NCBI RefSeq assembly: GCF_000376105.1 | Contig: NZ_AQWM01000007.1 | Location: 62,459-126,458 of the forward strand | Reading direction: 5' to 3' | Source: Asticcacaulis benevestitus DSM 16100 = ATCC BAA-896 | GTDB taxonomy: Bacteria > Pseudomonadota > Alphaproteobacteria > Caulobacterales > Caulobacteraceae | DNA: 64,000 nt | Shown here: one piece after another, positions 1-64,000 of the stretch | Numbering within the stretch: position 1 is the first letter of the stretch | Layout of the letters: each line of letters begins with the position of its first letter | Made by a program: the position numbers and the translations under genes | The notes under the pieces: generated by a model | Told to the model about the DNA's origin: nothing | What the model saw: the letters and a program-made list of their open reading frames with translations, nothing else | The model's database searches: none

Positions 1-2
1 GG

Positions 3-215
3 ATCATCTGCCCGAAGTCGATGGTGCGCCTGTCGGCCGGCCGCAACGAGATGAGCGAGGAACTACAAGCGCTGTGTTTCATGGCCGGCGCAAACTCAAT
101 CTTTATTGGTGACACCCTCTTGACCACGCCCAATCCGCAGCGCGGCACCGATGCCCATCTGCTGCGCGAACTGGGTTTGCGACCGATGACGATCGGCACC
201 GTCATAGATAATTGA
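3..215 (+). CDS. bioB: biotin synthase, C-terminal end (5' truncated by window)
   Basis: This is the last 70 codons of a protein that enters the window from the left. The visible part carries the highly conserved C-terminal block of biotin synthase: a PKS-VRLSAGR segment, then [13 protein letters not shown], then LLTT-NP. BioB is a radical SAM enzyme that inserts sulfur into dethiobiotin in the last step of biotin synthesis. The iron-sulfur ligands and most of the barrel lie outside the window, so only family membership can be judged. The stop codon is followed within 26 bases by the next gene on the same strand. No frameshift is visible. Confidence 0.9.
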
Positions 216-240
216 CATTCCATGTGGTAGTTTAGACGCC

Positions 241-1758
241 ATGAAAAAAGAAAAGAAAAAGGCCGCGCAGAAGGACAAGACGTCCCCTTCCGCGGCAGCT
301 ATCGTCGCACAGCTCCACACGATCTATGCCGATGCCGTCAGCGCCCTGCAAGCCGATCTGCACGCCTATCTGGAGCAGAAGGAAAAACCGTCGCGTTCGC
401 TACGTAAGGCTGGGCGCTACTGTTATCCCAAGCTGACTGTGGTGTGGAAAGGTGTGCTCGATGAAGACGACGAAGCGCTGATCCTCAACAACCGCCATCC
501 GGAGGTTAATCGCGCCTATGCCCGCTTCTCACGGCCCGGCACCTATTCCTCTTCGATCACGCGACCGGATGTTTTCGGCAGCTATATCGAAGAACAGCTC
601 GAACTGCTGATTCGCGATTACGGCGCCGAATGTTCGGTGTCGCTGTCCGATCAGGAAATCCCCTACCCTTACGTGCTTGATGGCGCCGGACTCGATCTCA
701 ACAGCGTCTCCGCCATTGACTTATCCAGGCATTTCCCGGCCACCGAATTGGCCCTGATCGGCAACGAAGTGGCCGACGGCATCGACTTCATCGACGCGCT
801 GGGCCACCGGCCGCTGGCGCTTTTCGATGGCCTGCGTACCGATTTTTCGCTGGCTCGCCTGCGCCACTATACCGGCACGCCCGCCGAGCATACGCAAAGC
901 TATATCCTGCTGACCAACTATAACCGTTATGTCGATGTCTTCGTCGCTTACGCGCTGGAACAACTGAAACTGCCCGACAGCCCCTATACGGCGCTGTCCT
1001 GTTGCGGCAATTTCACGATCACCAAGGAAACGGTCAATCCGGAAGATATCATCGCCGCCTCGCCGTGGCGCAAGCACCAGATGCCGGCCTATCACCTGAT
1101 GGCGGAAGGTCACAAAGGCATATCCTTGGTCAATATCGGCGTCGGCCCCTCCAACGCCAAGAACATCACCGACCATCTGGCGGTCATGCGGCCGCACGCC
1201 TGGCTGATGATCGGGCACTGCGGCGGATTGCGCGCGTCGCAAAGCATCGGCGACTATGTGCTGGCCCACGCCTACCTGCGCGACGATCATGTGATGGATG
1301 ATGTCCTGCCAATCGAGATTCCTATTCCGCCGATCGCCGAAGTGCAGCAGGCTTTCCACCAAGCCGCCGTGCGCATTACCCATCAGGACGGCGAGGACCT
1401 CAAGAAACGTCTGCGCACCGGCACCTTGGTCACTACCGACGACCGTAACTGGGAACTGAAATATTCCTTATCTGCCAAGCGCTTTTCGCAATCGCGCGCC
1501 ATCGCCATCGATATGGAATCAGCCACCCTAGCGGCGCAAGGCTATCGCTTCCGCGTACCCTACGGGACGCTGTTGTGCGTATCCGACAAACCACTGCATG
1601 GCGAACTGAAACTGCCGGGTCAGGCCAATCTGTTTTACGAGCGAGCGATTGCCGAGCATATCCAGATCGGTATCGAGACGGTCAGCATCCTGCGTGATTT
1701 CGGCTCTAAACTGCACAGCCGCAAGCTCAGGGCCTTCGACGAGCCGCCCTTCAGGTGA
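241..1758 (+). CDS. amn: AMP nucleosidase
   Basis: A 505-residue protein matching AMP nucleosidase, which hydrolyses AMP to adenine and ribose 5-phosphate in the cytoplasm and takes part in purine salvage and energy balance. The N-terminal half has the Amn-specific region (the RYCYP-L segment near residue 60, and the FSRPGTYSSSITRPD segment near 100). The C-terminal half is a nucleoside-phosphorylase-like fold with the GVGPSNAKNITDHLA and LMIGHCGGLR segments near residues 305-330 and an acidic MES motif near 425 of the kind that binds ribose. The length fits the family (about 480-500). The lysine-rich first 20 residues look like a disordered extension. The start is an ATG shortly after bioB. 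Two hairpins follow the stop. Confidence 0.93.
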   Translation: MKKEKKKAAQKDKTSPSAAAIVAQLHTIYADAVSALQADLHAYLEQKEKPSRSLRKAGRYCYPKLTVVWKGVLDEDDEALILNNRHPEVNRAYARFSRPGTYSSSITRPDVFGSYIEEQLELLIRDYGAECSVSLSDQEIPYPYVLDGAGLDLNSVSAIDLSRHFPATELALIGNEVADGIDFIDALGHRPLALFDGLRTDFSLARLRHYTGTPAEHTQSYILLTNYNRYVDVFVAYALEQLKLPDSPYTALSCCGNFTITKETVNPEDIIAASPWRKHQMPAYHLMAEGHKGISLVNIGVGPSNAKNITDHLAVMRPHAWLMIGHCGGLRASQSIGDYVLAHAYLRDDHVMDDVLPIEIPIPPIAEVQQAFHQAAVRITHQDGEDLKKRLRTGTLVTTDDRNWELKYSLSAKRFSQSRAIAIDMESATLAAQGYRFRVPYGTLLCVSDKPLHGELKLPGQANLFYERAIAEHIQIGIETVSILRDFGSKLHSRKLRAFDEPPFR

Positions 1759-1760
1759 GT

Positions 1761-1779
1761 CCAAAGTCGCAGACTTTGG
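1761..1779. repeat. short-loop palindrome after amn
   Basis: Perfect 8-bp stem (CCAAAGTC / GACTTTGG) with a 3-base loop GCA, two bases after the amn stop codon. It has no T-run. It belongs to a set of similar 3-base-loop palindromes in this window that sit beside stop codons (41892, 42020, 60309 and others). Confidence 0.6.
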
Positions 1780-1828
1780 CAAGGGGGGACGCCTAGTCCG
1801 TCGCTTGAGCTATATTAATGAAACAAAA

Positions 1829-1858
1829 GGAGCGGATTGCTGTCAGGCAAACCGCTCC
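1829..1858. terminator. hairpin between amn and pabB
   Basis: Stem GGAGCGG-A-TTGC / GCAA-A-CCGCTCC: 11 pairs with one internal A-A mismatch and a 6-base loop. On the minus strand it is followed by CTTTTGTTTC, so it looks like an intrinsic terminator read leftward. Read rightward it has no T-run and may only protect the 3' end of the amn message. No minus-strand gene is seen feeding into it. Confidence 0.5.
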
Positions 1859-1995
1859 AGTCAGATCAATGGACCTCCATCCATAGGATTGGTCGATGCG
1901 GGCGGGCGTTGCTCAACGCGGGCTTGTCGCCACCGGCTATATCCTGATATCATTCTGAGCCTTTTAGCTTTCACTATCGAATCAAGTTGCTGTGA

Positions 1996-3399
1996 ATGTT
2001 GCCGTTTTCGGCTATCTCCCTGCGTTATGTCACCCGCAAGTCCCAGCCCTATGAGGCGGTGGGCGCACGCCTGCAAGGCTGGCTGGAGCACGCTTTTGCG
2101 GCGGGCTTCCTGTCCGATGGTGGGCCTTTGGGACGTTACAGTTACCTGCTGGCGCAACCGATAGCGCAGGGTCAGATCGCCTATGACGATCCGCGCGAAA
2201 CGGCAGATTTTCTGCGCGAGGCGACGGACTTTCTGCCCGATAGTGACGCGGCGATCACGCCAGATCACGAAAACTGGCCACCTTTTACCGGCGGACTGGT
2301 CGGTATGGCATCTTTTGAGCTGGGTCTGCGTCTCGAAGGCATGAAGCGCCGGCCCTTCCGCATCGAAGGCCGCAAGCCGTGGCCCGAACTCGTGGCTCTG
2401 TGCTATCCGGCGGTGCTGGTCTTCGATCATCACGCTCACACCCTAAGCGCTATCGGTCGAGGCTCTACGCCTGCCGAGGCCGAAGCTGCGCGCGATACCC
2501 TCGCCGATCTCTATGCCGTGACGCCGATTGCCGAGGCGCCCAACGGGCCTTTCAGCGACGGTCCGCTGCAACTGGAAACACCCGACGAGGTACACGAGGA
2601 CAAGGTGGCGACGCTGATCCAGCAGATTCACGCCGGCGACCTGTTCCAGGCCAATCTGGCACGCGGCTGGAGCGGCAAGCTCAAAGCCGGCGTCACGCCC
2701 GGACAGGTGATGTCAGCCCTGCAGGCCTCCGGCGCTGCGCCCTTCGGCGGTTTTCTGAGCCTGGGCGAACGCTGCATCCTGTCGAACAGCCCGGAGCGCT
2801 ATATCCGCCTCGATAGCGCGGGCGATCTGGAGACCCGGCCGATCAAGGGCACCCGTCCCCGCGGCAAGACACCGGATGAAGACGCAGTGTTAGCCTCCGA
2901 GCTGACCTTAAGCGAAAAAGACCGCGCCGAAAACCTGATGATCGTTGATCTGATGCGCCATGATCTGTCGCGCGTCTCCGAGGTCGGCAGCGTCAGCGTC
3001 ACCGCCCTGCATGCACTCGAATCCTATCCTAATGTCCATCATCTTGTCTCGACCGTAACGGCGCGTCTAAGCCCCGGCAAAACGGCGGCCGATGTTCTGT
3101 GCGCCACCTTCCCGCCTGGGTCTATTTCCGGCGCGCCCAAGGTGCAGGCCATGAAGGTGATTTACGAGATGGAGGCGGCGCGCGGTCCCTATTGCGGGTC
3201 GCTATTCTTTATCGATGCCAACGGCGCCATGGACTCCAGCGTGCTGATCCGCACCCTGGCGCTCGAACGTGACGATGACCAGCGCTGGCATGTGCGGGCG
3301 TGTGCGGGGGGGGGCATCGTCGCCGACAGCGAACCGGTGTGCGAACGTATCGAGACCGAGACCAAATTGTCGCTAATCAGGACCGTGGTGGAGGACTAG
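1996..3399 (+). CDS. pabB: aminodeoxychorismate synthase component I
   Basis: A 467-residue chorismate-binding enzyme of the TrpE/PabB family. With glutamine amidotransferase PabA it converts chorismate to 4-amino-4-deoxychorismate for folate synthesis. Visible motifs: PIKGTRPRGK-PDED near residue 285 (the PIKGT form is typical of PabB), ENLMIVDLMRHDLSRV near 315, and the PPGSISGAPKVQAM block near 375, which forms the chorismate and Mg binding site. The C-terminal AGGGIVADS segment is also conserved. There is no fused amidotransferase or aminotransferase domain. The ATG start has no good ribosome-binding site, so the true start could differ by a few codons. PabB is preferred over TrpE because of the motif form and the lack of trp neighbours. 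Confidence 0.85.
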   Translation: MLPFSAISLRYVTRKSQPYEAVGARLQGWLEHAFAAGFLSDGGPLGRYSYLLAQPIAQGQIAYDDPRETADFLREATDFLPDSDAAITPDHENWPPFTGGLVGMASFELGLRLEGMKRRPFRIEGRKPWPELVALCYPAVLVFDHHAHTLSAIGRGSTPAEAEAARDTLADLYAVTPIAEAPNGPFSDGPLQLETPDEVHEDKVATLIQQIHAGDLFQANLARGWSGKLKAGVTPGQVMSALQASGAAPFGGFLSLGERCILSNSPERYIRLDSAGDLETRPIKGTRPRGKTPDEDAVLASELTLSEKDRAENLMIVDLMRHDLSRVSEVGSVSVTALHALESYPNVHHLVSTVTARLSPGKTAADVLCATFPPGSISGAPKVQAMKVIYEMEAARGPYCGSLFFIDANGAMDSSVLIRTLALERDDDQRWHVRACAGGGIVADSEPVCERIETETKLSLIRTVVED

Positions 3400-4010
3400 G
3401 GTGAGCAGGGCGAAAACACCACCGCGGCACCATTGCGTGGATGGTGGTAGAAGGTATTTTTAAAGATCGAACCGTCCTTAACGAACGCGTATAAGTCCAG
3501 TTTTATTGGCGATTCATAGGTATATTCGACATCTGTGACCATCAGACTTTCGCCCACGGCTATCTGCGCGGTGGTGATGTTTTTGATTTCCTGATCATTT
3601 TTTGTCAGAGGCATCCAATTTGACGCCTTGCTACAACCGACAACAGGGCCGGTAGCTGTCATGGTGACCGAGGTAATACGAAGTTTGAGCGATGTCTTGT
3701 CATCCGTAGAAACCGGAAGCGTCGGAAAAGGCTGCATCATGCTGTTGGCGATCGCCCACAGGTCAGTAATATTGGCGGTCGTCAGGGTTTCGGATTGCGC
3801 CGCCAGGTCACCGATCGTCGCGGCCAGGTGTGAGGTGCGGCGTGACGCCATCATGCCCAAGGTCAGATCAGCCATGCCGAGATAGGCCAGGATGAGGATG
3901 GGGGCCACAAACGCAAATTCGATCGTCGACACCCCGCCCCTGTCGCGGATAAATGTCCGGCCAAAGGCCTTGAGCGTCATTACCTTTTTAAGTCTGGAAA
4001 GCGAGATCAT
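3396..4010 (-). CDS. TadE/TadG-like pilus assembly protein
   Basis: A 204-residue predicted minor pseudopilin of the Tad/Flp system. Residues near 22-50 hold the family signature: a basic stretch, then GGVSTIEFAFVAPILILAYLG, a prepilin-peptidase-type segment followed by one hydrophobic helix. The rest is a poorly conserved periplasmic domain. I place the start at the ATG that overlaps the TGA stop of the preceding TadE gene by one base (TGATG), which implies translational coupling; a longer reading frame that overlaps that gene is unlikely to be used. It is the last gene of a three-gene minus-strand unit divergent from pilA. TadE/TadF proteins are processed pseudopilins needed for Flp fibre assembly. 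Its stop overlaps the pabB stop region by four bases. Confidence 0.78.
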   Translation of the reverse strand: MISLSRLKKVMTLKAFGRTFIRDRGGVSTIEFAFVAPILILAYLGMADLTLGMMASRRTSHLAATIGDLAAQSETLTTANITDLWAIANSMMQPFPTLPVSTDDKTSLKLRITSVTMTATGPVVGCSKASNWMPLTKNDQEIKNITTAQIAVGESLMVTDVEYTYESPIKLDLYAFVKDGSIFKNTFYHHPRNGAAVVFSPCSP

Positions 4011-4534
4011 CAGAAGGGCTCGTTTCTGAAAATGACGGTCGAGGTGATGATGATATCCTTGTTGCTGAGGCTCGTGAAAGCCTCTTGCAACAGAGGTGTG
4101 AACATCGGCCATTCATAATAGACACGCGCCATCTGAATCTGGGATCCCGCGCCTATCTCGCACGTCTCGCCAAAGCTCCATCTGCCGTCAACGACGGGCG
4201 GCGGCGCCGTTGCCACCAGGGCAAAACTATCAAATTTCCGCACATCTATGCGCAGGCTGGACTTACATCTGCCGCTCATCAACGCCATGTTGGCGCAGAC
4301 AAGATCCTTGAAATCGTCAACCGTGGTCGTCGCCGGAATCGTACCTGTGCGAATTTGGCGCGAAGCCATATCAGTCGCGTTATCAAGCGTAACCGACAAC
4401 AGGATGATCATGGCCAGTTCGATACAGGCACAGATCATAAAGATCAGTGGACCGGCCACAAGCGCGAACTCCAGGGCAGCGGCGCCACGTGAATCGGTTT
4501 TCCATTTTCTGAAAGCGGCCAACCTTGCCAGCAT
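4010..4534 (-). CDS. TadE-family pseudopilin
   Basis: A 174-residue protein with the TadE signature near the N-terminus: SRGAAALEFALVAGPLIFMI, that is, a short basic leader, a glycine cleavage site, Glu five residues later, then one membrane helix. The C-terminal two thirds is a periplasmic domain with several cysteines. I chose the ATG at 4534 because the longer version would begin with TTG; an AAGGG lies 11 bases upstream of this ATG. The stop overlaps the next TadE/G-like gene, so the two are coupled. Expected partners are the Tad ATPase, platform and prepilin peptidase genes on the other side of the divergent promoter. Confidence 0.78.
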   Translation of the reverse strand: MLARLAAFRKWKTDSRGAAALEFALVAGPLIFMICACIELAMIILLSVTLDNATDMASRQIRTGTIPATTTVDDFKDLVCANMALMSGRCKSSLRIDVRKFDSFALVATAPPPVVDGRWSFGETCEIGAGSQIQMARVYYEWPMFTPLLQEAFTSLSNKDIIITSTVIFRNEPF

Positions 4535-4645
4535 GTGATATCGCGCCCTTATTCCCAAGCTGGCGATCACTCTATACAACTGAAGTCAATAGTCCGTTAA
4601 GGCTCAGTCATTCAGACTAAGAACCTGGTCTTTATAATAAGGCCC

Positions 4646-5119
4646 TTACTGAACCTGCATAATAGCGGGCGCGCCAGACGTGTCCGGCGCGGCGCTGAAA
4701 ACAATCGGCGGCGTGCCGTTGCCGGAATTGGTGGTCGTCGCATCTTCAGAAATACAGACGTTTGAGCAAACCATCAAAGAGGGTTTCAGGCCCTTATAGA
4801 CTGTAATGGCCCCCTTCTTTCCGGCGGTCACGACAATCTCGCCATCGAACAGAACGCGCCCGCTGCGATCGGTGATGGTAACCTGACTGTTGCCAAAGCC
4901 CTTGCCCATTATGTAGACGGTGCGCGAGTCGATGATGGTGACATCGGCGATGTCGGGGTTGGCGACGATCACGGCGCCGGCAGATCCGGATAGCGCCAGG
5001 CGCTGCGAGTGGTTCTTTTCCACCACCATGCTCGGGGCGGCCATTGCCGATGTGGCGGACAGGGATGCAAGCGCGAAAGCCAGAACGCTGATCAGTTTCA
5101 TAGTCATGTGTTTGCTCAT
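4646..5119 (-). CDS. secreted pilus assembly N-domain protein (CpaC N-terminal-like)
   Basis: A 157-residue protein with a clear Sec signal peptide (MKLISVLAFALASLSATSAMA) and then a single domain that matches the N-terminal domain of Tad secretins. It aligns with residues 60-125 of the CpaC encoded at 7812, with the shared patterns VANPDIADV...V-IMGKG-G and TI-DRSGRVLFDGEI. The secretin barrel is absent, so it is a stand-alone version, perhaps a periplasmic partner of the CpaC ring. A C-terminal tail has two close cysteines. The start is uncertain between 5131, 5119 and 5107; 5119 has a GAGG six bases upstream. It is the first gene of the minus-strand TadE unit. Confidence 0.7.
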   Translation of the reverse strand: MSKHMTMKLISVLAFALASLSATSAMAAPSMVVEKNHSQRLALSGSAGAVIVANPDIADVTIIDSRTVYIMGKGFGNSQVTITDRSGRVLFDGEIVVTAGKKGAITVYKGLKPSLMVCSNVCISEDATTTNSGNGTPPIVFSAAPDTSGAPAIMQVQ

Positions 5120-5548
5120 CCTAAGCCTCATATCCAAGTTTCCCTCAACGCCGGCAGCACGCCTTATAGAGCGCAAAGGGCACACAAAAGAGCCGGATCA
5201 CGTCACGCCTGCGCCATGCCCTGCATACTTTATAAAGCGCAGTGCTGAGGGGTCGGTTAGGAAAGACTGTAAATAACAAATCTTTAAATTTGTTAAACAC
5301 AATATTAATAACAAAAATACGCCTTAATACAACGATAAACACGATTAAAAACAATTAACGTTAACTGAAATTAATAGTAACAAAAGATTAACTATAGATT
5401 ATTTTCGTTTTTATTTTGATGTTTACTTGGTTTTAATCATGAGGTTGTAAATTTACCTCGTGTTCGGGAGCAAATGAGCCGTTTACTCGGTAACCCGATG
5501 CGAAAAAGGTTCACTTGCTTACTATTAATTCATCCAGGAGAAAATCAC
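5120..5548. promoter_or_regulatory. AT-rich divergent promoter region of the pilus locus
   Basis: A gene-free 430-bp stretch between the minus-strand TadE unit and the first pilin. From 5281 to 5440 it is very AT-rich and holds ten TTAA tetramers, including pairs at 5345/5355 and 5361/5371, each separated by six bases. This resembles the paired TTAA half-sites bound by the cell-cycle regulator CtrA in Caulobacter, whose textbook spacing is seven bases. A near direct repeat, CTTATAGAGCGCA (5163) and CTTTATAAAGCGCA (5228), lies closer to the minus-strand gene. Function is inferred from position. Confidence 0.5.
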
Positions 5549-5731
5549 ATGACCAAGTTCTTCAACCAATTCGCTTCCGACGAATCCGGCGCCACGGCTA
5601 TTGAATACGGCCTGATCGCCGCCCTGATCGCCGTTGCCCTGATCTCGATCCTCGGCACCGTCAGCACCAGCCTCACCGGCACCTTCAACAGGGTTGCAAC
5701 TGATCTGGACGCAGCCAACTTGAAAAAATAG
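5549..5731 (+). CDS. pilA: Flp/Fap-type pilin, major subunit
   Basis: A 60-residue type IVb (Flp) pilin. After an N-terminal leader (MTKFFNQFASDESG) comes the canonical G-ATAIEYGLIAALIAVALI segment: cleavage by the CpaA peptidase after Gly14, Glu at +5, Tyr at +6, then a hydrophobic helix. The short C-terminus is typical of Flp pilins and close to Caulobacter PilA. The start is the ATG at 5549 with CCAGGAG eight bases upstream; an upstream in-frame ATG would give an implausible leader. It is the first gene of the cpa cluster and is followed by two hairpins before a second pilin gene. Confidence 0.93.
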   Translation: MTKFFNQFASDESGATAIEYGLIAALIAVALISILGTVSTSLTGTFNRVATDLDAANLKK

Positions 5732-5755
5732 TCATCTGATCTAGATATAGATGAC
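5731..5755 (+). terminator. small hairpin after pilA
   Basis: GTCATCT / AGATGAC, 7 bp with an 11-base loop, starting at the last base of the pilA stop codon. It has no T-run. It probably stabilises the 3' end of the pilin mRNA rather than terminating it. Confidence 0.4.
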
Positions 5756-5779
5756 GGTCCTTAGCGACTGAAACTGACA

Positions 5780-5825
5780 CAGGCCGCAAAGCTGCCCGCT
5801 AAACTCTTGGGCACCTTGCGGCCTG
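5780..5825 (+). terminator. two-tier hairpin with T-rich tail between the two pilin genes
   Basis: Outer stem CAGGCCGCAA (5780-5789) / TTGCGGCCTG (5816-5825), inner stem GCCC / GGGC, then TTCTTCTTTC. This is a strong candidate for an intrinsic terminator or attenuator that would give far more pilA transcript than downstream cpa transcript. Confidence 0.65.
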
Positions 5826-5860
5826 TTCTTCTTTCAAATTCCACCTTCGCGGAAATCAAC

Positions 5861-6055
5861 ATGTTCAGGCGATCAGGATTGAGCCTAGCGAGACTTGACC
5901 GCTTTTGGAAAGACCAAAGTGGCGCGACCGTCATTGAATACGGCTTGATCGCTGCCATCATGTTTCTCACCATCGTGACAGCCTGTTCTGCCTTTGGTGA
6001 TAGCACCACCGCTATGTTCCAGCGCATTTCAGATGAAATTGATAAAGTGATGTAA
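5861..6055 (+). CDS. second Flp-type pilin
   Basis: A 64-residue Flp pilin paralogue of the gene at 5549. A leader ending QSG precedes ATVIEYGLIAAIMFLTIVTA, the type IVb processing site and hydrophobic helix. The leader is longer and more basic (about 26 residues) than that of the first pilin. The ATG at 5861 is preferred over an upstream in-frame ATG because it leaves a normal leader and has GCGGAAA upstream. It lies behind a terminator-like hairpin, so it is probably made at a lower level, as a minor or conditionally expressed pilin. Confidence 0.85.
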   Translation: MFRRSGLSLARLDRFWKDQSGATVIEYGLIAAIMFLTIVTACSAFGDSTTAMFQRISDEIDKVM

Positions 6056-6136
6056 TCCAAGCAATGCTCGCTAAGATAAGCACATCCTTAACTTTCGCTC
6101 TGCTACGAACGGCTCCACGTTAATCATGATCGAGGC

Positions 6137-6652
6137 TTGTCGTCCGTGTCCATCGCCGTGCTGTTCGCGCAAATCTATCCGCTCTGCCTGTTCTGGGCGG
6201 CCATTTCCGATCTGACCACCATGACCATCCCGAACCGCCTGACCCTGGGGCTGGCGGTTGCCTTCGTGCCCGTTGCGTTGTTAACACATCTCAGCCTCGC
6301 CGGTTGGGGAATCCACATAGGCTTGGGTCTGGCTGGCCTCGTCCTCGGCATGATTTTTTTCGCACTGCGCTTTATGGGCGGTGGCGACGCCAAACTGCTG
6401 GCGGCATCAGCTCTTTGGCTGGGCTGGGATGGCTTTGTCGCGCTCTTCCTCTACACGGCACTCTTCGGTGGCGCCCTGACGCTGAGCATCATGGCCATAC
6501 GTCAGTTTTTCTCCATTCATGGCCCGAAAATGCCGCCGTGGCTCGGCCGTCATTTTGAGCCCAAGGGCGACATTCCCTACGGAATCGCCATCTGCGCCGG
6601 CGGCATCACCGCCATCTGGCAGAGCGATTTCCTGATAATCTTAAGACCCTGA
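6137..6652 (+). CDS. cpaA: Flp prepilin peptidase CpaA/TadV
   Basis: A 171-residue inner-membrane aspartic protease of the A24 prepilin peptidase family. The two catalytic aspartates are visible: one in AAISDLTTMTIPN near residue 25, the other in the GGGDAKL motif near 79. Several hydrophobic helices surround them, and the N-terminal methylase domain of PilD is missing, as is usual for CpaA/TadV. The first codon is TTG at 6137, or GTG at 6146, for which GAGG ten bases upstream is better placed. It cleaves and matures the two pilins and the TadE-type proteins. Confidence 0.9.
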   Translation: MSSVSIAVLFAQIYPLCLFWAAISDLTTMTIPNRLTLGLAVAFVPVALLTHLSLAGWGIHIGLGLAGLVLGMIFFALRFMGGGDAKLLAASALWLGWDGFVALFLYTALFGGALTLSIMAIRQFFSIHGPKMPPWLGRHFEPKGDIPYGIAICAGGITAIWQSDFLIILRP

Positions 6653-6861
6653 TCATCATACGCCCGGCACAAAAAGCTGCGTTTAGCGCAGCTTTCGTCC
6701 CAATCCCGATGAAACTGACGAATTTAACCCCCGTAAACGCTTCTTTAGCGCGACGTTAACTAACCTTAAGCGAAGATTCCCTAATCAAGAGGATCAAACT
6801 GATTTGGTTTGTCAGCGGTCATGTGCGCCGCGGACCAGGTTATTCAGGGGAATTTGGGTAG
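6653..6861. promoter_or_regulatory. intergenic region upstream of cpaB
   Basis: A 209-bp gap between cpaA and cpaB, long for an operon, so cpaB-cpaH may have its own promoter. It contains TTAA-CTAACC-TTAA (6756-6769), the same six-base-spaced TTAA pair seen upstream of pilA. Confidence 0.4.
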
Positions 6862-7815
6862 ATGAAGACGTCACGATATGCCGTTTTCGGCCTTGCGGCT
6901 GTCGCAGCGCTGATTCTGGCCTTTCTGGTGCGGGGCATGATCGCCGGCAAGGGCTCACATGAAGCCGCCGCATCGGTTCAGGCGCCGCCGCCTCAGCCGA
7001 CAACCCGAGTTCTGGTCGCCGCGCACGATCTGCCCGCTGGCACCCGTATCGCTGATGCCGACCTGATGTGGCAGGACTGGCCGGTCAGCACGCTCAACCC
7101 TGCCTATATCGTCGAAGGCGGCACAGTCCTTGCCGCGACCACGCCGGCCGGTGCGCCCGCCGCGGGAACTGAAGACGCCGCGGTCAAAGGTGACGCGCCC
7201 AAGGGACAGGCCGTCGCCAAGAAGACAAACGACATCGTACAGGCCGTGACCGACAAGGTCGCCCCTTCGCCCACCAAGGAAGCCTATGTCGGTGGAGTTG
7301 TGCGCGAAAACATTCTCGCCAACGAGCCTATCATCGACGCCAAGATCGTGCGCGCCGATGAGGGGGGCTTCATGGCTGTCATGTTAAGCCCTGGCATGCG
7401 CGCCCTCGCCGTCCCGGTGAGTGTCGATAATACCGCTGGCGGCTTTATTCTGCCCGGTGACCGCGTCGACATCCTTGTCACCCACCAGCGGCCCTCGGCC
7501 AACGGCGGACCGGCGGTCGACTCGGTTCAGCCGGTGCTGCGCAATATTCGCGTGCTGGCCATCGACCAGCAGGTCGCCGCCGAAGAAGGCAAGCAAAGCG
7601 TTATCGGCGCCACGGCCACACTGGAAGTCGCACCCGCCGATGGCCAGATCGTCACACTCGCCAAGGCCTCAGGCACCCTGTCGCTGATGCTGCGCTCCTA
7701 TGCCGATGCTGGTGGCCCCTCAGGCGCCGTCTCCGCCGCCCCTACTGGCGCGGGCGATCAGACGGTCCGTGTTTTCCGCCCCGGCCAGACCACAGAAGTG
7801 ATGGTGTCACGATGA
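6862..7815 (+). CDS. cpaB: Flp pilus assembly protein CpaB/RcpC
   Basis: A 317-residue protein with one N-terminal membrane anchor (AVFGLAAVAALILAFLVRG, residues 7-25) and a SAF domain (TRVLVAAHDLPAGTRI-DADL near residue 50). A later RcpC domain contains GMRALAVPVSVDNTAGGF-LPGDRVDILVT. CpaB/RcpC is a periplasmic factor thought to work with the secretin. Residues 90-130 form an Ala/Pro/Lys-rich insert between the domain halves. The ATG of cpaC overlaps its TGA stop, so the two are coupled. Confidence 0.92.
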   Translation: MKTSRYAVFGLAAVAALILAFLVRGMIAGKGSHEAAASVQAPPPQPTTRVLVAAHDLPAGTRIADADLMWQDWPVSTLNPAYIVEGGTVLAATTPAGAPAAGTEDAAVKGDAPKGQAVAKKTNDIVQAVTDKVAPSPTKEAYVGGVVRENILANEPIIDAKIVRADEGGFMAVMLSPGMRALAVPVSVDNTAGGFILPGDRVDILVTHQRPSANGGPAVDSVQPVLRNIRVLAIDQQVAAEEGKQSVIGATATLEVAPADGQIVTLAKASGTLSLMLRSYADAGGPSGAVSAAPTGAGDQTVRVFRPGQTTEVMVSR

Positions 7816-9359
7816 GATCACAGCTTCCCTCCCTTCGCGTGCGTTTCGCGGGCGCATCCGGCGCCGCACTCCTGGCCATTGCGGCCTTTGGCGCAGACAT
7901 GACATCTGCAGAACCTGTGCCTTACAGCGGCGCTGGTCTTATTGTTCATACGCAAAACGCGCCGGTCAAGACACAGGTCATGAACCTGCCCAAGGGGCGG
8001 TCTGCCGTGATCGACCTGCCGGTGGATGCCGCGGATGTCTTCGTCTCCAATCCGGTCGTGGCCGATGCGGTTTTGCGCACGCCACGCCGCATCTTTGTGC
8101 TGGGCGTCGCTCCCGGACAATCCGACGCCATCTTTTTCGACGGCATGGGCCGCCAGATCCTCAACCTGTCGATTCGTGTTGACGCGGCGACGGACGAACT
8201 GAGCGACACTATTCATCGCCTCTTCCCTGATAGCCGTATCGACGTGCAGAGTGCGAACGGCCATATCATCTTGTCGGGCATGACGCGCAACGACGGCGAA
8301 GCCGCGCAGATCGGCCGTCTGGCGGCCAGCTTCGCTGATAAGCCAGAAAATGTGCTCAACCTCATCAGCATCGCCGGCAAGGATCAGGTGATGCTCAAGG
8401 TGCGCATCGTCGAAGTCAACCGCTCAATGATCAAGCAATTGGGGCTGTCTACGGACATTACCTATAGCTATGGTACGCAATCCTACAGCTACGGCAATGG
8501 TGGCCAGTTCAGCACCAATGGCGCTTTCCAGGGCAGTAAGGGTGCGTGTTATACGCAGGCCGGAACCGCCAAATTTGACGGCACAAACACCACGACCACC
8601 GGCACCGCCGCAGGGCCCGGAGGCACCAATACCATAACCAACAGCGGCACCGCTTCCTATGGCACATCGAACAAGACGTGCCTTCAGGCCTTCGAGCGCG
8701 TCGGTCTGGCGCGCACCCTGGCTGAGCCCAACCTGACCGCCGTGTCGGGTGAATCAGCCAAGTTCCTGGCGGGTGGCGAATTCCCTGTCCCGTCCGGACA
8801 GGACGATCAGGGCCGCGTTTCGATTGAATTCAAGCCCTTCGGTGTCGGCCTGGGCTTCACACCCGTCGTGCTGTCGAGTGGCCGCATCAATCTCAAGATT
8901 TCCACCGAAGTGTCGGAACTGACCAACGTCGGCGCGCTGCAGATGACCAGCTCTCTGACCATCCCCGGCCTGACCGTACGCCGCGCCGAGACCAGCGTGG
9001 AAATGCAGTCCGGATCATCGCTGATGATCGCCGGTCTGCTGCAATCAAAATACAAGCAGTCCATCGACAGCCTGCCGGGGCTCACCACCCTGCCCGTTTT
9101 GGGCGCTTTGTTCCGTTCGCGTGACTTCCTGCAGGATGAAACCGAGATGGTGGTGATGGTCACGCCTTACATCGTTGATCCGGCGCACCCTGACGCCTTC
9201 CAGACGCCGGCCGATAATCTGCAGATCGCGTCCGACATGAACACGGTTTTCATGGGTAATCTCAACCGCGTCATCAAGGAGAAGACCGGCGATACGGCTT
9301 CCGAGCCCTCATCACCATCTGCACCTTACGCCGCACCCATCGGCTATGTGATTGAATAG
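7812..9359 (+). CDS. cpaC: Tad pilus secretin CpaC/RcpA
   Basis: A 515-residue outer-membrane secretin of the type II/III family. It has an N-terminal signal segment, a pilus N-domain (residues 55-120), a BON-like region near 130-175 and the C-terminal secretin domain (GGEFPVPSGQD near 325, then VGLGFTPVVL, and TE-VVMVTPYIV near 450). A Gly/Thr/Asn/Tyr-rich low-complexity stretch of about 70 residues (220-290), holding two cysteines, interrupts the secretin domain. This is where the pilus leaves the cell. Its start overlaps the cpaB stop (ATGA), and cpaD follows eight bases after the stop. Confidence 0.93.
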   Translation: MRSQLPSLRVRFAGASGAALLAIAAFGADMTSAEPVPYSGAGLIVHTQNAPVKTQVMNLPKGRSAVIDLPVDAADVFVSNPVVADAVLRTPRRIFVLGVAPGQSDAIFFDGMGRQILNLSIRVDAATDELSDTIHRLFPDSRIDVQSANGHIILSGMTRNDGEAAQIGRLAASFADKPENVLNLISIAGKDQVMLKVRIVEVNRSMIKQLGLSTDITYSYGTQSYSYGNGGQFSTNGAFQGSKGACYTQAGTAKFDGTNTTTTGTAAGPGGTNTITNSGTASYGTSNKTCLQAFERVGLARTLAEPNLTAVSGESAKFLAGGEFPVPSGQDDQGRVSIEFKPFGVGLGFTPVVLSSGRINLKISTEVSELTNVGALQMTSSLTIPGLTVRRAETSVEMQSGSSLMIAGLLQSKYKQSIDSLPGLTTLPVLGALFRSRDFLQDETEMVVMVTPYIVDPAHPDAFQTPADNLQIASDMNTVFMGNLNRVIKEKTGDTASEPSSPSAPYAAPIGYVIE

Positions 9360-9367
9360 GACGAGTC

Positions 9368-10063
9368 ATGACCGCACATCCGTCACACACCCTGGTTTCA
9401 CATTTGGCGCTGGCAATGATCGCCGCGCTCACCTTAAACGCCTGCGCCACGACGGGTAGCGGGAAGGTGGCCAAACTTGATGACCCTGTCCTGGCCACCG
9501 AGCAGTTCCCGCTGCAGGCCCAGTCGATGACCAAGTCGATCAGCCTGCGCATTAATCCAAATGGCCTGTCCGCCAACCAGCGCACGGCGCTGGATCTGGT
9601 GGCCGCCAAGGCCAACTGGATCAACGGCGAGCCGGTCAATGTCGAGATTGTCACCAGCAGCGACCCGCGTGCCATATCGACCGGACGCATGATCAGTGGT
9701 TATCTTTCTGATCGCGCCGTCAGCGACGACACTCTGAGTCAGGTCAGTCTTCAGGAACAACCGGCTGATATCGTCACCATCAACACGGTCTATTACCGGG
9801 CGCGCACCTATGCCTGTAATGAGACGTGGGAAAACATCACTGCCACGCGCGATAACAAGCCCTATAAGAACTTCGGCTGCGCGATCAATTCCAACATGGC
9901 TGCCATGATCGCCGATCCACGTGATCTTGACCATCCTGCGACGGCGACAGCCGTCGATACGACACGCAAGGCGGACGTTATCACCAAGTACCAAAAGGGT
10001 GAAAAGACATCTTCAGCGACCGATGATGGCGCCAAGGGATCAATCTCCAACGCTATCAAATAG
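9368..10063 (+). CDS. cpaD: Tad pilus lipoprotein CpaD
   Basis: A 231-residue lipoprotein: the signal peptide ends in LNAC, a lipobox with Cys27, followed by a periplasmic domain. The segments LRINPNGLSANQRTALDLVA and the C-terminal CAINSNMAAMIADPRDL are characteristic of CpaD. It is thought to help assemble or stabilise the CpaC secretin. It lies directly after cpaC and before cpaE. The C-terminal 30 residues are polar and probably disordered. Confidence 0.9.
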   Translation: MTAHPSHTLVSHLALAMIAALTLNACATTGSGKVAKLDDPVLATEQFPLQAQSMTKSISLRINPNGLSANQRTALDLVAAKANWINGEPVNVEIVTSSDPRAISTGRMISGYLSDRAVSDDTLSQVSLQEQPADIVTINTVYYRARTYACNETWENITATRDNKPYKNFGCAINSNMAAMIADPRDLDHPATATAVDTTRKADVITKYQKGEKTSSATDDGAKGSISNAIK

Positions 10064-10127
10064 GTCGCTATTCGCTTACCTGCCGTAAAACCGGCTCTGT
10101 TAAAATTACTGGCAAACAAGGCAACCC

Positions 10128-11627
10128 ATGGCAAACCCCGCCAAACATAACGATCCGTTCGACAGCCTGGATGATCTGGACGACGAGTTCGTCGATTACA
10201 AGGCCAAGATGGCTGTCGAGGACGACTTCGCCAGCCTGGATAATCCTTATGCGGCGGATGCCCCTGCGCGTGATCCTTTCGCTGATGATTTCGACGAGCC
10301 CGATGCTTTCGACGCGCCGGCGCAACGCCAGGCGTTCACGCCACCGCCACAACGCGAATCGACACCGCGCGATCTTGCTCAAAGGGATCTCGGTCTTCAC
10401 GCCGCCATGGCCAGTCATGAGGATATCGGCGCGATTTCGATTCCGCGCATCGCCATCCATTTCTTCCCGGATAATGAAACCTCGCTGGCCGCTTGCGATA
10501 CGGCAGCGCTGGATCGCCGCATGTCACGCGCCCAGTGCCTCGTCAAGCGCGGCGGCATCATGGAAGCCATCGAAACCTATCGCCATGAACCGACGCCGTC
10601 ACTGATCTTTGTCGAAAGCAAAGCCCATGGCCGCGACCTGCTCGACCAGCTTGGACAACTTGCCGAAGTCTGCGACGCCAATACCAAGGTGGTCGTGGTC
10701 GGGGCGCATAACGACATTTCCCTTTATCGGGAATTGATTCGCCAGGGCGTAAGCGAATATATGGTCAGCCCGGTCCAGCCGATGCAACTGATCAAGACGA
10801 TTGCTGGCCTGTTCAACGATCCGGAAACACCGTTTGTTGGCCGCACCATCGCCTTTGTCGGCGCGCGCGGCGGCGCGGGCTCATCGTCGATCGCGCACAA
10901 CTTCGCCTATAACCTGTCCGAACACATGCAGTCGAACACGGTCATCGTCGATTATGATCTGCCGTTCGGCACCGCTGGCCTCGATTTCAACCAGGACCCG
11001 CTGCAGGGTATGGCCGACGCACTCAACGAGCCCGACCGCCTCGACAGCGTTCTGCTCGACCGCATGCTGACCAAGTGCACCGAGCGCCTGTCGCTGTTCT
11101 CCTCGCCGGCAGCGCTTGATCAGGACTATACCGCCGATCAGGAAACCTATGACGAGGTGACGCGCAAGATTCGCTCCGCCGCCCCTTTTATCGTCATGGA
11201 CCTGCCACACGTCTGGACGCCGTGGCTGAAGTCAAACCTGATCGCTGCCGACGTGGTGGTGATCGTGGCGACACCTGACCTTGCGTCCTTGCGCAACGCC
11301 AAGAACATCATCGACCTGCTCAAACCGTACCGTCCGAATGACTCGGCGCCAAAACTGGTGCTGAACCAGATGGATATGCCAGGCCGCCCGGAAATTCCGG
11401 TCAAGGATTTCACCGCAGCACTTGGTGTTGAGCCCGCCGCCCTTATCCCCTTTGACGCCAAACTCTTCGGTCAGGCCTCCAATAACGGCCAGATGATCGC
11501 GGAATGCGGCCCCACCAGCAAGGTGGCCGAAAGCCTGGTGCAACTGACCTCGCATATCTCTGGCCGTAACCCGGAACCGAAGACCAAGAAGTCCTCATCG
11601 TTCCTGGCCAACCTGTTCAAGAAGTAA
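10128..11627 (+). CDS. cpaE: CpaE/TadZ, ParA-like pilus localisation ATPase
   Basis: A 499-residue protein with three parts: an acidic, disordered N-terminus (residues 1-80), a receiver-like domain (about 110-225), and a MinD/ParA-type P-loop domain (240-470). The deviant Walker A reads GARGGAGSSSIAHN, lacking the usual GKT, as in CpaE/TadZ. CpaE proteins mark the pole at which the Tad machine assembles. The receiver-like domain is probably not a true phosphoacceptor. It is separated from cpaD by 64 bases and from cpaF by 12. Confidence 0.92.
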   Translation: MANPAKHNDPFDSLDDLDDEFVDYKAKMAVEDDFASLDNPYAADAPARDPFADDFDEPDAFDAPAQRQAFTPPPQRESTPRDLAQRDLGLHAAMASHEDIGAISIPRIAIHFFPDNETSLAACDTAALDRRMSRAQCLVKRGGIMEAIETYRHEPTPSLIFVESKAHGRDLLDQLGQLAEVCDANTKVVVVGAHNDISLYRELIRQGVSEYMVSPVQPMQLIKTIAGLFNDPETPFVGRTIAFVGARGGAGSSSIAHNFAYNLSEHMQSNTVIVDYDLPFGTAGLDFNQDPLQGMADALNEPDRLDSVLLDRMLTKCTERLSLFSSPAALDQDYTADQETYDEVTRKIRSAAPFIVMDLPHVWTPWLKSNLIAADVVVIVATPDLASLRNAKNIIDLLKPYRPNDSAPKLVLNQMDMPGRPEIPVKDFTAALGVEPAALIPFDAKLFGQASNNGQMIAECGPTSKVAESLVQLTSHISGRNPEPKTKKSSSFLANLFKK

Positions 11628-11639
11628 GGCACACACAAC

Positions 11640-13331
11640 GTGTTTGGCAAACGTCCGACGGCACAAGAGAATCGGAGCTTAAGCTCCAAACCCGCCCCCC
11701 CAGCGGCCGCCCCAGCTTCCGGCGGTTCGCAGACGGCGGGCATGAGTGCGCCCGGATTTCAGGACGCTGCCCGTGGCGCCGAAGAGCGCGCACAGGCCCT
11801 GAGCAAGAAAAGCGGCGGCGCACCACCACCCGCTTCTGCGAATTCTGATATCGCCACCCGTCCTCAGACCCTTGACGGCAAGGCGTCAGCCCAGAATACC
11901 GGCACCCTCCGCACCGCCCTGCCCGAACTCAGCCAGGAAAAGCGCGTCGGTGGCAGCAACAAGGCTGCAGCAGCCCCCGCAGCCGCCAAGGCTAAGCTGG
12001 CCCAGGGCCTTGAGCAGATGAACCAGGCGCAGGCGGTCACCGAGATCGTCCGCGAACAGTCAGACTATTATCACGCCACCAAGACCGCGATCTTCAACGC
12101 CCTTTTGAACACCATTGATCTGAGCCAGTTGGCCTCGCTCGATCATAAGGCGGCTTCGGAAGAAATCCGCGATATCGTTGCCGAACTGGTGGCGATCAAG
12201 AACGTATCGATGTCGGTGGTCGAACAGGACAACCTGGTTCAGGACATCATCAACGATGTGCTGGGTTATGGCCCGCTGGAGCCCCTGCTGGCGCGCGACG
12301 ATATCGCCGACATCATGGTCAATGGCGCATCGCGTGTCTTCATCGAAGTCGGCGGCAAGGTGCAACTCACCAATGTCCGCTTCCGCGATAACCAGCAGCT
12401 TATGAACATCTGCCAGCGCATCGTCAGCCAGGTCGGCCGCCGCGTCGATGAAAGCTCACCGGTCTGCGACGCCCGCTTACCCGATGGTTCGCGCGTCAAC
12501 GTTATCGCCCCCCCGCTGGCGCTCGATGGCCCTACGCTCACCATTCGTAAGTTTAAAAAAGACAAGCTCACCATGCGCAACCTGGTGGAGTTCGGCTCCA
12601 TCAGCCCCGAAGGTGCGCGTGTGCTCGGCGTTATCGGCGCCTCGCGCTGTAATATCCTGATTTCGGGCGGTACGGGCTCCGGCAAGACCACCCTTCTCAA
12701 CACCCTCACGGCCTTTATCGACCCGACAGAGCGCGTCATCACCTGTGAAGACGCCGCCGAACTGCAACTTCAGCAGCCGCATGTCGTCCGCCTGGAAACG
12801 CGCCCGCCCAACCTTGAAGGCCAGGGCACGATCACCATGCGCGATCTGGTCAAGAACTGTCTGCGTATGCGCCCCGAACGTATCATCGTCGGCGAAGTCC
12901 GCGGACCGGAAGCCTTCGACCTGCTGCAGGCCATGAACACGGGCCACGATGGCTCGATGGGCACGCTCCACGCCAACTCGCCGCGCGAAGCCGTGTCGCG
13001 TCTGGAATCGATGATCACCATGGGGGGCTACGGTTTGCCGTCGCGCACCATCCGCGAAATGATCGTTGGTTCGATCGACATCATCGTTCAGGCCGCCCGC
13101 CTGCGTGATGGTTCGCGCCGCATCACCCACGTCACCGAAGTGCTGGGCCTCGAAGGCGATGTGATCGTGACCCAGGATCTCTTTATCTACGAGATGGAAG
13201 GCGAAGACAAGCAAGGCAAGATCATCGGTCGTCACCGCTCCACCGGCATTGGTCGCCCGCGCTTCTGGGACCGCGCCAAGTATTACGGCCTTGAGCGCGA
13301 ACTGGCGGAGGCCCTCGATGCCAGCGAATAA
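11640..13331 (+). CDS. cpaF: Tad pilus ATPase CpaF/TadA
   Basis: A 563-residue secretion ATPase of the VirB11/GspE superfamily that powers pilus extension and retraction. An Ala/Pro-rich disordered N-terminus of about 120 residues precedes the catalytic part. It has Walker A (GGTGSGKTT near residue 343), Asp box/Walker B ([16 protein letters not shown] near 415) and the His box ([17 protein letters not shown] near 435). The start is a GTG 12 bases after cpaE. The N-terminal extension is longer than in many TadA proteins. Confidence 0.95.
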
Positions 13332-13344
13332 GCCAGAACGTCCT

Positions 13345-13376
13345 GAGCCCTCGACCGCGCGAAGCGCTCCGGGCTC
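13345..13376 (+). other. intercistronic hairpin between cpaF and cpaG
   Basis: GAGCCC (13345-13350) / GGGCTC (13371-13376) enclosing GCGC-GAA-GCGC. It has no T-run. It sits in the 84-bp gap between the ATPase and platform genes and could act in mRNA processing or partial attenuation. Confidence 0.4.
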
Positions 13377-13415
13377 CCAATCGCGCTCAAGCAGCGCCAG
13401 CGGGAGCGTGCTCAC

Positions 13416-14417
13416 ATGTTAACGACCCTCCTGATCGCCTTTCTGGGCTTTGTGATCATCGCCAGCCTCGGCTTCGCCTTTACCGGCGGCGGCAGTGGCG
13501 GCGGCTCAGCCGCGCTCACCAAGCGCACACAAACCATTGGCCTTGGCACCAATACGCGCACCAAACGTCAGAAGAATGCCGCCAAGACACCGGAAGAACG
13601 CCGCAAGCAGATCACCGAACAGCTTAAAGAGGCTGAAAAGCGTGAGCGCAAGGCGCGTCTGACCCTGCGCGCCCGCATGCTGCATGCCGGTCTGACGCCC
13701 AACACGACGCAGTTCTGGATCTACAGCGGCATTGTCGGCGCTGTCGCCTTTGTCATTCCCCTCCTGTTACTCAATCAGATGCCGTTCCTTGGCCGCCTTG
13801 GCGTTGCTGCGGGCGCTGCTGCGGTCGGCTGCTACGGCCTGCCGCGTTGGGTGCTGGGCTTTATGGCAGCCGGTCGCATCAAAAAATTCACCGAAGAATT
13901 TCCCAATGCCATGGACATTATCGTGCGCGGTATCAAGTCCGGCCTGCCGGTCAATGACGGCCTGAAACTGGTCGCCAAGGAATGCGCGGCACCGCTCGGT
14001 CCTGAGTTCCAGCGGCTGATTGAAAACGTCGCCGTCGGCATGTCGCTGGATGGCGCGCTGGAAAAAATGAGCGAGCACATGCCCGCACCGGAACTGCGCT
14101 TTTTCACCATCGTCATTGCGATTCAAGCCAAGACAGGTGGCAACCTGTCCGAAGCCCTGGGCAATTTGTCGACCGTGCTGCGCGCCCGCAAGATGATGCG
14201 TGAAAAGATCAAGGCGCTGTCGTCAGAAGCCATTGCCTCGGCCTCGATCATCGGCGTTTTGCCTCCGGGTGTGGGCGCCATGATCTCGATCACACGACCG
14301 ACTTACCTCGCCATCATGTTCACGGATGTGCGTGGTCAGTTGATGCTGCTGGGCGGCGCTTTATGGATGTTCTTCGGCATCATGATGATGCGCAAAATGA
14401 TCAACTTCAAGTTCTAG
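13416..14417 (+). CDS. cpaG: Tad pilus platform protein CpaG/TadB
   Basis: A 333-residue inner-membrane protein of the GspF/TadB family, with an N-terminal helix (residues 1-25), two helices near 105-150, the T2SSF domain (EEFPNAMDIIVRGIKSGLPV near 165, then QAKTGGNLSEALGNLS near 235) and a C-terminal helix pair. It forms half of the platform through which CpaF drives pilin polymerisation. A charged Lys/Arg/Glu cytoplasmic stretch lies at residues 40-85. cpaH follows 12 bases downstream. Confidence 0.92.
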   Translation: MLTTLLIAFLGFVIIASLGFAFTGGGSGGGSAALTKRTQTIGLGTNTRTKRQKNAAKTPEERRKQITEQLKEAEKRERKARLTLRARMLHAGLTPNTTQFWIYSGIVGAVAFVIPLLLLNQMPFLGRLGVAAGAAAVGCYGLPRWVLGFMAAGRIKKFTEEFPNAMDIIVRGIKSGLPVNDGLKLVAKECAAPLGPEFQRLIENVAVGMSLDGALEKMSEHMPAPELRFFTIVIAIQAKTGGNLSEALGNLSTVLRARKMMREKIKALSSEAIASASIIGVLPPGVGAMISITRPTYLAIMFTDVRGQLMLLGGALWMFFGIMMMRKMINFKF

Positions 14418-14429
14418 GGAAGGCCGCAC

Positions 14430-15446
14430 ATGCAGGATTTCGCCGCCTTTGTCATGAACCCCAGCAACCTGATCGCCGGTGGCGTGGCGTTGCTCGTTTT
14501 CTTTACGGTCGTCACGCTTGGCCAGAGCCTGATGTCGGGGGAGCAACTCGACAAGCGCATGAAGGCGGTGGCCACCCGCCGCGATGAACTGCGCCGCCTG
14601 TCGCGACAAGGTGTGGCGGCCGGCAGTCATGGCCTGCGTCATACCGACACCAGCCCTTACCGCGCTCTCGTCGAAAAGCTGAACCTGAAAAAGCTGCTGG
14701 AAGATCCGAAGGTGGTCGATAACCTGGCCATGGCAGGCTATCGCGGCCCTAAGCCGGTCTCGACCTTTTATTTCTTTCGCCTTGCCATGCCGTTCGTTCT
14801 GGGCGCCGTCGCCGCGTTTGAAATGTTCATTGTCGATGTCGGGCATTACTCTTTTCAGATCAAGATGCTGATCACCGTTGGCGCCTTTGTGGCCGGCTAT
14901 TACGCCCCCAACATCTACATCAAAAACAAGGCCAGCAAGCGGCGCCTTTCCATCATGTCCGCCTTCCCGGACTCGCTGGACCTGCTGCTGATCTCGGTTG
15001 AGGCCGGCATGTCGATCGAAACGGCCCTGCAAAAGGTCGCTGCGGAAATGGGCCCTTCGTCCATAGAACTGGCGGAGGAACTTTCGCTTCTGGTTGCAGA
15101 ACTGTCCTATTTGCCGGAACGCCGCCAGGCCTATGACGGCCTTGCCAAGCGCACCAATCACCCCGGCATCAAGGCGGTCTGCACCGCCATGATCCAGGCG
15201 GAAAAATACGGCACGCCACTTGGCACCGCCCTGCGCGTCATGGCCAAGGAAAACCGCGAGATGCGCCTGTCCGCCGCCGAAAAGAAGGCCGCCGCCCTGC
15301 CGGCGCAGCTTACCGTCCCCATGATCGTCTTCTTCCTGCCCGTTCTGTTCCTGGTTATCCTGGGGCCGGTTATCCTGCGCATCGGTGACATGCAGAAAAA
15401 GGATTCATCAACGCCCATCGTCAATGTAAAGCCGACTGAAAAGTAG
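14430..15446 (+). CDS. cpaH: Tad pilus platform protein CpaH/TadC
   Basis: A 338-residue paralogue of CpaG. It has an N-terminal helix (residues 11-31), a helix pair near 115-165, the T2SSF domain (SAFPDSLDLLLISVEAGMSIETAL near 180, split by a conserved Pro/Asp) and a C-terminal hydrophobic segment near 290-315. It pairs with CpaG as the inner-membrane platform. It is the last gene of the plus-strand pilus operon and is followed by a convergent terminator shared with nrdA. Confidence 0.92.
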   Translation: MQDFAAFVMNPSNLIAGGVALLVFFTVVTLGQSLMSGEQLDKRMKAVATRRDELRRLSRQGVAAGSHGLRHTDTSPYRALVEKLNLKKLLEDPKVVDNLAMAGYRGPKPVSTFYFFRLAMPFVLGAVAAFEMFIVDVGHYSFQIKMLITVGAFVAGYYAPNIYIKNKASKRRLSIMSAFPDSLDLLLISVEAGMSIETALQKVAAEMGPSSIELAEELSLLVAELSYLPERRQAYDGLAKRTNHPGIKAVCTAMIQAEKYGTPLGTALRVMAKENREMRLSAAEKKAAALPAQLTVPMIVFFLPVLFLVILGPVILRIGDMQKKDSSTPIVNVKPTEK

Positions 15447-15520
15447 CCGAGGCAGACTACGCCTTGTTATTTGGTCGACGTTTCAGCGGTGATATTTTCC
15501 TAATAGGGCTTGGCGCAAAA

Positions 15521-15551
15521 AAAAAGGTGGAGAGCCTGAGCTCACCACCTT
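15521..15551 (-). terminator. intrinsic terminator between cpaH and nrdA
   Basis: AAGGTGG (15524-15530) / CCACCTT (15545-15551) with an inner GAGC-CTGA-GCTC stem. On the minus strand it is followed by a run of nine T, so it is a good terminator for nrdA. In the plus direction the tail AATTTCTTA is weaker, but it may also stop cpaH transcripts. Confidence 0.75.
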
Positions 15552-15579
15552 AATTTCTTAAAGTATCAGAAAATTCAGC

Positions 15580-17463
15580 CTATTGACAGGCGAGGCACTC
15601 TTCATAGTCCGTCTTCGGCGTGCTCATGATGTCCGCGGCGATCGCATTCTGATCAACCGCTTCCGAGCCGGCGAAGGCCGCGCGCTGCACCGACTTTGAG
15701 CGCAGGTAATAGAGCGATTTCACGCCCTGTTCCCAGGCGGTCCAGTGCAGCATGTGGAGATCCCACTTATCGACGTCGCCGGGCAGGAAGACGTTCAGCG
15801 ACTGCGACTGGCAGATTTCCGGCGTGCGATCGGCAGCCAGTTCGATAACCCAGCGCTGGTCGAGTTCGAACGCGGTCTTGAACACGCCCTTTTCACCTTC
15901 GTCGAGGAAATCGAGGTGCTGGACCGAACCTTCGTGCTCGACGATCGAGTTCCAGATATCGGTGGTGTTCTGGCCCTTGTCTTCGAGCAGCTTGACCAGA
16001 TACGGGTTCTTGACGGCGAAGGAGCCTGACAGGGTCTTGTGGGTATAGATATTGGCCGGGATCGGCTCGATGCCGGCAGAGGTGCCGCCGCAGATGATCG
16101 AGATCGAAGCGGTTGGGGCGATGGCCAGCTTGTGCGAGAAGCGCTCCATGACGCCACGCTCGGCGGCATCCTCGCAAGGGCCACGCTCTTCGGCCAGCTT
16201 GACCGAGGCCTTGTCGGCTTCGCGGCGCAGGTGCTTGAAGAGGCGCATGTTCCACGATTTGGCCATGGCCGATTCAAACGCCACATTCTGCGATTGCAGG
16301 AAGGAATGGAAGCCCATCAGGCCGAGGCCGACCGAACGCTCACGGATGGCGGAATAGACGGCGTTATCCATCGAACCCGGCGCGCACTGGATGAAATCTT
16401 CCAGCACGTTATCGAGGAAGCGCATGATGTCTTCGATGAAGCCCGGCTGATCGCGCCATTCCAGGAAGGTCTCGGCATTGACCGACGACAGGCAGCACAC
16501 GGCGGTGCGGTCCTTGCCGAGGTGATCGACGCCGGTGTGCAGCATGATTTCCGAGCACAGGTTCGACTGACGGACCTTCAGGCCCAGTTCGCGCTGGTGC
16601 GCCGGCATAGCGCGGTTGACCGTATCGGAGAAGATCAGATAGGGCTCGCCGGTTTGCAGACGGATCTCGAGGATCTTCTGCCACAACGAGCGGGCATCGA
16701 TGAAGCGCACGATTTCGTCGTTCTTGGGCGAACGCAGGCCGAACGGCGTACCGTCGCGCACGGCTTCCATGAACTCGTCGGTGATGCCAATGCCGTGGTG
16801 GAGATTCAGCGATTTGCGATTGAAGTCGCCCGAAGCCTTGCGGATTTCGAGGAACTCTTCGATTTCAGGGTGGAAGACGTCGATGTAGACGGCGGCCGAA
16901 CCGCGGCGAAGCGAACCTTGCGAAATGGCGAGGGTCAGCGAATCCATGACGCGGATGAAGGGGATGATACCGGAGGTCTGACCGGCGCCCTTGACCTTTT
17001 CACCGATCGAGCGGACGCCGCCCCAGTAGGTGCCGATGCCGCCGCCGTTCGAGGCAAGAGCAACGTTTTCGTTCCAGATCGACACGATGCCTTCGAGATT
17101 ATCGGGCACGGCGTTGAGGAAGCAGGAGATGGGCAGGCCGCGCTTGGCGCCGCCATTCGAGAGAACGGGCGTGGCGGGCATGAACCACAGGCGCGAGATG
17201 TAGTCGTAGATGCGCTGGGCATGGTCGGCATCGTCGGCATAGGTGGTGGCGACGCGGGCAAACATGTCCTGATAGGTTTCGCCCGGCATCAGATAACGGT
17301 CGTCGAGCGTGGTCTTGCCAAAATCGGTCAGCAGCGAATCGCGCGCAGGGTCGGTGACGACCTTGGTGACCAGCTTGAACTCCGTGCGCTCCTTCGGGCG
17401 GACCGCCATGCGGTGGGAGTTGGAGGCACCTGTTTCACGCTTGACTGCTTCGTTCGCTGACAT
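15580..17463 (-). CDS. nrdA: ribonucleoside-diphosphate reductase, class I, alpha subunit
   Basis: A 627-residue large subunit of class I ribonucleotide reductase, which makes deoxyribonucleotides. Visible catalytic features: the redox cysteine in GLPISCFLNAVPDN, the N-x-C-x-E active-site motif (QSNLCSEIMLH), CLSSVNAE, the tyrosine pair of the radical path (LYYLRS) and the C-terminal CLACQ thiol pair that is re-reduced by thioredoxin or glutaredoxin. There is no N-terminal ATP-cone, so allosteric activity control of the classical type is probably missing. No nrdB is beside it. The start is an ATG preceded by two NrdR-box-like sites. Confidence 0.93.
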   Translation of the reverse strand: MSANEAVKRETGASNSHRMAVRPKERTEFKLVTKVVTDPARDSLLTDFGKTTLDDRYLMPGETYQDMFARVATTYADDADHAQRIYDYISRLWFMPATPVLSNGGAKRGLPISCFLNAVPDNLEGIVSIWNENVALASNGGGIGTYWGGVRSIGEKVKGAGQTSGIIPFIRVMDSLTLAISQGSLRRGSAAVYIDVFHPEIEEFLEIRKASGDFNRKSLNLHHGIGITDEFMEAVRDGTPFGLRSPKNDEIVRFIDARSLWQKILEIRLQTGEPYLIFSDTVNRAMPAHQRELGLKVRQSNLCSEIMLHTGVDHLGKDRTAVCCLSSVNAETFLEWRDQPGFIEDIMRFLDNVLEDFIQCAPGSMDNAVYSAIRERSVGLGLMGFHSFLQSQNVAFESAMAKSWNMRLFKHLRREADKASVKLAEERGPCEDAAERGVMERFSHKLAIAPTASISIICGGTSAGIEPIPANIYTHKTLSGSFAVKNPYLVKLLEDKGQNTTDIWNSIVEHEGSVQHLDFLDEGEKGVFKTAFELDQRWVIELAADRTPEICQSQSLNVFLPGDVDKWDLHMLHWTAWEQGVKSLYYLRSKSVQRAAFAGSEAVDQNAIAADIMSTPKTDYEECLACQ

Positions 17464-17530
17464 CGTCTACTAAACCCTTAAATCTCAAAATCGCTCCGTA
17501 CCCGGAGACTACCCATATGGGAGACGCGAA

Positions 17531-17577
17531 CAACTATATCTAGTGTGTGCGCCGCCCCGCCCGTCTATATAAGGGGC
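17531..17577 (-). promoter_or_regulatory. paired NrdR-box-like operators upstream of nrdA
   Basis: Box 1 (17531-17546, CAACTATATCTAGTGT) matches 13 of 16 positions of the NrdR box ACACwATATATwGTGT. Box 2 (17562-17577, CGTCTATATAAGGGGC) is weaker, with 9 of 16. Their starts are 31 bp apart, three helical turns, which is the usual spacing for NrdR pairs. They lie 68-114 bases upstream of the nrdA start. Confidence 0.65.
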
Positions 17578-17706
17578 CATAGGCCAGAGTTTTCGTCAAG
17601 GATCAAGTCGATGTTTTGGCGAACTTTTTCGTTAATGAGGGGTTAAAATTCCGCTTTCCCTATACCGCTCAAGGGCTTGTATCGGTGCGACACTTTTTCG
17701 CCTCAA

Positions 17707-18084
17707 TCACGATTCCTGTGCAAGAATCGTGGACGGCGTTTCGGACAGATAGCGGTCAAGTTTATTGTGCCGGTCAACGAGCACAACACTGGGGATAATC
17801 GGTGTGTCGGTCAGCTCAAAACCCATGATGATGATCTGTTCCGACTCATTGATCAGGTGCGCCGCCGCCCCGTTCATGGCGATAGTGCCCGAACCGCGTT
17901 CGCCGGTGATGACATAGGTCTCGAGACGGTGGCCCGATGTGTTGGAGACCACCAGCACGCGCTCGCCTTCCCATAGTCCCACGGCATCCATCAGGTCTTC
18001 GTCGATGGTGATCGAGCCGATATAGGCCAGGTTGGCCTCGGTGACATAAGCGTTATGGATCTTGGAGCGGAGAACGTGACGCAT
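17707..18084 (-). CDS. panD: aspartate 1-decarboxylase
   Basis: A 125-residue pyruvoyl enzyme that makes beta-alanine for pantothenate and coenzyme A. The self-cleavage site is seen as YIGSITID (Gly23-Ser24), with the catalytic Lys9 in RSKIH and the conserved GERVLVVSNTSGHRLETYVI and NGAAAHL segments. The length is typical (about 120-130). The last codons lie inside a hairpin, CACGATTC / GAATCGTG (17708-17731). It is monocistronic as far as can be seen; no panB or panC is nearby. Confidence 0.95.
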   Translation of the reverse strand: MRHVLRSKIHNAYVTEANLAYIGSITIDEDLMDAVGLWEGERVLVVSNTSGHRLETYVITGERGSGTIAMNGAAAHLINESEQIIIMGFELTDTPIIPSVVLVDRHNKLDRYLSETPSTILAQES

Positions 18085-18165
18085 GCGGAATACTCACAAA
18101 AGGAAGGGGGCTGCCTCTTTACGTTTGTTAGCCGGCGCCGTCCACCCGGAAGACAGATGCAGCGA

Positions 18166-18840
18166 TCAGTCGCCCCACAAATCCGTGACGTCGCCCTTGC
18201 GGTTGAGCATATGGACAGCGCGTTTGATCACGGTCAGGACATTCTCGATGCGCGCGTCATTCTCATAGGTCAGCGCGGCGCGGTGCATACCGTCTAGCGC
18301 GAAACGCGCCAGATCGCGGCTGGCCTGAAAGCGTGCATCGTTGCCGGCCATGATGAAGCCCGGCGTGGCGCGCCCCATGGCGGCGTTATCGAAGGCTTCC
18401 TGCGCCGGGCGGATAGCCTTGGCGACATCGACATCCTGACGCGCGGCGCGCTCTAACGCCAGGAAGGCTGCAAACGGCACCGAACTAAGCAAGCGCCAAT
18501 AGGCCTCTATCGCGCCATCGAGCGCGTCCTGATCGGGCTTCAGTTTCTTGGCCTCGGCCTCAAAAGCGACTTCACGCGCCGCATGGATATGCCAGGCGGC
18601 GGCTTCGACCAGATCTTCACGGGTAGGGAAGTGATACAGCATGGCGCCACGGGTCAGACCGCAGGCCTCGGCGATGGCGGCATTGCCGGCACGATCATAC
18701 CCCAGCTCGGCAAACAGGCGCATCGCCGTTTCCAGAATTTGCACGCGGGTGCGCCGCGATTTGGGCGTATCCTTGGCGCCGCCATCTTTGACAGGGGCGG
18801 CTTTATCCCGCAGTTGCGTAGGCTTGGGTCGGTCGGTCAT
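18166..18840 (-). CDS. TetR/AcrR family transcriptional regulator
   Basis: A 224-residue regulator. The N-terminal HTH domain covers about residues 30-80 (RVQILETAMRLFAELGYDRAGNAAIAEACGLTRGAMLYHF), the usual TetR pattern, after a polar 28-residue extension. The C-terminal ligand domain is not recognisable beyond helical character. The ligand and targets are unknown; it is flanked by panD on the same strand and by a divergent GT4 glycosyltransferase. The 270-bp gap to that gene presumably holds its operator, but I see no clear palindrome. Confidence 0.85.
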   Translation of the reverse strand: MTDRPKPTQLRDKAAPVKDGGAKDTPKSRRTRVQILETAMRLFAELGYDRAGNAAIAEACGLTRGAMLYHFPTREDLVEAAAWHIHAAREVAFEAEAKKLKPDQDALDGAIEAYWRLLSSVPFAAFLALERAARQDVDVAKAIRPAQEAFDNAAMGRATPGFIMAGNDARFQASRDLARFALDGMHRAALTYENDARIENVLTVIKRAVHMLNRKGDVTDLWGD

Positions 18841-19111
18841 CGTGCTTTCATTACGCCCTGTTTCACGCCGTTTGTTCTGATAGACGTAAAGGTCGGCATT
18901 CCTGACTTAAAAATAAAGGATTTTCATCCTTTCAGCAAGGCGCAACCGAAAAATGACTTCGCAATTCGTACACCCTGAACGTTTTGTGCATCGCAAAAAG
19001 CGAATCCCGCAAGGCAACTTGCGCAAAGGCTGTGTCCTTATATGTGGCGCTTGCCAAGCCTCAATGAAATAGGGCATGGAGATTTAAAGCTATCATCACG
19101 CCTAAGGGACT

Positions 19112-20197
19112 ATGAATTTGCGTATCTTGCTGGCAACCGACGCATGGGAACCTCAGGTCAATGGCGTGGTGACGACGTTGCGCCGCACCATCGAGGAATG
19201 TGAAAAGCTCGGTCATGAGTTCCACATCATCGACTATAACCAATTCAAGACCGTGTCATGGCCTGATTATCCCGAGGTCAAGCTGGCGCTTGGCTGCTAT
19301 GAGGAAGTGCGCGGCATCATGCTCGATTATGAGCCCGACGCCATACATATCGCCACCGAAGGCTTCGTCGGTCTGGCGGCACGGCGCGTCTGCCAGGAAT
19401 TCAAGCTGCCCTTCACCACCAGCTATCATACCAAGTTTCCCGAATATGTCAGTGCCCGCCTGCCGGTGCCCCTGAGCGTCGGCTATGCCTTCATGCGCTG
19501 GTTCCACAAGCCGTCGGGCCGCGTGATGGTGGCGACGCCAACCCTGCAAAAGGATCTGGAAGCGCGCGGCTTCGTCAATATCTCGCCGTGGACGCGCGGT
19601 GTCGATACCGAGATGTTCCGTCCTGGCCTTGAGCCAATCAATGGCGACCTGCCGCGCCCGATCATGACCTATGTCGGCCGCATCGCCATCGAAAAGAACC
19701 TGGAAGCCTTCCTCAAGCTCGACATGCCCGGCACCAAGGTGCTGGTCGGCAAGGGGCCGCAACTGGAAGAACTGAAGGAAAAGTACCCTGATGCCGTTTT
19801 CGCCGGTCCGCAGTTCGGCGATGATCTGGCGCGCTACTATTGCGATTCCGACGTCTTCGTCTTCCCGTCGCTGACCGACACCTTCGGCCTGGTGATCACA
19901 GAGGCCATGGCTACCGGCACGCCGGTCGCGGCCTTCCCGGCGCACGGCCCCATCGATATCATTCCTGGCTCCGGCGCCGGCGCGATCAATGATGACCTGA
20001 AAGTCGCCATCGAAGAAGCGCTCAAGATCGATCGCAAGAACGTGCGGGCCTATGCCGAGAAGTTCTCGTGGCGGGCCTGCGCAGAAGAGTTCCTGCGCAA
20101 TCTCGAACCCTATCCCGAACCGGCCAAAACGAAACTTTGGACCAAGCTGCGCCAACTTCCGCGCAAGATGCGTCGCAAGAAAAAAGAAACGGCCTGA
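19112..20197 (+). CDS. GT4-family glycosyltransferase
   Basis: A 361-residue GT-B glycosyltransferase (family 4). The N-terminal acceptor domain has the ATDAWEPQVNGVVTTLRR start and the TSYHTKFPEYV segment, both typical of the subgroup that includes alpha-mannosyl and diacylglycerol glucosyl transferases. The C-terminal domain carries YVGRIAIEKNLE and the nucleotide-sugar motif SLTDTFGLVITEAMATG-PV. The last 25 residues are Lys/Arg-rich, suggesting peripheral membrane binding. The acceptor cannot be told from sequence; a glycolipid is plausible given the relatives and the basic tail. It stands alone, with a convergent PhnD-like gene after it. Confidence 0.85.
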   Translation: MNLRILLATDAWEPQVNGVVTTLRRTIEECEKLGHEFHIIDYNQFKTVSWPDYPEVKLALGCYEEVRGIMLDYEPDAIHIATEGFVGLAARRVCQEFKLPFTTSYHTKFPEYVSARLPVPLSVGYAFMRWFHKPSGRVMVATPTLQKDLEARGFVNISPWTRGVDTEMFRPGLEPINGDLPRPIMTYVGRIAIEKNLEAFLKLDMPGTKVLVGKGPQLEELKEKYPDAVFAGPQFGDDLARYYCDSDVFVFPSLTDTFGLVITEAMATGTPVAAFPAHGPIDIIPGSGAGAINDDLKVAIEEALKIDRKNVRAYAEKFSWRACAEEFLRNLEPYPEPAKTKLWTKLRQLPRKMRRKKKETA

Positions 20198-20239
20198 TTT
20201 AATGTCTTGCCTCGAAGGGATTCGAGCGGGCCTTGGCGG

Positions 20240-21313
20240 TTATTTTGCCGAACTGGCCGGCGCTTCCGGATCTGCCAGCAGTTGCGGCGCCGTTTTGGCG
20301 TCGAGCGCTCGCTGTTCGGCCTGAATATCGCTGAGGTTTTGGCGCGCCGTCTCAATGTCATGCGCCTTGCCGCCACGTTCAGCCTTCATAAGCTCAACCG
20401 ACGCCCGCATCAGCCGGATGGGTACGAAATGGCCATCATCTTCCGGCGAGAAGCCCGCAAAACCCAGCCGGCTCAGCACGGCGCGCTGACGATCACCTTC
20501 CGCACCCGGCGCACGACCGTAGCTCAGGAAAAACGAGCGCAGCTTTTCCTTGGTAACCGGATCGAGATCCTCACGATAGATCAGCACGTCTTCCGCCAAA
20601 GGCTCGGAGGCCCATATCACCTTGAGCTTTTTAAAGGTTTCCGCGTCGCCTTGCTGCACCTTGAGCAGGTGGGCGGAATCGATGGCAGCGGCACTGAGGG
20701 TCCCCTTGAGCACCCCGGCGATCGCCTTGTCCGGCCCCGTCTCACGGGTCGCTTTGAAGCAGGTTTCAGGATCGACCTTGGCAGGTTGAAACAGAGTATA
20801 CAGCGGCGTATCGAAGGTCGAGGGCGTATCGCCCAGGGCCAGGCTCAGGCGCTTGTCGCACTTCAAAAGGTCGGCAGGGGTGAGTTTCGATTCCACCGGC
20901 ACGATGATCAGGCTTTGCAGCGCATCGACGCCTTCGACTGCGGCGAACACCTCGCCATGTTCCTGCGTCACCGCCTCGGCGCCCGACAGGTTTTCAAACC
21001 AGCCGGCCTGCACCTTACGGCCCTGAAAGGCGCCGCGTTGCGCCTCATAATCATCGGCATAGACGGCCTTGATGGTCAGGCCGGTCTGTTTGGCCAGATC
21101 GGCCAGCAACGGCGCCCAACGCGCCTCGGTCTCGGCCTTGGTCTCTGGCGTTTTTTCAGCGGTCGGGATGGAAAAGCCAATTTCGGAACGGGCCGTAATG
21201 CCGTTGCCAAAGCGCTCACAGGCCGGCAAGGCCAGCAGCGCGGCCATGCCGCACAGCCCGGCCACGCACGCCTTGCGTGATAAAGCTTTCACACTCGTTG
21301 CCCGATTTGGCAT
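20240..21313 (-). CDS. PhnD-like phosphate/phosphonate-type substrate-binding lipoprotein
   Basis: A 357-residue periplasmic binding-protein-like protein. It has a lipoprotein signal (LLALPAC lipobox) and the PhnD-type core: FSIPTAEKTPETKAETEARW near residue 45, then LAKQTGLTIKAVYADDYEAQ, and a second half with ALGDTPSTFDTPLY. No ABC permease or ATPase genes are adjacent, so it may be an orphan binding protein or a sensor partner. I start at the ATG at 21313; longer versions from 21436 would overlap the next gene's 3' end and put the signal peptide far from the N-terminus. The C-terminal 60 residues are helical and charged. Confidence 0.72.
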   Translation of the reverse strand: MPNRATSVKALSRKACVAGLCGMAALLALPACERFGNGITARSEIGFSIPTAEKTPETKAETEARWAPLLADLAKQTGLTIKAVYADDYEAQRGAFQGRKVQAGWFENLSGAEAVTQEHGEVFAAVEGVDALQSLIIVPVESKLTPADLLKCDKRLSLALGDTPSTFDTPLYTLFQPAKVDPETCFKATRETGPDKAIAGVLKGTLSAAAIDSAHLLKVQQGDAETFKKLKVIWASEPLAEDVLIYREDLDPVTKEKLRSFFLSYGRAPGAEGDRQRAVLSRLGFAGFSPEDDGHFVPIRLMRASVELMKAERGGKAHDIETARQNLSDIQAEQRALDAKTAPQLLADPEAPASSAK

Positions 21314-21404
21314 TGCCAGATTTGGTTCCCAAATACCACCCATCGAAATCATATGGGGGATTTCAGGGGCTTGGCAACCGCTTTGGTGTCGCAGGCGACA
21401 TTTA

Positions 21405-22514
21405 TCAGGGTTCGACAGCGTCCAGTATGACGTCACTGATCAGCTTATCGCTGATGACGTGCGGATTCCGGACGCCATAATTGGTGGTCGTGATTGTGAT
21501 GACCATATCCAGATCCGGAATAGCGACCACCTTGTTGCCTCCGGTGCCGGCCATCTGCCATGACGGATGTGACACGCCCTTATGGGCATAGGGATAAAGC
21601 CACAAAAGATAACCATAGTTGCGCGTATCATCGACCTGAGCCTGCGGCGAAACCGATGCCTTCACCCAGGCGGCAGGAATAATCTGCTGCCCGCCCCATG
21701 TGCCGCCATTGGCATAAAGCTGACCGAGCTTGAGCAGGTCACGGCTTTTCAAGCCCAGTCCGCCACCACCTTGCGCCTGCCCCAGCGGTGAAAACTGCCA
21801 TTCCGCAGTCTCAATGCCCAAGGGCGCGAACAAAACCTTGCGGGCATAATCGGGCAAGGGGGTTTTGGTGGCGCGCTGGATAACGGCGCCAAGCGTGGTA
21901 ACGCCCGCCGTGCAATAGGCAAAGGACCTGCCGTACGGCGACTCCGCCGGCTTTGGCACCCAGGCGGGAAACCCCTTGACCGGCAAATCGAGATAGAACT
22001 TCACCCAATCCTCGATCAGGTACATGCGCTCCTCATTGCCGCGTGAAAACTGGTTTTCATCGTCGCATTCCAGCAGGGAACTCATGGTCAGCAGATCCTC
22101 AACCGTGATCTTGCCTTTTCGCGGGTCAGCATTTTCCAGGGGCTGCTTATCGGCCAGATAGGGCAGGATCGGCGTGGTGATCGCGGGAATGTCGCCGCGC
22201 GCTATGGCCGCGCCGGCCAGCATCCCGGTCACTGTCTTGGTAGCGGAGCGGGTGTTGCGCACACCATCCGCACCCCGATCATCGTAGTAGTCCTCAAAAA
22301 CAAGCTGGCCATGGCGGGCAATCAGCACGCTTGTAATCTGCTGATAGTCACCCTTGCGGATGGCGGCCGACATGGCCGCCAGCTTATCGGGCGACAAACC
22401 CTGCGAGGCGGGTGCGGCGACCGGCCAATCGTTTTTAGGGCTCTTGTTTTGAGCGGCGACCGGAGAGGACAATACAAACGACAAAGACAACACAGCGGCA
22501 AACAGACGGGACAT
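21405..22514 (-). CDS. secreted serine hydrolase (class C beta-lactamase fold)
   Basis: A 369-residue protein with a signal peptide (MSRLFAAVLSLSFVLSSPVAAQ) and a beta-lactamase/DD-peptidase fold. The catalytic S-x-x-K is SATK near residue 94, Tyr follows in YGRSFAYCTAG near 190, and the C-terminal G-TGG motif takes the place of the KTG box (MAGTGGNKVVAIP). Substrate unknown; the family includes esterases and peptidases. The ATG at 22514 has GGAG six bases upstream and gives a clean signal peptide. A second serine hydrolase lies at 50969. Confidence 0.82.
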   Translation of the reverse strand: MSRLFAAVLSLSFVLSSPVAAQNKSPKNDWPVAAPASQGLSPDKLAAMSAAIRKGDYQQITSVLIARHGQLVFEDYYDDRGADGVRNTRSATKTVTGMLAGAAIARGDIPAITTPILPYLADKQPLENADPRKGKITVEDLLTMSSLLECDDENQFSRGNEERMYLIEDWVKFYLDLPVKGFPAWVPKPAESPYGRSFAYCTAGVTTLGAVIQRATKTPLPDYARKVLFAPLGIETAEWQFSPLGQAQGGGGLGLKSRDLLKLGQLYANGGTWGGQQIIPAAWVKASVSPQAQVDDTRNYGYLLWLYPYAHKGVSHPSWQMAGTGGNKVVAIPDLDMVITITTTNYGVRNPHVISDKLISDVILDAVEP

Positions 22515-22583
22515 AGATAACTCCGATGACAAGCCGCCCTTGTATACGGATGCCACGAGACAATCTTGGACGTTTGCAACCGG

Positions 22584-23393
22584 TTAGCGCGTCAGACGCT
22601 GGAATTGTGCCGGCGACATGCCCCAATGGGTGGCAAAGACGCGGTTAAGATGGCTCTGATCGCAGAAACCGGCAGCAAGTGCGATGTCGCTTAAGGGCGC
22701 CTTTCCGGTCATCATCAGGTGCGTAGCGCGATCAACCCTGCGGCGGCGCAAATCATCGCCCGGTGAGCAACCCAGCCAGCGACGATACTGCCGCGCCAGA
22801 TAGACGCGATGGACGCCCGCCGCTTCGGCGACATCCGCCACGCCTATATCGTCGAAGGCGTGGTCGGCAATGAAGCTGCGCGCACCGTCAAGCCACGAGG
22901 GATAAAGGTTGGACAGCCTGTGAGGCTGTGCGGCCCCTGCGACCAGTTCCAGCGCCAAGGTTTCGAGATCGAGCCTTGTCGCGTCACCGCCGGCGGCGCG
23001 CAGAAGCCTCATCGTGGCGCGCAAAATCGCCATGTCGGAAAGGCCACGCGCATAGGTCGGAAGTGTAGCGTCGCTCGTCACCTCGGCCCACAGATCGCTA
23101 TCGAAACTGAGGGCGAAAAACCAGTCCCGGCCCTCGTTGCCGGCGGCGAAACGATCACGATGAACGATATCCGGCGGATTATAGATCAGCACCGGTCCTT
23201 CATGATCGTCGCAATCGGCTGCGGTCGAGATATAACGGCCGCGCGTCGCCAGCACGAAGTGCGCGCCTTCGTGGCTGTGCTCCCTCACCTCATGCTCAGG
23301 AATGGTGGCGTTGATATGCGCCAGCCCAAGACCGGGCAACCTGCGCCCGAACGCGCTGGCGCCGTAAAAGTCTCCAGACTGAAAACCTGCCAT
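22584..23393 (-). CDS. AraC family transcriptional regulator
   Basis: A 269-residue regulator with an N-terminal cupin-like sensor domain (HEVREHSHEGAHFVLATRG near residue 35, and IYNPPDIVHRDRF near 70) and a C-terminal double HTH (DDIGVADVAEAAGVHRVYLARQYRR, then SDIALAAGFCDQSHLNRVFATHWGMSPAQF), the AraC signature. The ligand is unknown. It is transcribed toward the serine hydrolase at 21405 and may control it. Tandem TACGCAGT repeats lie 20-40 bases upstream of its start. Confidence 0.88.
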   Translation of the reverse strand: MAGFQSGDFYGASAFGRRLPGLGLAHINATIPEHEVREHSHEGAHFVLATRGRYISTAADCDDHEGPVLIYNPPDIVHRDRFAAGNEGRDWFFALSFDSDLWAEVTSDATLPTYARGLSDMAILRATMRLLRAAGGDATRLDLETLALELVAGAAQPHRLSNLYPSWLDGARSFIADHAFDDIGVADVAEAAGVHRVYLARQYRRWLGCSPGDDLRRRRVDRATHLMMTGKAPLSDIALAAGFCDQSHLNRVFATHWGMSPAQFQRLTR

Positions 23394-23412
23394 ACCATCC
23401 CCCTCCTAACTT

Positions 23413-23477
23413 TACGCAGTCGTGTACGCAGTTAGCCGTCAAAACCGGCTGCCACGCAACGCTCAATTTAGAGCGTT
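23413..23477. promoter_or_regulatory. direct repeat and inverted repeat upstream of the AraC gene
   Basis: TACGCAGT occurs at 23413-23420 and 23425-23432 (12-bp period), a layout common for AraC-type operators. AACGCTC (23458-23464) / GAGCGTT (23471-23477) is an inverted repeat with a 6-base spacer. Both are inferred regulatory sites. Confidence 0.4.
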
Positions 23478-23756
23478 AAAGAGGATTTACCACGACTAGA
23501 CATAAAGTTTAACATGCTGATTTAAATCAACATTAAATTATAACCATGCTACATATGGCCCTGTGGAAAACCATGCTGAAATTACCCCTTTACATCGGAA
23601 ACTAAATCACTATTTTACGCCTCACTTCCGGCGGACCCCGAGTTCAAATGGTCCTGCCTCATTTCTTTCGCAAAGATGTTGTATCTTTAGAGAGATTGAG
23701 GCTCAGGCATCGCTGCTAACGCCGGTCTGGGTTTAACGTATCTAAGGGTGTGTCTG
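23478..23756 (+). promoter_or_regulatory. promoter and structured 5' leader of the ornithine decarboxylase gene
   Basis: About 280 gene-free bases. The first part (23500-23600) is AT-rich. The second part holds an extended imperfect stem-loop at 23653-23707: CCTG-CCTCA pairs with TGAGG-CT-CAGG, enclosing a second hairpin AAAGAT (23672) / ATCTTT (23683). Alphaproteobacterial genes for this type of decarboxylase are known to carry a conserved leader called the speF RNA motif; whether this is one needs a covariance-model search. Confidence 0.5.
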
Positions 23757-25031
23757 GTGGAAAACTACCAATCAGCCCTGGACCTGGTCCGCAAGCAGCC
23801 TCCGGAACGTCCCGTCGCCCTCGTGCGACGCGCGCCCGTAACAGTTGCCGCGCAATGGTTCAGAGCCAATTTTAAAGGCGATGTCTTCTATGCCGTGAAG
23901 GCCAATCCGTCCGTGTGGGTGCTTGAAACCCTGTGGGCCGCTGGCATTCGCTCGTTCGATGTCGCGTCGATTCAGGAAGTCGAGCTGGTTCGCTCGACGC
24001 TTCCCGCCGCGCGTCTGGCCTTCATGCACCCGGTCAAGAGCCGCGTCTCGATCGCGCGAGCTTATTTCGATTTCGGCGTTCGCACCTTTTCGCTCGATAC
24101 GCATGAGGAACTGGCCAAGATCCTGGCCGCGACCAACAATGCCCGCGACCTCAACCTGATCGTACGCCTAGCCACCTCCGGCGAAGGCTCGAACCTGCCG
24201 CTGACCAACAAATTCGGCGCCCAGACGCATGAAGCGCCGTCGCTGCTGCTGGCCGCGCGCCAGGCCACGCAGGACCTGATGGGCATTTCGTTCCACGTCG
24301 GCTCTCAGTGCATGCGCCCGACCGCCTATGCCGCCGCCATGTCCGCCGCCTCGCGGTCGCTGGTGCGCGCAGGTGTCTTTGCCGATATTGTCGATGTCGG
24401 TGGCGGTTTCCCGTCGGTCTATCCCGGCATGGTGCCGCCGGCGCTGTCCGAATATATGGATGTCATCGATCGCGCCTTCAACGAGATGAAGGTGCACGAG
24501 ACTACCGAGCTGTGGGCCGAACCCGGCCGCGCCTTGGTGGCAGAATCGACCTCAGTCCTGACCAAGGTCGAGTTGCGCAAGGGCGACGCCCTCTATCTCA
24601 ACGATGGCTCCTACGGCAATCTGTTCGATGCCACCCACGCCAAGTGGCCCTTCCCGGTGCGCCTGCATCGCCCCGACGAAACGCATGATGACGAGCAACT
24701 GAAGCCCTTCCGCTTCTATGGCCCGACCTGCGATTCCATCGATTCCATGCCCGGCCCGTTCTGGCTGCCGGCTGACGTCAATGAAGGCGATTATGTCGAA
24801 ATCGGCATGCTCGGCGCCTATGGCGTCACCATGGGCACGCGCTTCAATGGCTATGGCGAAACCGAAACCGTCTTCCTCGATGACGCGCCGATGGCGTCGC
24901 TATTCGGCCTCGGCCCCCGCAGCGTCAACAATCCTCGCTCGGTCTTCGATACCGAAGACAACAAGGTCGTCCGCCTGAACCGTCCGAAGGGCGGCAAGCG
25001 CGGCAAAAAGCGCGTCAAGGCCAAGGCTTGA
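23757..25031 (+). CDS. ornithine/lysine decarboxylase (type III fold, PLP)
   Basis: A 424-residue PLP enzyme of the alanine-racemase-fold decarboxylases. The PLP lysine is Lys48 in FYAVKANPS, the Gly-rich phosphate loop is VDVGGGFPSVYPG, followed by WAEPGRALVAES, and the substrate-binding Cys-Asp pair is YGPTCDSIDSM (Cys325). These are hallmarks of bacterial/eukaryal-type ODC, which makes putrescine from ornithine; dual activity on lysine is possible. I start at GTG 23757, which has AAGGG eight bases upstream; GTG 23748 overlaps that site. The C-terminus is Lys/Arg-rich. A TTG-started gene overlaps the stop. A deoxyhypusine synthase-like gene lies 3.6 kb downstream. Confidence 0.85.
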   Translation: MENYQSALDLVRKQPPERPVALVRRAPVTVAAQWFRANFKGDVFYAVKANPSVWVLETLWAAGIRSFDVASIQEVELVRSTLPAARLAFMHPVKSRVSIARAYFDFGVRTFSLDTHEELAKILAATNNARDLNLIVRLATSGEGSNLPLTNKFGAQTHEAPSLLLAARQATQDLMGISFHVGSQCMRPTAYAAAMSAASRSLVRAGVFADIVDVGGGFPSVYPGMVPPALSEYMDVIDRAFNEMKVHETTELWAEPGRALVAESTSVLTKVELRKGDALYLNDGSYGNLFDATHAKWPFPVRLHRPDETHDDEQLKPFRFYGPTCDSIDSMPGPFWLPADVNEGDYVEIGMLGAYGVTMGTRFNGYGETETVFLDDAPMASLFGLGPRSVNNPRSVFDTEDNKVVRLNRPKGGKRGKKRVKAKA

Positions 25032-25639
25032 TTCATTCCTACGAACCGTCGAAGGGTCATGGTTTGCGCCATGACCCTTTTAACGCGATTGTCGGGCCGC
25101 GCCCGATCGGGTGGATATCGACGGTCAATGCCGAGGGGCAGCGCAATCTGGCGCCCTACAGCTTCTTCAATGCCTTCAACTACACACCGCCGATCATTGG
25201 CTTTTCTTCGACCAGCCTGAAGGATACGGCGCGCAATATACGCGATACTGGTGAGTTTGTCTGGAACCTGGCCACGAAAGACCTGGCCGAGGCGATGAAT
25301 GCCTCATGCGCCATGGTGCCGCCGGAGGTGGATGAGTTCGATTTGGCTGGCCTGGAAGCCATACCGTCACACCGCGTCAAACCGCCCCGTGTGCGCTCAA
25401 GTCCCGTGAGCTTTGAATGCCGCCTGACCCAGCAATTTCCTCTGCTGGCGGCGGATGGCACAGAAACGCCCGCCGTCATGACCTTCGGTGAAGTGGTCTG
25501 CGTCCATATCGATGATCGCCTGCTTGACGATGGCGTCTATCAGACGATCGCCGCCGATCCGATCCTGCGCGGCGGTGGTCCCGGTGACTACTTCACCCTC
25601 TCCGAAGCCGCCAAATTCGTCATGCTGCGCCCGCTCTAA
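25028..25639 (+). CDS. flavin reductase-like domain protein
   Basis: A 203-residue protein of the FMN-binding split-barrel flavin reductase-like family. The N-terminal GHGLRHDPFNAIVGPRPIGWIST-NAEG-RNLAPYSFFN block is characteristic and contacts FMN. The exact reaction is unknown; relatives reduce flavin or act as NAD(P)H:FMN oxidoreductases. It begins with TTG, overlapping the TGA of the ODC gene by two bases, so it is translated together with it. An ORF this close behind ODC suggests co-regulation by the ODC leader. Confidence 0.82.
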   Translation: MIHSYEPSKGHGLRHDPFNAIVGPRPIGWISTVNAEGQRNLAPYSFFNAFNYTPPIIGFSSTSLKDTARNIRDTGEFVWNLATKDLAEAMNASCAMVPPEVDEFDLAGLEAIPSHRVKPPRVRSSPVSFECRLTQQFPLLAADGTETPAVMTFGEVVCVHIDDRLLDDGVYQTIAADPILRGGGPGDYFTLSEAAKFVMLRPL

Positions 25640-25675
25640 AATTTTCTGTCTGGCAGGACTTGAAACGTGTCAAAT

Positions 25676-25698
25676 CATGTAACATATGAAGTTACATG
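25676..25698. promoter_or_regulatory. operator over the start codon of the Rrf2 gene
   Basis: Perfect inverted repeat CATGTAAC (25676-25683), 7-base spacer, GTTACATG (25691-25698). Its last three bases are the ATG of the Rrf2 gene. It is likely bound by that regulator (autoregulation). Confidence 0.6.
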
Positions 25699-26157
25699 AA
25701 ACGGGACAGCAAACTTTCGGGCATTCTCCACGTGGTTCTCCACATGGCGAGCCTCGACACTCCAGTCACTTCCGAAAAGCTTGCGGCAATGATGGGCACC
25801 AACCCGGTGGTCGTCCGCCGCATCATGGCGGGCCTGCGCGAACGCGGCCTAGTCCACTCGGAAAAAGGCCATGGCGGCGGCTGGACCATCGCTCGCGATC
25901 TCGAAGACTTCACCATGGCCGATGTCTATGCCGCCGTCGGGGCGCCCGAGATCTTCGCGCTCGGTCACCGCAGCGAACAGCCGTTATGCCTGGTCGAACA
26001 GGCGGTCAATGCCGCCCTCGACGACGCTTTCGCCGAGGCCGAAGCGCTGCTGATGTCGCGCTTCGCCGGCGTCACACTCGGCGCTCTGGCCGCTGATTTC
26101 AGGCAGCGTCTAAAGACGCGGCACCAATCCGTTGAGGAGCAACATCATGATCTATGA
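25696..26157 (+). CDS. Rrf2 family transcriptional regulator
   Basis: A 153-residue winged-helix regulator: MKRDSKLSGILHVVLHMA, then PVTSEKLAAMMGTNPVVVRRIM-GLRERGLV and the wing GHGGGWTIARDL. The three-cysteine iron-sulfur motif of IscR/NsrR is missing (only one Cys, near residue 100), so it is closer to the YwnA type, which senses by other means. The gene overlaps the next flavoprotein by 11 bases, so that enzyme is the probable target and possibly linked to the signal. A palindrome covers its start codon. Confidence 0.85.
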   Translation: MKRDSKLSGILHVVLHMASLDTPVTSEKLAAMMGTNPVVVRRIMAGLRERGLVHSEKGHGGGWTIARDLEDFTMADVYAAVGAPEIFALGHRSEQPLCLVEQAVNAALDDAFAEAEALLMSRFAGVTLGALAADFRQRLKTRHQSVEEQHHDL

Positions 26158-27058
26158 CGTCATCATCATCGGCGGCAGTTTTGCCGGTCTTTCCGCCGCC
26201 ATGCAACTGGGGCGTGGCTGTCGCTCGGTCTGTGTGATCGATACCGGCCAGCCACGCAACCGTTTCGCCAAGCACTCACACGGCTTTTTTGCCCACGATG
26301 GTGACGCCCCCCTGGCCCTGATCGGCGCCGGACGCGACAATGTGGTTGCCTATCCCAATATCACCTTTATCGATGCGGAAGCGACAGATGTACGTGGTCA
26401 GAACGAAGGCTTTATTGTCAGCGCCGGAGACCAGGACATCCACAGTCGCAAACTGATCCTCGCCTTTGGCATCCGCGACAACCTGCCCGACATGGCGGGT
26501 CTGAGGGAGCGCTGGGGCACTTCGGTGCTTCATTGCCCCTATTGCCATGGTTATGAGTTCAAGGGGCGTCCGCTGGGCGTGCTGAGTACAACGGCCATGT
26601 CGGCCCATCAGGCCTTGATGATTCCCGAATGGGGACCAACCACTTTCTTCCTCAATGGCGGCGAGATGCCCGACAGCCAAACGCGGGCGCGACTGCAACA
26701 GCGGCAAGTGGTTATCGAACCGGGCCGCATCACCGGATTTACCGGCGAGGCGCCCAGCCTGACAGGCATTACGCTGGAAGACGGCCGGACGGTGCCGGTA
26801 GTCGCGCTCTATCTCGGCTCTCGTACCGAACTGAATAGCCCGATCGCTGAGAAACTGGGCTGCGTTTTGCAGGATGGCCTGTTCGGCCCTGTCGTCCAAA
26901 TCGACACTATGGGCCAAACCAGCGTGGCCGGCGTGTATGCGGCGGGTGATATCGCCTACTCTGCCCATAACGCGACCTGGGCCACCTCATCTGGCGTGAT
27001 GGCAGGCTCGGCGGCACACCGCTCCCTGATCTTTGATCCGCTCGACATGACGTTTTAA
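26147..27058 (+). CDS. thioredoxin-reductase-like FAD/NAD(P) oxidoreductase
   Basis: A 303-residue flavoprotein. FAD-binding GxGxxG-like motif IIIGGSFAGLSAAMQLGRG at the N-terminus, redox pair Cys-Pro-Tyr-Cys in LHCPYCHGYEFKG near residue 130, and the C-terminal AAGDIA near 270 are as in the thioredoxin reductase family. Many such short TrxR-like proteins use other or unknown partners. The ATG at 26147 has GAGGAG seven bases upstream, better than the upstream ATG at 26132. It is co-translated with the Rrf2 regulator. A convergent AraC gene begins 12 bases past the stop. Confidence 0.85.
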   Translation: MIYDVIIIGGSFAGLSAAMQLGRGCRSVCVIDTGQPRNRFAKHSHGFFAHDGDAPLALIGAGRDNVVAYPNITFIDAEATDVRGQNEGFIVSAGDQDIHSRKLILAFGIRDNLPDMAGLRERWGTSVLHCPYCHGYEFKGRPLGVLSTTAMSAHQALMIPEWGPTTFFLNGGEMPDSQTRARLQQRQVVIEPGRITGFTGEAPSLTGITLEDGRTVPVVALYLGSRTELNSPIAEKLGCVLQDGLFGPVVQIDTMGQTSVAGVYAAGDIAYSAHNATWATSSGVMAGSAAHRSLIFDPLDMTF

Positions 27059-27069
27059 GCGGCCTATCC

Positions 27070-28089
27070 TTAAGCAGAAGGTCCTTTGCGGCGCGTCTGC
27101 GACGGTGTTTCGCCAAACAGATCGGCATAGTATTGCGCAAACCGTCCTGCGTGCGGAAAACCATGTGCCGCGGCCACATCGGCAATGGAGCGCTGATCAC
27201 GTCCGTCACTCAGGGCCTCGCGCGTCATCTTGAGCCGGACGGTGCGCAGATAAGTGTGGGGCGTTACGTCCATATGGGTGCGGAAGCTGGTTTCCAGCGT
27301 ACGGACACTGATATTGGCTGCCCTGGCCACCGCGTTCATGCTCGGATTGCTGCGCGCCTCGCGGTGCATGTAATCGCGCGCCACCCGCAGATAGTTCGGC
27401 ACCGGATCGGCCTTGCCGGTCTTCATGCGTTCCGAATAACGATGCGGAATACTCTCCAGCAGCAGATGGCCGAAGGTCTCTGCCAGACGGTGCTGAAGCG
27501 TGCGCGACAGATCGCGGCTCTGGAAGGTGAAGGCATCCGAACACAGGGTCGCGATCAGGCGTGACAACACTTTTGCCTGGGGCGAAGACAAATCGATCAC
27601 CGGCCCCAGATGCAGGTCGCGCTCAACCGGCAACTGAACGATATCGAAAAGGAAACGCTGCACCCAAGTGAAGCCGAGCTTGATGATATAGGCTTCACCG
27701 GTCTGGCCATCTGCGACGTGGCTGATATGGGTCTCGCCCAGAGGCTGGTAAATCATTGCCTTGCCGGGCATGACCTTCTGACTGTCGCCACCGCGCTTGA
27801 GCATCAGGTAGCCTTTGACCGGCATAATGATGACAAGATCCGAGGCGGAATCGGCCTGAATCTGCACGAAACCCGAGGTCGAGATCAGGCGCGCCATCAG
27901 GATATGTGGCTGGTGGTTATCGTCTTGTGACTTCAACACACCGAGATTCATCTGCCACTGAAAGTCAGGGGCGGCGCCGTCATGGGCGCAGTTCCACTTG
28001 AAAAAATTGCAGATGACATCCTGAAATTTATCGAAAGTATCGCCGACGCACTGCCATGTCTCGAGAGAATCCAGTGGGTTGCTTTCCAT
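27070..28089 (-). CDS. AraC family transcriptional regulator
   Basis: A 339-residue regulator. The N-terminal 200 residues are a ligand-type domain with LVIIMPVKGYLMLKRGG and KAMIYQPLGETHISH, like the AraC-binding-like domain of the AraC/OruR group. The C-terminal HTH pair is NPSMNAVARAANISVRTLETSFRTHMDVTPH and SIADVAAAHGFPHAGRFAQYYADLFGETPSQ. Start at ATG 28089: GAGGGA seven bases upstream; longer versions (from 28245) have no ribosome-binding site. It reads toward the thioredoxin-reductase-like gene and away from the deoxyhypusine synthase-like gene, so either may be a target. Confidence 0.85.
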   Translation of the reverse strand: MESNPLDSLETWQCVGDTFDKFQDVICNFFKWNCAHDGAAPDFQWQMNLGVLKSQDDNHQPHILMARLISTSGFVQIQADSASDLVIIMPVKGYLMLKRGGDSQKVMPGKAMIYQPLGETHISHVADGQTGEAYIIKLGFTWVQRFLFDIVQLPVERDLHLGPVIDLSSPQAKVLSRLIATLCSDAFTFQSRDLSRTLQHRLAETFGHLLLESIPHRYSERMKTGKADPVPNYLRVARDYMHREARSNPSMNAVARAANISVRTLETSFRTHMDVTPHTYLRTVRLKMTREALSDGRDQRSIADVAAAHGFPHAGRFAQYYADLFGETPSQTRRKGPSA

Positions 28090-28605
28090 GGCGTCATCCC
28101 TCGTCACACGCACTCCGGCACGGTCCGGATGAGTCGGGTTCGGGAGTAAATCAAAAACTGTCATGTTAAAAGATGACCACTGTCCAATAATAAACGCGGA
28201 AATCCGCATTACGAAAAAATCGTTCTGAACAGTAAAATAATCCACAAAGTCAAAAACCTCAAAACTTATAGTGATTTAGAATTACCCGTACTTTTCAAAG
28301 TTATCCATAAACAGCATGGCTATATCCGGAATGCGCGCACAGTTGTTTGAGCGTTGCTGATGGGCTTAAATCGTCCTCACCGCCTTGTTATCACAAATGT
28401 TTCACGCGCCAGCGCTATTGTGGGCCACCTCGGCAAACGCCACATCAAATCCTTACAAAGCTGAATTGCCAAAGGCTTCGCTTTGGTCTATAGCCCGCCC
28501 CTTACTCATACCCTCCCCATCGCACCGTCTGGGGGATCAAGGGCGAATGACGGGCGTCCACCTTTATCCACCCCGATCCCGGGGCGCTTCTCAAAGGAAC
28601 GCACA
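28090..28605. other. gene-free region between AraC and the DHS-like gene
   Basis: A divergent intergenic stretch of 516 bases. The first 200 are AT-rich. A perfect 6-bp hairpin, CCAAAG (28469-28474) / CTTTGG (28481-28486), with a 6-base loop lies midway. The last 20 bases hold the ribosome-binding site AAAGGA of the DHS-like gene. No small ORF with a convincing start was found. Confidence 0.5.
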
Positions 28606-29661
28606 ATGAGCGCTGATACCACCCCCCAATCCAACATGAAGGCATCGCTGCTGGCCGAAACGGTCGAGCATGTCGATATCACCTCGTATGACGCCCGTCC
28701 GATCATCGATTCGATGCGCAAGATGAGCTTCTCAAGCCGCGACACCGCCCGCGCGGCCGACATCTTCAACATGGCGCTTGAAGACAAGAGCTGCTCGCCC
28801 TGGCTGATCCTGGCCGGCTCCACCTCGGCCGGCGGCTGCATGCACGTCTACCGCGACATGGTGAAATTCGGCATGATCGACGCCGTGGTCGCCACCGGCG
28901 CCTCGATCGTTGACATGGACTTCTTTGAAGCCCTCGGTTTCAAGCACTATCAGGCCGCCGGTCCGGTGGACGACAACGTGCTGCGCGACAACTACATCGA
29001 CCGCATCTACGACACCTATATCGATGAAGAAGAACTGCAGAACTGCGATCACACGATCCTGGAAATCTGCAACCGCCTTGAGCCGCGCGCCTATTCGTCG
29101 CGCGAATTCATCTGGGAAATGGGCAAGTGGCTCTCCGAGGGCAATGCCAAGAAGCCTGGCTCGCTGATCCAGACCGCCTATGAAGAAGGCGTGCCGATCT
29201 TCTGCCCGGCCTTCGTCGATTCGTCCGCCGGTTTCGGCCTGGTCAAGCACCAGAAGGAATGCATCAAGGCTGGCAAGCCTTACCTGATGATCGATGCCGT
29301 GGCCGATTTCCGCGAACTGACCGACATCAAGATCGCTGCCGGCACCACCGGACTGTTCATGGTCGGCGGCGGCGTGCCGAAGAACTTCGCGCAGGATACT
29401 GTTGTCTGCGCCGAAATCCTCGGCGTCGAAGCCGACATGCACAAATATGCCGTCCAGATCACCGTCGCCGATGTGCGTGACGGCGCCTGTTCGTCCTCCA
29501 CCCTCAAAGAAGCCGCCTCGTGGGGCAAGGTCAACACCACCTACGAGCAGATGGTCTTCGCCGAAGCCACCACCGTTGTGCCGTTGATCGGTTCCGACGC
29601 TTATCACCGCGGTGCCTGGCAAGGCCGCAACAAGCCGCGCTGGGCCAAGCTTTTCGCTTGA
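28606..29661 (+). CDS. deoxyhypusine synthase family protein
   Basis: A 351-residue protein with the deoxyhypusine synthase fold: SFSSRDTARAADIFNMAL, GSTSAGGCMHVYRDMVKFGMIDA, then TGASIVDMDFFEALGFKHY, PIFCPAFVDSSAGFGL and the C-terminal EAASWGKVNT, in which Lys308 matches the catalytic lysine of human DHS (SWGKI, Lys329). In eukaryotes DHS moves an aminobutyl group from spermidine to eIF5A; bacteria have no eIF5A, and bacterial homologues probably act on small polyamines (for example making homospermidine) or on an unknown protein. The closeness to ODC supports a polyamine role. ATG at 28606 with AAAGGA seven bases upstream. Confidence 0.88.
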   Translation: MSADTTPQSNMKASLLAETVEHVDITSYDARPIIDSMRKMSFSSRDTARAADIFNMALEDKSCSPWLILAGSTSAGGCMHVYRDMVKFGMIDAVVATGASIVDMDFFEALGFKHYQAAGPVDDNVLRDNYIDRIYDTYIDEEELQNCDHTILEICNRLEPRAYSSREFIWEMGKWLSEGNAKKPGSLIQTAYEEGVPIFCPAFVDSSAGFGLVKHQKECIKAGKPYLMIDAVADFRELTDIKIAAGTTGLFMVGGGVPKNFAQDTVVCAEILGVEADMHKYAVQITVADVRDGACSSSTLKEAASWGKVNTTYEQMVFAEATTVVPLIGSDAYHRGAWQGRNKPRWAKLFA

Positions 29662-29671
29662 TCTTCGACTA

Positions 29672-29707
29672 GTAAAGCGGCGTTCAAGTAAATGTGAGCC
29701 GCTTTAC
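29672..29707 (+). terminator. hairpin after the DHS-like gene
   Basis: GTAAAGCGGC (29672-29681) / GCCGCTTTAC (29698-29707), a 10-bp perfect stem with a 16-base loop, 11 bases past the stop. No T-run follows, so termination would be weak or factor-dependent. Confidence 0.5.
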
Positions 29708-29849
29708 GGCAAAAAACCGCGGATATGTTGTGCGCTGCACTAGCATTTTCCGCATGACGTATTAAGTAAGGGTTCAAGGCAGCTAGACGTCAAGGATTCG
29801 ACGAAGCTTTCGTTAATCTTTTTGACCGATACTTGAGCCTGTAAGTTCG

Positions 29850-29929
29850 CCGCCGGGATCACCCCCCCCTCGAAACCGGCGGTATGCGACGGAGACCATT
29901 GCCCCCCAATGGTCTCCGTTTTGCGTTTT
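29850..29929 (+). ncRNA. candidate structured RNA: two adjacent hairpins ending in an intrinsic terminator
   Basis: First hairpin CCGCCGG (29850-29856) / CCGGCGG (29876-29882). Second hairpin ACGGAGACCATTG (29889-29901) / CAATGGTCTCCGT (29907-29919) with a C5 loop, followed by TTTTGCGTTTT. The second is a textbook terminator. The distance from the DHS stop (about 190 bases) and the earlier hairpin at 29672 suggest either a long 3' UTR or a small RNA of unknown function. No clear promoter was found in front of it. Confidence 0.5.
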
Positions 29930-29974
29930 GGTGTATGTGGCAATGGTCGTGGACTATTGCGCCCCATCAGGGTC

Positions 29975-31534
29975 TCACTCAGATGTAACGCTTGCGGCCA
30001 CGGGATCAATTTTACGGCGGTAGATAGAGAAGTGGTCCCAACGGCCGCTGACCTCGGCGACGCGGTCGTAATCCGCTGCCAGAACAGGTTCGACGATCTT
30101 CAGACGGTCCAATTGCGCGCAGCCAATCATGTAGTCGGTGCCGGAAAAGACGATAAAACGAGGGCGAACCGACAGAGCTTCCGCCAGCGGGTCTTTGTCG
30201 GGTGTCGGAAAGACGCACCAGAGGTGCATGGCGTTGAAGTAGCGAGCATTGGGCATGGCATGGGTGAACACATGCACATAGTGGCCACGGCTTAGAACCA
30301 ACAGGGAGTCGTTGTGGCGCAGGCCTGCGGCTTTCAGACTCTGCGCAGCTCGGACATTGCCGATATAGTCCGGGCGACCGTCCGGTCCATCCGAAAACAA
30401 TATCTTATGATCCATGAGAAGCGGCTGAAGGCAGGCGATAACACTATAGGCCACGATCCATGGCCGGCGCTGGTGCGGCGAAAAAGCCATGCCATGACAC
30501 AGGATGCCACAAAACAGGATCAGGGCGGGCGGTATCAGGTCGTAGCCGTACCAGATCTCAGGGGACCTCAGGACCAACAAGCCAACCACAACGGCCGCGT
30601 ACCAGATAAGCGTCAGTGTGATCAATGGGCCGGTAAAGACAAGCTGTAATCGCCTTAAACGCAAAAGCGCCAACACGCTGCCGGCGATCAGCACAATCAC
30701 CGGCTTGATGATCGCCATGACATGCCAGAACCGCAGAATCAGCTCCGGACAGGCGCCGGCGTCTGCCGACATGTTCAATTGCGATCGCTGCACCGCCGTC
30801 ATGGTAATGGCTTCGATGGCGTCACCCAAATGGCCCGCAACAGCGAAGTACAGGCCGAACGCCATGACCGGCAAGGCGGCAGCCGCACAAAAGATCAAGG
30901 ACGGCCTCACGTCTTTTTTCAGCCATGCCTGCCAAACGAGCCAGCCCAGCAGACCCAGGGCTTCAAAAACCGCCGTTTGCTTGACCAGGCAAGCGCACCC
31001 GATCATTAAGCCTGCCCATCCGGCGCTGAGAAGGGCTTGCCGGCGCGCTGCCGCCACACCACTATCCAGAAGCCAGACGAAGGCGGCGATCGTAAAGGCG
31101 GCCTGAATAAGCTGACAAGGTGAAGACACACCGACAAAAAATAATGAAAAAACCGGATACAACAGACCAATCAAGACGGAAGCTTCAGGCGAGCCATGCC
31201 GCTTCATCAGTTTGTGCAGGCTATAGGCGCCCCACGCTGTGAAGAGAATTTCCAGACCTTTGATGGTCGCCAGACTGCTGCCGAACAGCATCTGGGCCAC
31301 GGCGAAAATGGCGAATAGGCCGGGGGGCTTGATGTCGAAGCTGGCGCTGTAGGGTAACTCACCTTTTAGCCAGCGCGAGGCCACAACACTGTAAAAGGCT
31401 TCATCGTTATCAATGACGTGCGCAAATGGCAGACGCACAAGGCAGGTCCATAACAAGCACAGGATTCCGGCCGTGAAGGCCGGCCTGGCGGTACAGAATT
31501 GCCGGATCAGCGTGAAGGATTTTAAGATGACCAA
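29975..31534 (-). CDS. GT39-like membrane glycosyltransferase
   Basis: A 519-residue polytopic membrane protein. The first luminal loop holds the Asp-Glu motif (DNDEAFYSVVASRWLKGELPY-ASFDIKPPGLF, residues 42-75) typical of the ArnT/dolichyl-phosphate-mannose transferase-like PMT2 group, followed by about ten hydrophobic helices. These enzymes use polyprenyl-phosphate sugars. The C-terminal 150 residues are a soluble periplasmic domain. The start codon is TTG (31534), with no strong ribosome-binding site, so the start is uncertain. Acceptor unknown; there is no glycan cluster beside it. Confidence 0.78.
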   Translation of the reverse strand: MVILKSFTLIRQFCTARPAFTAGILCLLWTCLVRLPFAHVIDNDEAFYSVVASRWLKGELPYSASFDIKPPGLFAIFAVAQMLFGSSLATIKGLEILFTAWGAYSLHKLMKRHGSPEASVLIGLLYPVFSLFFVGVSSPCQLIQAAFTIAAFVWLLDSGVAAARRQALLSAGWAGLMIGCACLVKQTAVFEALGLLGWLVWQAWLKKDVRPSLIFCAAAALPVMAFGLYFAVAGHLGDAIEAITMTAVQRSQLNMSADAGACPELILRFWHVMAIIKPVIVLIAGSVLALLRLRRLQLVFTGPLITLTLIWYAAVVVGLLVLRSPEIWYGYDLIPPALILFCGILCHGMAFSPHQRRPWIVAYSVIACLQPLLMDHKILFSDGPDGRPDYIGNVRAAQSLKAAGLRHNDSLLVLSRGHYVHVFTHAMPNARYFNAMHLWCVFPTPDKDPLAEALSVRPRFIVFSGTDYMIGCAQLDRLKIVEPVLAADYDRVAEVSGRWDHFSIYRRKIDPVAASVTSE

Positions 31535-31639
31535 AGGGAACCCGGAAAGAGACGTTTGTTATCTCATATTACCGTAACACTCTTAAGGTTCTGTGGACGC
31601 CTTCTGGCGCGTCATACAGAGCGCCAGTTCTCCGGAACC

Positions 31640-31657
31640 TTAAGGCGCATTAACCAT
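31640..31657 (+). promoter_or_regulatory. CtrA-like half-site pair before a small-protein gene
   Basis: TTAA-GGCGCA-TTAACCAT. TTAACCAT is the well-known CtrA half-site form and the spacing is six bases. It lies 32-49 bases upstream of the ATG at 31689. Confidence 0.4.
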
Positions 31658-31688
31658 TTAAATACCTGATTATGTGTAGGGTTCGGAC

Positions 31689-31967
31689 ATGACAACGCCG
31701 ATTCGCCCCTCCCTCGCCCAGATGCTCAACCCTCAGCCGACGCCGGCCGCCAAGCCGGCTACGGACGGCAGTTTTGTCAGCGCGCTTTCGGCACAGAAGG
31801 CTTTCTTTCAGCAGATCACGGCTCCCAAGATCACGCCGGCCACCTATACCGCAGCCGACATCACCCGCGCCACGACGCCAGCGCCCGCCCCGCAGGTCAG
31901 CGCCAGCGCGCAGGACGCTGCCCAGCCGCTGCGGCGGCCGGGCTCTTACCTCAATATCGTGATCTAG
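31689..31967 (+). CDS. small Ala/Pro/Thr-rich protein, unknown function
   Basis: A 92-residue protein that I do not recognise. It starts MTTPIRPSLAQMLNPQPTPA, has no signal peptide or helix-forming hydrophobic run, is rich in Ala, Pro and Thr, and ends in a short basic-hydrophobic tail, RRPGSYLNIVI. Composition suggests a largely disordered protein with terminal linear motifs. Evidence that it is real: good codon use in a G+C-rich frame, a TAGGG-containing ribosome-binding region 10-15 bases upstream of the ATG, and a CtrA-like site upstream. Its TAG stop shares a CTAG with the convergent MarR gene. Confidence 0.6.
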   Translation: MTTPIRPSLAQMLNPQPTPAAKPATDGSFVSALSAQKAFFQQITAPKITPATYTAADITRATTPAPAPQVSASAQDAAQPLRRPGSYLNIVI

Positions 31968-32674
31968 CCCTTGATCTCTTTGATGACCGGCGCATGGACC
32001 AGCTCTTCGGTCACCGCCGCTGCGTTGATGCCTTCAGACAAGGGCGGAAACGGCAGCTTCTTCATCTTCTTGGCGCTGAACTTGTCTTTTTTCTTGCCCG
32101 GCTTCTTCTCGGCCTTCTCAGCCACCTTTTCCGGTTTGGGCGCCTTGAGAGCTTTCGGCGCCTTTTCCTTGCGCGGCTTGCCATCGGCTTCGCTCAGTTC
32201 GTCCTCACGCGCGTGGGTCAGCTTGCGCAGCAACTTGACGAAGCTGTCGCGCTTGGGTGGCGACAACAGGCTGAGTATCTTGTCATCAGCAGCCAAAACG
32301 CGCGGCTCCATGTCGGAGAGCGCCGTCTTGCCGGCTTCGGCGATCTGAACCAGATTGGCGCGGGCGTCGGTAGCTGAGCGCTCGCGCGCCACCAGCCCCT
32401 TGGCCAGCATGCGTGACACCAGGTCCGCCAGGGTCGAGCGGTCAATGCCGGTCACCTTGACCAGATCTGTCTGCGACAGGCCTTGTGTGCCTTCCAGCGC
32501 CTTCAGGACGGCATACTGGCGCTGGGAAAGCGCGCCTTCGCCGGCTTCAGCATTATAAATATCGAGCGCGATCTGCAAAACGCGATGCAGCAGATGCGAG
32601 GGCGAATCATCGAGCCCGTTCTTTGACATGGCTTTTTCACTATTCTTATTGTTAAGGGATTTGGATTTCTTCAT
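31964..32674 (-). CDS. MarR family regulator with lysine-rich histone-like tail
   Basis: A 236-residue protein. The MarR winged-helix domain covers about residues 20-150 (GALSQRQYAVLKALEGTQGLSQTDLVKVTGIDRSTLADLVSRMLAKGLVAR, then a wing with SATDARA). It is followed by an unusual 60-residue stretch of Lys/Ala/Pro repeats (PRKEKAPKALKAPKPEKVAE... KKPGKKKDKF) like a histone H1 tail, and a short conserved-looking end. The tail would give non-specific DNA binding. I start at ATG 32674 with GGGAGG five bases upstream; a longer ORF begins at 32737. The ligand is unknown. Confidence 0.85.
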   Translation of the reverse strand: MKKSKSLNNKNSEKAMSKNGLDDSPSHLLHRVLQIALDIYNAEAGEGALSQRQYAVLKALEGTQGLSQTDLVKVTGIDRSTLADLVSRMLAKGLVARERSATDARANLVQIAEAGKTALSDMEPRVLAADDKILSLLSPPKRDSFVKLLRKLTHAREDELSEADGKPRKEKAPKALKAPKPEKVAEKAEKKPGKKKDKFSAKKMKKLPFPPLSEGINAAAVTEELVHAPVIKEIKG

Positions 32675-32778
32675 GACGCCCTCCCAGGGTCCGGCCGAAA
32701 CACGCTGAACCTTGTCATGATTATATGTCGCTTTCACGACAATTCAATCCGTATGCGGAATATAAACTTCAGCCATGC

Positions 32779-33540
32779 TTAAGCGGCTTTATCTGTAACC
32801 TGTTCATCGCTCATGCGATCAGTGATCATGTTTTTCATCAGGAAGGGCAACAGGCAGATCGACAGCAGGATCGGGCCGCCGATCATCGAGCCCATCTTCC
32901 ACAGCATCCAGACGCTGTCGCTCTGCGTGCGCCAGACCACCTCATTGACCGCAGCCATGGCGAGATAGAACAGGGCGTAATAGAGGGTAAGGCGCGGCCA
33001 GGCCGCATCCTTGAGCTTGAGCGCATCGCCAAGCAGGACTTTCAGCGGCTGCTTTTTGAGCAGGAGCGCACCCAGCAAAATACCGCCGATCAGCACATCG
33101 ACGATCGTCATCTTGATCTTCACGAACATCGGATCGTGGGTGAGCACGGTCAGGATGGTCATGGGAATGGTAATGACGCACGACACGAGCGGAATCCACG
33201 CAATGCGCTTTTCCATGATCAGACCGGCGATCAGGGCGATCAGCGAGGCCGCCCCAAGCGCGCCGGAGGCCCAGATCAGGGCGTCCTTTTCCGGCGCGAT
33301 CTTGAGCAGCTTGTAAACGAGGAAGGTCAGGCCAAAGGCGATGAGCGGGCCATAATCGACCGCCATCTTGACGTGGTTCTGCTTCGGTGTATCCGGCTTC
33401 AAGGCCAGTTCAGGATTGGTTTCGCCGAATTTTTCCGCCGCACCGGCCAGAGCCTTATCGACAATCCTGTCACCTTCCCGGATCTCCTTGGCGAGATCGA
33501 CAGGGGTGGCATCCGGTTCAGACTTTGGCGGCAGGCTCAT
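32779..33540 (-). CDS. yciB: inner membrane septation protein YciB/IspZ
   Basis: A 253-residue membrane protein. After a 55-residue soluble N-terminus (longer than in E. coli) come five to six hydrophobic helices with the family pattern VDYGPLIAFGLTFLVYKL, GLIMEKRIAWIPLVSC and PTIVDVLIGGILLGALLLKK-like segments, ending NEVVWR... KMGSMIGGPILLS. YciB/IspZ is needed for normal cell envelope and septum formation. It is the last gene of the dapF-mtaB-ftsY-yciB unit; two bases separate it from ftsY. Confidence 0.85.
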   Translation of the reverse strand: MSLPPKSEPDATPVDLAKEIREGDRIVDKALAGAAEKFGETNPELALKPDTPKQNHVKMAVDYGPLIAFGLTFLVYKLLKIAPEKDALIWASGALGAASLIALIAGLIMEKRIAWIPLVSCVITIPMTILTVLTHDPMFVKIKMTIVDVLIGGILLGALLLKKQPLKVLLGDALKLKDAAWPRLTLYYALFYLAMAAVNEVVWRTQSDSVWMLWKMGSMIGGPILLSICLLPFLMKNMITDRMSDEQVTDKAA

Positions 33541-33542
33541 CG

Positions 33543-34496
33543 CTATTCCTTATCCGAAAGGGGCTCTAACCCAACCATGGAGCGGGCAAAATCGCGCGCC
33601 TTGAAGGCGTGCAGGTCTTCGATATCTTCGCCGACGCCTATCAGCTTGATCGGGGCATCGGAGGCCTTGGCGATCGGAATGAGAATGCCGCCGCGTGCCG
33701 TACCATCCAACTTGGTCATGACGAGGCCGGAAACAAAGGCCTGACGGCCAAAAATCTGTTCCTGACTGAGCGCGTTGCGCCCCACCGTGGCGTCTAACAC
33801 CAGCAGGGTTTCGTGCGGCGCCTCGGGATCGACCTTCTTGATGACCCGCACGACCTTGAGCAGTTCATCCATCAGGGCTTGCTTGTTTTGCAGGCGGCCA
33901 GCCGTATCGATCAGGACGACATCGTAGCCTTCTTCCTTCGCCTTGACGAAGCTGTCATAGGCAAGACCCGCCGCATCGGCGCCGGTCTTACGGCCCATGA
34001 AATCGGCGCCGGCGCGTTCCGACCAGACCTTGAGCTGCTCGACGGCGGCGGCGCGGAAGGTATCACCCGCCACGATCAGCACCTTGGCGCCGCTCTTGGT
34101 CAGCTTCGCGGCGATCTTGCCTAATGTTGTCGTTTTGCCGGAGCCATTGACGCCGACGAACAGCACAACATAGGGCTTGGGGCCGGAGAGCGGATCGAAC
34201 GTGCCTTCGTGACCGACCAGTTCATCCGCCAGCGCCTCGGCCAGGGCCGAGCGCACGGCATTGGCATCCTTGGCAGAACTGAACTTTTGCTGTGCCATCT
34301 TGGCCGCGATGGTGGCGGATATCTGCGGGCCTAAGTCGCTTTCGACCAGCAGGTCTTCCAGCTCTTCAAGGGCGGCATCATCCAGCGCTTCCTTTTGCTG
34401 GAACACTTGCGTCACTGACTCGGTCAGGGTTTGCGAGGTGCGCGAAAGGCCCTGCGTCAGGCGCTGGAGCCAGCCAGTTTTCTTCTGTTCAGTCAT
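33543..34496 (-). CDS. ftsY: signal recognition particle receptor FtsY
   Basis: A 317-residue SRP GTPase that docks ribosome-SRP complexes at the inner membrane. The NG domain is complete: P-loop GVNGSGKTTTLGK near residue 117, DTFRAAAVEQLKVW, the DTAGR motif near 197 and TKLDGTARGG near 260. The acidic N-terminal A domain of E. coli FtsY is missing, as in many alphaproteobacteria; a short basic-amphipathic N-terminus would bind the membrane. The start ATG overlaps the mtaB stop (ATGA). Confidence 0.95.
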   Translation of the reverse strand: MTEQKKTGWLQRLTQGLSRTSQTLTESVTQVFQQKEALDDAALEELEDLLVESDLGPQISATIAAKMAQQKFSSAKDANAVRSALAEALADELVGHEGTFDPLSGPKPYVVLFVGVNGSGKTTTLGKIAAKLTKSGAKVLIVAGDTFRAAAVEQLKVWSERAGADFMGRKTGADAAGLAYDSFVKAKEEGYDVVLIDTAGRLQNKQALMDELLKVVRVIKKVDPEAPHETLLVLDATVGRNALSQEQIFGRQAFVSGLVMTKLDGTARGGILIPIAKASDAPIKLIGVGEDIEDLHAFKARDFARSMVGLEPLSDKE

Positions 34497-35779
34497 ATCG
34501 CTTGCTGTAGCTCAGTTTGCACGAGGCTGCCAATGACATGTTTGCCATCGTGGCCGTGGATAAAAATATCGCTGATACCGCCGACGACCGCGTCTCCGCT
34601 GAAAACCACCTCGGTAAAATCAGCGGCGCGAGCGAAGCCGGGCTTCTCGACCACGCAGGAGAGCGTGCGGCCATGCTGACGGCTGAGGTGGCGGGTGAGC
34701 GCTTCCTCCGCCTTGGCGCGCAGCCGGGCGGCGCGCTCCTTGATCAGCGGGCGGGCCAGTTGCGGCATCTTGGCGGCAGGAGTCTGCGGGCGCGGCGAAT
34801 AGGGAAAGACGTGGACGAACGACAGATCGCAGGCATCGACCAGCGACACAGCGTTGGCGAACATCTCTTCTGTTTCGGTCGGGAAACCGGCGATCATATC
34901 GGCGCCGAAAGAGATATCCGGACGGACGGCGCGCACCTTCTCGACCAGAGCAATGCTATCCGCACGCAAATGCCGCCGCTTCATGCGCTTGAGGATCATG
35001 TCGTCGCCATGTTGCAGCGACAGGTGCAGATAGGGGGCGAGGCGTTCTTCTTCGGCAAAGGCGCGCAGAAGCGTATCGTCGATCTCGGCGGCATCGATGG
35101 AGGAGAGACGCAGGCGCTTGAGGTCGGGCACCAGCTTTAAGATCCGCGTCACCAGGTTGCCGAGTGGCGGCGTGCCGGGCAGGTCCGTGCCCCACGAGGT
35201 CAGGTCGACGCCGGTCAGCACGATCTCGTTATAGCCCTGCGCCACCAGTTTTTGCGTCTGGCTGATGACATCGCCCGCCGCAGCCGAGCGCGAATTGCCG
35301 CGGCCATAGGGGATGATGCAGAAGGTGCAGCGATGATCGCAGCCGTTTTGCACCTCGACAAAAGCGCGCGCGCGATCCTTCAGACCATCAATCAGATGGC
35401 CAGCGGTTTCCTGAACCGAGAAGATATCGTTGACTGTGATGCGCGCGCTATCGGGCGTCAGCTTGTAACTGCCAGCCTTTTGCTTGTCGCCGTTGCCGAT
35501 GATGAAATCGACCTCAGCCATATTGGCGAAGGTGTCCGGATCGGTTTGCGCCGCGCAGCCGGTGACGATCAGCTTGGCGTCGGGGTTTTCCTTGCGGGCG
35601 CGACGAATCGCCTGACGCGCCTGGCGCACGGCTTCGCCGGTGACGGCGCAGGTGTTGAAGATGATGGCGTTGTCGAGCCCATCCTCAGCGGCGGTCTTGC
35701 GGATGACCTCGCTCTCATAGGAGTTCAGACGGCAGCCGAAGGTGACCACATCGACCTTCTTTTCATTTTCCGGGCTCAC
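34493..35779 (-). CDS. mtaB: tRNA (N6-threonylcarbamoyladenosine37-C2)-methylthiotransferase MtaB
   Basis: A 428-residue radical SAM methylthiotransferase that makes ms2t6A37 in tRNAs reading A-starting codons. Order of domains: UPF0004 (residues 8-100, cysteines in TFGCRLNSYES, FNTCAVTG and VTGCAAQ, for the auxiliary cluster), radical SAM (CDHRCTFCIIPYGRG near 155) and a C-terminal TRAM-like part. The VTFGCRLN signature favours MtaB over MiaB. The start is GTG, overlapping the dapF stop (GTGA). Confidence 0.88.
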   Translation of the reverse strand: MSPENEKKVDVVTFGCRLNSYESEVIRKTAAEDGLDNAIIFNTCAVTGEAVRQARQAIRRARKENPDAKLIVTGCAAQTDPDTFANMAEVDFIIGNGDKQKAGSYKLTPDSARITVNDIFSVQETAGHLIDGLKDRARAFVEVQNGCDHRCTFCIIPYGRGNSRSAAAGDVISQTQKLVAQGYNEIVLTGVDLTSWGTDLPGTPPLGNLVTRILKLVPDLKRLRLSSIDAAEIDDTLLRAFAEEERLAPYLHLSLQHGDDMILKRMKRRHLRADSIALVEKVRAVRPDISFGADMIAGFPTETEEMFANAVSLVDACDLSFVHVFPYSPRPQTPAAKMPQLARPLIKERAARLRAKAEEALTRHLSRQHGRTLSCVVEKPGFARAADFTEVVFSGDAVVGGISDIFIHGHDGKHVIGSLVQTELQQAI

Positions 35780-36609
35780 AGCGTGCCCTCAAACTCGACC
35801 TCAATCGGGCCGGTCATGATGACGTGATCATTTTCCGCCCAGGCGATATGCAGCGGCCCACCATCCATGATGACGGTGGCGGATCGGTCGGTCAGGCCGC
35901 GGCGGGCGGCGGCCACAAGCGTGGCGCAGGCGCCGGTGCCGCAAGCCATCGTGATGCCAGCGCCGCGTTCCCAGACGCGCATCCGGATGGTCTGACGATC
36001 AATGATCTGCGCGAACTCGACATTGACACCTTCGGGGAAAAGCGGATGATTTTCAATCAGCGAACCGGTGGCGGTGACATCGACGCGGTTGACATCGGCG
36101 ACAAAGAAAACGACGTGCGGATTGCCCATGCTGACGGCGACCGGCGTATGATAGAGCGGCGCGTCGATCGGCCCGACCTGCAATTCAAGGCGCTCGGTAT
36201 TCATTTCTTCGGAGAGCGGAATTTGGTGCCAGTCGAGGCCCGGCTTGCCCATATCGACACTGGCCGTGCCGGTCTTGGCGTCGGCGCGCAGCACGCGCGC
36301 CTTGGCCAGACCGCCCAAGGTGTCGATCTTCAGCGTCTTGTCGGAAGCATCCCGGTTCAAGTACCAGGCAACACAGCGCAGAGCATTGCCGCAGGTCTCG
36401 ACCGTGCCGCCGTCATTGTTCCAGACGCGCATAAAGGCGTCGCCCTGCGGCGACCCTTCGATGCTGATAAGCTGATCAAAGCCGATACCGGACGCGCGGT
36501 CGCCCCAGGCACGGATCTGCTCCGGCGCCGGCGTAAAGGCGGTGTCGCGGGCGTCTACGACAATGAAATCGTTGCCGAGGCCGTTCATCTTGAGAAAAGG
36601 ACGGGTCAT
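35776..36609 (-). CDS. dapF: diaminopimelate epimerase
   Basis: A 277-residue cofactor-free epimerase that turns LL- into meso-diaminopimelate for peptidoglycan and lysine. Both active-site cysteines are present: ETCGNALRC near residue 73 and MACGTGACATLVAA near 220, with the N-terminal MNGLGNDFIVVD segment and SMGNPHVVFFV. First gene of the translationally coupled dapF-mtaB-ftsY-yciB operon. The ATG start has AAGG upstream on the minus strand. Confidence 0.95.
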   Translation of the reverse strand: MTRPFLKMNGLGNDFIVVDARDTAFTPAPEQIRAWGDRASGIGFDQLISIEGSPQGDAFMRVWNNDGGTVETCGNALRCVAWYLNRDASDKTLKIDTLGGLAKARVLRADAKTGTASVDMGKPGLDWHQIPLSEEMNTERLELQVGPIDAPLYHTPVAVSMGNPHVVFFVADVNRVDVTATGSLIENHPLFPEGVNVEFAQIIDRQTIRMRVWERGAGITMACGTGACATLVAAARRGLTDRSATVIMDGGPLHIAWAENDHVIMTGPIEVEFEGTL

Positions 36610-36702
36610 TTCCGGCTTATATAGTCGTAATGGGGCTGAAAATGTAGTGCTTTCTTTAAGTTATGGGGTTTGTGGCCTGCGGCCCCAAGACTTCACCTTA
36701 AT

Positions 36703-36744
36703 CCAATAAAAAACCCCGCCCCATTGGGGCGAGGGTTTTATTGG
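36703..36744 (-). terminator. bidirectional terminator after the M3 peptidase gene
   Basis: CCAATAAAA-ACCC-GCCCC / GGGGCG-GGG-TTTTATTGG, a long near-perfect stem with an A/T-rich outer part and a G+C-rich inner part. It fits termination of the minus-strand peptidase gene that ends at 36790; the plus direction is possible too. Confidence 0.7.
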
Positions 36745-36759
36745 ACTGAAGCCAGGTTT

Positions 36760-36778
36760 GTGGGGTCACGGACCCCAC
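36760..36778. repeat. short-loop palindrome GTGGGGTC-ACG-GACCCCAC
   Basis: Perfect 8-bp stem with a 3-base loop, 12 bases from the peptidase stop. It is almost the same as the one at 60309 (loop ACC), including the flanking GCCCC. Confidence 0.6.
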
Positions 36779-36789
36779 GCCCCATAACC

Positions 36790-38925
36790 TTAAGCGAAGC
36801 CACGCAGCCGCATCAGCGCATCACGCTGCACATCGCGGCCGAGGAAGTTGCGATAGGCCACGTCCTGCGGAAGGGTGTCACCCACGCTGAGAATAGTCTC
36901 GAAATAATGCTTGGCGGTAGGCCCTTCAAATGGCCCGCCCTCCTTCATGAACTTCTCATAGGCATCGGCCACCAGAGCGTCCGACCACAGATAGCTGTAA
37001 TAACCCGCCGAATAACCGTCATCGGCGAAGATATGCGCGAACTGCGTCGGGCGGTGGCGCATGACGATTTCCTTCGGCATGTTCAGCTTGGCCAGTTCGG
37101 TCTTTTCAAACGCAACGATGTCGATATCGGTGTCGCCGGCCAGGTGATACATCATGTCGATCAGGGCACAGGCCAGGTATTCGACCGTGGCGAAGCCCTG
37201 ATTGAACTTCGACGACTTCACCAGCTTGGCCTGCAATTCGGCCGGCATCGGCTTGCCGGTTTCATAGTGGATGGCGAACTGGTTCAGCACCACCGGCAGC
37301 GGCAGCCAGTGTTCGTTGAGCTGCGACGGGAACTCGACGAAATCGGTCGCCGTGTTGGTGCCGCCCTGCGATGGGTAATAGGCATTGGACGACAGGGCAT
37401 GGAGCGCATGGCCGAACTCATGGAACATGGTTTCAGCGTCGTCCCATGAGATCAGGATCGGCTTGCCGGGCTCGGCCTTGATGAAGTTGCAGTTGTTCGA
37501 GCAGATGCAGATGTGGCCCAGCATATGGGACTGGCCCTGATACTCGGTTTCCCAGGCACCGGAAGACTTGCCTTCGCGCGCATACGGATCGTAATACCAG
37601 ACGCCGACCTGCTTGCCGGCGCGCAGCACCTTATAAGTCGTCACATCCGGATGAAAGACCGGCACGTCGGTCACCTTGACGAACTCGAAGCCGTACATCT
37701 TGTTAGCGGTCCAGAACATGGCGTCCTGCATCTTGTCGAGCTGGAGATAGGGCTTCACTTCAGACTCGTCGAGATCGTACTTCGCCTTCTTCACCTTCTC
37801 GGAATAGAAGCGATAATCCCACGGCGCGATCGTGATTTTGGCGCCTTCACTGTCGGCGATCTTCTGCATGTCGGCCACTTCCTCGTGGACGCGGTTGACC
37901 GCCGGTCCCCAGACCGCTTCCATCAGGTTCATGGCATTTTCGGGCGTCTTGGCCATGGCGACTTCGAGGCGCCAGTGGGCGTGCGTCGGATAGCCAGAGA
38001 GCTTGGCGCGCTTGGCCCTCAGCTTGAGGATCTGGGCGCCAATCTTCTTGTTGTCCCACTGATCGTTATTGTCGCCGCGCATGATGTAGGCGGTCCACAC
38101 CTTTTCACGCAGGTCACGGCGCGTTGAATAAGTGGTGAAGGGCTCCATGGCCGAGCGCGTGTTCTGCACGGCGTATAGGCCCGGCTTGCCCAGCTCCTTC
38201 GCCTTGGAAGCGAGGGCAGCAATGAAAGGCTCCGGCAGGCCGGCCAGATCGTCCTTGGTGATGAAGGTGGCCTGCGCCTCATCGTGCTTCAGGTTGTTGG
38301 CAAAGGTGTTGAACAGGGTGGCCAGTTGCTGATTGATGTCAGCCACCGCCTTCTTATGTTCGGGCGAGAGCTTGGCGCCGGCGCGGACAAAGCCGTTGTA
38401 CTTCTTCCACAACAGGCGATCCTGCTGCGGATTGAGCTTGAAATGGGCGCGGTTGTTATAGACCGTCTCGATGCGCTGGAAGAGGTCGGCGTTCTGCGTG
38501 ATCTCATCACCAAAAGCCGCCTTGATCGGCGACAGTTTGGCGGAAACGTCCGGGAAGCCGCCGGTCGAGAGGTTTGAGTCCCATACACTGTAAACCGAAC
38601 CGACGCGATCATAGGCCGCACCGGACACTTCAAACGGCTCGATAATGCTCTCGAAGGTCGGGACCGAGCGCTTCATGGTGATCGCCTTGATCTCTGCGCG
38701 CGTGGCGTCCATGGCGGCCAGGGTGGCGGGCTCGAAATCGGCGATCTTCACCTTGTCGAAGGGCGGAACACCACCATAGGGACCGGTCCAGGGCTGGGTC
38801 AGATAAGCTGTGGCGATGGCTGCGCCTCCCATAGTTTCAGAGTGTGCAAATGTAGGGGTAACAAAAGCGGCAGCGCTGGTGCCGGCCATCAGACCGAGGG
38901 CCGTGCGGCGGTTCATATTCGACAT
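36790..38925 (-). CDS. M3 family metallopeptidase (peptidyl-dipeptidase Dcp-like)
   Basis: A 711-residue zinc peptidase of the thimet-oligopeptidase family. The zinc-binding H-E-x-x-H is FHEFGHALHAL near residue 497, with the third ligand region about 28 residues later. The N-terminus MNRRTALGLMAGTSAAAFVTPTFA looks like a twin-arginine signal (NRRTALGL), so the enzyme is probably exported to the periplasm folded. Dcp removes C-terminal dipeptides; oligopeptidase A is the alternative. The ATG at 38925 or an internal one at 38916 both fit. It is followed by a strong terminator and a palindrome. Confidence 0.85.
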   Translation of the reverse strand: MSNMNRRTALGLMAGTSAAAFVTPTFAHSETMGGAAIATAYLTQPWTGPYGGVPPFDKVKIADFEPATLAAMDATRAEIKAITMKRSVPTFESIIEPFEVSGAAYDRVGSVYSVWDSNLSTGGFPDVSAKLSPIKAAFGDEITQNADLFQRIETVYNNRAHFKLNPQQDRLLWKKYNGFVRAGAKLSPEHKKAVADINQQLATLFNTFANNLKHDEAQATFITKDDLAGLPEPFIAALASKAKELGKPGLYAVQNTRSAMEPFTTYSTRRDLREKVWTAYIMRGDNNDQWDNKKIGAQILKLRAKRAKLSGYPTHAHWRLEVAMAKTPENAMNLMEAVWGPAVNRVHEEVADMQKIADSEGAKITIAPWDYRFYSEKVKKAKYDLDESEVKPYLQLDKMQDAMFWTANKMYGFEFVKVTDVPVFHPDVTTYKVLRAGKQVGVWYYDPYAREGKSSGAWETEYQGQSHMLGHICICSNNCNFIKAEPGKPILISWDDAETMFHEFGHALHALSSNAYYPSQGGTNTATDFVEFPSQLNEHWLPLPVVLNQFAIHYETGKPMPAELQAKLVKSSKFNQGFATVEYLACALIDMMYHLAGDTDIDIVAFEKTELAKLNMPKEIVMRHRPTQFAHIFADDGYSAGYYSYLWSDALVADAYEKFMKEGGPFEGPTAKHYFETILSVGDTLPQDVAYRNFLGRDVQRDALMRLRGFA

Positions 38926-39072
38926 GGTGAAGTTCTCTTAGGGGGTGACACTTTTGACTCTTTTGTGACCCATACGCCTGTTTACGACGGCTGGCAAAAA
39001 TCGTAGGAATTGCAAGCTAGGCTGCATACCATATGCGGCCAAATTAAGTTTTAGTAATATAGGATACTATGT

Positions 39073-39939
39073 ATGGCGATCGGCGTTTTTGATTCCGGCA
39101 TCGGCGGTTTGAGCATCCATCGCGCGCTGGTCGACCGGATGCCCCAGGCCGATTTCATCTATCTCGCCGACCAGAAGAACACACCCTATGGCGATAAGAG
39201 CGGCGAAGAGATCGTCGAGCTGACACGTCAGGGCTGCGAAACGCTGTTCGAGGCCGGCGCCTCGCTGGTCGTGCTGGCCTGCAACACCGCCTCCGCTGTC
39301 GCGCTGCGCCGCCTGCAATCCACCTGGCTCGCGCAGTTCCGCAAAACCTACAAGCGTCCGGTCAATGTGCTGGGCATCATCGTGCCGACCATCGAGGCCG
39401 CCACGGGCTTGCCATGGGAACACGAGGCCGAGCGTCGTGGTGAAAAGATCCAGAAACTGGATGTTGTCGGTGTTTTCTCGACCGTCGCCACCGCCCGTTC
39501 ACGCGTCTATGAGATCGAGATCGACAAGCGCCGTCAGGACCTGGCTGTTTTCACCGAGGCCTGTTCGGGACTGGCCGATCTGATCGAACGCGACGCACCG
39601 CGCGAAGACCTTTCGGCCAAGATCAAGGGCCACGTCGAGAGCCTGAAAATCCGCATCGGTCGCTACCCGGATCGCGCCATTCTTGGCTGCACCCATTATG
39701 AAATCGTCGCCGATCTGTTCCGCGAACACCTGCCCGCCGGCACCCCGCTGATCCATCAACCGGCGCCGGTATCAAAAGCTCTGGCCGAGTATATCGAGCG
39801 CCATCCGGAATACACCATTGGCGACACCGGCCGCCGCACCTTCCTCACCACCGGCGAACCGCGCACGCAGTCCCGCCTGATCGAAGCCTTCTGGGGGGCG
39901 CCCCTGACCTTCGAATCCGCCGCCGCCGTGGTGGGCTGA
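39073..39939 (+). CDS. murI: glutamate racemase
   Basis: A 288-residue racemase providing D-glutamate for peptidoglycan. Active-site cysteines are Cys70 in LACNTAS and Cys206 in GCTHYE; the N-terminal GVFDSGIGGLSI and DQKNTPYGDKS segments bind substrate. The region near residues 100-140 is longer than in E. coli MurI. The ATG lies in a gap of 148 bases divergent from the peptidase. The TraB/GumN-like gene follows one base after the stop. Confidence 0.93.
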   Translation: MAIGVFDSGIGGLSIHRALVDRMPQADFIYLADQKNTPYGDKSGEEIVELTRQGCETLFEAGASLVVLACNTASAVALRRLQSTWLAQFRKTYKRPVNVLGIIVPTIEAATGLPWEHEAERRGEKIQKLDVVGVFSTVATARSRVYEIEIDKRRQDLAVFTEACSGLADLIERDAPREDLSAKIKGHVESLKIRIGRYPDRAILGCTHYEIVADLFREHLPAGTPLIHQPAPVSKALAEYIERHPEYTIGDTGRRTFLTTGEPRTQSRLIEAFWGAPLTFESAAAVVG

Positions 39940-39940
39940 T

Positions 39941-40900
39941 ATGAGCGGACGGCTTGCGGCACTGGTGTTTATGGGGATGCTGCTGGCCGCCAGCGCGCAT
40001 GCCCAGGATTCGGCCCAGACTCCAGAACCGCAAGCCTGGTCCGACGTCACCGAGGTGGTCGTGCGCGCCAAGGTCGCCGGCCCGGCCATGTGGAAACTGA
40101 CGCGCGGCCAATCCAGCGTATGGGTGTTGGGTACGCTCGCCGAAACGCCGGAAAACCTGACCTGGGACACCACCCGCGTGAAGCGCCTGCTCAAGGGCGC
40201 GCACTACGTCATCGTGCCGGGCGCCTCGCGCGGCGGCGACATCGCTGGCAAGCGCTGGCTCAAAGGCTCCGAACTGCCAAGCGGCACCTATCTTTACGAT
40301 CTCGTGCCGCCCGCGGCCTATGCCCGCTTTGAAAAGGTCGTGGCACACACGTCAGGTCTCAGAGCCAGCGATTACGCCTACAAGATTCCGATGCGCGCCG
40401 GCATGGAGCTTTTCTCCGATGTGCTGGCAGCCAACCATATCCGGCGCTACGACATCATGCGGCAGGTCACCGCCCTGGCCGCCAATGCCGGTGTGGCGTC
40501 ACGCATCGCCTACACGGTCAATGCTGACACCCTCTCCGATCAGTGGCTCAAGCTCGATGCTGGGGCCAACAGGGCCTGCTTCAACACCTTTCTCGATGGT
40601 ATAGATTATAACCTCACCGTCCTGCCGGGCATGGCGCAGGCTTGGGCGCAGGGCGACGTCAAGACCGCCCTGTCGCAGTATCGCGAGTCCGCCCTTCTGA
40701 CCTGCAATCTGTCGACGCCGGAATGGGGCCAGCAATACGATGCCCTCTTCATCGGCGGCATGACCACAGCGATTGAAGAGGCGTTGAAAACCCCTGGCAA
40801 GAGCCTGGCGGTCGTGCCTTTCAGCGATCTGCTGCGCAAGGATGGCGTGCTCGATCGTCTGCGCGCCGCCGGTGTCGTGGTGACCTCACCCGCCCAATAA
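39941..40900 (+). CDS. secreted TraB/GumN family protein, copy 1
   Basis: A 319-residue protein with a signal peptide (MSGRLAALVFMGMLLAASAHAQ). The mature part opens with GPAMWKLTRGQSSVWVLGTL, the family hallmark of TraB/GumN-like (Tiki-related) proteins. Two cysteines recur in similar places in the neighbour. Family function in bacteria is largely unknown; some related proteins are metalloproteases, but here I see no H-x-x-E/H motif that would confirm this. It is tandemly duplicated with the next gene and one base after murI, so it may be linked to envelope work. Confidence 0.75.
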   Translation: MSGRLAALVFMGMLLAASAHAQDSAQTPEPQAWSDVTEVVVRAKVAGPAMWKLTRGQSSVWVLGTLAETPENLTWDTTRVKRLLKGAHYVIVPGASRGGDIAGKRWLKGSELPSGTYLYDLVPPAAYARFEKVVAHTSGLRASDYAYKIPMRAGMELFSDVLAANHIRRYDIMRQVTALAANAGVASRIAYTVNADTLSDQWLKLDAGANRACFNTFLDGIDYNLTVLPGMAQAWAQGDVKTALSQYRESALLTCNLSTPEWGQQYDALFIGGMTTAIEEALKTPGKSLAVVPFSDLLRKDGVLDRLRAAGVVVTSPAQ

Positions 40901-40951
40901 AAGAGTCACAGAAGTCACGTAAACTGACGTTTTCATCCCCTGGAAAATGCC

Positions 40952-41884
40952 ATGTCCCTGAAAGCTCTTTTCCTCGCCCTGATAGTCATGCTCGCCCTGC
41001 CGCCTATGGCCGTGGCGCAGGAAGCCTGGCCGGAAACCGAGGTGGTAGTGCGCGGCAAGGCAGCGGTTGGCCCCGCCCTGTGGCGCGTTACCAAAGGCGA
41101 CTCGCAGGTCATCATTCTCGGCATACTTCCGGTTTTTCCGAAGAAACAAGTGTGGAGCACGAATCGCGTCGAAGGCGCCTTGCGCGGCGCCAACCGGCTG
41201 ATCACACCGGCGGACAGCAGCACCGGCATCGGTGATGCCTGGATGATGATGTCGAAGAAGGGCCTGCCCAATCGTCAGAACCTGAAAGACGCTTTGCCGC
41301 CGGAACTTTACGCCCGCTATGAGACCACAGCCAGGCGTGCCGGCGTTCCGATCAAGGATTTCGCCCGCGACAAGCCGGTCTGGGCCGGCGCCCGTCTGCG
41401 CCGCGAGGTGCTGCAAAAGCTAGCCTTAAGCGATGAAGCCACGCTGTCGACCGTGCGCCGTCTGGCCGGACAGGCGGGCGTACCGGTCAAGTCGGCCGGA
41501 AGGTATGATATAGGGCCGATCTTCAAGGCCGTAAACGCCATGGACGACAAGGCCAGTCAGGACTGCCTGCGCTACACGCTCGATGATATCGACTTCAATC
41601 TGGATCGCGCGCCTCTGGCCGCGAAAGCATGGGCGGTTGGCGATATCGCCACGGTGCGCCGCCACTATCAGGGATCGACCCTGCTGAAATGCCTGTCCGG
41701 TTCGCCGCAGGCCGCCGCCATGATGGATCGCAGCGTCACCGATTCCGCCCGCGCCGTCACCACCGCGCTCAACAAACCCGGCAAAACCGTCGCCGTCTTT
41801 CCTCTGGCGCTTTTACTGCGCAAGGGCGGCGTGCTCGATCAGTTGCGCGCGCAAGGGTATGACGTGTCGAATCCGAAGGATTAG
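40952..41884 (+). CDS. secreted TraB/GumN family protein, copy 2
   Basis: A 310-residue paralogue of the preceding gene. Signal peptide MSLKALFLALIVMLALPPMAVAQ, then GPALWRVTKGDSQVIILGIL. Both copies share the patterns SRVEG/KRLLKGA, ETxVVVRxKAA, a central R-E-x-L-x-x-x segment and a final GKTVAVFPLALLLRKGGVLDQLRAQG (versus GKSLAVVPFSDLLRKDGVLDRLRAAG in copy 1). The pair has clearly diverged. It ends with a 3-base-loop palindrome and a strong terminator. Confidence 0.75.
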   Translation: MSLKALFLALIVMLALPPMAVAQEAWPETEVVVRGKAAVGPALWRVTKGDSQVIILGILPVFPKKQVWSTNRVEGALRGANRLITPADSSTGIGDAWMMMSKKGLPNRQNLKDALPPELYARYETTARRAGVPIKDFARDKPVWAGARLRREVLQKLALSDEATLSTVRRLAGQAGVPVKSAGRYDIGPIFKAVNAMDDKASQDCLRYTLDDIDFNLDRAPLAAKAWAVGDIATVRRHYQGSTLLKCLSGSPQAAAMMDRSVTDSARAVTTALNKPGKTVAVFPLALLLRKGGVLDQLRAQGYDVSNPKD

Positions 41885-41891
41885 ACAAAGG

Positions 41892-41912
41892 CAAGGGGTC
41901 GCAGACCCCTTG
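41892..41912. repeat. short-loop palindrome CAAGGGGTC-GCA-GACCCCTTG
   Basis: Perfect 9-bp stem with loop GCA, 7 bases after the TraB-like copy 2 stop. Same GTC-GCA-GAC core as the palindrome after amn. Confidence 0.6.
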
Positions 41913-41942
41913 ACCCCGAAACTGGACCGTATCTATTTGTAT

Positions 41943-41989
41943 AATACTAAAAAAGCCGGACCTCTAAGGGGCCCGGCTTTTTTAGTATT
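41943..41989. terminator. strong bidirectional terminator between TraB-like copy 2 and ahpF
   Basis: AATACTAAAAAAGCCGG (41943-41959) pairs perfectly with CCGGCTTTTTTAGTATT (41973-41989); 17-bp stem and 13-base loop. The T-run lies inside the stem on each strand, so it acts for both converging genes. Confidence 0.85.
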
Positions 41990-42019
41990 AAGCGATTAAA
42001 CACCGTCGAGTTATGAGGT

Positions 42020-42040
42020 CCAGGAGGCCGCGCCTCCTGG
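42020..42040. repeat. short-loop palindrome CCAGGAGGC-CGC-GCCTCCTGG at the ahpF 3' end
   Basis: Perfect 9-bp stem, loop CGC, 8 bases beyond the ahpF stop codon on the minus strand. Confidence 0.6.
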
Positions 42041-42047
42041 CCTTAAC

Positions 42048-43634
42048 CTACTCCGCCGCGATATCGATCGGCAGGCTCGTGCGGATCAGGTGATCGAAAG
42101 CCGACAGCCCCGCTTTGGAGCCTTCTCCCATCGCGATGATGATCTGCTTATACGGCACAGTCGTGGCGTCACCGGCGGCGAAGATGCCGTGCGCCGAGGT
42201 CTCACCGCGATCATTGATCTCGATTTCACCACGTGGCGACAGGTTGATGGTGCCTTTGAGCCATTCGGTATTGGGCAGCAGGCCGATCTGGACGAAGATG
42301 CCTTCCAGTTCAATCGTGTGGGCCGTATCGTGGATGCGGTCCTTGTACGACAGGGCGGTCACCTTGGCGTCATCACCGTGCACTTCGGTGGTCTGGGCGT
42401 TGGTGATCACCGTCACGTTCGGCAGGCTGTAGAGCTTGCGTTGCAGGACGGCGTCGGCGCGCAGTTCCGGGGCGAATTCGAGCAGGGTGACATGGGCCAC
42501 AATGCCGGCCAGATCGATGGCCGCCTCAACGCCGGAATTGCCGCCGCCGATCACCGCCGTGCGCTTGCCCTTGAAAAGCGGACCGTCACAGTGCGGGCAG
42601 TAAGCCACGCCCTTGTTGCGGTATTGGTCTTCGCCCGGCACGCCCATCTGGCGCCAGCGTGCGCCGGTCGAGATGATGACGGTACGGGCGCGCACCGAAG
42701 CGCCGCTTTCCAGACGCACCTCAGCCAGACCGCCGGGCTCGGTGGCCGGGATCAGCGACGTCGCCTTTTGCAGGTTCATGATATCGACGTCATATTCCCT
42801 GACGTGCTGCTCCAGCGCCGTGGCCAGTTTCGGACCTTCGGTATGCGAGACCGAGATGAAGTTCTCGATCGCCATGGTATCGAGCACCTGACCACCGAAG
42901 CGCTCGGCCACCACACCGGTGCGGATACCCTTGCGGGCGGCATAGATGGCGGCGGCGGCGCCAGCGGGACCACCACCGACGATGAGCACGTCGAATTCCG
43001 ACTTGGCATCGATCCTGGCGGCTTCGCGAGATTGAGCCCCCGTATCGATCTTGGCGAGGATCTGCTCCAGCCCCATGCGGCCCTGACCGAAAGGCTGGCC
43101 ATTGACGAGGATGGTGGGGACCGCCATCACCTGACGCGCCTCGACCTCGCCCTGGAACAGGCCGCCGTCGATGGCGACATGCTTGATCTTGGGATTGAGC
43201 ACGCTCATCAGGTTCAGCGCCTGCACCACGTCCGGGCAGTTCTGGCAGGTCAGCGAGAAGTAGGTCTCGAAGCGCAGTTCGCCGTCGATCTCCAGCGCCT
43301 TGACCTGCTCGATCACATCGGCTTCGACGCGTGGCGGGTGGCCACCGACCTGCAGCAGAGCCAGCACCAGAGAGGTGAATTCATGGCCCATCGGCAAACC
43401 GGCGAAGGTAACGCTGATCTCGGTACCGGGGCGATTGATGGCGAAGGACGGCACGCGGGCGTCGCTGCCATCGGTCTTCAGCGATACCTTGCCGGACGCC
43501 TCGACGATATCGTTCAGCAGATCCAGCATTTCGCGCGATTTCGCGCTGTCATCGACCGTGGCGACCAGTTCAATCGGCATCCGGAGATTTTCCAGATACG
43601 CTTTCAGTTGCGTCTTCATCCCTGCGTCAAGCAT
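42048..43634 (-). CDS. ahpF: alkyl hydroperoxide reductase subunit F
   Basis: A 528-residue flavoprotein that reduces AhpC with NADH. N-terminal double-thioredoxin module with CQNCPDVVQ near residue 129, FAD site [21 protein letters not shown] near 215, second redox pair CPHCDGPLF near 347, NAD site [16 protein letters not shown] and final [13 protein letters not shown]. Length agrees with E. coli AhpF (521). The ATG at 43634 has GGAG seven bases upstream. It lies 190 bases downstream of ahpC, from which it is separated by two hairpins. Confidence 0.95.
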
Positions 43635-43764
43635 GGTGGTACTCCGTTAGAAAATAGGGGGAAATCATTGTCCATATTTAAGCTCTTTTTTGACGCGCAA
43701 TTTAACCAAAAACCGGTAGCCACTTTTTGGATTGCGCTCGGAGAGCCCAGATAAGGAGAATGAT

Positions 43765-43819
43765 GAGGGGAGCGAACTCCCCTCAAAGGGGCACATGGGG
43801 GAAAGCTTGTTCCCCCATG
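43765..43819 (-). other. two hairpins between ahpC and ahpF
   Basis: GAGGGGAG (43765-43772) / CTCCCCTC (43777-43784), loop CGAA; and CATGGGGGAA (43794-43803) / TTCCCCCATG (43810-43819), loop AGCTTG. No T-run follows on the minus strand. They probably limit read-through or stabilise ahpC mRNA so that AhpC is made in excess of AhpF. Confidence 0.5.
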
Positions 43820-43825
43820 ACTACC

Positions 43826-44389
43826 TTAGATCTTGCCGACGAGGTCGAGCGAAGGGGCCAGCGTCTTTTCGCCTTCTTCCCACTTGGCCGGGCAGACTTC
43901 GCCAGGGTGCGAGGCGACGTATTGCGCAGCCTTGACCTTGCGGAGCAGTTCGGTGGCGTTACGGCCGACGCCTTCCGAGGTGATTTCCATGAACTGGATG
44001 ATGCCGTCCGGATCGACCAGGAAGGTGCCGCGGTCAGCCAGGCCAACGCCCGGACGCATCACGTCAAAGTTGTTGGTGATGGTGCCGGATTGATCGCCAA
44101 CCATGTAGTAGTTGATCTTGCCGATGGCGGGCGAGGTGTCGTGCCACGCCTTGTGCGAGAAGTGTGTGTCGGTCGAAACCGAGAACACTTCGACGTTCAG
44201 CTTTTGCAGCTCCGGATAATTGTCGGCCAGGTCTTCCAGCTCGGTCGGGCAGACGAAGGTAAAGTCAGCCGGGTAGAAGAAGAAGATGGACCACTTGCCC
44301 TTGGTATCGGCGTCGGAGATGTCGACGAACTTGCCTGCCTTGTAAGCGGTGGCCTTGAAAGGCTTGATGGCGGTGTTGATGAGAGCCAT
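43826..44389 (-). CDS. ahpC: alkyl hydroperoxide reductase subunit C (peroxiredoxin)
   Basis: A 187-residue typical two-Cys peroxiredoxin that reduces hydrogen peroxide, organic peroxides and peroxynitrite. Peroxidatic Cys47 is in FTFVCPTEL, resolving Cys166 in [10 protein letters not shown]; both match E. coli AhpC (46 and 165). The [18 protein letters not shown] segment is conserved. The ATG has AAGGA upstream on the minus strand. The 135-bp AT-rich gap up to the ahpD-like gene holds its promoter and probably an OxyR site, but I could not place one firmly. Confidence 0.96.
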
Positions 44390-44524
44390 GGGATATTTCC
44401 TTGATAAGAGTGGAACCGGGTTAAGCGGTACGAGGGGGACAATCGCTCAAAACAATCAATAGAGCAAATTTGTTTTATTTTATTTTTGCATAAATTTTTC
44501 TTATAGAGACGTGTGCGGACGGTT

Positions 44525-45058
44525 TCACGCCTGCAAGGCGCTTTCGGCGCGCAACACCGCCGAGATAGCATTGACCGTGGCGGCGATACGCAAAGCGGCC
44601 TGCACCTGCACGGCGCTGACGCCATGGCCACGCAACACTTTTTCGTGGCTATCCATGCACAGGCCGCAGGCATTGACCGCCGAGACCGCCAGCGCCCATA
44701 GCTCGAAATCGACCTTATCGACGCCGGGATTGGTCAGGGCGTTCATGCGCAGACCCGAACGCAGCGTCTCGTAGTTTTTGTTGTGCATCAGATGCAGGGC
44801 GCGGAAATAGACATTGTTCATGCCCATGATCGCCGCGGCGGCCTTGGCGGCGGTGACGGCTTCCGGCGTCAGCGCTTGCGCGGCGGCGGTCTCGATGTTC
44901 TGCACCACCGCCGGCACACCGATCGCATGGGCGCACGCCAGAAAGGTGCCCCACTTCTGCTGATCACTCAGCAACGTTTCCGCCAGCAGATTGCTCAGAT
45001 TGAGCGACAGGTCGCGGCCATAGGCAGGGATCAGGCTTTGCAGTGTTTCAACAGACAT
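44525..45058 (-). CDS. ahpD: AhpD-like alkylhydroperoxidase
   Basis: A 177-residue all-helical protein of the carboxymuconolactone decarboxylase/AhpD family. The catalytic motif is E-x4-x-C-x-x-C-x-x-x-H: CGLCMDSHEKVLRGHG near residue 135. AhpD recycles AhpC or reduces peroxides directly; the position next to ahpC and opposite oxyR supports a peroxide role. I start at the ATG at 45058 because the longer version begins with GTG; GAG lies eight bases upstream. Confidence 0.88.
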   Translation of the reverse strand: MSVETLQSLIPAYGRDLSLNLSNLLAETLLSDQQKWGTFLACAHAIGVPAVVQNIETAAAQALTPEAVTAAKAAAAIMGMNNVYFRALHLMHNKNYETLRSGLRMNALTNPGVDKVDFELWALAVSAVNACGLCMDSHEKVLRGHGVSAVQVQAALRIAATVNAISAVLRAESALQA

Positions 45059-45097
45059 GGCGGTCACTCGACTTTGAATTAAACGTGGTTATGAATT

Positions 45098-45126
45098 TTG
45101 ACAATTCAATAAATTGATCTTATATT
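45098..45126 (+). promoter_or_regulatory. consensus sigma-70-type promoter of oxyR
   Basis: TTGACA (45098-45103), 17-base spacer, TATATT (45121-45126). The predicted start of transcription falls at or within a base or two of the oxyR ATG (45133). An imperfect palindrome GACAATT-CAATA-AATTGATC lies over the spacer and may be an autoregulatory site. Confidence 0.75.
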
Positions 45127-45132
45127 GCCTTC

Positions 45133-46053
45133 ATGCTCCCCACCCTCAGACAATTGCAATATCTTAAACTGCTGGCCGAACATAAGAGTTTTGGTGGCGC
45201 AGCGGAAGCTGCCTTCGTATCGCAGCCGGCGCTATCCTCCGGCATCGCCGAACTGGAGAAAATCCTGGGTGTACGCGTGGTCGATCGCTCGCGCGGCCAG
45301 GTCATCCTGACCGCCGTCGGGGAAGAAATGCTCAAGCGCTCGGAAGATATTCTGGCGCGCACGGAAGATCTGGTCGAGGCGGCGCGCGGCGCCAACCGGC
45401 CCCTCACCGGCCGTTTCCGGCTGGGGGTCATCCCGACCGTGGCGCCCTTCCTGCTGCCCAAGGCCCTGCTCAAACTGCGCCACGAATTTCCCGACCTGCG
45501 GCTGTTCCTGCGCGAAGACCAGACGGCGCGCCTGATTACCTCGCTCAAATCCGGCGCGCTCGATGCCGCCGTCATCGCCCTGCCCTACGATCTGTCGGGG
45601 CTGGACAGCGCCTTTATTTGCAAGGACGAGATCGTGGCGGCCACGCCTTTCGGCCACCATCTGTCGATGGGATCGCGCATCTCACCGGAAGACCTGAAAC
45701 ACGAAGAACTGATCCTGCTGGAGGATGGTCACTGCCTGCGCGATCATGCCCTGGCCGCCTGTTCGTGGACCTCGCCTACCGGCACCTCGGAATCGCTGTC
45801 GACCTATACGGCTTCGCACGGCGGGGGCTTCGCGGCGACGTCGCTCAATACCCTGGTGCAAATGGTCGGCTCCGGCCTTGGTGTGTCGCTGCTGCCGGCC
45901 ATGGCGGTCGAATCGGGCCTGATCAAGTCGTCCGAGGTCAGTGTGCGGCCTCTTGCGTCCGATCACGCCTTCCGCGATATTGTCGTCATCTGGCGCGCCG
46001 GTTCGAGCCGTGCTGCCGAGGCCCGGTTGCTGGCCGAAAAGCTCAAGGAATAG
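45133..46053 (+). CDS. oxyR: hydrogen peroxide-sensing regulator OxyR
   Basis: A 306-residue LysR-type regulator: N-terminal HTH (FGGAAEAAFVSQPALSSGIAELEKILG, residues 20-47) and an effector domain with the OxyR redox pair Cys201 (EDGHCLRDHA) and Cys210 (AACSW), equivalent to E. coli Cys199/Cys208. It is divergent from the ahpD-ahpC-ahpF genes, the expected targets. The ATG has no ribosome-binding site and sits 6 bases past the -10 box, so the mRNA is probably leaderless. A lipoprotein gene follows after three bases. Confidence 0.93.
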   Translation: MLPTLRQLQYLKLLAEHKSFGGAAEAAFVSQPALSSGIAELEKILGVRVVDRSRGQVILTAVGEEMLKRSEDILARTEDLVEAARGANRPLTGRFRLGVIPTVAPFLLPKALLKLRHEFPDLRLFLREDQTARLITSLKSGALDAAVIALPYDLSGLDSAFICKDEIVAATPFGHHLSMGSRISPEDLKHEELILLEDGHCLRDHALAACSWTSPTGTSESLSTYTASHGGGFAATSLNTLVQMVGSGLGVSLLPAMAVESGLIKSSEVSVRPLASDHAFRDIVVIWRAGSSRAAEARLLAEKLKE

Positions 46054-46056
46054 ACC

Positions 46057-46476
46057 ATGCGGATCGCTGCCGTTCTGTTCGCCCTCTTGGCCTTAAGCGC
46101 CTGTTCGGAACCCGCCGAGCCGGAACCTCAACCGGTATCGGTCGCCGCACCACCGCCGGTGATCGACCTGTGGCCGGGTAAGTACGAAGGCGACCTTATG
46201 GTGCGCATCAATGGCACACCGGGCGCGCATAAGGTGACTTTGGTCGCGGCCCAGGCCGATGGCTGCACCGGCGATATCGGCCTGGCCGGCGGCGAACCGG
46301 CGAAGGACGTCTCACCCACCGAACTCAGCCTGACGCTCAAGCCGGCCGACACGACCACCTGCTCGATCCGCATCGTCAAGACCGGCGACAAGCTGACCGT
46401 GAGCGAACAGGGCGTCTGCACCACCTATCACGGCCTGTCGTGTACGTTTGACGGAACCGCCGTGAGGATGAAGTAG
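46057..46476 (+). CDS. lipoprotein of unknown function
   Basis: A 139-residue protein with a lipobox (LLALSAC, Cys16) and a Pro/Glu-rich linker, then a small domain of about 95 residues with four cysteines (near 71, 106, 121 and 131), probably two disulfides. I do not recognise the family. It starts three bases after oxyR, so it is probably co-transcribed with it. The convergent nadE gene ends three bases beyond its stop. Confidence 0.65.
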   Translation: MRIAAVLFALLALSACSEPAEPEPQPVSVAAPPPVIDLWPGKYEGDLMVRINGTPGAHKVTLVAAQADGCTGDIGLAGGEPAKDVSPTELSLTLKPADTTTCSIRIVKTGDKLTVSEQGVCTTYHGLSCTFDGTAVRMK

Positions 46477-46479
46477 CCT

Positions 46480-48489
46480 TTACTCCGGCACATTCGCCTT
46501 CAACTCATCCAGCCAGATTTTCGCGTTGCCATCGCTCGGGGCGCGCCAGTCGCCACGCGGGCTGAGCGCGCCGCCGGAGATCAGTTTCGGACCATTGGGC
46601 ACCGCTGAGCGCTTGAACTGCGAAAGTGTAAAGAAGCGCAACAGGAACAATTCCAGCCATTTCCGGATTTCCGGAAGCGTGTATTTGTCCTTCCACGCCT
46701 GGTAACTCAGAAAAGCGACCTTGGACGGTTTCAGACCATAGCGCGTGATGTAATAGAGGTTGAAATCCTGAAGCTCATAAGGCCCCACCTTGTCCTCGGT
46801 ACGCTGGATCACGCCGGCTTCGATCGGCACAAGTTCCGGCGAGATTTCACGCTCCAGAACCGATTGCAGGATGCGGCCAGTCCTGGCGTCGAACTCCTTG
46901 GCCGCCGCCCAGCGGATCAGGTGCTGGATCAGGGTTTTCGGTGCGCCACAATTGACATTGTAATGGCTCATATGATCGCCGACGCCATAGGTGCACCAGC
47001 CGAGCGCCAGTTCCGACAGATCGCCGGTACCGACAACGAAGCCCTTCTTTTCGCCCGCCAGTCGGAAAAGGAAGTCGGTGCGCAAACCCGCCTGCACATT
47101 CTCAAAATTGACATCGTAGACACGCTCGCCGCGTGAGAACGGGTGGCCTATATCGAGCAGCATGCGCTTGGCTGCCGGTCGGATATCGAGCACTTCGGAA
47201 GAGATACCGAGCGCCTTCATCAGTTTTAGTGCGTCATTGCGTGAGCCGGTCGAGGTGCCGAAACCGGGCATCGTATACCCGTGAATATTGGTGCGCGGAA
47301 TACCCAGACGATCGAACGCCTTGCACGCCACGATCACCGCATGGGTTGAATCGAGCCCGCCTGAAATACCGATGACGACATTCTGCGTATGGCTGGTGGA
47401 GAGCCGCTGCATCAGGCCATGAACCTGAATGTTGAAGGCCTCGTAACAATCTTCGTCGAGTCGTTCCTTATCGGCTGGCACGTAGGGAAAACGCGGCACG
47501 GAGCGATGGAAATCGGTTAAGTTGTGAGGCGTGTAGGAGAATGTGCGAAACATATCCTGGTTCGCGGCAGAAAATACTCGCGCATCATTAAACGTGCCGT
47601 TTCGTAGCCTGTCCTGTATTATGCGGTTCACATCAATATCAGCCAAGGTCATTGTGTCCGATGTAAAGCGTTCGCCTTCAGCCAACAAATCGCCCATTTC
47701 GTAGATCAATGACTGCCCATCCCACGCGAGATCCGTCGTCGATTCCCCTGGCCCTGCTGCACTATAGGCGTAGCAACATATCAAGCGTTCGGACGTGGCC
47801 GCGCACAATCTCTTGCGGGCCCGAGATTTGCCAACCACAACCGGCGAAGCCGACAGGTTCACAATTATCGTCGCTCCATTCAATGCCAGCCGTGTGGAAG
47901 GCGTTACGGGTGACCAGACGTCTTCGCAAATTTCCACACCAAAGCTAAAAGCTTCGAAACCGTACGCTCTGAAAACAGGCACCTTGGAATCAACGAAAAG
48001 AGCATATCCGCGTCCTTTAGAGTCTTTCAGCATTGGCGCTTCCCCCATCAACTGAGAACCGGAAGCGAAATATCGCTTTTCATAATATTCTCGGTAATTT
48101 GGCAGATAAGTTTTGGGAACGATCCCTATGCAGTTTCCGCGATGCAAAATTGCGGCACAGTTATATATCGCTCCGCTAATGATTAGCGGAACTCCAACGA
48201 TCAGTATGGATCTTATGTTCTCACTTTCGCGGATCAGCGCTTCTAGCGCTTCTTTGCAAGATTCAAGTAGAACTTCCTGCGTGAACAGATCGTCAATGGC
48301 ATAAGCGCTCAAACTCAGTTCCGGAAAGACGACCAGATCAGCGCCGGCCTCATCGGCGCGTTTCGCCAGCGAAATATGCTCCGCCAGATTGGCCTGCGGG
48401 TCAGCGATATGCACTTTCGGCGTCACGCAGGCGATCCGGACGAAGCCATGCGTGGCCGGCGAGAGGAAGGTTTGCATTTCGTCGGTCAT
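46480..48489 (-). CDS. nadE: glutamine-dependent NAD+ synthase
   Basis: A 669-residue two-domain enzyme for the last step of NAD synthesis. The N-terminal nitrilase-type glutaminase domain has Glu in FPELSLSAYAIDDL, Lys in VPKTYLPNYREYYE and Cys in GVEICEDVW. The C-terminal ATP-pyrophosphatase domain has the SGGLDST P-loop near residue 365 and the HMSHYNVNCGAPKTLI segment near 510. The length suits the large NadE group (about 650-680) and ammonia channelling. The ATG is at 48489. It is convergent with oxyR's lipoprotein partner. Confidence 0.93.
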   Translation of the reverse strand: MTDEMQTFLSPATHGFVRIACVTPKVHIADPQANLAEHISLAKRADEAGADLVVFPELSLSAYAIDDLFTQEVLLESCKEALEALIRESENIRSILIVGVPLIISGAIYNCAAILHRGNCIGIVPKTYLPNYREYYEKRYFASGSQLMGEAPMLKDSKGRGYALFVDSKVPVFRAYGFEAFSFGVEICEDVWSPVTPSTRLALNGATIIVNLSASPVVVGKSRARKRLCAATSERLICCYAYSAAGPGESTTDLAWDGQSLIYEMGDLLAEGERFTSDTMTLADIDVNRIIQDRLRNGTFNDARVFSAANQDMFRTFSYTPHNLTDFHRSVPRFPYVPADKERLDEDCYEAFNIQVHGLMQRLSTSHTQNVVIGISGGLDSTHAVIVACKAFDRLGIPRTNIHGYTMPGFGTSTGSRNDALKLMKALGISSEVLDIRPAAKRMLLDIGHPFSRGERVYDVNFENVQAGLRTDFLFRLAGEKKGFVVGTGDLSELALGWCTYGVGDHMSHYNVNCGAPKTLIQHLIRWAAAKEFDARTGRILQSVLEREISPELVPIEAGVIQRTEDKVGPYELQDFNLYYITRYGLKPSKVAFLSYQAWKDKYTLPEIRKWLELFLLRFFTLSQFKRSAVPNGPKLISGGALSPRGDWRAPSDGNAKIWLDELKANVPE

Positions 48490-48719
48490 TTTTGGGTATC
48501 TCTGCTAAATTTGATCCAAAGATAGGTCTTATAGTTTGAAAAATCAAAAAATCCTGCTGATAAAAGCAGAAAATAACCTGTAAATATGCAAAACAGACAG
48601 TCAGGCCACGACAAGTTCATTTTATGGTTTCTAACGATACCACCTCGCGCCCGGCTTTTTTATCTCCACCACCATTTTTTGAAAGCGCAGGGTCTAAGCC
48701 TCTGTTATGGGAGGCCATC

Positions 48720-49922
48720 ATGACCGTTACGTTTCAAGACATCGAAGCCGCCGCAGAACGCATCAAGGGCCACGTCGTCCGCACACCCTGCACCTTTTCA
48801 CAGCGCCTCAGCGCCTCGACGCGCACCAAGGTCTGGATCAAGTCGGAAAACCAGCAATACACCTCGGCCTTCAAGGAACGCGGCGCGCTCAACAAGCTGC
48901 TGCAACTGAGCGATGACGAGCGCAGCCGCGGCGTCTTCGCGGCGTCCGCCGGCAACCACGCGCAAGGCCTGGCCTACCACGCCCAGCGCCTGGGCATCCC
49001 GGCCACCATCGTCATGCCGGTCGGCACCCCCTTCGTGAAGGTGCAGAAGACGCAGAGCTTCGGCGCTAATATCGTAATCGAAGGCGCCACCTACGATGAA
49101 TCCTCGGCCATCGCCCAGAAGCAGTGCACGGAAAAAGGCGGCGTTTACGTCCATCCGTTCAACGACCGCGACGTCCTCATCGGTCAGGGCACGCTGGTCA
49201 TCGAAATGCTGGAAGACGCGCCAGAACTCGACGTCATTCTGGTGCCGATCGGCGGCGGCGGGCTGATCGCCGGCGCGGCCATCGCCGCCAAGGCCATCAA
49301 GCCTTGGATCAAGGTGATTGGCGTCGAAGCGGCCATGTTCCCCTCCTTCACCGCCCGCCGGCGCAACATGCCGATCCCCATGGGCGGCGCCACCATCGCC
49401 GAAGGCATCGCCGTGCGTGAGGTCGGTGACATCAGTTTCAACCTCGCCAATCCGCTGGTCGATGACGTGCTGATCATCGATGAGGCCGATTTCGAGCGCG
49501 GCATCGCCGCCTACGCCAATATCGAGAAAACCATAGCCGAAGGCGCCGGCGCCGCCGGTCTGGCCGCCGTCATGCGCTTTCCGGAAAAGTTCGAGGGGCT
49601 GAATGTCGGCCTGATCCTGTGCGGCGGCAATATCGACCTGCGCCTGCTGGCCTCGGTGCTGCAACGCGAACTGGTGCGCGAAAAACGGCTTGTCACCTAC
49701 CGAATCCTGGGCGACGATCGCCCCGGCATGTTATCGCTGATGGCCGATGTGATCTCGTCCAAAGGGGGCAACATCGTCGATGTGGCGCACAATCGGCTGG
49801 TGCTCGATGTACCCGCCAAGGGCGCCGAATTCGACATTATGGTGGAAACCCAGGACGCCCGCCACGCCTTTGAAATATCAGAAGCCCTCAGGAGCACCGG
49901 TTATGCCTTACGTATGGACTAA
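48720..49922 (+). CDS. ilvA: threonine ammonia-lyase (short form with ACT domain)
   Basis: A 400-residue PLP enzyme that converts threonine to 2-oxobutanoate. The PLP lysine is Lys52 in TSAFKERGALNKL, the phosphate loop is PIGGGGLIAGAAIA near residue 180, and the NHAQGLAY segment is conserved. The C-terminal 80 residues are a single ACT-type domain (RILGDDRPGMLSLMADVISS), the short TdcB-like layout rather than the long IlvA. The ATG at 48720 has GGGAGG five bases upstream. The next gene starts inside its 3' end. Confidence 0.85.
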   Translation: MTVTFQDIEAAAERIKGHVVRTPCTFSQRLSASTRTKVWIKSENQQYTSAFKERGALNKLLQLSDDERSRGVFAASAGNHAQGLAYHAQRLGIPATIVMPVGTPFVKVQKTQSFGANIVIEGATYDESSAIAQKQCTEKGGVYVHPFNDRDVLIGQGTLVIEMLEDAPELDVILVPIGGGGLIAGAAIAAKAIKPWIKVIGVEAAMFPSFTARRRNMPIPMGGATIAEGIAVREVGDISFNLANPLVDDVLIIDEADFERGIAAYANIEKTIAEGAGAAGLAAVMRFPEKFEGLNVGLILCGGNIDLRLLASVLQRELVREKRLVTYRILGDDRPGMLSLMADVISSKGGNIVDVAHNRLVLDVPAKGAEFDIMVETQDARHAFEISEALRSTGYALRMD

Positions 49923-50439
49923 AAAGTCTGGCGCATGGATTAAAAAGACCTCCATTTTCGCTATCGCTTTCATTCTTACCGCATGTGGACAAGCCATGGA
50001 CAAGACCCAAGCCCAAACTCCCGATCAGATTTCTGTCGCCGAACAGAACCTCAAAACCGGTCAGGACTTCCTGGCGAAGACCGCAGCCGTGCCCGGCGTC
50101 GTCACCCTGCCGTCGGGCGTGCTGTACAAGACCGTATCGCGCTCACAAAATCCCGGCGCACAGCCGACCGTGGCCGACAACGTGACCATCCACTATGAGG
50201 GCACGCTGCTCGATGGTTCGGTGTTCGATTCGTCCTACAAGCGCAATGAACCGGCTACCTTCCCGCTCGGCCGCCTGATCTCCGCCTGGCAGCAGGTCAT
50301 CCCGCTGATGCATGTGGGTGACGAAATCGTCCTCTACACGCCGCCGACCGCCGCCTATGGCGAGCGCGACCTTGGCGAGATCCCGCCCAACTCGACGCTG
50401 ATCTTCCGCGTGCAGCTTCTCGGCATCGGCGGTCAGTAA
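49903..50439 (+). CDS. FKBP-type peptidyl-prolyl isomerase lipoprotein, copy 1
   Basis: A 178-residue protein: a lipoprotein-like N-terminus (FAIAFILTAC, Cys near residue 24), a helical linker and a C-terminal FKBP domain (VTLPSGVLYKTVSR, DNVTIHYEGTLLDGSVFDSSY, PLGRLISAWQQVIPLMHVGDEIVLYTPPTAAYGERDLGEIPPNSTLIF). Cis-trans isomerisation of proline bonds in envelope proteins is expected. It starts at 49903 with AGGAG eight bases upstream, overlapping the ilvA end by 20 bases. The second copy starts at its last base. Confidence 0.85.
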   Translation: MPYVWTKKSGAWIKKTSIFAIAFILTACGQAMDKTQAQTPDQISVAEQNLKTGQDFLAKTAAVPGVVTLPSGVLYKTVSRSQNPGAQPTVADNVTIHYEGTLLDGSVFDSSYKRNEPATFPLGRLISAWQQVIPLMHVGDEIVLYTPPTAAYGERDLGEIPPNSTLIFRVQLLGIGGQ

Positions 50440-50963
50440 TGCGCTCAGTTATGCACTTTGGCCTGATCGCCGGCCTAGCCCTGCTCACCCTGACGGCTTG
50501 CGGCCGCTCCGCCAGCACCAGCGAACAACTGGAAGCCATGCAGGCCTCGGCCGATGCCATGGCCGCGCAAAACCTGAAAGACGGCGAAGCTTTCCTGGTC
50601 GAAACGGCCAAGCAGCCCGGCATCATCAAGTTGCCGTCGGGCGTGATGTACAAGATCGTGTCGCGCGCAGCCACACCCGGCGCGCAGCCCACGATCAATG
50701 ACACCGTCAAGATCAATTACGAAGGCAAGCTGTTGAACGGCAAGGTGTTCGATTCGTCCTATGACCGTCACGAAGCGGCAGAATTCCCGCTTGGCCGCCT
50801 GATCCCCGCCTGGCAAGAGGTTATCCCGCTTCTGCACGTCGGCGATGAGGTGACCCTCTATACACCACCGTCCTCCGGCTATGGCGAGCGCGATGCCGGT
50901 GATATCCCGCCCAACAGCACGCTTATCTTCCGGATACAGCTTCTCGGCGTTCAGGGGAAATAG
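50439..50963 (+). CDS. FKBP-type peptidyl-prolyl isomerase lipoprotein, copy 2
   Basis: A 174-residue tandem paralogue of the preceding gene. Lipobox LLTLTAC (Cys21), then the FKBP core KLPSGVMYKIVSR, DTVKINYEGKLLNGKVFDSSYDRHE, PLGRLIPAWQEVIPLLHVGDEVTLYTPPSSGYGERDAGDIPPNSTLIF. The ATG overlaps the TAA of copy 1 by one base (TAATG), so they are coupled. The pair looks like a recent duplication with divergence. Confidence 0.85.
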   Translation: MRSVMHFGLIAGLALLTLTACGRSASTSEQLEAMQASADAMAAQNLKDGEAFLVETAKQPGIIKLPSGVMYKIVSRAATPGAQPTINDTVKINYEGKLLNGKVFDSSYDRHEAAEFPLGRLIPAWQEVIPLLHVGDEVTLYTPPSSGYGERDAGDIPPNSTLIFRIQLLGVQGK

Positions 50964-50968
50964 GCTGT

Positions 50969-52396
50969 TCAGTTAGACAGCGCCGCAGCACGCGCGTCGA
51001 GCAAGGCCGTGCCGACCGCTTGTTGCGTAGCGGGACCGGCATCATTGGCGACGACGGCGCAAACCACACCGGCCTTTTTATCGACCAGTATTTCGCCATA
51101 CCAAACCGTGTTGGAGCCATTGTGCCACAAGGCGCCATCAGGCCGCACGATCCAGCCCAGCGCGTAATCACCGCCGAAGGGCGGCGTATGCAGGGTCTGC
51201 CATGACTCAGGCTTGAGGAAGGCGCGCGGCTCGTCACGATGGGCGCAGAGATAGGTGATCATATCGCGCAGGCTCATATGGACGCGCCCCGCCGGTCCGA
51301 GCGCCACCGGATTATCGTTGACCAAACCTGGGCCAACCAGCGCCGGCTTACGCTTTTCACCCGCAGCGATATGCCCCAGCGGCTGGTCGATCAGACCGGG
51401 ATGACCCGGCGCGCCGAAACCCGCCGAGGACAATTGCAACGGCTTGAACACATAGTTTTTAATCAGGTCTTCCCACGCCTGTCCGGTGACCGTTTCAAGC
51501 ATGACCCCGACGACGATATAGCCATTGTTGCTGTAGACCATTTGCGCGGCCAGCGGCCCGACCGGTGCCTGCGCCAGGGCTTCCATCGCATATTTCAGAC
51601 GCTCTGGCTTGACGTCCGGCAGCGGATCGCGCGCATAGCCGGCGAGATGCAGGACGTCGATATTGGGCTGCAAACCGGCACGATGGCTCAGCAGGTGCAG
51701 AAAGGTGGCGTCTTTGTAGGCGGCGTGCATATCGGGCACCTTGGCGCCCAACACCGAGCCGACGCTGGTTTGCCAGGTCACCACGCCAGCCTCGACCAGC
51801 CGCGCCACCAGGGTCGCCGTCATAGACTTGGTGATCGATCCCCAGTGCCACTGATCCTCCGCCGTAACCGCTTGTGTGCTTTCCGATGAGCGCAGCCCAT
51901 CGACGAGAATACGCGGACCGTCTGTGCGCTTCCATGCCGCGCCCATGGCCGGCGTCTGGGCCTTGGCGCGCAAACCTTGTAGCAGTGCAAGCGTCAGGGG
52001 CTCGGCGGCGCCACTCTCTTCGATAACCTCACCACGGTGCAGGGATAACGGCCGGGGCTGGTTCATCTGGGTAAAGGTGCCCTCGATGTGGTCGGCATCC
52101 TTGAGCCGCCCCTCAAAGCGCGCCTTAATAGCGGTGAAGGTCAGGGTGAGCTTGTCGCCTTCGAGCATAATGCCATCGGCGGGGATCTCGGCATTGCCCT
52201 GATCAAGACTGATCACCTTGGCGGTCTTGTCGTCGGTCACGATAAAGCGCAGGCGCAAGGACGCAGAACCGATCGACAGCTTGCCGGACCACGTGCCGAT
52301 GAGCGAACTTCCGGCGGCATGGGCGCTACCGCCAATACCGGCCGCTACGGCTATTGCCAGCCAGCTTTTCAGATGTCCGCGACGCGATATAGCCAT
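50969..52396 (-). CDS. serine hydrolase with N-terminal beta-barrel-like domain
   Basis: A 475-residue secreted protein. A signal segment (residues 5-27), then a beta-rich domain of about 90 residues (IGTWSGKLSIGSASLRLRFIV) and then a class C beta-lactamase/DD-peptidase-like domain. The S-x-x-K is SITKSMTA near 188 and the Tyr motif is YSNNGYIVVG near 285. The C-terminal GHG box is present as HNGSN (W-HNGSNTVWYGEI). Substrate unknown; family members include esterases and D-aminopeptidases. It converges with copy 2 of the FKBP pair. Confidence 0.8.
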   Translation of the reverse strand: MAISRRGHLKSWLAIAVAAGIGGSAHAAGSSLIGTWSGKLSIGSASLRLRFIVTDDKTAKVISLDQGNAEIPADGIMLEGDKLTLTFTAIKARFEGRLKDADHIEGTFTQMNQPRPLSLHRGEVIEESGAAEPLTLALLQGLRAKAQTPAMGAAWKRTDGPRILVDGLRSSESTQAVTAEDQWHWGSITKSMTATLVARLVEAGVVTWQTSVGSVLGAKVPDMHAAYKDATFLHLLSHRAGLQPNIDVLHLAGYARDPLPDVKPERLKYAMEALAQAPVGPLAAQMVYSNNGYIVVGVMLETVTGQAWEDLIKNYVFKPLQLSSAGFGAPGHPGLIDQPLGHIAAGEKRKPALVGPGLVNDNPVALGPAGRVHMSLRDMITYLCAHRDEPRAFLKPESWQTLHTPPFGGDYALGWIVRPDGALWHNGSNTVWYGEILVDKKAGVVCAVVANDAGPATQQAVGTALLDARAAALSN

Positions 52397-52467
52397 GATG
52401 TCCCCCTGCTTGCTGCTCGTTTATGCAGCATACAGGGGCAAAGGCCAAGTGAATTTGCTTTTACCAC

Positions 52468-54075
52468 TTACCCCTTGATGCGCTTGATCAGCGCGGTCGT
52501 CGAAGGGTCGTGCGCAGCGATAACGTCGCCGGTGATGTCCTTCAGCACATTGACGCCGAGGGTCTTGCCGAGTTCGACGCCCCATTGGTCGAAGCTGTTC
52601 AGGCCCAGCACGATACCTTCGGCAAAGGTCTTGTGCTCATAAAGGGCCAGCAGCGCCCCCAGGGTTTCGGGGGTCAGTTCGTTGAGCAGCACCGTGGTCG
52701 ACGGCTTGTTGCCAGGGCAGACCTTTTGCGGCGCGATCTGCGCGGTGCGGGCGGCGTCGAAGCCCAGCTTTTCACATTCGGCCACCGAGGTTTCCAGCGA
52801 CTTGCCGACCATGAAGGCCTCGCCTTGCGCGATGATGTTGGACAACAGCTTTTGCTGCATGTCCGGCGTGGCCTCAGGATTGTGCTGCACGGCGATCAGT
52901 TCGAGTGGCACCACGTCTTCCGACTGGTGCAACATCTGGAAGAAGGCGTGCTGGGCATTGGTGCCTTCGTCGCCGAAGACAACCGGGCAGGTCTTGGTCT
53001 CGAGAACTTCGCCAGTCGGCGAGGTGCGCTTGCCGTTCGATTCCATTTCCAACTGTTGCAGGAAGGCGGCGAGGCGGCGCAGACGATGGACGTAGGGGAT
53101 GACAGCGCGGCTCGGACGATCGAGGCCGATGCGGTTATAGAGTTGCGCCGCCGCCAGCAGGATCGGGGCGTTTTGTGGGAAAGGCGCGGTCAGGAAGTGC
53201 TGGTCCATCTCGTGCGCGCCGGCAAGCAGACGCTCATAGATGTCGTAACCGAGCGCGATGATCAGCGACAGCGAGACGGCTGACCACAGCGAATAGCGGC
53301 CGCCGACCCAATCCTTGAAACCAAAGACGCGATCGGCCGGAATGCCGAAGGCGCCGGTCTTGTCCGGTGCGGCCGAAACAGCGGCAAGGTGCTTCGATGC
53401 CGCCTCTTCGCCCAGCGCCTTGATCAGCCAGTCGCGCGCAGCCAGGAAGTTGGCAAGGGTTTCCTGCGTGGTGAAGGTCTTGGAAACGGCGATGACAAGG
53501 GTCTCGGACGGGTCAAGGCCTGCCAGAGCGAGCGCCAGTTCGGAGCCGTCGACATTGGCGACGAAGCGAACGTCAATTTCGGGCTGCAACGGCGCCAGCC
53601 CCTGGAAGACAAGTCGCGGGCCGAGATCGGAGCCGCCGATGCCGATATGGACGATGGTCTTGAACTTTTTGCCGGACGCGCCGGTAATGGTGCCGGCGCG
53701 GATACCATCAGCGTAGGCCTTCATAGCGTCGCGGGCGGTCTTGACGTCGGCAGTGATCTCAGCCCCGCGCAGACGCTGGTTTTCCGCGTCGGAATCACGC
53801 AGGGCAACGTGCAGCACGGCACGGCCTTCGGAGACATTGATTTCCTTGCCGGTCCACATCCGGTCGCGCGCTTCCACGAGGCCCGCCTGCTCGAACAGGG
53901 CGACGGCACTGTCGAAACCGGCCTTCGACCAGCTCTGCTTCGACACATCGACAAAGATGCCGGCGACATCGAGGCTCATGCGCGACAGGCGGTCAGGATC
54001 GGCCTTGAACTGGTCAACGATTTTGCTGGCGGCATCAGCGGCAGCCTGGGTTTTCAAAGCGTCGAGAGCGGTCAT
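52468..54075 (-). CDS. pgi: glucose-6-phosphate isomerase
   Basis: A 535-residue glycolytic/gluconeogenic enzyme. Signatures seen: the phosphate-binding VHIGIGGSDLGPRLV near residue 135, KTFTTQETLANF near 200, RYSLWSAVSLSLIIALG near 260, the ESNGK segment and the QWGVELGK motif near 485. The length is typical (about 540). The ATG at 54075 overlaps the TGA of the upstream GT2 gene (ATGA), and AGGAAG lies upstream, so the two are coupled. The N-terminus is alanine-rich. Confidence 0.94.
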   Translation of the reverse strand: MTALDALKTQAAADAASKIVDQFKADPDRLSRMSLDVAGIFVDVSKQSWSKAGFDSAVALFEQAGLVEARDRMWTGKEINVSEGRAVLHVALRDSDAENQRLRGAEITADVKTARDAMKAYADGIRAGTITGASGKKFKTIVHIGIGGSDLGPRLVFQGLAPLQPEIDVRFVANVDGSELALALAGLDPSETLVIAVSKTFTTQETLANFLAARDWLIKALGEEAASKHLAAVSAAPDKTGAFGIPADRVFGFKDWVGGRYSLWSAVSLSLIIALGYDIYERLLAGAHEMDQHFLTAPFPQNAPILLAAAQLYNRIGLDRPSRAVIPYVHRLRRLAAFLQQLEMESNGKRTSPTGEVLETKTCPVVFGDEGTNAQHAFFQMLHQSEDVVPLELIAVQHNPEATPDMQQKLLSNIIAQGEAFMVGKSLETSVAECEKLGFDAARTAQIAPQKVCPGNKPSTTVLLNELTPETLGALLALYEHKTFAEGIVLGLNSFDQWGVELGKTLGVNVLKDITGDVIAAHDPSTTALIKRIKG

Positions 54076-55058
54076 GTTATCTTCCTGTGGTCGATGGCGC
54101 GCGTGGCAATTTTCACGAGACTCCATGTCAAGCTTTTGGCCAGCCGTAAAGGGCCTATCTGTCGGGTTTTCTGAATAAGTTTTCGATCCATAAGGATTGG
54201 TCTTAGGCCCAGAACGCTATCGCGAAGCGCGCGGAAAACAATGCGTCCCTTGCCTTTGAGCACGTCTTTCAGCGCCACGATCAGGGTCATACCAATATGG
54301 ATCGGCAAGGTGGCGATCAGCAGGCTCAACGGCATGTTCCGGGCGTAGAGCCACAGGCGATTGCGATAGCCGTGGTAGAGGGCGAAATCGGAACGTACAC
54401 CGAGACTGGCCGAACCGATATGGCGGACGACGGCTTGTGGCACGAACAGGCAGCGCTCACCCATCAGGCGGGCGCGGAAACCGAGATCGGCGTCCTCGCA
54501 ATAGCAGAAGAAGGATTCGTCGAATCCGCCAAGCTGCCCCCACAGGTCGCGGCGGATCAGCATGGCGGCGCCGCACGGCGCGAACACCTCAGCGATATCC
54601 ATGCGGGGGGGCACGGCATGACCGATACCGGCACGATAGGGAAAACCGAAAAAGCTCATGGCGTCACCGGCGCCATCGAGCCGGTCGGGATGCTCCGCGT
54701 CCAATTGCAGCGAGGTGAAGATACGGACATCGGGATGACCGGCAATGGCGGCCTTCATGCTATCTAACCAGTCGGCATCCAGAAAGGCATCCGGGTTGAT
54801 CAGCCCGATCCAGTCCGCTTGGCTTTGGGCGGCCGCGCGGTTCATGCCGACGGCAAAACCGAGATTTATCGGATTGGCGATCTGGCGCACGGTCGGGAAT
54901 ATCTGGGCTAGGGCGGTCATGTCGAGATCGCCGCCATTATCGGCATGGATGATATCAGCGTCCTGCGCCGTCATGGCGGCAAGGCAGGGCGCGATATTAT
55001 CCCCTGACCTGTAGCTCAGGGTGATGAGGGTGAAAGTCGCTGGTAGAACCTCAGTCAT
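54072..55058 (-). CDS. GT2-family glycosyltransferase
   Basis: A 328-residue GT-A family 2 glycosyltransferase. Features: N-terminal LITLSYRSGDNIAPCLAAM, the DxD-like site NPDAFLDADWL near residue 95, and CGAAMLIRRDLWGQLGGFDESFFCYCEDADLGFRARL near 175, as in rhamnosyl-type GT2 enzymes. The acceptor is unknown. It starts at ATG 55058 with GGGAGGGG five bases upstream, overlapping queG by 8 bases, and is coupled to pgi. A cell-surface polysaccharide role is plausible. Confidence 0.83.
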   Translation of the reverse strand: MTEVLPATFTLITLSYRSGDNIAPCLAAMTAQDADIIHADNGGDLDMTALAQIFPTVRQIANPINLGFAVGMNRAAAQSQADWIGLINPDAFLDADWLDSMKAAIAGHPDVRIFTSLQLDAEHPDRLDGAGDAMSFFGFPYRAGIGHAVPPRMDIAEVFAPCGAAMLIRRDLWGQLGGFDESFFCYCEDADLGFRARLMGERCLFVPQAVVRHIGSASLGVRSDFALYHGYRNRLWLYARNMPLSLLIATLPIHIGMTLIVALKDVLKGKGRIVFRALRDSVLGLRPILMDRKLIQKTRQIGPLRLAKSLTWSLVKIATRAIDHRKIT

Positions 55059-56178
55059 ACCGCCCCTCCCATTCCGCCAAAACACGATCATCGTGCTCGC
55101 AAACGCTTACCTCAGAACGGATAGCTGAGAAAGACGCCACGCTTAGCCCCTGCTTCAGCGCCCAGATCGCTGCGCCACGCACCACCGGATTTTCATCAGT
55201 CATACCCTGGCGCAGAGCCGTTTCCACCTCAGCACTACCCGTTTTTCGGAAATGATTTCCCATCGCATAATTAACGTTCCTTAGAAACGACTCGCGCCCG
55301 ATGCGCTTGATCGGCGACTTGGAAAACAGCGTCCGGAAAGACGCATCATCGAGCCCGGCCAGATCGGTCAGCTTGAGATTATCAAAGCCCTGACGCGCCT
55401 GCAGCTTGGTCTCGTGCGTGGCCTGGGCGAACTTGTTCCATGGACAGGCAGCCAGGCAATCATCACAGCCATAGATGCGATTGCCCATGGCGCGGCGATA
55501 GGTTTCCGGCCATGGCCCGCGATATTCGATGGTCAGGTACGACAGGCACTTGCGCGCATCGAGGCGGTAAGGCCCGACGAAGGCCTGCGTCGGGCAGATA
55601 TCGAGACAGGCCTGACAGGAACCGCAATGATCGCGTTCCGGCGCATCATCGGCGATGACGCGATCGAGCAGGATGACGCCTAAGAACAACCACGAACCAA
55701 ACTCCCGCGACACCACATTGGTGTGCTTGCCCTGCCAACCGATACCGGCCAGCGCCGCCAGCGGCTTTTCCATCAGAGGGGCGGTATCGACAAAGACCTT
55801 AAGCTCGCAGCCCGTCTCATTGACGATCCAGCCGGCCAACTGTTTGAGCTTTTTCTTGATCAGGTCGTGATAATCGTCACCGCGGGCATAGACGCTGATA
55901 TTGGCCGCGCCGGTCTTATCGAGCAGTTCGAGCGGATCACTGTCAGGGCCATAATTATAGCCAAGCACCAGCGCCGATTGCGCACCATGCCACATATTTT
56001 GCGGATGCTGGCGGCGCTCCAGCGTCTCTTCCATCCAGCGCATATCACCGTGAAAACCGGCCTCGACGAACACTTTGAGCCGCTCGGACGCCGCCCATAC
56101 CTCCGGCAGTGCCGCGAAGCGCGCGGCGCTGAACCCCAAGCTATGCGCCTCTGTGCGAATGGCGTCAGCGAGGGTCAT
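55051..56178 (-). CDS. queG: epoxyqueuosine reductase QueG
   Basis: A 375-residue iron-sulfur enzyme making queuosine in tRNA. Two 4Fe-4S motifs: CGSCQACLDICPTQAF near residue 195 and CDDCLAACPWNKFA near 250, with the substrate-binding N-terminal domain (DTAPLMEKPLAALAGIGWQGKHTNVV). It uses a cobalamin cofactor. The C-terminal part is a HEAT-like repeat region. I start at ATG 56178, four bases after the preceding gene's stop; a longer ORF would begin inside it. Confidence 0.92.
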   Translation of the reverse strand: MTLADAIRTEAHSLGFSAARFAALPEVWAASERLKVFVEAGFHGDMRWMEETLERRQHPQNMWHGAQSALVLGYNYGPDSDPLELLDKTGAANISVYARGDDYHDLIKKKLKQLAGWIVNETGCELKVFVDTAPLMEKPLAALAGIGWQGKHTNVVSREFGSWLFLGVILLDRVIADDAPERDHCGSCQACLDICPTQAFVGPYRLDARKCLSYLTIEYRGPWPETYRRAMGNRIYGCDDCLAACPWNKFAQATHETKLQARQGFDNLKLTDLAGLDDASFRTLFSKSPIKRIGRESFLRNVNYAMGNHFRKTGSAEVETALRQGMTDENPVVRGAAIWALKQGLSVASFSAIRSEVSVCEHDDRVLAEWEGRYD

Positions 56179-56182
56179 GCCC

Positions 56183-56884
56183 TTAGAAATCGAGTTCTTT
56201 GTAGTGCGCCGAGGGCGCCATGCCGGGCAGCTTGTCATTGAGCAGCGGCCGGAAACACGGACGCGACTTCATGACCATGTACCAGGTCTTGAGGTGCGGA
56301 TAACGCGTCCAGTTCACCTCGTCGAAATAGTCGAGGATGCTAAGCTGTCCGGCACAGGCGAAATCGGCATAGGAGATCGTGCCGCCGGCCAGCCAGTTGC
56401 GCACTGCCAACAGGCTCTCGAAATAGCGCAGATGATCTTTCAGCGCTTCGCGGCCAGCGCGCATGGCGGGAATATCGGGCACGCCGCCGCCCATCAGGCG
56501 CTTTTCCATCTTTTCGTGCAGCAGCAGCGCATTGACCTCATAGTCGAACTTGCGCTCGAACCAGCCGACGAGACGACGCGCCTCGGCGCGTTCATTCGTA
56601 TTGGCGGGCCACAGCCGGATTTCAGGATAGGCCTCTTCGAGGTGCTCCATGATGGCGCGATCCTCGCAGATGCGGTGCGTCTGGCCGCCGGACTCCTGCT
56701 CAGGCATCTCGACCAGGATCGGCAAAAGCCCCGACGGATTGAGCCGGATGATGGTGTCGTCCGGCTCCCAGTAACGCACCAGCGTCTCTTCAAAGCTCAG
56801 CTTTTTCTCACCCAAGGCAAGGCGGATCAACCGCGAATGGGGGTCGAAGGCGAAATGGTAGAGCTGGCGCGAATAGGAAGTCAT
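56183..56884 (-). CDS. glutathione S-transferase family protein (FzlA-like)
   Basis: A 233-residue GST-fold protein. The N-terminal thioredoxin-like domain has YHFAFDPHSRLIRLALGEKKLSFEETLV and the cis-Pro region NPSGLLPILV; the catalytic Tyr/Ser is not obvious. The C-terminal helical domain contains LAGGTISYADFACAGQLSILDYFDEV and ends with KSRPCFRPLLNDKLPGMAPSAHYKELDF. This C-terminal pattern and the length suggest FzlA, an FtsZ-binding GST of alphaproteobacteria essential for constriction in Caulobacter; that identification is from memory of family features and is not certain. It is next to queG with four bases between. Confidence 0.72.
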   Translation of the reverse strand: MTSYSRQLYHFAFDPHSRLIRLALGEKKLSFEETLVRYWEPDDTIIRLNPSGLLPILVEMPEQESGGQTHRICEDRAIMEHLEEAYPEIRLWPANTNERAEARRLVGWFERKFDYEVNALLLHEKMEKRLMGGGVPDIPAMRAGREALKDHLRYFESLLAVRNWLAGGTISYADFACAGQLSILDYFDEVNWTRYPHLKTWYMVMKSRPCFRPLLNDKLPGMAPSAHYKELDF

Positions 56885-56941
56885 TAGATCGCTTATGCCT
56901 TATTCGGAGCGTTCAAGTCAAAGCCCGCGTGCCGCCGGAGC

Positions 56942-57928
56942 CTATATTACCGGGTGTTCTTCACTGAAAACACCACCGTGCGCCTCGGCCAGCCCCTGGG
57001 GATCGGGATGGATCAGGATATCGGCGTTGGGAAAGGCATCCAGCAGGCGCTTTTCGGCGGCGATAATGATCTGGTGGGCCGCATCTAATGTCAGGTCCGG
57101 CGCCATTTCGACATGGGCCTGAATAAGGATGTAGGGGCCGGTCAGGCGGGTGCGCAACTGGTGGACGCCCAGTACCTGCGGATCGGCCAAAATCAACACG
57201 CGTACACGCTCAAGGTCGCCGTCATCGAGGGCACGGTCCATCAGGTGATCGGCGGCTTCGCGCAACACCTGCACGGCGCCCCAGATGAACCAGGCGGCCA
57301 TCAGGAAACCGGCGATGGCGTCCATATAACCCATACCGAGTACGGCCAGCACGACACCGATCAGCGCCACGCCATTGCTGACCAGATCGGTGACATAGTG
57401 CATGCGGTCGGCCGAAATGGCGACCGACTGACTGTCCTTCAGCACGCGGTTTTGCAAGGCGACTAGGCCGAGCGTCAGGGCGATAGAGAGGACCAGCACG
57501 CCGATCGCCAGACCTGATTGCTGGATAGGTTCGGGATGCTGCAGATGGTGCAGACACGACTGCATGATGATGGCCGCCGAGGCGAAGACCAACGCTGCCT
57601 GAAACAGCGCGCTGAAAGCTTCCGCCTTGCCATGGCCGAACGGATGCTCCTTGTCAGGTGGCGACTTGGCATAGCGCACGGCGGCGAAGGTGATGACAGA
57701 GGCGAGCAGATCAAGGCCGGAATCGGCCAGCGAGGCCAGGATCGACTGCGAGCCGGAGACATAGAGCGTGACGCCCTTCATGGCCACCATAACGCAGGCC
57801 ACGAGCACCGACGCGGAGGAGGCCAGCAGCACCAGGCTTTCCGGTGCCAAGTTTTGCGGCAGAAGGCGATGAAAGGCCGGCCCCTTGGGCGTGAGATGGG
57901 AATGATCGGATTTGACAGGGCTCGACAT
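56942..57928 (-). CDS. cation diffusion facilitator transporter
   Basis: A 328-residue CDF family member (FieF/ZitB-like) exporting divalent metals such as zinc or iron. Six hydrophobic helices with the metal-site motifs SLADSGLDLL (site A, first DxxxD-type) and the HYVTDLVSN motif (second) are seen, then the C-terminal cytoplasmic domain with IQAHVEM and NADILIHPDPQG. The D-x-x-x-D and H-x-x-x-D residues are all present. It lies 57 bases upstream of the GST gene, so perhaps in the same transcript. Confidence 0.88.
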   Translation of the reverse strand: MSSPVKSDHSHLTPKGPAFHRLLPQNLAPESLVLLASSASVLVACVMVAMKGVTLYVSGSQSILASLADSGLDLLASVITFAAVRYAKSPPDKEHPFGHGKAEAFSALFQAALVFASAAIIMQSCLHHLQHPEPIQQSGLAIGVLVLSIALTLGLVALQNRVLKDSQSVAISADRMHYVTDLVSNGVALIGVVLAVLGMGYMDAIAGFLMAAWFIWGAVQVLREAADHLMDRALDDGDLERVRVLILADPQVLGVHQLRTRLTGPYILIQAHVEMAPDLTLDAAHQIIIAAEKRLLDAFPNADILIHPDPQGLAEAHGGVFSEEHPVI

Positions 57929-58127
57929 GCGCCAAGCCTTATCACTTCGAAGCCTGACTGCAAAGTCCGCACGTCAAAGGCGAAGGAGTCACGAAACCGT
58001 GCGCGAGAAACGTGTTAACAATTGGTAAATGCGCCTTGGTCTTTACGATATATGGTTGTAAACCGGATTCAATAATCAATCTTGATAAATGGTAGCTGTT
58101 TTTCGTTCTAAATTACAGGGTGTTACT

Positions 58128-59333
58128 ATGTCGCGCGTATGGATCAGCCGAACCGAGGCGCTCAAGCGTCTCGATGTCAAGCCGCAAACCCTCTATGCCT
58201 ATGTCAGCCGACAGCGCATAGCCGCCAAGAGCGATCCCTCGCATCCGCGCATGAGCCTCTACGCCCTCGATGATGTCGAGCGCCTGTCACGCCGCGCACC
58301 CGGCCGCCTCGCCCGCACCGTACACGGCAGCGCCACGCCTGCAGACCGTCCGCTGCAAAGCCTTTCCGGCGGCACCATCACGCGAGGCGAAGCAGCCATT
58401 GATACCGAAATCGCCATCACCATCGATGGCCACCACTATATCCGCGGCCGCGATATCGTCAGCCTTGCCGCCAGCGAGAATTTCGAGGCCGTGGCGGCGC
58501 TGCTGTGGCGCGCCGAGACCAGCAATCCGTTCGGCCCGCTCAAGCCCCGCCCCGATGTCAACTTCCCCGGCGGGCCGCGCACCCGCGTGCTCTCCATGCT
58601 GAGCCGCCGCCTGGAAGAAGACGCCCTGTCCGACATCGATTCGTCACGTGATCTGGGCACGGAAGCCGCCAGCCTCCTCAACGAGATGTTCGATTCGGTT
58701 ACCAATGGCGGACCGCGCCTGTTCTTTCACCAGCGCCTGGCGCGGGCATGGAAGGTCTATGACGCCAAGGATGTCGATCTGCTGCGACGCGCCCTTGTCC
58801 TGTGCGCCGACACCAACCTCGATGAAGCGACCCTGGCGGTGCGCGTCTCAGCCGCCACCATGGGCCCACTCGCCATCCCGCTGATGTCGGGCTTCGCCAC
58901 CCTGACGGGCCCCAAACTCGGTGGCCGCATCTCGCGGGCAGAGTCCTACGTCACAGCCGTGCGCCGCAGCGGCAATCCGCTGTCTCTGGCCAAGTCGCTG
59001 CTGGAAAAAGGCCTTGAGCTGCCGGGCTTTGAAAAAGACCCTTCGCCTTCGGAAACCTTGCGGGCCTACGACCTGATCAACGCCGCACCGCATATGGGCG
59101 AAGACCTGAAAGCCATTCTGCGCGTCGGGGAAGACCTGACCGGCCAGAGCGTCGGCATGTCGCTGGCCCTGGCCCTTATCGGCCGCCACCTCGACCTGCC
59201 GCGTGAAGCACCTGTAACGCTCTACGGGCTCAGCCGCAGCGCGGGCTGGCTCGCCCACGCCATCGAGCAGATGCAAACGGGCGCTTCGCCCAAAGCCCGC
59301 CTGCGCTACATCGGCGTACACCCGCAAGCCTAG
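58128..59333 (+). CDS. MerR-type HTH fused to a citrate synthase-like domain (catalytic residues lost)
   Basis: A 401-residue fusion. Residues 1-60 form a MerR-like HTH (ISRTEALKRLDVKPQTLYAYVSRQRIA). Residues 80-390 follow the citrate synthase fold, with ADTN where active enzymes have ADHE (Thr229 for the first catalytic His), GPKLGG for GPxHGG (Leu264 for the second) and VGM (residues 342-344) at the place of the N-V-D Asp. All three catalytic residues therefore appear to be replaced. The C-terminal SRSAGWLAHAIEQ and ARLRYIG are kept. It is probably a regulator that senses a metabolite with an inactive citrate synthase domain. The ATG at 58128 has AGGG seven bases upstream. Confidence 0.82.
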   Translation: MSRVWISRTEALKRLDVKPQTLYAYVSRQRIAAKSDPSHPRMSLYALDDVERLSRRAPGRLARTVHGSATPADRPLQSLSGGTITRGEAAIDTEIAITIDGHHYIRGRDIVSLAASENFEAVAALLWRAETSNPFGPLKPRPDVNFPGGPRTRVLSMLSRRLEEDALSDIDSSRDLGTEAASLLNEMFDSVTNGGPRLFFHQRLARAWKVYDAKDVDLLRRALVLCADTNLDEATLAVRVSAATMGPLAIPLMSGFATLTGPKLGGRISRAESYVTAVRRSGNPLSLAKSLLEKGLELPGFEKDPSPSETLRAYDLINAAPHMGEDLKAILRVGEDLTGQSVGMSLALALIGRHLDLPREAPVTLYGLSRSAGWLAHAIEQMQTGASPKARLRYIGVHPQA

Positions 59334-59410
59334 CATGTTGCGGCGCAAAATTTTGGTTCACATCCTGCAGGAAGTGCTCTAGGTATCAAGTCTCTTAGAG
59401 GGATTTTCCT

Positions 59411-60214
59411 ATGCATTATCTGTTGGCAGCGCTTCTGGGTCTGATCGAAGGACTCACGGAGTTCCTTCCTGTGTCCTCCACCGCGCACTTGCTTATCTCT
59501 GAAAAATTGCTGGGCTTCAGCGATCCGGGTGGCAATTTCACCGTCATGATCCAGTTGGGCGCCATCCTGGCGGTCGTCGTGCTGTATTTTGCCCGGCTAT
59601 GGAAGGCGGTCATCACCTTGCCGACCTCTGAGGAATCGCGCCGTTTCGCACTCAGCGTCATCATCGCCTTCATTCCCGCTGTCATCTTCGGCGTGATTAT
59701 CAAGAAATCCGGCCTTCTGGCGGCGTTGTTCGATAATATACCCGTTATCTGCATTGCCCTTATCGTGGGCGGTATCGCGCTGTGGGCGGTCGACAAATAC
59801 GGCCCGGCGCCGACTAGCGACGACTCGATGAAACTGGACCTCAAAACCTCACTGATCATCGGTTTGTTTCAGTGCCTGGCCATCATCCCCGGCATGTCGC
59901 GCTCGGGATCGACCCTGATTGGCGCCATGGTCTGCAAGGTGGATAAGCGGGCCGGTGCGGAATTTTCCTTCTTCCTCGCCATCCCGACCATGCTGGGCGC
60001 CTTCGTGATGGAATTCGCCGACAGCCACAAGCTGCTCACCAGCGATCAGTACAGCTTCATCGCCATTGGTTTCGCGGTGGCGTTTATTTCTGCGCTGTTG
60101 GTCATCAAGCCCTTCATCACCTTCGTGCAGAAGCGTGGTTACGGCTTCTTCGCCCTGTGGCGTATCGTGGTGGGTGTCGGCGGCCTGGTCTGGTGGTTCG
60201 GGATGGCGCACTAA
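59411..60214 (+). CDS. uppP: undecaprenyl-diphosphatase UppP/BacA
   Basis: A 267-residue membrane protein recycling the undecaprenyl carrier for cell wall and O-antigen synthesis. Active-site motifs: EGLTEFLPVSSTAHLLI near residues 13-30 (E-x-x-x-E) and PGMSRSGSTLIGAM near 160 (the PGxSRSxxT motif). About seven hydrophobic helices. The ATG has a weak ribosome-binding site. It terminates at a strong bidirectional terminator shared with the chemoreceptor gene. Confidence 0.95.
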   Translation: MHYLLAALLGLIEGLTEFLPVSSTAHLLISEKLLGFSDPGGNFTVMIQLGAILAVVVLYFARLWKAVITLPTSEESRRFALSVIIAFIPAVIFGVIIKKSGLLAALFDNIPVICIALIVGGIALWAVDKYGPAPTSDDSMKLDLKTSLIIGLFQCLAIIPGMSRSGSTLIGAMVCKVDKRAGAEFSFFLAIPTMLGAFVMEFADSHKLLTSDQYSFIAIGFAVAFISALLVIKPFITFVQKRGYGFFALWRIVVGVGGLVWWFGMAH

Positions 60215-60221
60215 ACTTATT

Positions 60222-60236
60222 GGGGCCAATGGCCCC
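60222..60236. repeat. short-loop palindrome GGGGCC-AAT-GGCCCC
   Basis: Perfect 6-bp stem, 3-base loop, starting 8 bases after the uppP stop. Weaker member of the 3-base-loop palindrome set. Confidence 0.45.
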
Positions 60237-60255
60237 CAGTCTTCATCTCTTTCCT

Positions 60256-60290
60256 AAGAAAAACCCGGCTCAAAAGGCCGGGTTTTTCTT
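60256..60290. terminator. bidirectional terminator between uppP and the chemoreceptor gene
   Basis: AAGAAAAACCCGGC (60256-60269) / GCCGGGTTTTTCTT (60277-60290), 14-bp perfect stem, 7-base loop, with T and A runs inside the stem. It serves both converging genes. Confidence 0.85.
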
Positions 60291-60308
60291 TGGAACAAGG
60301 CAAGGTCT

Positions 60309-60327
60309 GTGGGGTCACCGACCCCAC
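60309..60327. repeat. short-loop palindrome GTGGGGTC-ACC-GACCCCAC
   Basis: Perfect 8-bp stem and 3-base loop, 12 bases from the chemoreceptor stop. Nearly identical to 36760-36778, including the following GCCCC. Confidence 0.6.
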
Positions 60328-60338
60328 GCCCCGTAGGT

Positions 60339-62021
60339 TTACGCGGCCACGCGGATCAGCCCCAGGAAGGTATCAACCTCCTCCGACATCGCCTTAACCT
60401 GCTCGCCCAGACTGCCTGCGCCCTCAAGCACCTGCGCCGAGGTTTCCGTCGTGATCTGAGAAGCCCGTGACACCTGCACCAGGTCAGCATTGATCGTATC
60501 GGCACCACTGGCGACCTGCGCCACATTATTGGCAATATCGGCCGTGGCCGCGCTCTGTTGCGAAACACCCGCCGCGATCGACGTGGTAACGCCATTGATG
60601 CGCTCGATGGTATGGCTGATCGAACGGATGGCCTCAACCGTCTCCTCGGTCACCACCTGCATCGACGAAATATGGTCGCGGATCTCATTGGTGGCGCGCG
60701 AGGTCTGCGCCGACAGGTTCTTCACCTCCCCGGCCACCACCGCGAAACCCGCACCCGCCGCACCGGCCCGCGCCGCTTCGATCGTGGCATTAAGCGCCAG
60801 CAGGTTCGTCTGGGCGGCGATGTCCTGAATGAGCGCCACCACCTCGCCGATCTTGGCCGCGGCATGCGACAGGTTATCGACCGTCTGCGTCGTCCTACGC
60901 GCCTGCTCCGTAGCGGCCTGCGTCATGACCGTCGTTTCCTCGACCTGGCGGCTGATCTCGTTGATCGACGCGGCCAACTCCTCCGTCGCCGAGGCTACGG
61001 TCTGCATGTTGCTGGAGGATTGCGAGGTGGAACTGGCCATGGACGCCGAACGCTGGTCGGCTTCGCGCGCCGCATGATCGAGGCTGACAGCCGCCGTATT
61101 GAGGGCTTGTGATGTCTGCCCGACGCGCGCCGCCACCGCCTTGATCTGGCGCTCGAACGTCTCGGCGCTTGTCAGCACCTGAAGGGCGTTTTCATTGTCG
61201 CGCTCCAGCTTGGCGCGGACGGCGACCTGCTCGTTTTCCAGACGCTTGACCGCCTCGATATTGTCGCGGAAGGCCGAAACAGCATGGGCAATCTCGCCTA
61301 CCTCATCGCGACGCTGCTCATAGGGCACGCTGGCGACCGTATCGCCGCTCACCAGCTTATGCAGCATGTTCGAGAGGGTTTTCAGCGGCTGTGAAATATG
61401 ACGGACGACCAGGAAATTAATGACACTGCCCGCCAGAAGGGCCAGCACACCGATCATCGTACCGATTATGAGGATCTGCTTGGAGAGGCTGTCGAACTGC
61501 GCATCAGAAGCCGTCGCTTTATCACTGGCCAGCTTGGCAAGAGCCGCCAGGGGCTCGACCATTTTGACGCACGCCTCATCCACCACGCCATCGAGATCGC
61601 GGATATCCTGCGTCATCTCGGTATTGGCCTCCAGGGCCGGCAGCATGCGCTGCTCAAAATCATCGACATAAATTTTATAGGCGCTGTAGGCTTTATCCAG
61701 CAGCGCCTTTTCATCGGCATTGGTCAGCTCGTTACGCAGATAAGTGAAAAGCGCCTCGGTATGCTTCTTCTCGGCGGCCCAGTCGGTGCGAGTCTGGTCA
61801 AGGTGATGATTGATTTCCCCGTCCGCGATGATCTGGTAAAGTGCCGCGCCCTGACCCGCCAGTTGCTGCGCTGAGGCCGATGTCCGCACCAGCGTCATGC
61901 CGCCATCCTGCAATTTGCGCAGATGTTCGAGAGAGGACCAAGCGCCGAGGATGAAGCCGCCCATGGCAACGACGAAAATAAGCGACGCAGCGAACAGCTT
62001 GTGCCCGATGGACAGTTTCAT
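60339..62021 (-). CDS. methyl-accepting chemotaxis protein
   Basis: A 560-residue chemoreceptor. An N-terminal helix ([19 protein letters not shown]) and a second one near residue 190 ([17 protein letters not shown]) bound a four-helix-bundle-like periplasmic sensor domain (residues 35-180). HAMP domain near 205-260, then the long coiled-coil signalling domain with the hairpin [33 protein letters not shown] near 415-445 that binds CheA and CheW. No C-terminal pentapeptide for CheR is seen. Ligand unknown. The stop lies close to a terminator and palindrome. Confidence 0.92.
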
Positions 62022-62108
62022 AAGAAAACCCTCGAATCAATAACGCGATTATCCGAAGGGTTACAGCTCTATGGTTAAGGAAGTCCTATCCACTTTGCGC
62101 GAACGTCA

Positions 62109-63086
62109 TCAGGCCTGAACCGGCACCGCGAACTGACCATTCTTGCGGAAGCGCCACAGATAGGTCGGCACGATCGATTCCACGGCCGTGGCGGCAATGC
62201 CTAAATCCTTGAGGCCCTTGGCGTCCGACGCCACAACATTATCGTTCGCCAGCAGAAGCACCTGATCGGTGGTCAGGATCGGGGCGGCGATGACCGGCAC
62301 TATAGCCTTAGCCCAGGCCTGGATATCGCCGATGACACCGATCGCGCGCGCGGCAATGAAAGGCATCCACACCAGCGGGCGCGGCGTCATGATCTCATGG
62401 CCCACATACTTGATGAGGTCCTTGAAGGCGAAAACTTCCGGTCCGCCCAGTTCAAAGGTCTGGCCATAATGTTCCGTCTTGCCGAGCGTGCGCGCCACGG
62501 CGCTGGCCACGTCATTGACATAGACCGGCTGGAATTTCGTGTTGGCACCACCGATAGCCGGCATAACGGGGAACATCTTGATCTGGCCGGCCAGTGAGGT
62601 GAAGAAACCATCCTGGGCGCCAAACATGATGCTGGGGCGCAGAATAACGGCTGAGGGAATAGCGGCCTTTACTGCGGCTTCGGCTTTACCCTTAGTCGAT
62701 GCATATTTCGAAGCCGCGTCCGGGTTCGCGCCGATCGCCGACACCTGCACGAAATTGCGAATGCTCTTGGCTTTACATATATCCGCCATCAAGGCGCTGG
62801 CCTGGCGATGCACGGCGTCAAAGCTCACGCCTGCGGTCTGATACAGGATGCCAACAAGATTGACGCAGGCCGAGGCGCCTTCCAAGGCGCGGGCGATATC
62901 GTCTTCCTTGCGCACATCGCAACGGATGACCTGAATCTGGCCAACGTCACCAAGTGGCTTCAGGTCGTAGGCGAAGGTCGGTTTGCGTACCGCGACACGC
63001 ACGCGCCAGCCTTGCTTTGCCAGAGCCCGCACCACCTGCTTGCCGAGAAAACCCGAACCGCCGAAAACCGTGACCATATTCGCCAT
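62109..63086 (-). CDS. NDUFA9-like complex I-associated NAD(P)-binding protein
   Basis: A 325-residue atypical short-chain dehydrogenase of the NDUFA9/NmrA type. The Rossmann motif is TVFGGSGFLGKQVVRALAKQG near residue 5; VSAIGANPDAASKYASTKGKAEAAVKAA carries the Y-x-x-x-K-like site, and RPSIMFGAQDGFFTSLAGQIKMFPVMP follows. In alphaproteobacteria this protein is associated with respiratory complex I; the enzyme activity is unclear. ATG 63086 (AAGGA seven bases upstream) is better than 63101 or the longer version from 63140. Confidence 0.82.
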   Translation of the reverse strand: MANMVTVFGGSGFLGKQVVRALAKQGWRVRVAVRKPTFAYDLKPLGDVGQIQVIRCDVRKEDDIARALEGASACVNLVGILYQTAGVSFDAVHRQASALMADICKAKSIRNFVQVSAIGANPDAASKYASTKGKAEAAVKAAIPSAVILRPSIMFGAQDGFFTSLAGQIKMFPVMPAIGGANTKFQPVYVNDVASAVARTLGKTEHYGQTFELGGPEVFAFKDLIKYVGHEIMTPRPLVWMPFIAARAIGVIGDIQAWAKAIVPVIAAPILTTDQVLLLANDNVVASDAKGLKDLGIAATAVESIVPTYLWRFRKNGQFAVPVQA

Positions 63087-63247
63087 GATCTTATCCTTCA
63101 TACTCTGCTGACCACCATCGCGCCTGAGCGGGAGACTCAATCGCCAAGGCTGCTCGCGTGAACCTCTCGATAACGCAAGGTTTTTGTTGAGGCAATGCCT
63201 TTAGAGAGCGGCTTGAAAAACTTTTGTGAAAAGTCGCATCAAAAGCG

Positions 63248-63276
63248 TTGACCGAGCAAAACTTTCCCCCTATAGG
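63248..63276 (+). promoter_or_regulatory. promoter of the tRNA-Leu gene
   Basis: TTGACC (63248-63253), 17-base spacer, TATAGG (63271-63276), about 40 bases before the tRNA 5' end. Confidence 0.65.
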
Positions 63277-63323
63277 TCGCCGCCTTCGCTGAGAGATCGG
63301 CGGGGACTACCACCTAAGTAAGT

Positions 63324-63410
<87 letters not shown>

Positions 63411-63520
63411 TTAGGTTGTTCACATCTGTCCGTAGATGTTTGAAAACCCCTTAAAAATATGGTATTTAGCGGCTTAGATGTCCGCAATTGTATTTCCTTG
63501 TCCGCATTCATCAGCGGCAA

Positions 63521-63574
63521 TTGGGGGTACTTTCTGGGGTACATCGCTCATACCCCCAAAGGCGATACCCCCAA
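63521..63574. repeat. TTGGGGGTA / TACCCCCAA repeat cluster before the integrase
   Basis: One TTGGGGGTA (63521-63529) and two opposite copies TACCCCCAA (63551-63559 and 63566-63574), the last two 15 bp apart, directly in front of the integrase ATG. Likely recombinase arm or regulator binding sites, or an operator of the integrase promoter. Confidence 0.5.
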
Positions 63575-63575
63575 A

Positions 63576-64000
63576 ATGGCTCTATCCGACTCTGCAATCC
63601 GCAATGCCAAGCCGGCAGATAAGCCGTACAAGGTTTACGACGATGGCGGCCTATTTTTGCTCATCTCACCGGCCGGCGGAAAGTTGTGGCGCCTCAAATA
63701 CCGATACGGCGGCAAAGAGAAGCTCTTGTCATTCGGCGGCTATCCGGACGTCAGCCTTAAGGACGCCAGGGAACGACGTGACGCGGCTCGTAAGCTACTC
63801 GCTGCAGACATCGATCCAGGTGCTGAAAAAAAGCGGAAAGCGGTCGCAGCGACTATCGCAGCCGGCAACACCTTCAAGAGCGTTGCGGACGCCTTTATCG
63901 CCAAACGCGAGAAGGACGGACTGGCTGAGACCACTGTCACAAAGGCCAAATGGTTCCTGTCTATTCTTGAAGCGGATATAGGCAAGCGGCCAATGTCAGA
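63576..64000 (+). CDS. phage-type tyrosine integrase, N-terminal part (truncated by window end)
   Basis: The 141 visible codons, starting at ATG 63576, contain the DUF4102 (arm-binding-like) domain of P4-type integrases: MALSDSAIRNAKPADKPYKV near the start, then DDGGLFLLISPAGGKLWRL-YRYGGKEKLLSFGGYPDVSLKDAR, and a core-binding start (FKSVADAFIAKREKDG). The catalytic domain lies beyond the window. The gene lies 165 bases after tRNA-Leu, which marks a genomic island or prophage that begins here. Other reading frames over this stretch are shadows. Confidence 0.88.
   Translation, partial: MALSDSAIRNAKPADKPYKVYDDGGLFLLISPAGGKLWRLKYRYGGKEKLLSFGGYPDVSLKDARERRDAARKLLAADIDPGAEKKRKAVAATIAAGNTFKSVADAFIAKREKDGLAETTVTKAKWFLSILEADIGKRPMS

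Follow-up and report, generated by a model that had tools for sequence, protein, structure and literature searches.

A gene in the 64,000-nucleotide stretch of Asticcacaulis benevestitus DNA analysed here (the window) encodes a citrate synthase that carries an N-terminal helix-turn-helix (HTH) domain and has lost its catalytic residues. Selection has nevertheless held the protein, and a palindrome ahead of its gene has been kept as well; the most likely reading is therefore that of an enzyme that has turned into a gene regulator. The residue loss, the locus comparison, the conserved palindrome and the signs of selection on which this reading would rest are all seen at the level of sequence. 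The gene and its surroundings are:

56942..57928, minus strand: cation efflux (CDF) transporter gene, divergent from the HTH-citrate synthase gene (Pfam PF01545)
58075..58086, no strand assigned: palindrome ATCAA-tc-TTGAT (ATCAATCTTGAT), proposed operator, 41 bases upstream of the start codon
58128..59333, plus strand: HTH-citrate synthase pseudoenzyme gene, 401 amino acids (coding 58128-59330; open reading frame list, Pfam, AF2 model and Foldseek)
59411..60214, plus strand: uppP/bacA (undecaprenyl-diphosphatase; PF02673), 77 bases downstream of the HTH-citrate synthase gene

The AF2 model (mean pLDDT 80, with low confidence at residues 57-92 and 389-401) displays a winged HTH domain (about residues 1-56), a disordered linker (about 57-92) and a shortened citrate synthase part (about 93-388). 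The citrate synthase fold is recognised by PF00285 (86.5 bits, 2.4e-24, best stretch 196-385), and a Foldseek search with the model rendered citrate synthases, with Mycobacterium tuberculosis CitA as the best hit (E 7.4e-12). Alignment with relatives shows an N-terminal winged HTH with a QTLYAYVSR-like signature joined to the citrate synthase domain, which fits the HTH-citrate synthase (CitC-type) family. The N-terminal domain had previously been described as MerR-like; the HTH part of that description holds, but MerR_1 (PF13411; 0.44, 11.1 bits against a cut-off of 21.6) stays under the Pfam threshold for the MerR family, as does HTH_17 under its own (0.0033, 18.1 bits against 27). An in-frame ATG further upstream, at 58089, would give 414 amino acids; despite this, the start at 58128 is confirmed because relatives align from MSR onwards. 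For the plus strand the consensus scan yielded no promoter-like site. The closest named relatives are from Asticcacaulis (at most 87% identity), and the gene was present in all 24 same-genus genomes of the protein search and was found in 25 of 25 Asticcacaulis genomes. The synthases of the genome itself are GltA (L001), PrpC (L002, beside a PrpB-like gene) and the HTH-citrate synthase, with no CitB-like partner. Elsewhere in the window, at 49780-50963, two adjacent and similar short frames resemble FKBP-type peptidyl-prolyl isomerases by eye, an apparent tandem duplication.

The catalytic residues of citrate synthase are, in E. coli/pig numbering, H264 (GPxHGG), H305 (GFGH) and D362, and the ligand residues in E. 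coli numbering are H229 (oxaloacetate), R314, R387 and R407'. Residue alignments place the corresponding codons as follows:

58812..58814, plus strand: T229 (E. coli H229 column)
58917..58919, plus strand: L264 (catalytic H264 column)
59034..59036, plus strand: K303 (catalytic H305 column; GFEK for GFGH)
59061..59063, plus strand: R312 (E. coli R314 column), retained
59160..59162, plus strand: S345 (catalytic D362 column; adjoins VGM 342-344)
59235..59237, plus strand: R370 (E. coli R387 column), retained

An earlier note on this DNA had claimed the loss of three catalytic residues, citing Thr229, Leu264 and an Asp region reading VGM. The alignment agrees on T229 and L264 and on the loss of the Asp, although the Asp column falls on S345, beside the VGM (342-344) that the note quotes. 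Three catalytic residues are indeed lost (L264, K303 and S345), but the His of ADHE is not one of them, as we take it to be H229, the oxaloacetate ligand; the GFGH site with H305, here GFEK with K303, had been overlooked, and four functional residues are gone overall. All four (H229, H264, H305 and D362) are absent in the alignment of 25 of 25 Asticcacaulis genomes, where the columns hold T15/N9/V1, L19/M6, A11/K8/R3/T3 and S16/T9, respectively. GltA and PrpC of the same genome read H, H, H, D at these columns. A His or Asp shifted to another place in the chain was considered and rejected, since several alignments reveal no displaced copy, in line with the note.

Two of the ligand residues remain: the Arg314 column is kept in all 25 Asticcacaulis genomes and the Arg387 column in 24 of 24 readable copies, the exception being the frameshifted copy of genome G018. 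In that copy (L076) the last 55 residues lie in another frame, by a true frameshift or an assembly error. The column of Arg407' depends on the alignment, with K389 (or K, N, R, H) in one and Arg in another, and is given no weight here. The two kept arginines, Arg314 and Arg387, are compatible with an anionic ligand; they could also be structural.

Relatives were gathered by a protein search in 61 genomes and a profile search in 149 Caulobacteraceae genomes, and 115 stretches taken from part of the matching genomes contained 112 complete HTH-citrate synthases and, in divergent orientation, 56 CitB-like partners. H229, H264, D362 and R387 are kept in all 56 copies paired with a CitB-like synthase, and H305 and R314 in 55 each (one Gln and one Cys, respectively); in genus g32 the HTH-citrate synthases keep all catalytic residues in 20 of 20 copies. 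A class-wide sample of 142 genomes contained 14 with a match at 1e-35. Outside Caulobacteraceae, H229, H264 and D362 are kept in 12 of 12 matching genomes and H305 in 11 (one Gln), and a CitB-like partner with Glu is visible in the short flanks of seven of the 12. The intact divergent pair is thus the common state, and the assertion that HTH-citrate synthases keep their His residues is borne out by these two sets for H229 and H264. A more distant copy from Xanthobacteraceae (L050) has Leu at H264 and the other three residues kept. The CitB-like partners (for example L162, L146 and L106) have Glu at the D362 column in 56 of 56, and the M. tuberculosis CitA stretch at the D362 motif reads NVEFW; if C. 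crescentus CitB belongs to the Glu-bearing partners, a Glu enzyme is active in E. coli.

That all HTH-citrate synthases of the Caulobacterales are dead, an extension raised in the earlier note, was rejected because the 56 paired copies retain H229, H264 and D362; the altered sites are concentrated in one clade; another, distant group is dead as well, and single losses occur sporadically. Among solo copies outside the dead clade, those of g12, three of the four in g13 and individual ones from g7 and g31 are intact. Those of g30 have Gln at H305 in three of six and Pro at H264 in one of six, and one or two residues are lost in g24 and g28. The second group in Caulobacteraceae is deeply separate (L102, L123, L139 and L145) and is without H264, H305 and D362 in four of four copies, which suggests more than one loss of catalysis among HTH-citrate synthases.

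The phylogenetic tree comprised 82 rows and was built without the four residue columns, with groups g32, g7 and g31 thinned and 29 of the 56 paired copies omitted. The frameshifted L076 was left out of the tree and of the pN/pS and column-variability counts; of the two fragments in G027, L053 was tallied apart and L052 omitted, as was L100, a fragment from G173. The copies of g1 (Asticcacaulis), g3, g4, g8 and g10 group in a single clade (37 rows, support 99/98), and H264 is absent from every one of them. Some members near its base retain H305 and D362, with HFHD in g4, TYHD in g10 and DLHD in one g3 copy (in the order H229, H264, H305, D362), and g8 reads QAGD. As the basal forks of the clade are open, we can only infer that H264 was lost first. 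Independent pairs for relating partner loss to residue loss numbered only four, which is too few.

The dead clade shares a locus in which queG, gst and the CDF gene are on the opposite strand, followed by the HTH-citrate synthase and then uppP on the same strand, with no citB. In Asticcacaulis uppP adjoins the HTH-citrate synthase in 18 of 20 loci (including directly downstream in L080, L082, L087 and L088), the exceptions being L085, which ends with its contig, and L070, where the next 3.9 kb contain no uppP. Of the 20 loci, 18 have a CDF match; it is missing from L077 and L078, and L071 shows just a short match. The 77-base gap to uppP, where the consensus scan called no terminator-like site, and the conserved order suggest that the two genes are co-transcribed. 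The CDF gene also adjoins the pair in pair-bearing genomes (for example G069, G030, G131 and G160), and there uppP lies farther beyond the HTH-citrate synthase, at 6-8 kb in G030, G069 and G131 and at 43-46 kb in G081, G133 and G160.

In nine of 38 genomes tested (G025, G062, G063, G064, G119, G134, G146, G154 and G158) the CDF and uppP matches are side by side, 138-230 bases apart, without room for an HTH-citrate synthase. Among the matches listed, seven of 23 g3 genomes (G119, G134, G138, G142, G146, G154 and G158) have a match at the level of an ordinary synthase only, and CDF and uppP are adjacent in five of the five tested from these seven. One genome (G033) has a residue-poor copy at the CDF/uppP locus and an intact pair elsewhere. 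The locus comparison points to a likely order of events: the pair, loss of the partner, a dead HTH-citrate synthase and, in some lineages, nothing.

The regions upstream of the HTH-citrate synthases were compared after omission of five copies without the QTLYA motif (L102, L123, L129, L139 and L145). The commonest 7- and 8-mers belong to one motif in the paired genes and in Asticcacaulis, which is not the case in g3. The consensus is GTCAATCTTGATCAATATAATCAAT for the paired genes and TAATCAATCTTGATTA, a near-perfect palindrome, for Asticcacaulis. Of the 56 paired genes, 52 carry the core TCAATCTTGAT without change and the remaining four with one mismatch; in Asticcacaulis it is exact in 22 of 25 upstream regions, and two of the other three have a one-base insertion and one a substitution. 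In simple shuffles, an upstream region of 200 bases contains an exact core with a probability of about 5e-5. Of 28 pair-bearing genomes tested, 26 have a single exact copy of the 14-mer TCAATCTTGATCAA and two (G030 and G172) have none, and each of these single copies is at most 60 bases upstream of an HTH-citrate synthase match, among the matches listed. In g3 the palindrome is mostly absent (one of 15 at one mismatch, one at two and 13 at three or more). In Asticcacaulis it persists without a CDF gene beside it (L077 and L078) and, with a one-base insertion, without uppP (L070), so that the constant unit is the palindrome and the HTH-citrate synthase gene.

The 12-mer palindrome has three exact copies in the genome studied; only the one at 58075-58086 lies between genes and the other two are in reading frames, which leaves a broad regulon in this genome unsupported. 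At one mismatch or less there are 39 rows compared with two for the reversed control, and since most of the screened rows are in reading frames, near-matches appear to be common for other reasons. A rough coding test of 27 loci (30 of the 39 rows) left three that look intergenic: the gene's own promoter, L202 and L213. The last of these (G000:C5:101851-101862) is a one-mismatch palindrome and a possible second target. Across Asticcacaulis the palindrome is less exclusive to the locus than in the pairs: 15 of 25 genomes together hold 17 copies of the extended form ATCAATCTTGATNA, nine at the HTH-citrate synthase gene and eight elsewhere, and of these eight the sole one examined, in the genome studied, sits in a reading frame. 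The sequence ATCAATCTTGATGA is found away from the HTH-citrate synthase in six Asticcacaulis genomes (G004:C86, G005:C10, G014:C1, G018:C2, G022:C1:2222053 and G000:C8, L198); these copies perhaps represent one conserved coding spot, the copy in the genome studied being in a reading frame.

Fourteen HTH positions are invariant in Asticcacaulis and in the g32 and g7 pairs, and one is switched, from G29 to Q. Position 29 is Gln in 20 of 20 Asticcacaulis loci, and among the 87 others Gly in 86 and Asn in one. The outer operator bases of Asticcacaulis tend to A/T where paired operators have G/C. This correspondence is only suggestive because it represents a single evolutionary change.

The median pairwise pN/pS of the citrate synthase part is 0.353 in Asticcacaulis (19 rows), 0.464 in g32 (20), 0.423 in g7 (15) and 0.588 in g3 (15), and that of the HTH is 0.162, 0.295, 0.413 and 0.314, respectively; with pS at about 0.5-0.57 these ratios are a relative guide only. 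In the 19 Asticcacaulis rows 133 of 309 citrate synthase positions are invariant (130 in intact g32 and 134 in intact g7), as are 38 of 52 HTH positions, and the median identity is 0.88 in the HTH versus 0.69 in the citrate synthase part. The similarity to the intact groups in pN/pS and invariant positions indicates that the dead domain is held by selection in Asticcacaulis, and less so in g3. When the domain columns are ranked by variability, the four that lost their residues come out at 0.60-0.88 in Asticcacaulis, above the median, and at 0.87-0.96 in g3, and because of this variability the old active site in Asticcacaulis is not in itself under tight constraint. In g3 the dead state looks like decay, given the mostly missing palindrome, the higher pN/pS and the seven of 23 genomes with no proper match among the matches listed.

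The product of the HTH-citrate synthase gene is probably a transcription regulator of local reach, most likely acting as an autorepressor on its own unit, which in most genomes would include uppP. The ancestor would have had a divergent CitB-like gene and an HTH-citrate synthase gene with one shared control region. In this clade citB may then have been lost, followed by H264 and later by H305 and D362, while the citrate synthase part would have been retained as a dimerising and probably small-molecule-binding half. Such a dimer would bring its pair of winged HTH domains onto the promoter palindrome ATCAA-tc-TTGAT and might let go of it when a ligand, conceivably carboxylate- or acyl-CoA-like, fills the old active site. 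Repression rather than activation is suggested by the position of the site, only 41 bases from the gene's own start. The earlier idea of a regulator made from an inactive synthase is thus partly supported, and the operator-like palindrome makes it concrete. It is rather unlikely that the function extends to a ligand-sensing transcription factor in an uppP operon, in which a central-carbon signal would set the supply of the cell-wall lipid carrier through an operator inherited from the citB/citC circuit and retuned by the switch from G29 to Q in the HTH together with the change of outer operator bases from G/C to A/T.

The more specific proposal of the earlier note, a metabolite sensor in which oxaloacetate, citrate or acetyl-CoA would occupy the dead active site and thereby switch the HTH, is unsupported in that form and is a tentative possibility. 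The Arg314 and Arg387 columns are kept in Asticcacaulis and g3, and neither Asticcacaulis nor the g32 and g7 pairs show any variation in the PGF stretch (P299, G300 and F301), which presumably sits at the CoA adenine pocket. However, H229 has gone, one alignment gives K, N, R or H in the Arg407' column and another Arg, the pocket is altered by Leu/Met at the H264 column and Ser/Thr at the D362 column, and the lost columns vary more than the median domain column. An enzyme with other chemistry, acting through Ser/Thr345 and Arg312/370, is highly improbable: Ser or Thr does occupy the D362 column in 25 of 25, but with A/K/R/T at the H305 column and only L/M at the H264 column no acid-base pair is conserved at these columns.

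The HTH-citrate synthase could also be a leftover that became jobless after the loss of citB and is disappearing. Decay of this kind would agree with the four former functional columns of g3 being among the most variable (0.87-0.96), with the seven of 23 g3 genomes that have no proper match among the matches listed, with the nine of 38 genomes where CDF and uppP leave no room for the gene and with the frameshifted copy in G018. For Asticcacaulis it is unlikely, as the gene is present in 25 of 25 genomes, the palindrome is kept, 133 of 309 citrate synthase and 38 of 52 HTH positions are invariant and pN/pS is no higher than in the intact groups. It is quite unlikely that the palindrome is owned by another regulator, with an HTH that binds DNA elsewhere or not at all. 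The HTH models under their cut-offs and the eight of 17 extended palindromes away from the gene in Asticcacaulis would allow this, but a 14-mer present once per genome and only at the HTH-citrate synthase in 26 of 28 fits the product of the neighbouring gene better than a global factor, and the HTH is more conserved than the citrate synthase part in Asticcacaulis (0.88 versus 0.69).

An autorepressor derived from a citrate synthase would outline a route from enzyme to regulator: an intact pair loses first the partner, then H264 and then the remaining residues but preserves its DNA site, and sister lineages lose the gene. The predicted DNA site is simple to test by gel shift. Enzyme-derived regulators such as MocR, SorC/CggR, NrtR and PutA combine an HTH with an enzyme-fold sensor that is often catalytically dead. 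To our knowledge none of these uses a citrate synthase, and a literature search at the listing level found no work naming a citrate synthase-based transcription factor. As a pseudoenzyme-regulator candidate with a predicted operator, the protein belongs among the enzyme-derived regulators and is not a new category. The best fold match, M. tuberculosis CitA (PDB 8gmi and 8gm9; E 7.4e-12), is, in contrast, deposited as a citrate synthase, with matched chains of 353-374 residues and no HTH named.

In the available text on C. crescentus, CitA has a role in the cell cycle without enzymatic activity and is an active citrate synthase with 65% identity to E. coli GltA (PMC7083601). The protein described here likewise has a citrate synthase fold with a role that might be independent of catalysis, but CitA is an active enzyme and a different protein. 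The cell-cycle link drawn in the earlier note therefore has no direct application, as the moonlighting protein is CitA and the HTH-citrate synthase belongs with a locus of the citB/citC kind. According to the same text, citB (CCNA_03757) and citC (CCNA_03758) are neighbours by locus tag, CitB is 30% and CitC 32-33% identical to Caulobacter CitA and E. coli GltA, and CitB replaces E. coli gltA whereas CitC fails to (PMC7083601). In 20 g32 genomes the non-HTH partner is 29-33% identical to the GltA of the Asticcacaulis genome studied here over 371-392 amino acids and the HTH-citrate synthase 30-36% over 194-226. As far as the published identities reach, these values fit CitB as the non-HTH partner and CitC as the HTH-citrate synthase, although 'HTH' has no occurrence in the main text of PMC7083601.

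Caulobacter CitC would then be the intact counterpart of the Asticcacaulis protein, as g32 genomes carry the divergent pair. It differs in that g32 copies keep the catalytic residues, which are lost in Asticcacaulis together with citB. HTH-citrate synthases may be regulators even when the catalytic residues are present, which suggests a reason why Caulobacter CitC failed as a citrate synthase in E. coli. Within this CitC-type family, Asticcacaulis has the operator-like TCAATCTTGAT, but its divergent neighbour is the CDF transporter gene and not a CitB-like synthase.
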